This document shows, piece after piece, positions 1-29,289 of a DNA stretch of 29,289 bases (position 1 is the stretch's first letter; every line of letters begins with the position of its first letter). Source of the stretch: a virus. The stretch is taken from IMG/VR virus record IMGVR_UViG_3300025168_000441, positions 1 through 29,289 of that record, one strand, 5' to 3'. The translations under genes and the position numbers were made by a program. Below the pieces are notes generated by a model. That model had not been told where the DNA came from, did not search any database, and worked only from the letters and a program-made list of their open reading frames with translations.

Positions 1-2
1 CA

Positions 3-536
3 AATTTAGGCGAAATAGCAGGGCAACAAAGAGCGGGACGAGATGCTACTCAAATAGGAGCAGGAGCTTATGGTGGATCAAGAGCAGTAATTGAAAATGC
101 ATTAGCACAGGAAAGAGAAATGAAAGCTGGTGGAGATTTAACAGCTTCATTAATGGCCGGTGGTTTTGAATCAGGAAGAGGTGCTTTTCAAACTGATAGA
201 AATATAAGAATGAATAATCTTGGTCAATTAGCACAAGCAATACCTGGACTTCAATTACAAAAACAAGGAGCGGCAATGAACGAAGCACAAGGTGCTATGC
301 AATATGGTGGACAAGAACAGGCTCTTAACCAAGCTAATTTAAATGAGTTGTATAAAGACTTTATAGAAAAGCAAGGATTTGGAAGAGGTCAACTTGGTTT
401 CTTATCTCAAATAATGGGAGCGGCACCTATAAGAAGTTATGGACAGTCATCTACTGGTTCACAAGATAATGTTATTGGAGGAACGTCACCATTTGCTCAA
501 ATAGCTGGAGCCGCAATGACTGGAATGAGTTTATAA
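3..536 (+). CDS. C-terminal part of a virion structural protein (5' truncated by window)
   Basis: The reading frame is open from the first bases of the window, so only the C-terminal ~177 residues of a longer protein are seen; the internal ATG at 120 is not a convincing start. The sequence is rich in Gly, Ala and Gln and contains a GAYGGSR segment followed by an alternating Ala/Gln/Glu stretch. From memory this type occurs in tail-proximal or internal virion proteins of marine podoviruses. It has no membrane segment or catalytic motif. It lies immediately upstream of two very large virion proteins in the same direction, which supports a structural role. The role in the particle (internal core or tail-associated) is inference; the family is not certain. 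Confidence 0.6.
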   Translation, partial: NLGEIAGQQRAGRDATQIGAGAYGGSRAVIENALAQEREMKAGGDLTASLMAGGFESGRGAFQTDRNIRMNNLGQLAQAIPGLQLQKQGAAMNEAQGAMQYGGQEQALNQANLNELYKDFIEKQGFGRGQLGFLSQIMGAAPIRSYGQSSTGSQDNVIGGTSPFAQIAGAAMTGMSL

Positions 537-549
537 ATTTAAATTTATA
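532..549. repeat. 18-bp perfect AT palindrome between two virion genes
   Basis: TATAAATTTAAATTTATA reads identically on both strands. It covers the stop codon of the upstream gene (534-536), and its last base is the A of the next ATG (549). It occupies the position where a ribosome-binding site would be expected, and no Shine-Dalgarno sequence is present. It could be an operator, a promoter element or simply AT-rich linker sequence. Confidence 0.5.
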
Positions 550-2963
550 TGGCAATAGCTAATTTTTTTAATCCTAATGGAACTGCTACAGACGATATTA
601 CACAGTTAAAAACATTATCAGATGATAATAATGGAGAGTTAGAAACAGTCGTTAATGAACAACTTATTAGTAAGTATGGAAGTTTAGATAAACTTTACGA
701 TCAATATCAATCTGAACAGTCAGCTGGAGCTGGTGCTGGAATGGGAGCTTTACCAGAAAGTGATGTAGCTTATAATGAAAAAATAGCTAGATTAATTGCA
801 GAAAGTGGCGGTGGTACTGGAAATGATATGATGGTTGATTTCGATAATAATCAACCCGATGCTATTGGTCAAATGCAAGCTCTTGTAAATCAATCAGGAA
901 CTGGAGGAGAAGTTATAAAAGCTTCTGCTGAAGTCGATACTAAAAATGAAGACCCACCAAATCCTGAAGAACAATTAACTTTTGGTAAAGTAGTTTCACA
1001 AATAGCAGGGATACCTTTTCAAGCTGTTGAAGGAATGTATAATAAAGTAGGAAGTGCATATGAAACTTTAACTGACGAAGATAAATTTGCTGCATTTTTA
1101 CAGTCTCCTCAAACACAGGCTGGATTACGAATGATACAAGAAGGTGGAACACCAAGTTTCGCTTCACCTTTCGCTAAAATGTCAAAAGCTCTAATAGACA
1201 CGTCAACTTATTTATCAGCGGCTAATCAAGCAAAAGCTGGAACTCCAGGTAAAAATAGATATATAGATATGTTATATCTTCCCGGGAATAATACAATGAT
1301 AGACAATTATCTTAAATTAATGCCATATAGTAAAGAGGGAGATAAAGTAATATCTTATTATGATTACCTTCAGTCTCAATCACTTACTAATAAATATAAT
1401 AAAATTACTTTAGAATATGATGGTAGTAATAATTTAATAGGTATTGATTCTATTCTTAAACCTAATGATAAAAATTATACTGACGAAACATTTGAAAATT
1501 ATACAATAGGAACAAATGCAAATGTAGATGCTCTTTTATCTGATGATATGAAAAAGAGAATACAAGAGAATAACACTAAAGGTGGAACGAATAAGATTAC
1601 AGCTAACGTAGGACCAAGTGGTTTATTTGATATTGATAATATAGAAATAGAAGGATTAAAATATGATAACCAAGAATTTTTTGCGGTATTTGGAGAAAAT
1701 GAAGCTTTAGATAAAGCTTTAGAAGATTCTGGATATGACAACTTTAAAAAAGGGGATAGAGTAAAAATAGAAGGACTTGTAGGATCACTAGCTGGTAAAA
1801 AAATCTATGGTACATTAGATGCAGCATTAGCTCCAGATACAAAAGATTCAAGTACAGCTCTAAAACCAAATGAAACTGATGTTGCAGTACAAGCAAAAGA
1901 TGATGTTACTGCGTTTTATGAAACATATAAAGTATCAGAAGAGTCATCTCAAACTCTCGCTGATTCAGTAAATTTATTAGGAACCCTAGAAAAACCAACA
2001 GATTCTTTAGGTATATTACAAACTTTCTTCCAACCTTTTGCTAACATCGCAGATAGAGTATTTGGAGATAGTGCTTTAGGGTTAAGAATTCAAGACGCTT
2101 TACAAGGTGGTCAAGATGTATTTAAAACGAGAGAAATAGTAGGAGCACTTGTAAAGAATGATATTCTTCCTAAACTTAAAGCTTTATATCCGGTTTCAGA
2201 TAAAGATGTATCTTTCTTAGAACAAACACGACCTAACTTATCATCAAAATCATTCTTTAAATTAGCTTCTTTATACCAAGGAATTTATGGATATGATGAA
2301 CTAACTAATGAAGGTATTAATGTATGGCTCAACGAATTAGAAGCACAGGGCTTACAAGTTGGAATGTATTCTTCAACAACTGGAATTGAATTTAACGGTA
2401 AAAAATATACTACAGCTTTAGATTATGCAAGAGCATGGGGAGAAGATAAAGCTAATAAAACATATGCGTCAAGAATAGCAGGAGATGATACTGCTGGTAT
2501 TGAAGAAGCAGCACGTGCATTCGGATATAACGGGATGGACGACCCTGATATGAGAGCTGCTTCTAAATTAGCTATTCTAAATTTTGCTGATACAAAAGAA
2601 CAGCGTACGGGACAAGAAAAAGCTATGGGAGAAAAAAATAAAAAAGAACTCGTTAACATCTTTAGTCAAAAAACTGATGAAAAATCTTTTGAAAGAGCAC
2701 AAGAATTATCAACACTTATTTTTTCAGAAAGAGTTCAGATTAATAATATTTATAAAACTTTACTTAATAATGATGCTGTAGATATGGATACTCTTGAAAA
2801 GAGTATGCAAATTTTAGTAGATGAATTTGAAGATACTTACGGTATAACATATGCTGGCGAAAATAGAGATTACAAAGATGTAGCTTGGGGAAGTGTAGAT
2901 TTAAATAAAGAAAACGCAGATTACGTTTGGATATTAAATAATGATTTAGGGTTAGGAATGTAA
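549..2963 (+). CDS. large virion protein, probably an internal/ejection protein (804 aa)
   Basis: An 804-residue, acidic, mostly hydrophilic protein with no enzymatic motif that I recognise. Residues ~1-60 are helical and acidic. A Gly/Ala-rich linker with a GAGAGMG run follows near residue 60, and long helical stretches dominate the rest. The start ATG directly follows an AT palindrome and lacks an obvious Shine-Dalgarno sequence, but the next in-frame Met codons would remove a well-formed N-terminus. Its stop overlaps the start of the 1075-aa gene by one base (TAATG), so the two are translationally coupled. Size, order and position before the lysis genes match the gp15/gp16-like internal virion pair of T7-type phages. 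That assignment is from context; sequence alone does not prove it. Confidence 0.6.
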   Translation: MAIANFFNPNGTATDDITQLKTLSDDNNGELETVVNEQLISKYGSLDKLYDQYQSEQSAGAGAGMGALPESDVAYNEKIARLIAESGGGTGNDMMVDFDNNQPDAIGQMQALVNQSGTGGEVIKASAEVDTKNEDPPNPEEQLTFGKVVSQIAGIPFQAVEGMYNKVGSAYETLTDEDKFAAFLQSPQTQAGLRMIQEGGTPSFASPFAKMSKALIDTSTYLSAANQAKAGTPGKNRYIDMLYLPGNNTMIDNYLKLMPYSKEGDKVISYYDYLQSQSLTNKYNKITLEYDGSNNLIGIDSILKPNDKNYTDETFENYTIGTNANVDALLSDDMKKRIQENNTKGGTNKITANVGPSGLFDIDNIEIEGLKYDNQEFFAVFGENEALDKALEDSGYDNFKKGDRVKIEGLVGSLAGKKIYGTLDAALAPDTKDSSTALKPNETDVAVQAKDDVTAFYETYKVSEESSQTLADSVNLLGTLEKPTDSLGILQTFFQPFANIADRVFGDSALGLRIQDALQGGQDVFKTREIVGALVKNDILPKLKALYPVSDKDVSFLEQTRPNLSSKSFFKLASLYQGIYGYDELTNEGINVWLNELEAQGLQVGMYSSTTGIEFNGKKYTTALDYARAWGEDKANKTYASRIAGDDTAGIEEAARAFGYNGMDDPDMRAASKLAILNFADTKEQRTGQEKAMGEKNKKELVNIFSQKTDEKSFERAQELSTLIFSERVQINNIYKTLLNNDAVDMDTLEKSMQILVDEFEDTYGITYAGENRDYKDVAWGSVDLNKENADYVWILNNDLGLGM

Positions 2964-5900
2964 TGGTTGATACATCGCAATTACCTCTTGAAATACAAGA
3001 TATAATAATAGAAAATGTTAATCCCGATGCTAACGTTGAAGTAGATACTTTACCTGTACTTGAAGATGATAAAGTAGAAGAATCAAATGAAACTTACCTT
3101 CGTAATAATTTTGGAATAAGTTTAAACGCTATTAAAGAAGGCGCTACATTACAAGATCAAAGAATGAAAGAAGGTATGGATACTTATTATGAAGATGTCT
3201 TTACTAATTTTATTCAGCCTAATAAATTATTAACAGATCAAATTAATCAGAAAGCTATTCAATTAACTCAAGAAAAATTTGGAGAAGGCGCAACTCCAGG
3301 ATATGCTGATCCTCAAATGATTAAAGAAGCAAGTAAAATGATGACTGATAACTTATACAATCAAGGAGATGCTAACGTTAAAAATTCATTTGCTAATTAT
3401 CAAAACAGTGTACTAGAAGGAACTACTGGAAAAGAAGCAATGCTTTTAGGCGGTATTGACGATGATTTCGCAATGAATATTGCTCCTCGACTTATAGTTG
3501 AAATGTTAGGACCTAATGCTGATATAGAAGTTAAAAAGAATTTATTAAAATCTGTACTAATGAACATGGATCAGTCTCTTGATCCTTCTTTAATTAAAGT
3601 AGGAACATTTGCCGAACTCTCTCCTCTTTATGATGGGAAGCAAGGAGACATGCTTGCGTATAGAATAGGTAATGGAGATGTAACACCAGTTAATGTTCCA
3701 GGAGCAGATATGAAAGATATCGCAGCTTTTTTAAGAGAAGTACCAGGAATAACTGCTTCTATAATAGGTGGAGTAGTAGGAACTCCGGGAGGAATATTAG
3801 GGTCTGCTACTGGCGCTGCAACAGGAGCATCAATTGCTGAAATAGTAACTCAAAGTTTTGGATATGCGTACTCGCTTCAAGCATCAGAGGGAGAAGTTGA
3901 TATGGATAAATTAATAGAATTTATGGGAGAAAACTGGACAAATTTAGCAAAAGATGTAGGAATAGTAGCTAGTTTAGAAGGTGCTTTTGGTGTAGCCATT
4001 CCTGGGTTAGCTAGATTAATTAAACGTTCAGCTTCAAGAGCAACTGGAAATTTACCTCCAAAACAAGTTATTAAAGCTTACGATACTTTTATAGAGGCTG
4101 GAGGAAAAGTAAATGAAGAAATGGTTAATAAAGTTAATAAAATATTAAAAGATGAAATAGGAGATAACGCTCCTCAAGTTGATATAAGTATTCTTCAAGC
4201 TTTTAAAGCAGGAGCACTTCCTGTAACTAAACAAGCTAAGGGTAAATTAATGAGTACATTTGCAGCAACTGAATTAGATTTAGCTCAAGCACAACTAATA
4301 AAAGAAACGAGTGAAGCATTTCAATTACTAAATGCAAAAATGATGGGAGTTGGTGTTGATGAAATTCCATCATATACTGCTAATCCAAAAAATTTATTTG
4401 GAAATGAAATGAAAATGATTGCAAATAATATTACTCAAAAAGAACTTAATAATTCTTCTTCTTTGTTTATTCCAGTTGCTAATGAATTACAATCTATTTT
4501 AACTATGATTAATAAAGGAAGTTTTGATCCTAAATTAGTTACTATACAAGCTAATGATTTTCTTGCAACTTCTATTCAAAAAGGTAATACTAAAATTGCA
4601 AGTATTTTTAATGAAGCTGGTTTAAAATTAGATACACCTTTTATCCGTCCTAATGAATATAGAAGTCAAGCATATCAACTTAAAAAAACATTAGAAACTT
4701 CTTTTTTTAAAAATATGGACGGCGGTCAAAAAGAAGCTCTTGAAGCAATTATTAAAGACGTATCTATCTTTACAAAAGGAACTCCAGGAAAAGGTAAATT
4801 AAAAGATTTATCTTATAACCAAGTTGACCGACTTTTAAATGATTTAAATGATATCATAGATAATCCAAATCTTTATGGAGCTTTAGCTAAAAAAAATAAA
4901 GTTTTAATATTAGCTCAAAAACTTCGTGAAGATATGTATGGCGGAATTAAAAAACAATTTGTTAATAAACATGGAAAAGAAGTAGGAGAGCAACAATTTA
5001 ATCAATGGTTAAATGTTCGTTCAGAGTTAAAAGCTTTAAGCGATATGAGAACTGGAGATTTATTACGAAAAACTTTAAACGTAAATGAGATTGGATCAAC
5101 TACAAAAGGAGCAAATTTATTTTCGAATTTAGTAGGAAAAACAAATGGAATGAAACAGTTAAATCAAATGGCTTATCTATTTGAAAATGTTCCTGACTTA
5201 ATAGGTCAAAAACAAATATTTAAAGAATCTATACTCGAAAGTTTACAAAGAACATTAGACGGAAATACCGGGCAAGGATTAAAAGAAGCATTTGAAACTA
5301 AAAATTATAAAGAAATTAATAAGTTATACAAAACATGGATGACTAATAATGCTGGAGTTGCAGAACAATTTTTCTCTAAAGCTGAATGGGAACGAATTAG
5401 TAAAGGTGGAGTAAAGGCAGTTGACGAATTAAAAACATTAACTAATAAAAGAGCACAACTTGTAGAAACTTTAAATAAATATGTTGGTAAAATATCTGGT
5501 TACGATACTCAAGCTATTTATGGTCAATTCCAAAAAAATCCAGATATGATGTTAAAGTTTTTTAAAGAAGCAAAAGAAAAGAATTTAATGGATGATGACC
5601 TTTTATTAAATTTTAAAAAATATGCAGCAATGCAATTTAATAATAAAACTTTAAAACAAGCTGGAGAAGGTATTTTTCTTTTTGACCCTAAAGCTATGAA
5701 ACAAGAAATAGTAGATAACCCTGTTTTTTATGAAAATCTGTATGGAAAAAAATGGTTAGATAACGCAGAAGCAATGACTGACTTTATGGATCAATATTAT
5801 AGTCCTGTATTAGATCAGATGGGATCTGGTCAAGCTAATGTACGAGCTGCATTACAAAATGTTTTCTTTGGACAATTAGATAGAAAAAGAACAATCATTA

Positions 5901-6190
5901 GAGGGTTTTTATCTAGTCTTAATATTTTAGATAATAGAAGGTTTGCTAATTTTTATAGTTTTGATAATTTTAAAAATGCATATAAAAATGCACATTTAAG
6001 TAAAGGAGCAATGAACTTATCTCAAGTATTAGAATCTTCAGCAGCGGGATATGTAAGAGGTAATGAAGAAGTTTCAGAAGATATTGTAGGAACTGCAGCA
6101 GATATAGGTATTCAAGGAGTGGCTCTTGGCGCAGGAGCAGTAGATAAAGGAATGGAAATAGGTGCAGATATCTTAGGGTTAGGTGAATAG
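2963..6190 (+). CDS. very large virion protein with glycine-rich membrane segments (1075 aa), probable DNA-ejection protein
   Basis: A 1075-residue protein with long amphipathic helices and little Cys. Residues ~259-305 form a hydrophobic Gly/Ala-rich stretch (IIGGVVGTPGG, then SATGAATGAS) resembling the membrane-inserting glycine-zipper segments of phage ejection proteins. A second Gly/Ala-rich hydrophobic stretch closes the C-terminus (IQGVALGAGA). No transglycosylase Glu motif is evident, so it may lack the lytic domain of T7 gp16. It starts by TAATG overlap with the 804-aa gene and ends by a TAGTG overlap with the next one. By size, topology and place it is most likely the largest internal or ejection protein, which forms a conduit across the host envelope. 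The function is inferred from architecture. Confidence 0.6.
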   Translation: MVDTSQLPLEIQDIIIENVNPDANVEVDTLPVLEDDKVEESNETYLRNNFGISLNAIKEGATLQDQRMKEGMDTYYEDVFTNFIQPNKLLTDQINQKAIQLTQEKFGEGATPGYADPQMIKEASKMMTDNLYNQGDANVKNSFANYQNSVLEGTTGKEAMLLGGIDDDFAMNIAPRLIVEMLGPNADIEVKKNLLKSVLMNMDQSLDPSLIKVGTFAELSPLYDGKQGDMLAYRIGNGDVTPVNVPGADMKDIAAFLREVPGITASIIGGVVGTPGGILGSATGAATGASIAEIVTQSFGYAYSLQASEGEVDMDKLIEFMGENWTNLAKDVGIVASLEGAFGVAIPGLARLIKRSASRATGNLPPKQVIKAYDTFIEAGGKVNEEMVNKVNKILKDEIGDNAPQVDISILQAFKAGALPVTKQAKGKLMSTFAATELDLAQAQLIKETSEAFQLLNAKMMGVGVDEIPSYTANPKNLFGNEMKMIANNITQKELNNSSSLFIPVANELQSILTMINKGSFDPKLVTIQANDFLATSIQKGNTKIASIFNEAGLKLDTPFIRPNEYRSQAYQLKKTLETSFFKNMDGGQKEALEAIIKDVSIFTKGTPGKGKLKDLSYNQVDRLLNDLNDIIDNPNLYGALAKKNKVLILAQKLREDMYGGIKKQFVNKHGKEVGEQQFNQWLNVRSELKALSDMRTGDLLRKTLNVNEIGSTTKGANLFSNLVGKTNGMKQLNQMAYLFENVPDLIGQKQIFKESILESLQRTLDGNTGQGLKEAFETKNYKEINKLYKTWMTNNAGVAEQFFSKAEWERISKGGVKAVDELKTLTNKRAQLVETLNKYVGKISGYDTQAIYGQFQKNPDMMLKFFKEAKEKNLMDDDLLLNFKKYAAMQFNNKTLKQAGEGIFLFDPKAMKQEIVDNPVFYENLYGKKWLDNAEAMTDFMDQYYSPVLDQMGSGQANVRAALQNVFFGQLDRKRTIIRGFLSSLNILDNRRFANFYSFDNFKNAYKNAHLSKGAMNLSQVLESSAAGYVRGNEEVSEDIVGTAADIGIQGVALGAGAVDKGMEIGADILGLGE

Positions 6191-6414
6191 TGGCAACTAA
6201 ATTAGAAATACATGAAGCAAAAGAGAACGAGAAATGGACTCGCCAAGATGAAATTAACGATAGACTTGAGGAATTAGTCGAGAAAAATACCGAAGCTATT
6301 AACAGTTTAAATATGACTATTGCTAATAGTAGAGGTACACTAAAAGCTTTAGGCATAATCAGTTTGATAGTAGGTATACTAATATCTGTATCAAACATGT
6401 CATGGCCCAAATAA
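6190..6414 (+). CDS. small membrane-anchored coiled-coil protein (74 aa)
   Basis: GTG start overlapping the preceding TAG by one base, with an AGGTG stretch just upstream as a possible ribosome-binding site. Residues ~1-45 are charged and helical with a heptad-like pattern (RLEELVEKNTEAINSL). Residues ~52-70 are a single hydrophobic helix (IISLIVGILISV) close to the C-terminus. That topology, a soluble coiled coil followed by one C-terminal membrane anchor, is common among phage lysis accessory proteins. The gene sits between the virion and lysis modules. It could be a lysis accessory or superinfection-related factor; no family is recognised. Confidence 0.6.
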   Translation: MATKLEIHEAKENEKWTRQDEINDRLEELVEKNTEAINSLNMTIANSRGTLKALGIISLIVGILISVSNMSWPK

Positions 6415-6719
6415 GTAAAAGTAGATTAGGAACTGTTGGAGAATATTACGCCATTCAATGGTTATTGAATCAAGGACATCAAGTTTTTTATAATGTGCAT
6501 AACACTGGTCCAATAGATATAGTCATATTAAAAAACAATAAACTTATTCCCATAGATGTTAAAGTAGAGAGTCATAGAAAAAATAAAAAATTATATAAGG
6601 GAAGTAAGACAAGAGTGTATAGAGTAGCCACTAAATTACAAAAAAAATTAGGGGTTCTTATACTAAATGTCGATTTACAAGGGAAATGTTACTTTAACAA
6701 TTCTGTTAAAGATAATTAA
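6402..6719 (+). CDS. PD-(D/E)XK-fold nuclease-like protein (105 aa)
   Basis: The sequence follows the minimal PD-(D/E)XK layout: a helix with Glu14 (GEYYAIQWL), then Asp39 in a GPIDIVI strand, then Asp52-Val-Lys54 in an IDVKVE strand. These residues would form the metal site of a Holliday-junction-resolvase-like or restriction-like endonuclease. At 105 aa it is near the minimum for the fold. It overlaps the previous gene by 13 bases with no strong Shine-Dalgarno sequence. Lying between virion and lysis genes, it may help resolve or process DNA late in infection, like small resolvases in other phages. The fold is fairly clear; substrate and role are unknown. Confidence 0.6.
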   Translation: MAQISKSRLGTVGEYYAIQWLLNQGHQVFYNVHNTGPIDIVILKNNKLIPIDVKVESHRKNKKLYKGSKTRVYRVATKLQKKLGVLILNVDLQGKCYFNNSVKDN

Positions 6720-6723
6720 TATA
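6706..6723 (+). promoter_or_regulatory. candidate promoter box, copy A (TTAAAGATAATTAATATA)
   Basis: This 18-base AT-rich box begins inside the end of the nuclease gene and ends 33 bases before the 39-aa membrane peptide gene. It differs at one position from copy B at 24956-24973. A strong AAAGGAGG ribosome-binding site follows at 6742-6749. Its recurrence upstream of gene groups suggests a promoter for the lysis cassette; this is not proven. Confidence 0.4.
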
Positions 6724-6755
6724 TGATATAAAGACAATAACAAAAGGAGGTTTCA

Positions 6756-6875
6756 ATGAAACTTTTAAAAGACTTATGGGCGCACTTGAAAGAGTGGAGT
6801 GATTGGGGAATGAAAGACTGGATTAAAGCTGGTATAGTTGCTGTAGTAATTATTATTATTATCGGAGCAATTTAA
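6756..6875 (+). CDS. 39-aa single-span membrane peptide of the lysis cassette
   Basis: ATG with an excellent AAAGGAGG Shine-Dalgarno seven bases upstream. The peptide has an amphipathic, Trp-rich N-terminal half (DLWAHLKEWSDWGMKDW) and a C-terminal hydrophobic helix rich in Ile/Val (residues ~26-39) that ends almost at the stop. Its TAA shares a base with the ATG of the holin-like gene. The Trp-rich amphipathic helix plus one membrane span resembles small holins, pinholins or antiholins. Strong translation signals and tight coupling to holin and endolysin genes argue that it is real and belongs to lysis. The exact role is inferred. Confidence 0.7.
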   Translation: MKLLKDLWAHLKEWSDWGMKDWIKAGIVAVVIIIIIGAI

Positions 6876-7297
6876 TGGTATTAGGCAAATTATTTGGAGG
6901 TAAAACAATTCAAGCAGTTGGAAATGTTATAGATGAACTGCATACTTCTGAAGAAGAACGAGAAACTCTAAAATTAAAATTTGCCGAAATAGAAGCCAAG
7001 CTAAAAGAAAAACAGTTAAGCATTAACTTAGCTGATGCTCAAAGCACTGCTGGAGGAATATCAGGAGCCATTCAAAGAATATGGAGACCTCTTATTGGTT
7101 TTAGCTGTGCTTTAGCAATTTTTTGGGAATATGTTTTAAAACAATTTTTATTATTTTTAATAGCAACTTTTAATTGGGACACAAAACCTTTACCAGAATT
7201 AGACATGGGAACTTTGATGCCTTTAGTAATGGCCTTATTGGGAATGGGTGCTTTGAGAACTTACGAAAAATCAAAAGGCATTAATAGAGATAAATGA
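6875..7297 (+). CDS. holin, 3TM / gene-transfer-release type (140 aa)
   Basis: The N-terminal ~60 residues are charged and helical (cytoplasmic coiled coil). An IQRIWRPLIGFS segment leads into two or three hydrophobic helices at ~75-100 and ~112-128, followed by a short charged C-terminus. The soluble helix, the WRPL motif and the multi-span end match the GTA_holin_3TM family (PF11351 from memory), which releases gene transfer agents and many marine phages. It starts on the last base of the 39-aa peptide gene, and its end overlaps the lysozyme ATG by four bases (ATGA). It would permeabilise the inner membrane for the endolysin. Confidence 0.7.
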   Translation: MVLGKLFGGKTIQAVGNVIDELHTSEEERETLKLKFAEIEAKLKEKQLSINLADAQSTAGGISGAIQRIWRPLIGFSCALAIFWEYVLKQFLLFLIATFNWDTKPLPELDMGTLMPLVMALLGMGALRTYEKSKGINRDK

Positions 7298-7719
7298 ACT
7301 TAGAGGAAAGAATCAAGCATCATGAAGGTTTTAGAAATATGGTCTATAAAGATACTCTCGGAAAGAGAACAATAGGATGGGGACATCTCTGTCGTAAAGA
7401 TGAAACTTGGGAAGATGGTCTTGAATATTCTACAGATGTTCTTCAACATTATTTTGACATTGATTTTGATACTGCCATCTATGGCGCTGATAGTCTTTGC
7501 GGTAATATGAATTTACCTGAAAGAGCTGAAGAAATACTCATAGAAATGTGCTTTCAATTAGGAACTACTGGTGTATCTAATTTCAAAAACATGTTAAAAG
7601 GATTAGAAGAAAAAGATTATAATAAAGCTGCGGACGAAATGTTAGATTCTAAATGGTATAAACAAACACCAAATAGAGCTAATGAATTAAGTAATATGAT
7701 GAGGAAAATACATGGCTAA
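7294..7719 (+). CDS. endolysin, T4-type lysozyme (GH24 muramidase), 141 aa
   Basis: It cleaves the MurNAc-GlcNAc beta-1,4 bond of peptidoglycan. The catalytic triad of the T4 lysozyme family is present at the same residue numbers as in T4: Glu11 (HHEGFR), Asp20 (VYKDTLG) and Thr26 (RTIGWGH). At 141 aa it is slightly shorter than T4 lysozyme (164 aa), but it retains the C-terminal region (FKNMLKG, LDSKWYKQTPNRA). There is no signal peptide or SAR helix, so export depends on the holin encoded just upstream. ATGA overlap with the holin gene indicates coupled translation. This assignment is secure. Confidence 0.95.
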   Translation: MNLEERIKHHEGFRNMVYKDTLGKRTIGWGHLCRKDETWEDGLEYSTDVLQHYFDIDFDTAIYGADSLCGNMNLPERAEEILIEMCFQLGTTGVSNFKNMLKGLEEKDYNKAADEMLDSKWYKQTPNRANELSNMMRKIHG

Positions 7720-7852
7720 ACCAGGATTATATGCGAATATAAATGCTAGAAAAAAAGCAGGGACAAGTAGGTCTAAGAAAAAATCAACTATAACACCTAA
7801 AGCTTATGCTAATATGAAAGCTGGGTTTCCTAAGAAAAAGAAAAAGAGTTAA
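7712..7852 (+). CDS. 46-aa basic protein with a poly-Lys tail
   Basis: The start overlaps the lysozyme stop by eight bases. The protein begins MAKPGLYANINARKKAG, contains a second partial copy of the motif (AYANMKAG) near residues 31-38, and ends in a run of five Lys and Ser. Proteins starting MAKPGLYANI are, from memory, common small phage proteins of unknown function near lysis or structural genes. The internal duplication and high positive charge suggest contact with nucleic acid or with polyanionic cell wall or membrane. It is the first of four consecutive basic micro-proteins. Confidence 0.65.
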   Translation: MAKPGLYANINARKKAGTSRSKKKSTITPKAYANMKAGFPKKKKKS

Positions 7853-7854
7853 TT

Positions 7855-7968
7855 ATGGTAAAAAAATTAAAAGGTAATCAAAAAAAAATAGATGCAAACA
7901 AAGATGGTAAGATAAGTAAAGTAGATTTTAAAATATTAAAAAATAAAAAAAAGAAAAAGAAATCATGA
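7855..7968 (+). CDS. 37-aa EF-hand-like micro-protein with poly-Lys tail
   Basis: Residues 13-24 form a textbook EF-hand calcium loop: Asp at loop position 1, Asn at 3, Asp at 5, Gly at 6, Ile at 8, Ser at 9 and Asp at 12 (DANKDGKISKVD). The loop is flanked by short Lys-rich helices, and the protein ends in six Lys and Ser. A single EF-hand in such a short chain would probably pair with another copy (dimer) or with a partner. The gene begins two bases after the preceding stop, and its end overlaps the next ATG by four bases. Similar single-EF-hand peptides appear, from memory, in other marine phages. The role is unknown. Confidence 0.7.
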   Translation: MVKKLKGNQKKIDANKDGKISKVDFKILKNKKKKKKS

Positions 7969-8111
7969 AAGGTGTACCTCATTATACAAAAGATGGAAAA
8001 CTCTTTAAAGGCAAAACACATAAAATGCCTAATGGATCATTACATACTGGAGCTAAACACACAAAAAATTCTCAAGTATTAAGTCATAAAAAGCCTAAGA
8101 AAAAGAAGTAA
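7965..8111 (+). CDS. 48-aa basic phage protein (HYTKDGK / HTKNSQ type)
   Basis: ATGA overlap with the EF-hand gene and TAATG overlap with the following gene. The chain carries two spaced blocks, GVPHYTKDGKLFKGKTHKM and GSLHTGAKHTKNSQVLSH, then a Lys-rich tail (KKPKKKK). Short proteins with this pattern of paired His/Thr-Lys motifs are recurrent, uncharacterised phage proteins. No membrane segment is present. The seven His residues could bind metal, but this is speculation. It belongs to the basic micro-protein cluster behind the lysozyme. Confidence 0.65.
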   Translation: MKGVPHYTKDGKLFKGKTHKMPNGSLHTGAKHTKNSQVLSHKKPKKKK

Positions 8112-8377
8112 TGAAGAAGATACATAAAAATCCTAAGGGAGGTTTATCTGCTAAAGGTAGAGCACACTTTAATTCTAAAGGAGCTAATTTAAAACCTCCT
8201 GTTAGTAAAGGAACTAACCCTAGACGAGTTTCATTTGCAGCACGTTTTGCTGGTATGAAAGGGCCGATGAAAAAGCCCAACGGAGAACCTACGAGAAAAG
8301 CTTTAGCCCTTAAAAAATGGGGATTTGGTAGTGTAGAAGCTGCTCGTAATTTTGCAAATAAAAATAAAAAGAGTTAA
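8111..8377 (+). CDS. DUF6321-like basic phage protein (88 aa)
   Basis: The chain contains KGGLSAKGRAHFN near the N-terminus, NLKPPVSKG, a RRVSFAARFAGM block, GPMKKPNGEPTRKALALKKW in the middle and a Lys/Asn-rich end. This order of blocks matches the small phage family I remember as DUF6321. Such proteins are very basic and are usually encoded in structural or late regions of phages. Their biochemical role is unknown; nucleic-acid binding is plausible from charge. The overlap with the previous gene and the 2-base gap to the next place it in the same late operon. Confidence 0.7.
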   Translation: MKKIHKNPKGGLSAKGRAHFNSKGANLKPPVSKGTNPRRVSFAARFAGMKGPMKKPNGEPTRKALALKKWGFGSVEAARNFANKNKKS

Positions 8378-8379
8378 CA

Positions 8380-8826
8380 ATGATTAAATATATCGCTTCA
8401 ATACCAGTAGTGTTGTCTGTGTTAGCAGCATGTTATGGTGCTATTAACTACACAAGTAAACTTACAAATCAAATTGATGAAAGCACTACTACTATTGCTA
8501 TATTAAAGTTAGAAATAACAAACTTAGAGCAACGTGTCTACGGCGATATAGATAATATACACAGGACTTACACAGATAAAACAGGAAGAAACTCTAAGAA
8601 CTATGCGGACGCTAGAGAAGAACTTGTAAAAGAAATGGCTGAAATGGCAACATGGGTAGGTAGGCTTGAGGGAATATTATATGCATTGCGTGATGGTTCG
8701 TACAAATTAGCATCACAAGCAGAGTACCAAGCGTTAGAAGAACTTGTTAGAGGTAACACAGATTCTCTTAGACAAATAGGATATGATATAAAAGAAATTG
8801 AAAGAGTAGCATCGGGCGGTTATTAA
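8380..8826 (+). CDS. membrane-anchored coiled-coil protein (148 aa)
   Basis: Residues ~4-24 form one N-terminal hydrophobic helix (IASIPVVLSVLAACYGAI) followed by a long charged helical region with heptad periodicity, mainly residues 30-145. This N-in/C-out topology with a periplasmic coiled coil is that of an inner-membrane spanin subunit (Rz-like), although spanins are too divergent for identification by eye. It is followed by an exported protein gene that overlaps by one base, the arrangement expected for an i-spanin/o-spanin pair. However, the next protein is not a clear lipoprotein. Function is inferred from topology and location. Confidence 0.55.
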   Translation: MIKYIASIPVVLSVLAACYGAINYTSKLTNQIDESTTTIAILKLEITNLEQRVYGDIDNIHRTYTDKTGRNSKNYADAREELVKEMAEMATWVGRLEGILYALRDGSYKLASQAEYQALEELVRGNTDSLRQIGYDIKEIERVASGGY

Positions 8827-9269
8827 TGAATTATGAACGTGGGTTACTTGTTTTCTTAATGGTGTTATTAATCATCTGTTGTTTGTTAAGCACTAAAACA
8901 CAAGCAAGAAATGATTATTTAGGCTCTAGTAATAGTAGCTGTGAAAGAGGTTCTTTTGAACTATACACAGAACTTAGAGGAACTGATGGTAAAACTATGT
9001 ATTTAGATGGTGACGGTAATGTTGATAATAATTATAATAGTTATAGCGATGATGTTAATGGCACTGTTGGAGTACGCTTTAGATGGCCTTTACAATCTAC
9101 TTGTAATGATGATACTATACAATTACTTCGTGAAAATGATAGACTACGACAAGAACTCGAGCTGTTAGCTAATTGTGCTAAATATAAAGACCTAGAACTA
9201 GGTGATGAATTCTCTACAGTTCGTGAATTATGCAAAGATGTAAATAAAAAGGTAGATGATGCAGATTGA
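8826..9269 (+). CDS. exported protein of unknown function, possible outer-envelope partner (147 aa)
   Basis: The N-terminus has a signal-peptide shape: a short charged start, a hydrophobic core at ~8-22 (LLVFLMVLLIICCLL) and a possible signal peptidase I site after Gln-Ala27. The mature part begins with a short beta-rich domain containing SFELYTELRG and GTVGVRFRWPL, reminiscent of beta-strands that face a membrane or a beta-barrel. It continues with an Asp/Asn-rich linker and ends in a coiled-coil-like helix (LLRENDRLRQELELL) with Cys residues. The CC pair in the signal core could also suggest lipoprotein processing, but the lipobox is poor. It overlaps its upstream membrane protein and downstream neighbour. 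Confidence 0.5.
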   Translation: MNYERGLLVFLMVLLIICCLLSTKTQARNDYLGSSNSSCERGSFELYTELRGTDGKTMYLDGDGNVDNNYNSYSDDVNGTVGVRFRWPLQSTCNDDTIQLLRENDRLRQELELLANCAKYKDLELGDEFSTVRELCKDVNKKVDDAD

Positions 9270-9498
9270 ATTATCTTTAAAAAACATTGTTATTGGCGTT
9301 GGCCTTATATCGGCTGCGTGTGGAAACGTGTTTTATATAGGTAAACTATATAGCGATTTTGAATTGTTTAAAGATGAGATTGCTGTTATTAAAGCAGATC
9401 AAAATATATTAGAAGTAAAGCAGGAATTAATGGAATTAAATTATCGCATTAAATCAATTCGTTTTGAAATGGATGGTACACATCAGGAAGATAGATAA
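9256..9498 (+). CDS. small membrane-anchored coiled-coil protein (80 aa)
   Basis: Residues ~9-30 form a hydrophobic helix (IVIGVGLISAACGNVFYIG) and residues 35-75 a charged helix with heptad repeats (VKQELMELNYRIKSIRFEM). The layout copies that of the 148-aa protein two genes upstream on a smaller scale, so the two could be paralogues or partners. The start overlaps the upstream gene by 14 bases. No family recognised. Confidence 0.5.
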   Translation: MMQIELSLKNIVIGVGLISAACGNVFYIGKLYSDFELFKDEIAVIKADQNILEVKQELMELNYRIKSIRFEMDGTHQEDR

Positions 9499-9499
9499 T

Positions 9500-9628
9500 A
9501 TGTTAGGAATTACTTATTCTTATATTAAACAAAGTAAGGATTATAAAAATTATAAACCTAAATCCATTCTTTCCAGTTATCGCCAGTTATTGAATTGGCT
9601 AAAGAAAGTTTGTTTTTTAAACTACTAA
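9500..9628 (+). CDS. possible 42-aa protein overlapping the end of the convergent helicase gene
   Basis: An ATG lies two bases after the previous stop, and the frame runs for 42 codons (MLGITYSYIKQ to LKKVCFLNY). It enters the 3' end of the opposite-strand helicase gene for 71 bases. In favour are the tight operon spacing and the mix of aromatic and basic residues. Against are the absence of a ribosome-binding site and a second half that is antisense to a conserved helicase end. It may be chance. Confidence 0.3.
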   Translation: MLGITYSYIKQSKDYKNYKPKSILSSYRQLLNWLKKVCFLNY

Positions 9629-11027
9629 ATATTTTTTCATCAATAGTTTTAGGAGTTACAAAGTCAATGTATGTTACATTATTTTTTTGACCAATTCTAT
9701 GCGGTCTATCTTCTGATTGTAATCTAGCTTCTAAGTCATATGTATTAGCATAATATATTACAGTTTTAGCTGCAGTTAAAGTTATGCCATAACCACCCAT
9801 ACGAGGATTAGCTATAATATATTTAAAAGTACCATTTTGAAAATCATTAATAATTTTTTGTCTATCTTCTGATTTAGTTTCTCCAAAGTAAGTTGCTACT
9901 GGTATTTTAAAATGCTCTATTAATTTAGATTGTATTTCTTTTATAGACCTTTTATAATTAGCCCATATTATTACTTGACCTTCAGTTTCCTCTAACACTT
10001 GAACTAATTCGTTTAATCTAGGATTAACTCCAGGTATTGCTTCTTCAGTACCGTCATCATGTTTAACAAATCCGCATAAGACTTGATGAAGTCTTAGCAA
10101 TCTAGTTATAACTAAAGGAGCAGTTATAGATTTTTCTTTAGATAACTCAACATACGCTTTCTTACGGAGTGTTTCATATATTCTTTTTTGATCAGGGGAA
10201 AATTCTATTTCTCTTTTTTGATATAACTTATCTGGTAAATCTAAACAATCGTCTTTCGTTACTCTAAACATATGCGCTTTAATAGATTGCTGAAGTTCAT
10301 CTAAGTTTTGATAATCGACTACTTCGTGAAATGTTTTCATATTAATAGTTCTTCTTCGTAACACGCAGTATCTATTTCGAAATCCATAGAAGCTACAGTT
10401 TAAAACATACTCTGATAAAAAACTCATTTGAGTATAAATATCAACAGGACTTTGAGTTATTGGAGTTCCTGTTAACACTCTTCTAAATTTAGATTGCTTT
10501 GATAATTTTAAAATATTTTTAGTTCTTCTCGCAGTTCTATGTTTAATGGTACTTGACTCATCAACTACGACTAACGCTTTATGAACATTAAGAAAACGTT
10601 GAGTATAATTTAACCCTTTAGTTGTACTAAAAGCTTCTACATTAATAATGAATATTTTTAATTTATGAGTATCTTCCTGTAAAAAATCTTTTAATCTTTT
10701 AACATTAGATTTAGTTTCAACTGGTTTCCAAAGTTCTATATGCGAATATTCCATTACATCATCTGGCATATGAATTGGTATTTCTGCTTGTTCCCAGTTT
10801 CTATATACACCTTTAGGCGCTATAATCACTGCTGAATTAATTGAACCTTTTCTATATAGATAAGCTATATTATCTACTATTACTTTAGATTTACCAGTAC
10901 CTTGTTCCATAAACAAAGCATAATATTCTTTATCCCTACTGATATTAAAAGCATCGAGTTGATGTTTAAATGGTTCAGTTTTAAATTTAAAGTCCTTAAC
11001 TTTATCGTCACTAAATATGATTTTCAT
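9558..11027 (-). CDS. SNF2/SF2-family DNA helicase or translocase (489 aa)
   Basis: ATP-dependent DNA translocase. In order: a KHQLDAF block (motif Q-like) at ~21-27, Walker A GTGKS at 43-47, motif Ia region IIAPKGVYRNW at ~68-78, the Walker B variant VVDESS around 154-159 (DExx box), motif III LTGTP at 185-189, motif IV VIIWANY at ~352-358, motif V MGGYGITLT at ~410-418, and motif VI LQSEDRPHRIGQ at 436-447. The Gln-x-x-Asp-Arg-x-His-Arg-Ile-Gly-Gln pattern is diagnostic of SNF2-type enzymes. No extra nuclease domain is present. It is the only clear - strand gene in the window, read toward the late genes from a divergent intergenic region. It probably acts in replication fork remodelling or recombination. 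Confidence 0.9.
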   Translation of the reverse strand: MKIIFSDDKVKDFKFKTEPFKHQLDAFNISRDKEYYALFMEQGTGKSKVIVDNIAYLYRKGSINSAVIIAPKGVYRNWEQAEIPIHMPDDVMEYSHIELWKPVETKSNVKRLKDFLQEDTHKLKIFIINVEAFSTTKGLNYTQRFLNVHKALVVVDESSTIKHRTARRTKNILKLSKQSKFRRVLTGTPITQSPVDIYTQMSFLSEYVLNCSFYGFRNRYCVLRRRTINMKTFHEVVDYQNLDELQQSIKAHMFRVTKDDCLDLPDKLYQKREIEFSPDQKRIYETLRKKAYVELSKEKSITAPLVITRLLRLHQVLCGFVKHDDGTEEAIPGVNPRLNELVQVLEETEGQVIIWANYKRSIKEIQSKLIEHFKIPVATYFGETKSEDRQKIINDFQNGTFKYIIANPRMGGYGITLTAAKTVIYYANTYDLEARLQSEDRPHRIGQKNNVTYIDFVTPKTIDEKIFSSLKNKLSLANSITGDNWKEWI

Positions 11028-11104
11028 TTTTTACTTTCTTTAAAGATATATTTATATATAAAAGATTATTATTATAAAGTAAAATTTTAATAGAAAGGAA
11101 AGAA
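11028..11104. promoter_or_regulatory. divergent intergenic region, probable back-to-back promoters
   Basis: Seventy-seven very AT-rich bases separate the - strand helicase from the + strand replication genes, the only divergent junction in the window. The - strand carries a TATAAT hexamer and a TATAAATA run. The + strand carries a TTAAAGATATATTTATATA box (11040-11058) related to copies elsewhere, then an AGAAAGGAAAG ribosome-binding site before the ATG at 11105. Transcription of both operons must start here or be supplied from farther away. Confidence 0.5.
11040..11058 (+). promoter_or_regulatory. candidate promoter box, copy D (TTAAAGATATATTTATATA)
   Basis: This box resembles copy A at 6706-6723 with one extra base. 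It lies 46 bases before the start of the first + strand replication gene. Being so AT-rich it could arise by chance, but it sits in one of the very few real gaps of the genome. Confidence 0.3.
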
Positions 11105-11446
11105 ATGAAAAAAGGTAAAGTATATGTTGTTCAAGAGAATCCTAAATTTAGTGTTCTTACTGCTGGGCAATATGGAGAATTAAGTGTTCTACTTCCTTTT
11201 GGCTCTCAAGTTGTTTTAAGTGTAGCTCCTACATTACATATGATTAGAAAAAAGTTAAAAGATTTTTCTGACGATGATTATCTCGTTGCTATCGGCGACC
11301 CTACTGCAATAGCTATTGCATGTATGGTAGGCGCAGAAGTAAATAGAGGCGTAGTTAACATGCTTAAATGGGATAAGCGAGAAAAGATGTATTATCCCGT
11401 AACAATTGATATGCTAGGAAGAAAGGAGAAAGAGAAAAATGGCTGA
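11105..11446 (+). CDS. conserved phage protein of unknown function (113 aa)
   Basis: AGAAAGGAAAG ribosome-binding site upstream. The chain starts with a Lys-rich beta strand (KKGKVYVVQE), continues with YGELSVLLPFGSQVVLS, and has the block FSDDDYLVAIGDPTAIAIACMVGAEVNRG, which looks like a conserved core, followed by a WDKREKMYYP strand. I remember similar short proteins with a DDDYLLxIGDP motif in other marine phages, always near replication genes, but no function. As the first gene of the + strand replication operon it is probably expressed early or mid. It overlaps the next gene by eight bases. Confidence 0.6.
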   Translation: MKKGKVYVVQENPKFSVLTAGQYGELSVLLPFGSQVVLSVAPTLHMIRKKLKDFSDDDYLVAIGDPTAIAIACMVGAEVNRGVVNMLKWDKREKMYYPVTIDMLGRKEKEKNG

Positions 11447-12020
11447 TGTAGATATTTTTCAATCACTAGAAGAAGATGCGAAAAGTCAGAAGGAAATTCC
11501 TAATGACGAGAAGTTTAAACAACTCAATACTCTTGCGAAACGTTTTATTGATACTAAAGACGATATTTATGTAGCAGAAGAAAACGTAAGTAAGTTAAAA
11601 GAGAGTTTAAAACAGATCAAGGAGAATGACCTCCCTGATATGATGAGTTCTTTAAATATGGATCAGTTTAAATTGACAGACGGTACAGTTATCTCAGTAA
11701 AAGATGACGTATTTGCTTCAATTAAATCTGATAAGAATGTCGAAGCATTACAGTGGCTAGACGATAATGGATTAGGAGATATTATTAAACATAAAATCTC
11801 TGTATCTTTTAATCGTGGAGAACATGAAGATGCTGAGAAGTTTAAAGATATGTTTGGCAAATCATTTAAACAAGATTTAGATGAGAAGTCAACAGTCCAT
11901 CCTCAGACATTAAAAGCAACAGTTAAAGAAATGGTCCATGGTGGCCAAACTTTACCTGATAATCTTTTTAATGTATACGAGGCTAAGATTGCTAACGTAA
12001 AAATACCGAAAGGAGAATAA
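11439..12020 (+). CDS. replication-operon coiled-coil protein of unknown function (193 aa)
   Basis: A good AGGAGAAA ribosome-binding site lies inside the end of the previous gene. Residues ~25-75 form a charged coiled coil (AEENVSKLKESLKQIKE). A compact region with KLTDGTVISVKDDVFASI and a helix with ALQWLDDNGLGDIIK follow, then Lys-rich strands to the end. No catalytic motif is evident. Tight spacing to the SSB-like gene (1 base) suggests that the products work together in replication or recombination. Family not recognised. Confidence 0.55.
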   Translation: MADVDIFQSLEEDAKSQKEIPNDEKFKQLNTLAKRFIDTKDDIYVAEENVSKLKESLKQIKENDLPDMMSSLNMDQFKLTDGTVISVKDDVFASIKSDKNVEALQWLDDNGLGDIIKHKISVSFNRGEHEDAEKFKDMFGKSFKQDLDEKSTVHPQTLKATVKEMVHGGQTLPDNLFNVYEAKIANVKIPKGE

Positions 12021-12021
12021 A

Positions 12022-12780
12022 ATGGCTGATACGCAAGTAGCGAAGAAAGCAAACTCAGCACTGAGTATTCCTGCAGAGGATTTACTCGCTGACGTTGGAA
12101 GAGGACTTGAAAAAGTTTCTTCTGACGATATGACGATACCGAGGTTAGCTATCATACAAAGTGGTAGTCCTCAAAGAAAAAAGAAAGACGATAAATATAT
12201 AGATGACGCAGATGAAGGAATGGTATTCAATACTGTTTCTAATGCTCTATATAAAGATACTTTCTATGTAGTACCGTGCGAATTTGAGAAATTATTTATC
12301 GAATGGGTACCACGAGAGAGTGGAGGTGGTTTAGTGACGATGTACAACACCTCTAATAAACCGCAGGCAAAAAAAGAAGAAAATGGCAGACGTTTTTTAC
12401 TAGAAAATGGTAATCAATTAGTCGATACTGCTCAACATTACGTTATGGTAATAGGTAAAGATGGTTCATATGAGCCAGCAGTAATGTCAATGTCATCTTC
12501 TTTATTAACAGTGTCTCGTAACTGGGTAACTAGAATGAAGTTACAACGAGAAAATGTTAATGGAAAGTTAATCGAGCCACCTACTTTTTATTACAAGTGG
12601 CCAGTAACTACTATTGAGAAAACAAACTCAGATGGCTCGTGGTTTATTTATAAAATAGGAAACCCCGAACCAATAGGAGATGCTGATTTATATCAAGCAG
12701 CTAAAAGTTTATCTGATTCTGTAAGAAAAGGAGTAGCTACTGCTGACGTAAATACTGACAACGATAATATACAATTTTAA
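12022..12780 (+). CDS. putative single-stranded DNA-binding protein (252 aa)
   Basis: Strong AAAGGAG ribosome-binding site ten bases upstream. The central ~150 residues alternate beta-strands with aromatic and basic residues (TFYVVPCEFEKLFIEWVP, FYYKWPVTTIEKT), as in OB-fold-like DNA-binding proteins. The C-terminus is an acidic tail ending in Asp/Asn residues and Ile-Gln-Phe (DNDNIQF), closely resembling the DDDIPF-type tail by which SSBs recruit replication proteins. The position directly before the primase fits. The SSB call rests on the tail, composition and context; I do not recognise a named family with certainty. Confidence 0.5.
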   Translation: MADTQVAKKANSALSIPAEDLLADVGRGLEKVSSDDMTIPRLAIIQSGSPQRKKKDDKYIDDADEGMVFNTVSNALYKDTFYVVPCEFEKLFIEWVPRESGGGLVTMYNTSNKPQAKKEENGRRFLLENGNQLVDTAQHYVMVIGKDGSYEPAVMSMSSSLLTVSRNWVTRMKLQRENVNGKLIEPPTFYYKWPVTTIEKTNSDGSWFIYKIGNPEPIGDADLYQAAKSLSDSVRKGVATADVNTDNDNIQF

Positions 12781-14280
12781 ATGTTATCTCAAGAGTTCTT
12801 TGACTTATTCAAAGGTCTTGAGCGTGCTCATGGCCGTTACGATTTAGCTACGGAAAATCAAGACGGCCAAAAGCAAGGGGGAACTGCACGTACAGTTCAA
12901 GAAACACTTACATTGCACGAATGGGATTTACACCTAAAAGGTGAACGAGGTCTTGGTGTTATACCGATTCGTGACGATAATAAAGTTTATTGGGGAGCAA
13001 TAGACATTGATGTATATGATTTAGACTTAGAAGAATTTAGCAAGAGCCTAGGCTCATCACCAATTATACCATGTAGAACTAAAAGTGGAGGATTACATTT
13101 ATATGTTTTCTTTAAAGAATCAATATTAGCTAAAAGTGTAGTTCCTAAATTAAGAGAAATAGCTACATTATTAGGACATGCTAGTGCAGAGATATTTCCT
13201 AAACAAATTAAAATAATATCTGAAAGAGGAGATGTCGGTAACTGGATAAACATGCCATATTTTGGTGGAGAATATTCTACACGATATGCTTTTTACAATG
13301 GAAAAAGATTAAATTTAGAAGAATTTATAAGCACAGCAAAAGAGAAAAGATTAAGTAATGTTAACGAAATTAAGATTCCTAATTTTAAAAAAGAAAATAG
13401 TGAACTATTACCTGACGGTCCTCCATGTTTACAATATTTAGTTAAAACAGGAATACCCGCAGGGTCAAGAAATAATGCATTATATAATCTAGGAGTATAT
13501 GCTAAAAAAGCTTATGCAAACGATTGGGAAGAAAAAGTAGAGGATTATAACTTAGACTTTTTAAACCCTCCATTAAAATCAAGAGAAGTACAGACTGTTA
13601 TAAGTTCTTTAAATAAAAGGTCTTATAATTATATGTGTAGCGAACCACCTATTCAACCTTTCTGTAATAGGTCGCTATGCGTATCTTGTAAGTTTGGAAT
13701 ATCTGAGAATGGAACTATGCCTAGAATAACAGGGATAACTAAAATAGTAACAGATCCTCCTACTTATTTTTTAACTGTTGACGATTTAAGAATTGGTCCA
13801 TTGGAATCAATAGATATTCTTAATCAAAAAAACTTTCAACGTGTGGTATTTGAGCATATAGATAAAGCTATTCCTTTAGTTTCTCCTCACCTATGGATTG
13901 AAATGATGAACGATTTAATTGCTAAAGTAGAGATAGTTGAAGCAACTGCTGATTCTTCTAATAAAGGTAGATTATGGGAGTTATGTGAAAGATTTTGTAC
14001 TGGATCAAGTTCGTCAGATGCTATGGAAGATATACTAAGAGGTCAATCTGTTACTATTAAAGGTGAAACTATGTTTAGAATTAACGATTTTATGGAATTT
14101 CTTGAGAAGCATAGATTTAAAGAATTTAAATTACATGAAATTACTGCTCATCTTAAAGAAAGAGGAGCTAAACATAACCCTAAAAAAGTAAAAGGTAAAC
14201 ATGTTAACATATGGATTATTCCAGAGTTCGAAAAACAAAGAGAAGATTTTACGGAGCCAAACATTGAGGAGGTATTTTAA
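12781..14280 (+). CDS. archaeo-eukaryotic primase (AEP), TOTE-like, with PriCT-like and Cys-rich parts (499 aa)
   Basis: It synthesises primers for DNA replication. AEP motifs are visible: Asp75-x-Asp77 in WGAIDIDVYD (metal-binding), Ser102-Gly-Gly-Leu-His106 in RTKSGGLHLY (nucleotide-binding His motif), and a third acidic strand around AEIFPKQ (137-141). A PriCT-like helical segment follows (GIPAGSRNNALYNLGVY, 224-240). A Cys cluster C286/C295/C300/C303 (CSEPPIQPFCNRSLCVSC) suggests a zinc site. The last ~130 residues are helical, perhaps winged-helix (FRINDFMEFLEKH). There is no fused helicase; the phage encodes helicases separately. It begins at the base after the SSB-like stop. The combination resembles primases of TOTE conflict elements and of many marine phages. 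Confidence 0.8.
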   Translation: MLSQEFFDLFKGLERAHGRYDLATENQDGQKQGGTARTVQETLTLHEWDLHLKGERGLGVIPIRDDNKVYWGAIDIDVYDLDLEEFSKSLGSSPIIPCRTKSGGLHLYVFFKESILAKSVVPKLREIATLLGHASAEIFPKQIKIISERGDVGNWINMPYFGGEYSTRYAFYNGKRLNLEEFISTAKEKRLSNVNEIKIPNFKKENSELLPDGPPCLQYLVKTGIPAGSRNNALYNLGVYAKKAYANDWEEKVEDYNLDFLNPPLKSREVQTVISSLNKRSYNYMCSEPPIQPFCNRSLCVSCKFGISENGTMPRITGITKIVTDPPTYFLTVDDLRIGPLESIDILNQKNFQRVVFEHIDKAIPLVSPHLWIEMMNDLIAKVEIVEATADSSNKGRLWELCERFCTGSSSSDAMEDILRGQSVTIKGETMFRINDFMEFLEKHRFKEFKLHEITAHLKERGAKHNPKKVKGKHVNIWIIPEFEKQREDFTEPNIEEVF

Positions 14281-14438
14281 TGACTGAGAGAAAAGATGTA
14301 ATAGTGAAAGTCAAAGGAATTTCATTATTTGGAGAAAATAAAGCTAAACCAAAGGAGAAAGATAATGAGCAATCTATCAACAGCGATGATAAGAAAGGCA
14401 GTACCGAAAAAAAAGAGTCTACACATGGGAAGACATAA
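14280..14438 (+). CDS. small hydrophilic protein (52 aa), overlapping the next gene in another frame
   Basis: The ATG shares its A with the primase stop (TAATG), the standard coupling of this genome, and a GAGGAGG ribosome-binding site lies just upstream inside the primase end. The chain has a short beta-like start (DVIVKVKGISLFGE) followed by a disordered Lys/Glu/Ser-rich tail. Its second half overlaps the 48-aa basic gene in a different frame for 74 bases. It is probably real because of the start signals, but its function cannot be guessed. Confidence 0.5.
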   Translation: MTERKDVIVKVKGISLFGENKAKPKEKDNEQSINSDDKKGSTEKKESTHGKT

Positions 14439-14511
14439 CCCTGTTTATACAAAACATAGAAAAGAAAAAGGACAATTTAAAAGAAAGAAAAATCATTGGA
14501 GCCAATTATGA
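14365..14511 (+). CDS. 48-aa basic protein
   Basis: The start is chosen at 14365 because an AAAGGAG ribosome-binding site lies eight bases upstream; an earlier in-frame ATG at 14329 has none. The chain is very basic (MIRKAVPKKKSLHMGRHN, then YTKHRKEKGQFKRKKNHW). It ends in an ATGA overlap with the exonuclease gene. The composition resembles the Lys-rich micro-proteins behind the lysozyme and suggests nucleic-acid contact. Confidence 0.55.
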   Translation: MSNLSTAMIRKAVPKKKSLHMGRHNPVYTKHRKEKGQFKRKKNHWSQL

Positions 14512-15296
14512 AATATTTATTTTTTGACGTAGAAACAACTGGATTATGGAAAAGAGATTTAGAAGCAACTGATCCTAAACAACCTAAAATAGTTCAAATT
14601 GCTGCTCAATTAACTGACGAAAGTGAGAAAGTTCATGCACAATTAGCTTGTATAGTACAACCAGATAAGTGGACTATACCTAAAGAAGCTTCAGATATTC
14701 ATAAAATAACTGATAATATAGCTTTGCAACATGGCGTTCCTCTGGTAAATGTATTAGCTATGTTTAATTCTTTAGCAGCACAGGCTGACGTATTAGTTGC
14801 TCACAATACATCATTTGATTTACAGATGATACTAAGAGAGTTTAATGCGATAGGAAAAAGTTTTAGAACTCCTAAAGAACAGCATTGTACGATGATGACT
14901 GCTAAAGATATTTTAAAATTAGAAAGTGATTTTAATGATTATAAGTTTCCTAAATTAGAAGAAACATATAAACATTTTTTAGGATCAGGAGGTTATCATA
15001 ATTGGCACGATGCTTTAACTGATATAATAATATGCCGAATAATTTACTTCCACATGAAAGCGAAAGGAATAAAAATGGAAAAACCACGTGCAATGCCTAA
15101 AGCATTAATTAAAAATCTTGACGAAAAAATATACAAAGAGTTCTTAAATATTATAGAATCTATCAATGAAGATAATTTAAATGATTGGGAAAAAGGTTTT
15201 TTAAATGATCAGAAAGAAAGACACGAAAAATATAAAGAAAAAATACTTATGAGTGATAAACAAATGAATATTTTAAGAAAGATGAAAGATAAATGA
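14508..15296 (+). CDS. DnaQ-like 3'-5' exonuclease, DEDDh family (262 aa)
   Basis: Residues 4-10 hold exonuclease motif I (LFFDVET, Asp7 and Glu9). Motif II is VLVAHNTSFDLQMI with its Asp, and motif III is HNWHDALTDIIICRII, giving the His and Asp of a DEDDh enzyme. A Lys/Glu-rich helical extension of ~80 residues follows. The ATG at 14508 is preferred over an upstream TTG because it makes the usual ATGA overlap and has TTGGAG upstream. It would degrade DNA 3'-5' for repair, recombination or nucleotide recycling; PolA here has its own exonuclease domain, so a separate role is likely. Confidence 0.85.
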   Translation: MKYLFFDVETTGLWKRDLEATDPKQPKIVQIAAQLTDESEKVHAQLACIVQPDKWTIPKEASDIHKITDNIALQHGVPLVNVLAMFNSLAAQADVLVAHNTSFDLQMILREFNAIGKSFRTPKEQHCTMMTAKDILKLESDFNDYKFPKLEETYKHFLGSGGYHNWHDALTDIIICRIIYFHMKAKGIKMEKPRAMPKALIKNLDEKIYKEFLNIIESINEDNLNDWEKGFLNDQKERHEKYKEKILMSDKQMNILRKMKDK

Positions 15297-16243
15297 AGGT
15301 ATTAGTAACGGGTTGTGCTGGTTTTGTAGGATCACATCTTACAGAACATTTAGTTAATAAAGGGCACACTGTTTATGGTATAGATAATTTATTAACGGGA
15401 CAAGAAAAAAATGTAGGCAATATTCATAGATTTATTGCAGGAGATATATCTAATTCTTCTGATGTAAATAAGATAGATATGGGAGGTCCTATTGATTTAA
15501 TTTATAATTTAGCTTGTCCTGCAAGTCCTGATCACTACATAAAACATTCTATAAAAACTTTAGACACTTGTTATATGGGAACTAAAAATATTTTAGAGTT
15601 AGCTAAAAAACATAACTCAATAGTTATTCATACTTCTACATCAGAAGTATATGGTAACCCTGATCATACACCTCAAGAAGAAGATTATTACGGAAGCGTA
15701 AATTCTTTTGGACCAAGAGCGTGTTATGACGAGGGAAAGAGAGTGGCAGAAGCACTTATCTATGAATATGTTAGATTATATAAATTAGATATTAAAGTAG
15801 CTAGGTTATTTAATACTTACGGACCTCGTATGTCTGTTAACGATGGACGTGTCGTATCTAATTTTATATGTGCTGCATTACAAGATAAAGAATTATTACT
15901 TTATGGAAATGGTATGCAATCTCGTTCTTTTTGTTATATCTCTGATACAATACATGCTTTATTAGATTTAGCACAGACTTCTAAATTAAATAAACCTGTT
16001 AACATTGGTAATCCTGATGAGAAAAAAATATACAATATAGCAGAATTAATTATAAGAATGACTGAATCTAAATCAGGAATCATGACAGTAGCACATAAAA
16101 AAGATGATCCACTACAACGATGTCCTAATATAGAAAGAATTAATATGTTAATAGGCTGGCACCCTAAAGTAACATTATCAGAAGGGCTAGAGAAAACCAT
16201 AGAGTATTTTAGAAAATGTTTAACAGATCAAACACAAACGTAA
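15293..16243 (+). CDS. NAD-dependent sugar-nucleotide enzyme, UDP-glucuronate decarboxylase (UDP-xylose synthase)-like (316 aa)
   Basis: Extended short-chain dehydrogenase. The Rossmann glycine motif is TGCAGFVG (6-13), and the catalytic parts are HTSTSEVYG (113-121) and Tyr145-x-x-x-Lys149 in CYDEGKR. The blocks LACPASPDHYIKHSIKT, STSEVYGNP, CYDEGKRVAE, RLFNTYGPRM and VSNFICAALQ are those of the UXS/UDP-glucuronate decarboxylase branch rather than generic epimerases. UXS converts UDP-glucuronate to UDP-xylose, releasing CO2. Length is close to the usual ~310 aa. It is an auxiliary metabolic gene inside the replication operon, with ATGA overlap to the exonuclease. It may feed the DNA glycosyltransferase downstream or alter host surface sugars. 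Exact product is inferred. Confidence 0.85.
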   Translation: MKVLVTGCAGFVGSHLTEHLVNKGHTVYGIDNLLTGQEKNVGNIHRFIAGDISNSSDVNKIDMGGPIDLIYNLACPASPDHYIKHSIKTLDTCYMGTKNILELAKKHNSIVIHTSTSEVYGNPDHTPQEEDYYGSVNSFGPRACYDEGKRVAEALIYEYVRLYKLDIKVARLFNTYGPRMSVNDGRVVSNFICAALQDKELLLYGNGMQSRSFCYISDTIHALLDLAQTSKLNKPVNIGNPDEKKIYNIAELIIRMTESKSGIMTVAHKKDDPLQRCPNIERINMLIGWHPKVTLSEGLEKTIEYFRKCLTDQTQT

Positions 16244-17730
16244 TATTAGGTCCCCCGGGAACTGGTAAAACTACTTCATTACTTAATAAGCTTGAAGCTG
16301 AAATAGAGGGAGGAGTTAAACCTCGCACTATTGGTTTCGTTAGTTTTACTCGTAGAGCCATAAAAGAATCAAGAGAAAGAACTATTGACCGATTTGATAT
16401 AAATGAAGAAACAGATTTAGATTATTTTAGAACACTTCATAGTATTTGTTTTCGTTCTTTAGGATTAAATGGAGAACAAATATTTAAAGGAAGTCATGTT
16501 ACTGAGTTTAAAAAGCTTTTAAAAATAGACATGTCTGGTGGAATAGAAGAAGATGAAATAGTTACGTCAGGAATTAAAATAGGCGATAAGATGTTGTTTT
16601 GCGATCAATTAGCTAGAGCAATGATGAAACCTTTAAGAGATACTTGGAGAAATTTAGATTGTGAATACTCCTGGAAAGAACAAGAATTATTCTCAAATAC
16701 ATTTAGAAAGTTTAAAGAAAAAAGAGGTCTATCTGATTTTACTGATATGCTTATAACTTTCTTAAAAGATGGTGTAGCACCTCCATTAAAAGTTTTATTT
16801 GTTGACGAAGCACAAGATTTAACTATACTGCAATGGAAAGTAGTAAGTAAGTTAGTTGAGAATTGTGAGAGATTATATATTGCAGGAGATGATGATCAAA
16901 CTATTTATAAATGGGCAGGAGCAGATATTGATACATTTTTAAATCTTAAAGGCAATATTGAAGTGCTTCCTTATAGTTATAGGTTACCGTCTAAAGTTTA
17001 TGATTTAGCAATCGAAATTAGTTCACGTATAAAAAACAGGTTTGCAAAAGAGTGGAAAAGTAGAAAAGAAGAAGGCACTGTTAATTATGTATCTGCAGTA
17101 GAATATATAGACATGAAAAAAGGGTCATGGCTCATCCTATCTCGATATAATTATCAACTCTATGCTATACAAAAGTTTTTAAGAACTCAAGGATTTGTGT
17201 TTGAAAATAAGTACGGAGGGTTTAAAGCTAATAAACATGTTCAAGGAATTAGGGCATGGAAAAAATTAATGAATAAAGAAAAAATTGTATATGAAGAAAT
17301 AAAAAAACTATATTCTTGTTTACGTACAGGAAGTGGTATAGAAAGAGGATTTAAGAATTTAAAAACAGTTGATCAAAAAGAAGAATATAACTTAGAAAGT
17401 TTAAAAATGAGTCATGGATTAAAAGCTAAAGGTAGATGGCAAGAAGCATTAGAGATGATTCCAGAAGAAGATAAGTATTACTATGAAGCTTTAGAAAAAA
17501 CTGGAGATATAAATGAAGATAATCCAAGAATTAGATTAAGTACTATACATGGAAGTAAAGGAGCAGAAGCAGATAACGTAGTTTTACTTACCGATGTTTC
17601 TTATAAAACATGGAAAAATTTAGTTAAAGATGACGATGATGAGCATCGTGTTTTTTATGTTGGAATTACAAGAGTAAAAAATAATTTATTTATTGTAAAT
17701 CCTCAAACAGAATATAGTTATAGGATATAA
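16216..17730 (+). CDS. SF1 DNA helicase, UvrD/Rep-like (504 aa)
   Basis: Walker A LGPPGTGKTTS spans residues 11-21, the start is very close to it, and motif Ia is VSFTRRA. Walker B/DExx is FVDEAQDL (195-202), motif III is GDDDQTIYKW (~224-233), motif IV contains LSRYNYQ, motif V STIHGSKGAEADNVV and motif VI VFYVGITR. It is shorter than UvrD (~720 aa), with reduced 1B/2B inserts, as in phage Dda-like helicases. The start at 16216 overlaps the previous gene by 28 bases without a strong Shine-Dalgarno sequence. It translocates on single-stranded DNA and would unwind at forks or during recombination. Confidence 0.9.
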   Translation: MFNRSNTNVILGPPGTGKTTSLLNKLEAEIEGGVKPRTIGFVSFTRRAIKESRERTIDRFDINEETDLDYFRTLHSICFRSLGLNGEQIFKGSHVTEFKKLLKIDMSGGIEEDEIVTSGIKIGDKMLFCDQLARAMMKPLRDTWRNLDCEYSWKEQELFSNTFRKFKEKRGLSDFTDMLITFLKDGVAPPLKVLFVDEAQDLTILQWKVVSKLVENCERLYIAGDDDQTIYKWAGADIDTFLNLKGNIEVLPYSYRLPSKVYDLAIEISSRIKNRFAKEWKSRKEEGTVNYVSAVEYIDMKKGSWLILSRYNYQLYAIQKFLRTQGFVFENKYGGFKANKHVQGIRAWKKLMNKEKIVYEEIKKLYSCLRTGSGIERGFKNLKTVDQKEEYNLESLKMSHGLKAKGRWQEALEMIPEEDKYYYEALEKTGDINEDNPRIRLSTIHGSKGAEADNVVLLTDVSYKTWKNLVKDDDDEHRVFYVGITRVKNNLFIVNPQTEYSYRI

Positions 17731-17731
17731 A

Positions 17732-18406
17732 ATGAGTAGTGATCAGAGAATAGATTATTTAAATAGTTTTCAAAATAAAATAGATAGTGATATTTATAGT
17801 GAACCTAAATCTCAATTACATTATAGTGTAATAAAACCTCAAGCACAAAATTTTTTAAATCAATTTGGAATTAAAAAAGATAGTTCAGTAATTGACATTG
17901 GTTGTGGAGATGGATATTTCTTAGAATTATTACAAGAAAAAGGTTTTAAAAATATAGCAGGGTTAACTAAAGGTAAAGAAGATATTAAGAATTGTGCAGA
18001 TAAAGGAATAAAAAAAATATATAATACAGATATGACATTTACTCATATTAAAGAACAGTATGATGTTTTATGGTGTCGACATTGTCTTGAGCATAGCCCA
18101 TATCCTTATTTAACTTTACATGAATTTAATCGTTTAATTAAAATGAATGGCTATGCTTATATAGAAGTTCCTGAAGCTGAGGGATATGTTAAGCACGAGA
18201 ATAATGCAAATCATTACTCTATGTTAACGAAAAGAAATTGGGTATCTTTAATTTTACGTTGTGGATTTGATATAAATAAAATACAAGATATTGATTTAAG
18301 TATTAGAAATAAAAATTTTCAAGATGGACATCCCTATCCCGAGCAATGGTGGGCTTTTTATCTAACTAAAACAATTGATTTAAAATTTATGGAAGGAAAA
18401 ATATGA
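17732..18406 (+). CDS. class I SAM-dependent methyltransferase, substrate unknown (224 aa)
   Basis: SAM-binding motif I is VIDIGCGDGYF (53-63), and the post-motif region ends in DVLWCRHCLEHSPYPYLTLHEFNRLIKMNGY, the usual layout of Methyltransf_11/23-type enzymes. A VPEAEGYVKHE stretch follows, with NHYSMLTKRNW near the substrate side. The DPPY/NPPY motif of N6-adenine or N4-cytosine DNA methylases is absent, so it is not a classical DNA amino-methylase. Relatives act on sugars, lipids, small molecules or proteins. Placed between a helicase and the C5-cytosine methyltransferase (ATGA overlap), it may act on the modified base or its sugar, but this is conjecture. Confidence 0.8.
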   Translation: MSSDQRIDYLNSFQNKIDSDIYSEPKSQLHYSVIKPQAQNFLNQFGIKKDSSVIDIGCGDGYFLELLQEKGFKNIAGLTKGKEDIKNCADKGIKKIYNTDMTFTHIKEQYDVLWCRHCLEHSPYPYLTLHEFNRLIKMNGYAYIEVPEAEGYVKHENNANHYSMLTKRNWVSLILRCGFDINKIQDIDLSIRNKNFQDGHPYPEQWWAFYLTKTIDLKFMEGKI

Positions 18407-19461
18407 AAGCGATAGGAAGTTATATATTTGCTGGTGGATTCACTATCGGTGTTAAAAAACATTTTGATATTGAAGCACATTTAGAAGGTGATGGATATGG
18501 AGCTGATACATTTAGTTTAAATTATCCAGAAATACCAGTTTTTGTTGGTCCAGAAGATTGGCCTACAGAAAAATACAAAGATAAAATAGATTTTGTATAC
18601 GGTAATCCTCCATGTGCTCCCTGGAGTACATTAGGTTCGGGAAGTAAAGGTGCAGATGGTTGGAAAACTGACCCTCGTATTAGTTGTTGGAACGATGTAT
18701 TTTCTTTACTCTATAAAATAAAACCTAAAGCTTTAGCGATTGAGTCAGTTCCTCGTGTTTATGCAGAAACAGGAGGTAGACCAATGATAATGGATTTTAC
18801 TAGAAAAGCTAATGAAGAAGGATATGCAGTTACACATTTATTAATTGATGGGCAATATGCTGGACTTCCTCACTCAAGAAAAAGATTTTTCTTTATAGCA
18901 CATAAAGGAAATTTTAATCCTCCTGCTCCTAACTGGAATCCTTCACCAAGTGTGGGAGAAGTATTAGATGAATTAAAAGCAGATGGAATTGAAGCAGGGC
19001 ACACAGCAAGTTTAAGTGAAAGTGAAATGAAATTAACTAAACTAGCTAAACCTGGTGAATCATTAAGAAATATATGGGAAAGTCTAAATCCACCAGAAAC
19101 TTGGAAAAGGTCAACTAAAGGCCGTAAAGGAGTTATAGGCAGACCTCAATTTATGAAATGGAGATTAACTAGAGAACAGATAATGGGAGTTATTGCTGGA
19201 AGTTTTTCGATACATCCAGAAGAAGATAGGCTTTTAGGAATACAAGAATTATGTGCTTTCTCTGGCTATCCAACAGATTATAAATTTGCTGGAGCAAAAT
19301 CAGGGTGGCCTAGTTTATTAGCTAGAGGAGTAATGCCGCCAGTAGGTGAATGGGTAGCTAGAAATGTAAAAACAATGATTGAGTCAAATCAACCTTTCGA
19401 AGTTAACCACAAAATTATTGATTATCGTAAACCAACAACAGGAGATTTATTTAATGCTTAA
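18403..19461 (+). CDS. C5-cytosine DNA methyltransferase, divergent (352 aa)
   Basis: It transfers methyl from SAM to C5 of cytosine in DNA. Motif I is reduced to YIFAGGFTIG (7-16). Motif IV has the catalytic Cys71 in GNPPCAPWS. Motif VI is AIESVP (112-117), where the common ENV is ESV but Glu114 is kept. Motif VIII is GLPHSRKRFFF (154-164) and motifs IX/X include FSGYPTDYKF and LLARGVMPPVGEWVARN. No restriction partner is adjacent, so it is an orphan. It may protect phage DNA or alter regulation. It could also prime cytosines for further change. The mid-region between motifs VIII and IX (target recognition) is short. Confidence 0.85.
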   Translation: MKAIGSYIFAGGFTIGVKKHFDIEAHLEGDGYGADTFSLNYPEIPVFVGPEDWPTEKYKDKIDFVYGNPPCAPWSTLGSGSKGADGWKTDPRISCWNDVFSLLYKIKPKALAIESVPRVYAETGGRPMIMDFTRKANEEGYAVTHLLIDGQYAGLPHSRKRFFFIAHKGNFNPPAPNWNPSPSVGEVLDELKADGIEAGHTASLSESEMKLTKLAKPGESLRNIWESLNPPETWKRSTKGRKGVIGRPQFMKWRLTREQIMGVIAGSFSIHPEEDRLLGIQELCAFSGYPTDYKFAGAKSGWPSLLARGVMPPVGEWVARNVKTMIESNQPFEVNHKIIDYRKPTTGDLFNA

Positions 19462-19834
19462 AGATATTGAAGAATTCCATAAAAAATTTGGATTTAAAAA
19501 AAGACAAGGTATCAAAAATAATAAAGATTTGGTAGACTTTCGGATTAAATTCTTAGAAGAAGAATTAAGAGAATTTAAAGAAGCAATTAAAGAAGAAGAT
19601 GATGCAAAAGCATTAGATGCTTTAGTTGATTTAACTTATGTAGCTATAGGAACGGCTTATCTATTTGATTATCCTTTCTGGGTTGCATGGACAGAAGTAC
19701 AGAAAGCAAATATGGCAAAAGTAAGACAAGAAAGTGAACGTTCTAAATTTGATGTAACTAAACCTAAGGGTTGGAAAGCACCTAATATAGAGCAAGTTAT
19801 TCAAACATTTAAAAAGTGGAGTGCATGGTCATGA
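19454..19834 (+). CDS. MazG-like all-alpha NTP pyrophosphatase, possible dCTPase (126 aa)
   Basis: The ATG at 19454 is preferred to an upstream start deep inside the methyltransferase gene; GGAG lies ten bases before it. Metal-binding residues follow the all-alpha NTP-PPase pattern: Glu36/Glu37/Glu40 in FLEEELREF, and Asp55 and Asp59 in ALDALVDLTYVAIGTAY. The family includes MazG, HisE, dUTPases and T4 gp56 dCTPase-dUTPase. Members hydrolyse (d)NTP to (d)NMP and pyrophosphate. Next to a glycosyltransferase, kinase and dCMP hydroxymethylase, the best guess is removal of dCTP with supply of dCMP. Generic phage MazG house-cleaning remains possible. Confidence 0.75.
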   Translation: MLKDIEEFHKKFGFKKRQGIKNNKDLVDFRIKFLEEELREFKEAIKEEDDAKALDALVDLTYVAIGTAYLFDYPFWVAWTEVQKANMAKVRQESERSKFDVTKPKGWKAPNIEQVIQTFKKWSAWS

Positions 19835-20874
19835 AAGTATTAGTAACAGGATTTACTGCAAAAGGTATAGGTAGCGGTAAAAATGTATTAGAAATTGCAA
19901 CAGCAGCTAATTGTTTACCACGAGCATTAAGAGAATCTGGAATAGAAGTTGATCATAAACCAGTAACACCTGGAGACGATATATCAGAATACGATAAAGT
20001 AGTTGTATTTGCTTTTGCCCCTAATTCTTTACCTTCATCTTATTTATATGGAGGTCTTTATACTTTAATAAAAAGACCTGACGCATACATAGCATTAGAT
20101 GATTGGCAAACTAAAGATATAAAACAAGGGTGTGGTACTTTCGCACGTGATGGCCATTGGCGATTATGGAAAAGAGTAAGTAAAGCAGGTAACTCTGTAG
20201 GTAAAAAGTTCTTTCATGAAGCACAGCCATATAAAAAAGAAATGGAAGATTTAATTACTCAATTAGCTTTTGAAAAGTGGCCATATAAAGTTATAGCACC
20301 AGTTTATAATGGTGGAGACGTATCTCAACTAGGAATAGATTCCGAACAAATTATACCTTGGGACCCTACTCCTGTTACTGATAGTTATAAATCAGGAAGT
20401 ACATATAATCAATCTTTATTTGCAAGTATAAATAGTGTTCCTGAAGTTAAAGATAAGGAATGGATTATGGCTTCTTTAATTCAAAAACAGAGTTGGTTTA
20501 AAAGACAAAAATTTCAATGGCCCGTAACTTGTTATGGTAATCCAAATCTTGAACAGAGAAGATTAACTGAACCAGATTTATATAATGAATATTTAAGAGT
20601 GAGAGGAATATTAATACCTCCTCATTATCATACGATAAAAGGAAGTGGTTGGTGGAGAGTTCGTTATGGAATGATAGCAGACGCAGGTTGTATTGCTTAT
20701 GGAGAAATTGAAGAAACTAAATTATTTGGAGAATCATATCAAGTACCTTTATCGGATATAGAAAAAATGAATGATAAAGAATTAGATGATTTAGCTAAAA
20801 TTCAAAAAGAAGATTTTAATTCTACAGTATGGAATAAAAATAAGTTAAATACGTTTATAAGCGATTATTTTTAA
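19831..20874 (+). CDS. T4 beta-glucosyltransferase-like GT-B glycosyltransferase (347 aa), probably acts on DNA
   Basis: The ATG at 19831 gives the usual ATGA overlap; an upstream GTG is less likely. Length (347 aa) nearly equals that of T4 beta-glucosyltransferase (351 aa), and the order of elements agrees. An initial strand MKVLVTG is followed by a helix and then ESGIEVDHKPV. Next come DISEYDKVVVFAFA (52-63), AYIALDDWQ (85-93), a PYKVIAPVYNGGDVSQL stretch (151-167), and CYGNPN (234-239). The sequence then runs through ILIPPH to WWRVRYGMIADAGCIAYGE (274-292), which parallels the LRVWETMASDAVMLIDEE segment of T4. A C-terminal helix follows. Such enzymes add sugar to 5-hydroxymethylcytosine in DNA. 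The Glu of the T4 segment is not conserved at the same place. This is fold-level resemblance judged by eye. Confidence 0.65.
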   Translation: MKVLVTGFTAKGIGSGKNVLEIATAANCLPRALRESGIEVDHKPVTPGDDISEYDKVVVFAFAPNSLPSSYLYGGLYTLIKRPDAYIALDDWQTKDIKQGCGTFARDGHWRLWKRVSKAGNSVGKKFFHEAQPYKKEMEDLITQLAFEKWPYKVIAPVYNGGDVSQLGIDSEQIIPWDPTPVTDSYKSGSTYNQSLFASINSVPEVKDKEWIMASLIQKQSWFKRQKFQWPVTCYGNPNLEQRRLTEPDLYNEYLRVRGILIPPHYHTIKGSGWWRVRYGMIADAGCIAYGEIEETKLFGESYQVPLSDIEKMNDKELDDLAKIQKEDFNSTVWNKNKLNTFISDYF

Positions 20875-21479
20875 TGATAGATACATCAAATACAATAAAA
20901 GGAATTATCATAGTAGAGGGTGCAGATTGCACGGGTAAAACTACTTTAACAGATTTACTCCGTAAAAAATTTAAAGCACGTTATATGCATTTAAGAATCC
21001 ATAAGAAAATGGAAATATGGCATAGAGCAACTGTTCGTAGAGCAATAAGATTAGCTAAAGATGAGTTAGTTGTAATAGATAGACACTGGCCATCAGAAGA
21101 AGTTTATTCTTACGAAAGAGCAGATGGTCCCGAATACAATCCTACTAACCTGTATAAAAAATTAAAAAAAGCTAACACCTTATATGTATGGTGTGCGCCA
21201 GAAGATAGTGCTAGAGTTATAAAAGTACATAGAAAAAAGAAAGAAGAACGGCATGAAGAATATAGTGATATTACTCGAATTGTCGATAGATACAAACGTT
21301 CATGGTATGGTTTAAACTATGAACATGATAACTTTCTTAAATCTCTTGGAGAGTTAAGATGGCGAAAAAACTTCATACGATATGACGTTTTTAAAGAAGG
21401 TCATAAGATTGACGATAAGTCTTATGATATAATTAATCGACTACGATATTTAAGAGGAGAATCAGTATGGACGGTTTAG
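20874..21479 (+). CDS. deoxynucleoside monophosphate kinase, thymidylate-kinase-like (201 aa)
   Basis: P-loop GADCTGKTT (16-24). The DRH motif is VVIDRHWPSEEVYS (66-79), and a lid region is rich in Arg/Lys (VHRKKKEERHEEYSD). This matches thymidylate-kinase-like enzymes that phosphorylate dNMP to dNDP. A kinase is needed to return hydroxymethyl-dCMP to the triphosphate pool; T4 gp1 does this in T4, and this protein may be its functional counterpart. TAATG overlap with the glycosyltransferase and a 13-base overlap with the hydroxymethylase put it inside the modification operon. Base specificity cannot be read from the sequence. Confidence 0.8.
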   Translation: MIDTSNTIKGIIIVEGADCTGKTTLTDLLRKKFKARYMHLRIHKKMEIWHRATVRRAIRLAKDELVVIDRHWPSEEVYSYERADGPEYNPTNLYKKLKKANTLYVWCAPEDSARVIKVHRKKKEERHEEYSDITRIVDRYKRSWYGLNYEHDNFLKSLGELRWRKNFIRYDVFKEGHKIDDKSYDIINRLRYLRGESVWTV

Positions 21480-22267
21480 CAGCAGATAATGTTTGGAACG
21501 ATGCTATTTTAGACATTCAAAGTGGAATAGAATCCGCACCTCGTGGTATGAAAACACGAGAAAAAATTAATCATACAACGATGTGTGATATGAGATACCC
21601 TATCGTTACTAACACGAGAAGATTATTAGGCTATAAATTTATGGCACAAGAAGCTTATTGGATATTAAGTGGTGATAATAAATTAAGTACAATAGAACCT
21701 TACTCTAAGATGATTGGTAAATTTAGTGATGATAAGTATTTCTTTAGAGGTGCATATGGTCCTAAAATTATAGACCAACTTCAATATGTATGCAGATCAT
21801 TAAAAGAAGATAGAAACACGAGACAAGCAGTTATGAATATTTGGAGAGAAAGTCCTTACGATACTAACGACATACCTTGCACGGTATCTTTTCAGTTTTT
21901 AATTCGTCAAGATAAATTACATATTATAGCTAACATGAGGTCTAACGATTTATGGCTAGGTTGGCCTTATGATAATTTTAATTTTTCTATGCTTGGCGCA
22001 TACGTTGCTTTATTATTAAAAGACATTTATAATATAGAAGTAGGATTAGGAATAACGACTATTAATGCAGGGTCACGTCATCTATACGAACCTGATTTTG
22101 AGTCAGCAGATATGTGTACTCGTTCTAATTATGAAGATTATGTGAACTATAAACCATTGAATTTAAAGGATTATAACAGTGCATCTGATTTCGTAGCATT
22201 TTTAAAACATGCTAATCATATGGATTATAGTGGGTTTGGACATGAACTTTTCAGCAAGGCCGAGTAA
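21467..22267 (+). CDS. deoxycytidylate (dCMP) hydroxymethylase, thymidylate synthase superfamily (266 aa)
   Basis: AAGAGGAGAA ribosome-binding site seven bases before the ATG. The fold is that of thymidylate synthase: Glu62 in QEAYWIL, the Arg-rich NTRQAVMNIW (117-126), catalytic Cys138 in IPCTVSFQFLIR, NMRSNDLWLGWPYD (156-169) and NAGSRHLYEPDF (200-211). Three features match T4 gp42 rather than thymidylate synthase. Cys is followed by Thr, not His. The block reads NMRSND instead of the QRSxD type. Asp169 stands where thymidylate synthase has the Asn that selects uracil. Asp there is the known determinant for cytosine in dCMP hydroxymethylase. Expected reaction: dCMP + methylene-THF + water to 5-hydroxymethyl-dCMP. 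Confidence 0.85.
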   Translation: MDGLAADNVWNDAILDIQSGIESAPRGMKTREKINHTTMCDMRYPIVTNTRRLLGYKFMAQEAYWILSGDNKLSTIEPYSKMIGKFSDDKYFFRGAYGPKIIDQLQYVCRSLKEDRNTRQAVMNIWRESPYDTNDIPCTVSFQFLIRQDKLHIIANMRSNDLWLGWPYDNFNFSMLGAYVALLLKDIYNIEVGLGITTINAGSRHLYEPDFESADMCTRSNYEDYVNYKPLNLKDYNSASDFVAFLKHANHMDYSGFGHELFSKAE

Positions 22268-22703
22268 GCACGAAACTTTTTTAGACATCGCTAAGACTGT
22301 CTCGGAACAAGCAACATGCATCCGGCGTAACGTTGGATGTGTGTTAGTTAATTCTAAAAATCATATTCTTGCTACAGGGTATAATGGAGTTCCTGCAGGA
22401 GCAGTGCACTGTTTAGATTTACCATGTAGTGGAGCAGAGTTTCCATCAGGAGAAGGATTAAATTCTTGCGAAGCGATTCACGCAGAACAGAATGCATTAC
22501 TTCAATGTAAAGATATTTATGATATTGAAAAATGTTACTGCACAGTAAGTCCATGTATGACGTGTGTAAAATTATTATTAAATACTTCTTGTAGTATTTT
22601 AATTTTTCCTACTTTATATACAGACGTAGAACCATTAGAACTTTGGAAAAAATCAGAAAGAGAGTATATTATTTATGAACGACCTATTCAAACCCGCCAG
22701 TAA
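22242..22703 (+). CDS. deoxycytidylate (dCMP) deaminase (153 aa)
   Basis: The start at 22242 (MNFSARPSKHETFL) is chosen because the family usually begins shortly before the ATCIRRNVGCVLV block; an upstream ATG would add 11 residues and overlap more. Zinc ligands are His80 in CEAIHAEQNAL (with catalytic Glu82) and Cys105/Cys108 in SPCMTC. NILATGYNGVP-type residues (HILATGYNGVP) bind substrate. It converts dCMP to dUMP. In T4 it sits beside the hydroxymethylase in the same pathway network. The gene overlaps the hydroxymethylase by 26 bases and the polymerase by 29. Confidence 0.9.
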   Translation: MNFSARPSKHETFLDIAKTVSEQATCIRRNVGCVLVNSKNHILATGYNGVPAGAVHCLDLPCSGAEFPSGEGLNSCEAIHAEQNALLQCKDIYDIEKCYCTVSPCMTCVKLLLNTSCSILIFPTLYTDVEPLELWKKSEREYIIYERPIQTRQ

Positions 22704-24546
22704 CTGGAGACCTCCTGAGGTTTTAATTAATTACAGCGACTCAAAAGCTTTAGCTATTGACACTGAAACGTATGATCCTAATTTAAAAAAGAATGGGCCT
22801 GGTGGATTTCGTAACGATGGATTTGTAGTAGGTATTTCTCTCTGCGATGAGGGAGGAAGAAAATGTTATTTACCAATAGCACACCAAGATGGCGGTAATC
22901 TTCCTAAGGAACTAATCGTATCGTATTTAAAAAACGCACTGGAGACGCCTAAAACGAAGATTTTCGCTAATGCATTATACGATTTAGAGTGGCTATCTAC
23001 TTTAGGAATAAATACTCAAGGAAAAATATATGACGTTCAAGTAGCAGAAACTTTACTTAATGAGAATCGTAGGTCATTCTCTTTAGATAATATATCAGCA
23101 GATTATTTAGGTCAAAAGAAAGATGAATCACTTTTAGAAGAAGCTGTTCGTTCACACTTCTCTGGAAGAGCAAATGTTAAAAGTAATTTGTGGAGATTAC
23201 ATTCGTCATACGTTGGTCCTTATGCTGAGAAAGATGCTGAGCTGACTATGGAAGTTTTTAAAAAACAACACCCTTTATTAAAGCAAGAAGAATTACTTCC
23301 CGTACTTGATATGGAATCTCGTATGATTCCTTTACTATTATCAATGAGAAAGAAAGGTGTTCGAGTTGATATTGAGAAAGCATCGAAGCTAAAGGATACG
23401 ATTTACTTAAAACAAAATGAAACGCAAAAACAGTTAAACTATATTATAGGTGGAGAAGTAAATGTATGGGCTAATGAAAGTATAGCGAGAGCTTACGATT
23501 CACAGAATATTAAATATACATACACGGCCAAAGGATCACCATCATTTACTCAAGACTGGTTAAACACAGCAGAAGATAATATTAGCCCTTTAATTTTACG
23601 AGTAAGAAAACTGTATAAATTAAAAGGTACGTTTATTGAAAATATGATTATTGAGAAATCAGTTAATGGAAGATTGCATTGTCAATTACATTCTACAGGA
23701 ACAGTAACAGGTAGATTTAGTTCGTCACATCCTAATCTTCAACAAGTACCCGCACATGACCCTGAGTTAGCACCATTAGTAAGAGGTTTATTTATTCCTG
23801 AAGAAGAACACGATTGGGTATGTGTAGATTACGCACAACAAGAGCCACGATTACTCGTTCACTTCGCAAGTAAGACGAATAATGAATCAGCAAAATTGGC
23901 ACAAAATCAGTACAAAACTGATACACAAACTGACTTCCATAAGATGGTTGCAGAGATGGCAGGAATCAAGAGAAAACAAGCAAAAACTATTAATCTTGGT
24001 TTGACTTATGGTATGGGAAAAAAGAAATTAGCAGCAGAATTAGGATTAAGTTTTGATGACGCAGAATCTCTTTTTGAGAAGTATCATCGCAATGTTCCTT
24101 TCGTTCAAGCATTGAACAATCAAGCTATCGCATTCGCTTCGACTAAAGGTTATATTAAAACTTTATTAGGAAGGCGCAGACATTTTAATTTATACGAACC
24201 AACTGGTTGGGATAACTTTGGTAAGCCAGCATATCCGATTGAGAAAGCGAAAGAAGTATATAAAGGAATGATATTGAAAAGAGCACAAACGCATAAAGCT
24301 TTAAATTGCTTGATCCAAGGATCAGCCGCTGATGTTACAAAAGCAGCTATGTTAAAAGTATGGGACAGTAATATTATGGATATAGGATTAACGATACATG
24401 ATGAGTTAGACTTCTCGGTACCTCGCACTAAAGAAGGCGAAGAAAAACTTAATGAAGTAGTTAATCTTATGAAGAACGCAGTTGAGTTAAATGTTCCATT
24501 AGAGGTAGACGTTGAGAGAGGAGCAAGTTGGGGAGAGATTAAGTGA
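22675..24546 (+). CDS. polA: DNA polymerase I family A, exonuclease plus polymerase, Leu at the 762 position (623 aa)
   Basis: The replicative polymerase, without a 5'-3' exonuclease domain. 3'-5' exonuclease: Asp29/Glu31 in AIDTETYD, Asn99/Asp103 in FANALYDLEWL, and Tyr183/Asp187 in YAEKDAEL. Polymerase motif A is VDYAQQEPR (384-392) with Asp385. Motif B is RKQAKTINLGLTYG (433-446), with Leu441 where E. coli Pol I has Phe762 and T7 has Tyr. Motif C is TIHDELDF (573-580) with Asp576. TGTVTGRFSS (341-350) is also present. It overlaps the deaminase, and its stop overlaps the next GTG, placing it in the modification operon, so its substrates would include any modified dCTP. Confidence 0.95.
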   Translation: MNDLFKPASNWRPPEVLINYSDSKALAIDTETYDPNLKKNGPGGFRNDGFVVGISLCDEGGRKCYLPIAHQDGGNLPKELIVSYLKNALETPKTKIFANALYDLEWLSTLGINTQGKIYDVQVAETLLNENRRSFSLDNISADYLGQKKDESLLEEAVRSHFSGRANVKSNLWRLHSSYVGPYAEKDAELTMEVFKKQHPLLKQEELLPVLDMESRMIPLLLSMRKKGVRVDIEKASKLKDTIYLKQNETQKQLNYIIGGEVNVWANESIARAYDSQNIKYTYTAKGSPSFTQDWLNTAEDNISPLILRVRKLYKLKGTFIENMIIEKSVNGRLHCQLHSTGTVTGRFSSSHPNLQQVPAHDPELAPLVRGLFIPEEEHDWVCVDYAQQEPRLLVHFASKTNNESAKLAQNQYKTDTQTDFHKMVAEMAGIKRKQAKTINLGLTYGMGKKKLAAELGLSFDDAESLFEKYHRNVPFVQALNNQAIAFASTKGYIKTLLGRRRHFNLYEPTGWDNFGKPAYPIEKAKEVYKGMILKRAQTHKALNCLIQGSAADVTKAAMLKVWDSNIMDIGLTIHDELDFSVPRTKEGEEKLNEVVNLMKNAVELNVPLEVDVERGASWGEIK

Positions 24547-24941
24547 GTGAGAAAAATCTTTGGACGGCATGTCGAAAGAAATGGCCTGACATATTTCTTC
24601 AACGAATAGAAACTGCAATAGAAAGAGGAATCCCTGATTTATTTTATTGCCATAATGGCGTCATGGGTTGGGTTGAAGGTAAGTACATTGATAAGCCAGT
24701 TCATGAAACCAGTAAATGTCGGACGAAAGTATCAGTAGAACAGATAGCTTGGCACAGGTCTTTTAAACGAAATAAAGGTGCGGTATTTCTATTAGTAAAA
24801 GTATCTAGAGAAGTTTATTTATTCGACACAGACGAAGCAGAGAAGCTAAATTCTGGCGTTGTTTATACTAAATTAAAAGAATTAGCTTTAGCTGAAGGGT
24901 GGGAAGATATTAAAGAATATTTGATAAAAAAGAATAATTAA
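24543..24941 (+). CDS. VRR-NUC-type PD-(D/E)XK nuclease (132 aa)
   Basis: GTG start overlapping the polymerase stop (GTGA) with GGGGAGAG upstream. Asp32 lies in the RGIPDLFY strand and Glu45-x-Lys47 in WVEGKYID, the typical G-x-P-D...E-x-K metal site of VRR-NUC / Holliday-junction-resolvase-like nucleases. A VSVEQIAWHRSFKRNKGAVFLLVKV block follows, matching the QxxW helix and final strand of this family. Length is usual (~100-130 aa). Coupled to DNA polymerase, it probably resolves or cuts branched replication and recombination intermediates. Confidence 0.85.
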   Translation: MSEKNLWTACRKKWPDIFLQRIETAIERGIPDLFYCHNGVMGWVEGKYIDKPVHETSKCRTKVSVEQIAWHRSFKRNKGAVFLLVKVSREVYLFDTDEAEKLNSGVVYTKLKELALAEGWEDIKEYLIKKNN

Positions 24942-24955
24942 CTGTTTTTTTGTTC

Positions 24956-24973
24956 TTAAAAATAATTAATATA
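24956..24973 (+). promoter_or_regulatory. candidate promoter box, copy B (TTAAAAATAATTAATATA)
   Basis: The box lies in the 57-base gap after the nuclease gene and ends 25 bases before the DUF2786 gene. It differs from copy A by one base and is followed by a similar TAAC and AGAAAGGAAAAA leader as copy C. It probably starts transcription of the small-gene region. A T-rich run at 24944-24950 lies just upstream, but no stable hairpin precedes it. Confidence 0.45.
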
Positions 24974-24998
24974 GTAAAGTAACAGAAAGGAAAAATTT

Positions 24999-25760
24999 AT
25001 GGATAATAAAGAATCTATAAAAAGCAAAATACAGAAGCTATTAGCTTTATCTCGTGACGAAGGTGCGAGTGAAGCAGAAGCTGCTTTTGCATTTAAGAAA
25101 GCGCACGAACTCCTCTCAACTTATAATTTAAATTTATCGGATATTAAAGAAGTCAATGCCGATGAAATCTTACATGATAAGATGTTAGCAGTTATGCGAG
25201 ATGAATGGATTAAAACTTTATACTCATGTACTTCTAAATTATATTTTTGTAAATATTTTTATGGTACGAAAAGAGTAGTAGATGATATGTATAAAGAATC
25301 AACTAAAGTAGAACACCATATAATCGGTAGAGATCATAATATTGAGATTACTAAAAGTATGGTTACTTATCTTACAGATACTATTAAACGTATGGGAGCT
25401 TCTCATGTTGCTCCTTTACCAGGCGATGGTCGACAACTTAATAAAATAAAAAGAAATTATGAATTAGGTATTGCTCACCGTATTCGTGAACGTATAAATG
25501 AACTTTATACAGCGAGTGTTCGTCACGATCCCTCTGATAAGATAGAGAATCAAAATAAAAATCTTCCTGCTCTTTATAAAACAGAGTTACAGCTCTGCGA
25601 TGATAGATTACATAAAGATGGAGTAAGATTAAGCACACGAAGAAGTAACTCAAGTATAACCGCCGGCGCAGCTTATAAAAATGGTATGCGAGATGGTAAT
25701 AATGTTAGTCTAAGTGGGCAGATAACTACAGGGAGGGCAGCACGTCATCTCTTAAATTAG
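24999..25760 (+). CDS. DUF2786-domain protein (253 aa)
   Basis: The N-terminal ~45 residues (SIKSKIQKLLALSRDEGAS, then EAEAAFAFKKAHELL) match the DUF2786 helical domain (PF10979 from memory). The rest is a basic helical region with IRERINELYTASVRHD and a conserved-looking C-terminus with AGAAYKNGMRDGNNVSL. DUF2786 proteins are common in phages and bacteria with no established function. AGAAAGGAAAA ribosome-binding site and a promoter-like box upstream make it the first gene of a transcription unit, so it is probably well expressed. Confidence 0.75.
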   Translation: MDNKESIKSKIQKLLALSRDEGASEAEAAFAFKKAHELLSTYNLNLSDIKEVNADEILHDKMLAVMRDEWIKTLYSCTSKLYFCKYFYGTKRVVDDMYKESTKVEHHIIGRDHNIEITKSMVTYLTDTIKRMGASHVAPLPGDGRQLNKIKRNYELGIAHRIRERINELYTASVRHDPSDKIENQNKNLPALYKTELQLCDDRLHKDGVRLSTRRSNSSITAGAAYKNGMRDGNNVSLSGQITTGRAARHLLN

Positions 25761-25777
25761 ACATAAATAAGACACCA

Positions 25778-26041
25778 ATGGTTCGTATCACGTGGTTAGA
25801 TGCACGTGATACAGAAACTGGTTGGCTCGATATAAAAGATGTTATCGATGCGCCACTAGCAGTGTGTCAAGAAGTTGGCTGGATGATTACTAACAGTCCA
25901 GATAAGGTAGTTATTATGCGTTCTTATAGTAAAGACAAAGACGAAGTATCAGGAGGTGGAGCTATCGCTATACCAAAAGGTTGGATAACTAAAATAGAAT
26001 ATTTACAAGTATCATATACTGAAAGAGAGGATAAAACATAA
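25778..26041 (+). CDS. small beta-rich phage protein (87 aa), unknown function
   Basis: The chain begins VRITWLDARDTETGWLDIKDV, continues with LAVCQEVGWMITNSPDKVVIMRS, and ends AIPKGWITKIEYL. This alternation of strands resembles small uncharacterised proteins I recall from other phages, which begin with a WxDA strand and end with an IPKGxI strand. It has no catalytic motif. A 17-base gap separates it from the DUF2786 gene, with only a weak ribosome-binding site. Confidence 0.6.
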   Translation: MVRITWLDARDTETGWLDIKDVIDAPLAVCQEVGWMITNSPDKVVIMRSYSKDKDEVSGGGAIAIPKGWITKIEYLQVSYTEREDKT

Positions 26042-26054
26042 CCTGTATACTTCA

Positions 26055-26072
26055 TTAAAAGTTTATATTATA
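26055..26072 (+). promoter_or_regulatory. weaker promoter-like box, copy E (TTAAAAGTTTATATTATA)
   Basis: Located in a 38-base gap and ending only seven bases before the next ATG, with GTGAGGG between. It resembles copy C but with several differences. The very short distance would give an almost leaderless message, so this is the least certain of the set. Confidence 0.25.
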
Positions 26073-26079
26073 GTGAGGG

Positions 26080-26316
26080 ATGTCGTTTTTGGTCGCTCAC
26101 AAAGTGAAAGTTACTTACACGGATTTTACAGATAAAGTAAAAACATATAGTTTTGAAGAATACGATAGTCCTTTATTGTACCCTCGTATTTCTTATATTG
26201 TTAATCTTATCGAAGATGTTAAGTACATCATGGATATTAATATCGTTCCAGATATTAATAAGAAAGTTAAAGACCACCCGTTTGATGATTTAGATGGGAG
26301 TCCCACAATACATTAG
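26080..26316 (+). CDS. unknown small protein (78 aa)
   Basis: GTGAGGG lies just before the ATG. The chain starts with alternating strands (VAHKVKVTYTDFTDKVKTYSF), then a helix (ISYIVNLIEDVKYIMD), and ends in a charged tail. It is followed after 11 bases by the next gene with an AGGAG site. No family recognised; composition and location fit an early accessory gene. Confidence 0.5.
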   Translation: MSFLVAHKVKVTYTDFTDKVKTYSFEEYDSPLLYPRISYIVNLIEDVKYIMDINIVPDINKKVKDHPFDDLDGSPTIH

Positions 26317-26327
26317 GAGAAAATAAG

Positions 26328-26606
26328 ATGAATAACATACTATATGCGAATAAAGAATTACTACAGATGTACAATACATATAATAGAGATAATTTTAATC
26401 ACGGATATTCTGAGAAAGAGTTTGACGATTTAGATGAGACTGTTATGTATCCCGTATCTAAAGTTGATAAAAGTAAAAAAGATAATAATCATAGAGTTTA
26501 CCAGTTTTTATTGAACGATAAGGGTAAATTTTGCATTTTCTACTTGAATAAAGATAACTCAGCGAAGCTTCGTTCAATGGAAATACCGAACAATTTAATT
26601 AATTAA
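26328..26606 (+). CDS. unknown small protein (92 aa)
   Basis: AGGAGAAAATAAG ribosome-binding site upstream. The chain is rich in Asn, Asp, Lys and Tyr (MYNTYNRDNFNHGYSEKEFD) and contains FLLNDKGKFCIFYLNKDNS, possibly a beta-hairpin. No membrane span or catalytic motif is visible. Family unknown. Confidence 0.5.
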   Translation: MNNILYANKELLQMYNTYNRDNFNHGYSEKEFDDLDETVMYPVSKVDKSKKDNNHRVYQFLLNDKGKFCIFYLNKDNSAKLRSMEIPNNLIN

Positions 26607-26621
26607 TATGTTTAATGGGTT

Positions 26622-26639
26622 TTAAAAAAGTTTAATATA
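26622..26639 (+). promoter_or_regulatory. candidate promoter box, copy C (TTAAAAAAGTTTAATATA)
   Basis: It lies in the 63-base gap between the 92-aa gene and the DUF3846 gene, ending 30 bases before the ATG. The arrangement TTAAAA, nine bases later TAATATA, then a TAAC block and AGAAAGGAAAAA is shared with copy B. This shared leader is the best evidence that the box is a real promoter element. Confidence 0.4.
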
Positions 26640-26669
26640 AGAAATAACCATAAAGAAAGGAAAAACATT

Positions 26670-27017
26670 ATGGCAGAAGAAAAGATGAGAAGATATCTTG
26701 TAATCCACGAATCTGGAGGGGTTACGCAAGAAGTTGTTCCCTTTAAAAAGAAGTGGGACTTAGCTAAACTCCAAAGTAAAGTTCAAGGCGATACTCCGAA
26801 AGGATATATCGAGAGTGTACAGCTTAAAATACAAGGTAAAAAGTATCAAGGCTGGGCTCACGAAGAAGCTTTACTACATAACATGAAACCTAATCTTAAA
26901 GCAAGTAAATATTATCACGGGTATTACACGGGAGAAGAAGAAATAAATTCTACTATGAGCAATATTCATGGCCCTGTTATCGTAGAAAACTTTAAGGGAG
27001 ATAACTTATCGGTATGA
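26670..27017 (+). CDS. DUF3846-like protein (115 aa)
   Basis: AGAAAGGAAAAAC leader. The block order RYLVIHESGGVTQEVV, GYIESVQLKIQGKKYQGWAHE, MKPNLKASKYY and NIHGPVIVENF resembles DUF3846 (PF12957 from memory): an N-terminal strand, a central strand with an xN.xA segment, and a closing GPVxV strand. Such proteins are frequent in phages and some mobile elements, function unknown. It ends by ATGA overlap with the next gene, so it heads a small operon. Confidence 0.6.
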   Translation: MAEEKMRRYLVIHESGGVTQEVVPFKKKWDLAKLQSKVQGDTPKGYIESVQLKIQGKKYQGWAHEEALLHNMKPNLKASKYYHGYYTGEEEINSTMSNIHGPVIVENFKGDNLSV

Positions 27018-27187
27018 CACGAGAAGAAAGAAAATTAATTATGAAAGTCGACCTCTTAGAAGGTCGGCTCGCCATAAAAGACCACGAAATCAAAGGACTT
27101 AATCGAGTGCTAGATGATAAGATAAAAGATTTGATTCACATTCGAAAAGAGTTATTTAAAATTAGGAGAGCACAAAATGATAACTAA
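27014..27187 (+). CDS. 57-aa coiled-coil protein
   Basis: ATGA overlap with the DUF3846 gene. The chain is almost all charged helix (REERKLIMKVDLLEGRLAIK, then DHEIKGLNRVLDDKIKDLIH) and overlaps the next ATG by 11 bases. It is likely a small dimerising protein; no function can be assigned. Confidence 0.55.
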   Translation: MTREERKLIMKVDLLEGRLAIKDHEIKGLNRVLDDKIKDLIHIRKELFKIRRAQNDN

Positions 27188-27281
27188 TATTTTATTAGGA
27201 TTAATTTTATTATCTTTAATTGCTATCGCTTTCATGATATTTGTACTTGGACGTATGATAGATGAGAGGAGCAAACAATGA
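27177..27281 (+). CDS. 34-aa single-span membrane peptide
   Basis: Strong TTAGGAGAGCAC ribosome-binding site seven bases upstream and an ATGA overlap with the next gene. The peptide is nearly all hydrophobic (ILLGLILLSLIAIAFMIFV), ending with GRMIDERSKQ, so the charged end is probably cytoplasmic. Strong start signals in such a short frame support a real gene. Membrane regulator, toxin-like or host-takeover roles are possible but unsupported. Confidence 0.6.
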   Translation: MITNILLGLILLSLIAIAFMIFVLGRMIDERSKQ

Positions 27282-27697
27282 GAATTCCCTTCTGCGAGAA
27301 CTGCAAAGATTTATATACAATAAAAGTCGTATTCGAAGGTGAAGAAAGCGAGGTAGATTGTAATAAGTGTACTTATGACCGTCTATCTCGCCAGTTACAA
27401 GAAGGACGTATCACTAAATTATTTGACGTGTTAGAAGGTCAACGTATCCAGCTTCTTGATCATTGGCACGCAGTAAACGATGACGAAGTAAGTTATGCAT
27501 TCGAAGATGGTACCGTTAAAGAGTACAACCGTCATTATAAAAACGGACATATTATAGGATACTCGATAGAGATACAACTTTATAAATATCATGATGAGTT
27601 AGACGAGTGGGATAATAAATTAATCTTTACGGACGCTGACGCAAACTGGCACGATAAACTTTACGAAAACATGAAAGTTATAGTTTATGACCGATGA
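27278..27697 (+). CDS. zinc-ribbon-like protein of unknown function (139 aa)
   Basis: AGAGGAGC ribosome-binding site. The N-terminal 32 residues hold two Cys pairs, PFCENCKD (5-12) and VDCNKCTY (26-33), consistent with a small zinc knuckle or rubredoxin-like site. The rest is beta-rich and acidic (VSYAFEDGTVKEYNRHYKNG). The two CxxC pairs suggest nucleic-acid or protein contact; no named family is recognised. Confidence 0.55.
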   Translation: MRIPFCENCKDLYTIKVVFEGEESEVDCNKCTYDRLSRQLQEGRITKLFDVLEGQRIQLLDHWHAVNDDEVSYAFEDGTVKEYNRHYKNGHIIGYSIEIQLYKYHDELDEWDNKLIFTDADANWHDKLYENMKVIVYDR

Positions 27698-28157
27698 TTT
27701 ATTAGATATCCCTGATTTTTTACGCAACTTAGATGACGAGCCGAAAGTTAAAAAAACATGGGTCGAGCCTATCTTTGAAACGAGTGAACTTAAACGAGAT
27801 GACGGCACTACTCTTATTCGAAACACTATGATAATGGAGGGATATTACATGGTCGATGGAGTAAGGGAAAAGAAAGAAAAGCCTAAAACTAATTGGACTG
27901 AAAAGAAACCTAAGAGGAGTAATGGCAAGAAACGAGAGCAGTGGCTCACGGACATCATACGCACTAATCCTGATTTAAATCGTGTTGAACTGTATAAACA
28001 TATTAGAGATAATAATTTAGAGCCTCATGAAGGATTTGTTAATCATAAGAATTTCCAAGCACATTTACGAAGTATTTTGATAAGATTAAAAAAGAATGGT
28101 ATTTTAATGTTAAAGAATAATAGATACTTAATTAGAAACAGAAAAAATAGCGTTTGA
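27687..28157 (+). CDS. putative DNA-binding protein with a winged-helix-like C-terminus (156 aa)
   Basis: The first ~90 residues are acidic, then Lys-rich and probably disordered (EKKEKPKTNWTEKKPKRSNG). The C-terminal ~65 residues alternate helices and a final hairpin (LTDIIRTNPDLNRVELYKH, AHLRSILIRLKKNGILML, NNRYLIR) in the order helix-helix-helix-strands typical of winged-helix DNA-binding domains. It overlaps the previous gene by 11 bases. It is the last gene before the structured gene-free stretch, so it may be a regulator; this is inference. Confidence 0.5.
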   Translation: MTDDLLDIPDFLRNLDDEPKVKKTWVEPIFETSELKRDDGTTLIRNTMIMEGYYMVDGVREKKEKPKTNWTEKKPKRSNGKKREQWLTDIIRTNPDLNRVELYKHIRDNNLEPHEGFVNHKNFQAHLRSILIRLKKNGILMLKNNRYLIRNRKNSV

Positions 28158-28180
28158 CTAGTTGTTATTGTAATGTTTCT

Positions 28181-28413
28181 AGCTAGAGAGTACGTACCTC
28201 TTGATCAGGAGTAAGATTCTCTAGTGCCACTGGCAGCGTGGTATCGGGTGTTGAAGGTATACGTCCTTAATTCAAGCCAGTATAAAAATGCTATGTAAGT
28301 AGCAATGAAGCAAAGAGAAGAACCTTACTTGAGCAGCTGAGACACTGCGCAAGATAGAGTGGAGTAAGTCAATTAATTATAAGCTAAGTGATTGTTTATT
28401 CCTTGCTCCACTC
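28181..28413 (+). ncRNA. probable structured non-coding RNA in a ~340-nt gene-free stretch (28158-28496)
   Basis: No credible ORF occupies 28158-28496, unlike the rest of the window. GC content rises to about 48% in parts (28201-28260, 28321-28360) above the AT-rich flanks. Stems that can form in order: CTAGAGA 28183-28189 with TCTCTAG 28218-28224, with an inner CTCTT/AGGAG hairpin. ACTGGC 28229-28234 with GCCAGT 28276-28281, enclosing TTGAA/TTCAA. CTTGAGCAG 28328-28336 with CTGCGCAAG 28345-28353 (one A.G mismatch). GAGTGGAGTAAG 28357-28368 with CTTGCTCCACTC 28402-28413 (12 bp, one G.T). Strand is inferred from neighbours. It does not look like tmRNA, RNase P RNA or a group I intron. The boundaries are approximate. 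Confidence 0.55.
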
Positions 28414-28431
28414 AAATAATCGTGGTCGTGG

Positions 28432-28481
28432 ATTAGTTAAAGAGAGTGAAAGGTGAACCAACAGTAACTCTCGCCACTAAT
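28432..28481 (+). promoter_or_regulatory. two-part hairpin just upstream of a ribosome-binding site
   Basis: ATTAGT 28432-28437 pairs with ACTAAT 28476-28481, and inside it GAGAGT 28442-28447 pairs with ACTCTC 28467-28472, both perfect. The AGAAAGGA ribosome-binding site follows at once, before the ATG at 28497. It could be the 3' domain of the structured RNA or a translational control element. No U-run follows, so it is not a typical terminator. Confidence 0.45.
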
Positions 28482-28496
28482 AGAAAGGAAGATATT

Positions 28497-28691
28497 ATGG
28501 ACTCACATCAGATTATTGACGGCCTTGAAGATAAGATAACGATGTTAGAAAAAGATAATAAAAAGCAACGTGATTTACTTATTTTTATCCTTCGTGACTT
28601 AGATAAGCACTATAATGTAGAAGTTAATCACACTGATAGTATTTTAGGTATAATTAGGTATAAATTAGATTATATTTTAAATAAACCATAG
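28497..28691 (+). CDS. 64-aa coiled-coil protein
   Basis: The ATG at 28497 is chosen because AGAAAGGAAG lies seven bases upstream; an earlier in-frame GTG at 28446 is inside the hairpin region. The chain starts MDSHQIIDGLEDKITMLEKD and is mainly a charged helix with heptad repeats, then a short hydrophobic end. No family recognised. Its translation may depend on the hairpin upstream. Confidence 0.55.
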   Translation: MDSHQIIDGLEDKITMLEKDNKKQRDLLIFILRDLDKHYNVEVNHTDSILGIIRYKLDYILNKP

Positions 28692-28702
28692 AAAGGAAAA
28701 TT

Positions 28703-28879
28703 ATGATAAAAACAACTGCTATATTTAGTGTTACTATTACAGTTGCACTATCTACTTATATATTTAGTCATGACATATTTAACGCAAACGCTGTAGCGTG
28801 GATTCATTACATCGTACCCTTCAGTGTCGGTATGATATTTGCAGGAAGTAGTATTATGTTATTTTTAGATAAATCATGA
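28703..28879 (+). CDS. 58-aa two-span membrane protein
   Basis: AGAAAGGAAAA ribosome-binding site upstream. Two hydrophobic helices (TTAIFSVTITVALSTYIF at ~4-21, and WIHYIVPFSVGMIFAGSSIM at ~33-52) are separated by a short polar loop. It ends in an ATGA overlap with the next gene. A holin-like or membrane-takeover role is possible; no family is recognised. Confidence 0.55.
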   Translation: MIKTTAIFSVTITVALSTYIFSHDIFNANAVAWIHYIVPFSVGMIFAGSSIMLFLDKS

Positions 28880-29289
28880 ATATATTTTACTTACATCCAC
28901 ACCCTTTAGTCGCAGCACATTATCACTGCGATAAGCATGTACCGAAGATGATATTAGAATCAGCTCAGATGTTAAGTATAGTCGCACGAACTCATGGCTT
29001 TGACGTTGGCTATAATATGAATGTCAATGGTGCTTTTTCCAAGCATCCCGCTACATTATGGACAGGCCAATCTCGTAGACACTACGATTTTTTATGCGAA
29101 TTAGCAGATTACTTATGTGACGAGTTCTACATACGATTTGGCTCTAAAGAACATAAAACTAGAGCTAAAATTGCAGAACTTAATACAGACGATATACGTC
29201 AAAAAATACCAGATACAGGTTGGCATCCTCCACCTCAATGTATGCCAGAAGAATATAAAGGTGCTGACCCTGTAGAAGCTTACAGAAAG
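28876..29289 (+). CDS. conserved phage protein, 3' end beyond the window (138+ aa)
   Basis: ATGA overlap gives the start; the frame is still open at the window end. The chain reads MNIFYLHPHPLVAAHYHCDK, then KHVPKMILESAQMLS, SKHPATLWTGQS, FLCELADYLCDEFYIRFG and a PPPQCMPEEYKG block. This set (HVxKMILExAQMLS, HPxxxW, EYxxRxG, PPxxMP) is a recurrent phage protein of unknown function that I remember from many tailed phages. Occasional annotation as a pyrimidine-dimer glycosylase is not supported by any match to T4 DenV that I can see. Confidence 0.7.
   Translation, partial: MNIFYLHPHPLVAAHYHCDKHVPKMILESAQMLSIVARTHGFDVGYNMNVNGAFSKHPATLWTGQSRRHYDFLCELADYLCDEFYIRFGSKEHKTRAKIAELNTDDIRQKIPDTGWHPPPQCMPEEYKGADPVEAYRK

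Follow-up and report, generated by a model that had tools for sequence, protein, structure and literature searches.

A probable structured RNA with changing hairpins and a candidate anti-Shine-Dalgarno loop in a gene-free stretch of a phage genome

The largest stretch without a gene in a 29,289-base phage sequence (one IMG/VR record, analysed over its whole length and referred to here as the window) very probably encodes a genuine structured RNA, as judged from compensatory base changes among its relatives. The stretch comprises 339 nt, positions 28158-28496, between the stop of a 156-aa open reading frame at 28157 and the ATG of the following gene at 28497. Our best explanation, which we hold tentatively, is that it is a fast-evolving, hairpin-modular phage RNA that may act on translation through an anti-Shine-Dalgarno sequence in the loop of one helix, P2; the case for an independent non-coding RNA is almost as strong. 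We regard the fold as well supported and infer the mechanism. The same RNA occurs in three other IMG/VR phages (L002, L003 and L026). Three further records (L027, L029 and L108) form a more distant group, in which the leader and the position are common, the hairpins are different and the core is absent. The parts of the stretch, and the gene that precedes it, are as follows.

27687-28157, plus strand: upstream gene, 156 aa, with a predicted winged-helix C-terminal domain (open reading frame; homologues in all seven records)
28153-28174, plus strand: leader TTTGACTAGTTGTTAxxxGTAA, common to both groups and single-copy in the window (alignments of both groups)
28182-28225, plus strand: hairpin H1, with a variable stem, arms 28182-28191 and 28216-28225 (pair probability 0.98)
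28201-28207, plus strand: palindromic loop UUGAUCA of H1, constant in four homologues
28229-28281, plus strand: helix P2, ACUGGC (28229-28234) with GCCAGU (28276-28281) (hand alignment)
28264-28268, plus strand: anti-Shine-Dalgarno sequence UCCUU in the P2 loop, its CCUU invariant in the four close homologues
28289-28304, plus strand: small hairpin of the window and L002 only, absent from L003 and L026 (pair probability 0.95)
28308-28327, plus strand: near-invariant, 16S-like core AAGCAAAGnGnAGAACCUUA (alignment)
28328-28353, plus strand: hairpin H3, formed by 28328-28336 with 28345-28353, its loop containing the constant UGAGACA (MAFFT, RNAalifold)
28357-28413, plus strand: hairpin H4, 12 bp in the window, arms 28357-28368 and 28402-28413 (pair probability 1.00)
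28390-28421, plus strand: possible pseudoknot of GAUUGUUU (28390-28397) with AAAUAAUC (28414-28421) (inverted-repeat search)
28432-28481, plus strand: hairpin H5 (fold), a module present in the window and absent from L002, with no copy elsewhere in the fetched loci
28482-28489, plus strand: ribosome-binding site (RBS) AGAAAGGA of the next gene, ATG 28497 (sequence)

The stretch had been picked out in an earlier, sequence-only reading as the largest gene-free interval, about 340 bases without an open reading frame. This description holds, the sole frame of at least 40 aa inside it being an extension of the next gene that starts at a GTG at 28446. When the window was tiled in 342-nt segments (85 tiles), the tile of the gap had the highest GC content, 0.395 (39.5%), as that reading had said of the local composition; because the runners-up reach 0.392, the elevation is only modest. 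The plus strand of 28158-28496 folds to -93.1 kcal/mol, with a z-score between -2.5 and -3.6 according to the shuffles used, and sixth rank among the 85 tiles. This folding is unusual, but it is equalled or surpassed by several coding tiles at 11.7-13.1 kb and so is not unique. The strongest folding z-scores in the window, down to -4.5 and beyond that of the gap, lie at 11742-13109, in coding tiles over a 252-aa gene (phrog_2402) and primase-like genes.

Two stems named in the sequence-only reading, of 12 and 9 bp, correspond to H4 and to the 9-10 bp outer arms of H1. Perfect long stems alone are matched by the shuffled sequence in 70 of 200 dinucleotide shuffles, i.e., they do not go beyond chance in the window copy. 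One might therefore regard the stretch as a recombination scar or as chance hairpin-rich filler, the more so as hairpin modules are gained and lost among the relatives. We consider an absence of function very improbable, however, given that paired changes keep the stems in four homologues and that loops and core are near-invariant. For the structure it is this comparative evidence from homologues, and not the stem lengths in the window, that we regard as decisive.

Relatives were sought with the flanking proteins, the core and the leader as queries. A profile of the leader matches all seven records and nothing else convincing, and in each record the RNA is present at one place only. An annotated phage collection yielded homologues of neither the RNA nor the upstream 156-aa protein. 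A prokaryote genome collection gave no relative of the upstream protein and a single leader match, in the bacterial genome L112 (Paceibacterota), which we judge to be chance, the related gene and the RNA both being absent there. A loose pattern search for the core gave 19 matches, of which 17 were unrelated and due to chance. Between the window and L002, over window positions 28227-28691, the RNA core is 98.4% identical, which is no proof of constraint because the next open reading frame is equally identical (98.4%). The 58-aa frame just downstream is 74% identical and the upstream frame 91%; this pattern suggests a recombined block, within which H5 would have been gained or lost. A mobile origin of the hairpin modules was considered and set aside, as no module recurs elsewhere in the fetched loci.

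That the RNA folds is supported because the relatives change bases in matching pairs and thereby keep the stems, as the proposal of a structured phage RNA had implied. The basis consists of four distinct close sequences and three of the second group, too few for a full statistical covariation test. In a hand alignment made with each homologue's own helices, double compensatory changes occur in H1, P2, H3 and H4, and broken pairs are few. H1 shows one to four such changes per pairwise comparison of the four homologues, with no broken pair in its outer stem, and is the clearest case by eye: the UUGAUCA loop is constant on four different stems. P2 has two double compensatory changes relative to L003 and L026 and one broken pair in the hand alignment only, and in the minimum-free-energy fold of the window the segment has other pairing partners. 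At the place of H4, L026 has another stem sequence, with three double compensations.

Since the hand alignment leans towards structure, the count was redone on an unaided MAFFT alignment of the four close homologues. There, 84% of cells pair, versus 30-45% when the partners are slid by 1-3 columns, a control that somewhat favours the tested structure because the latter came from the window sequence. Six pairs are changed on both sides, a number reached by 4 of 500 column shuffles. H3 contributes two of the pairs changed on both sides and has 92% of its cells paired. RNAalifold, choosing its own structure, recovered H3 and most of H4 but missed the outer H1 stem. Extra hairpins are gained and lost among members in the interval from H4 to the RBS, where L026 can form an H-type pseudoknot of 9 bp + 8 bp, stronger than the possible one at the equivalent place in the window. 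As for the strand, strong inverted repeats hold G.T more often than A.C (15 versus 8), which is suggestive only of a plus-strand RNA; where L027 and L108 differ from each other in their 13-bp stem, the plus strand retains U.G or G.U pairs, consistent with an RNA of that polarity.

The sequence-only reading could name no RNA class, and none emerged from the searches. Rfam 15 gave no match at gathering score in the window or its relatives, and none credible at E up to 5; ARAGORN found no tRNA or tmRNA in the stretch or its relatives. A tRNA, a tmRNA or a known RNA family was rejected on these grounds. Like GOLLD and ROOL (PMC12286853), the structured phage RNA proposed here combines constant with variable parts and has a palindromic loop through which subunits could be joined. 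Those RNAs are about 600-800 nt long and lie in a tRNA neighbourhood, whereas the RNA here measures 270-340 nt, about half or less; the loci have no tRNA genes or tRNA island, and there is no Rfam match. The stretch thus adds a probable structured phage RNA outside any Rfam family. It also makes a good case of RNA evolution, with stems replaced wholesale, loops and core fixed, and hairpin modules gained and lost at one spot.

Despite its differing 3' modules, the RNA runs directly into an RBS in every member, and the CCUU of the P2 loop is kept in otherwise diverged surroundings. This loop is complementary to the RBS over 9 bp in both L003 and L026, over 7 bp in L027, over 6 bp in L029 and over 5 bp in the window, L002 and L108. 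In L003 and L026, the predicted fold pairs the loop CCUUUCUAU with the following gene's RBS, AUAGAAAGG, at a probability above 0.9; because these two phages are related, their 9 bp count as one event. In L027, the loop CUCCUUU faces the RBS AAAGGAG. The RBS next to the RNA ranks first in complementarity in L003, L026 and L027, among the 30, 28 and 10 genes of those loci, respectively. In the window it ranks 20th of 38 and in L108 10th of 12, and in L023, which shares its record with L002, another complement takes first place. Members also differ in the next gene, a further point against control of this RBS.

The analysis establishes conservation, compensatory changes, co-occurrence with the winged-helix gene and, in some members, complementarity to the RBS. 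In the model that we put forward, the plus strand of the stretch would be transcribed within a polycistronic phage mRNA and would fold in a lineage-specific manner. A constant leader would be followed by hairpins and pseudoknots with rapidly evolving stems, the loops and the core remaining fixed. The anti-Shine-Dalgarno sequence of P2 would pair with the RBS just downstream as a long-range pseudoknot and might keep the next gene closed until the fold rearranges, with the winged-helix protein as a putative binder of the RNA. If the pairing is real, it would constitute a translational control device of a phage lineage.

Analogous arrangements are known. preQ1-II and SAM-II are translational riboswitches with pseudoknots that sequester the Shine-Dalgarno sequence, a hairpin loop pairing with it downstream. 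The P2 loop is likewise predicted to be able to pair with a downstream Shine-Dalgarno sequence; unlike in those riboswitches, there is no Rfam match and the downstream gene is not constant, and any ligand would be hypothetical. The leader pseudoknot of T4 gene 32 and similar elements are autogenous phage translational operators. Set beside what is described of T4 (PMC535899, PMC3014915), the element reported here resembles the gene 32 operator in being a pseudoknotted phage mRNA element beside the gene of a nucleic-acid-binding protein, with translational control proposed. It differs in following the conserved protein gene instead of preceding it, in being far longer and in having no sequence in common, and binding is here putative.

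The protein in question has no Pfam or PHROG match. Its AlphaFold2 model shows a winged-helix-like C-terminus (pLDDT 80-88 there, 71 overall), and against PDB folds it gives weak matches only, the best to winged-helix domains. Its gene precedes the RNA in 7 of 7 records, while the downstream gene varies. This constancy speaks for an independent, stable non-coding RNA that starts near the leader and works in trans or as a particle; it might dimerize through UUGAUCA, be bound by the winged-helix protein or pair with several RBSs of the phage. The loop of H1, UUGAUCA, is a palindrome that stays constant while its stems change, and in the OLE and GOLLD RNAs the subunits are held together by palindromic kissing loops, including GAUC (PMC12286853). 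Several RBSs of the same phages carry AUAGAAAGG, and in L027 and L108 a strong hairpin followed by five U precedes the next gene. However, the RNA abuts the next RBS with no space between, the leader lacks a promoter with a -10 box, and the window lacks a terminator. A promoter scan found no sigma-70-type promoter at the leader: its TTGACT resembles a -35 box, but no -10 box follows. Nor is the leader a repeated phage promoter motif, being single-copy. In view of the RBS ranks, the varying next gene, the constant upstream gene and the weak fold matches, we give translational control through the P2 loop somewhat less than even chances and the independent RNA about one chance in three; a trans-acting RNA is no better supported than an intercistronic element acting in cis. 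For the putative regulator, decoy or sRNA sponge of the sequence-only reading, the candidate features are the anti-Shine-Dalgarno loop and a weakly 16S-like segment.

Two other readings start from the same neighbourhood. The leader is the most conserved part across both groups, is single-copy and adjoins the gene of a putative DNA-binding protein, and it contains an imperfect palindrome, best seen as GTTACCGGTAGC in L026; leader and hairpins might thus be a DNA element, i.e., a binding site, an operator or a replication origin for that protein. We consider this unlikely. The constant parts beyond the leader are loops and core rather than repeats of one site, and the excess of G.T over A.C in strong stems and the plus-strand wobble pairs of the L027/L108 stem also argue against it. 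The L023 locus shows no GC-skew switch, although a binding site would need none. Slightly less probable still is a structured 3' end or attenuator of the upstream operon, with hairpins that stop transcription or protect the mRNA end. The same gene always precedes the stretch, and L027 and L108 have the hairpin with its U-run; yet L029 lacks this hairpin entirely, the window has no terminator-like site, and a terminator needs neither constant loops nor a near-invariant 20-nt core.

The core itself resembles E. coli 16S rRNA 966-984, with 18/19 positions in L002 and L026 (E about 0.001), a match reached by 0 of 300 mononucleotide shuffles. It is weaker in the window (12 nt, E 0.11) and in L003 (17/19, E 0.44). 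Given the many possible comparisons, we treat this likeness as a lead and not as a finding. A fragment derived from 16S rRNA was rejected, as the core and the anti-Shine-Dalgarno sequence come in the opposite order to that in 16S rRNA and only one of them is near significance. An improbable extension would combine the anti-Shine-Dalgarno loop, the 19-nt 16S-like segment, a dimer through the palindromic loop and a winged-helix partner in a phage RNA that acts in trans on the ribosome or on many messages; were it true, it would be a new route for phage influence on translation.

Further features of these loci deserve mention. A 164-aa protein encoded downstream (window 28877-29289; L002:6127-6621) has 96 matching stretches in IMG/VR phages and no Pfam match, and the sole large minus-strand gene of the window, at 9558-11027, encodes an SNF2-type helicase. 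Beyond the end of the window, the relatives have, downstream of the same genes, a second non-coding stretch of about 210 nt that is strongly conserved (L002:7158-7375, L003 about 7786-7999, L026 about 7022-7237). It starts with CCTGTATATATAGAG, ends with CTCTATATAATAAAGG, has no Rfam match and occurs in six records of IMG/VR. At L002:8010-8110, L026 about 7850-7950 and L003 about 8640-8690 lies a third conserved stretch, TTAGCTGAAAA...GACCATTAGGnAAGTTGAAACGATACATACTACCTATAAAAG, with no obvious gene.
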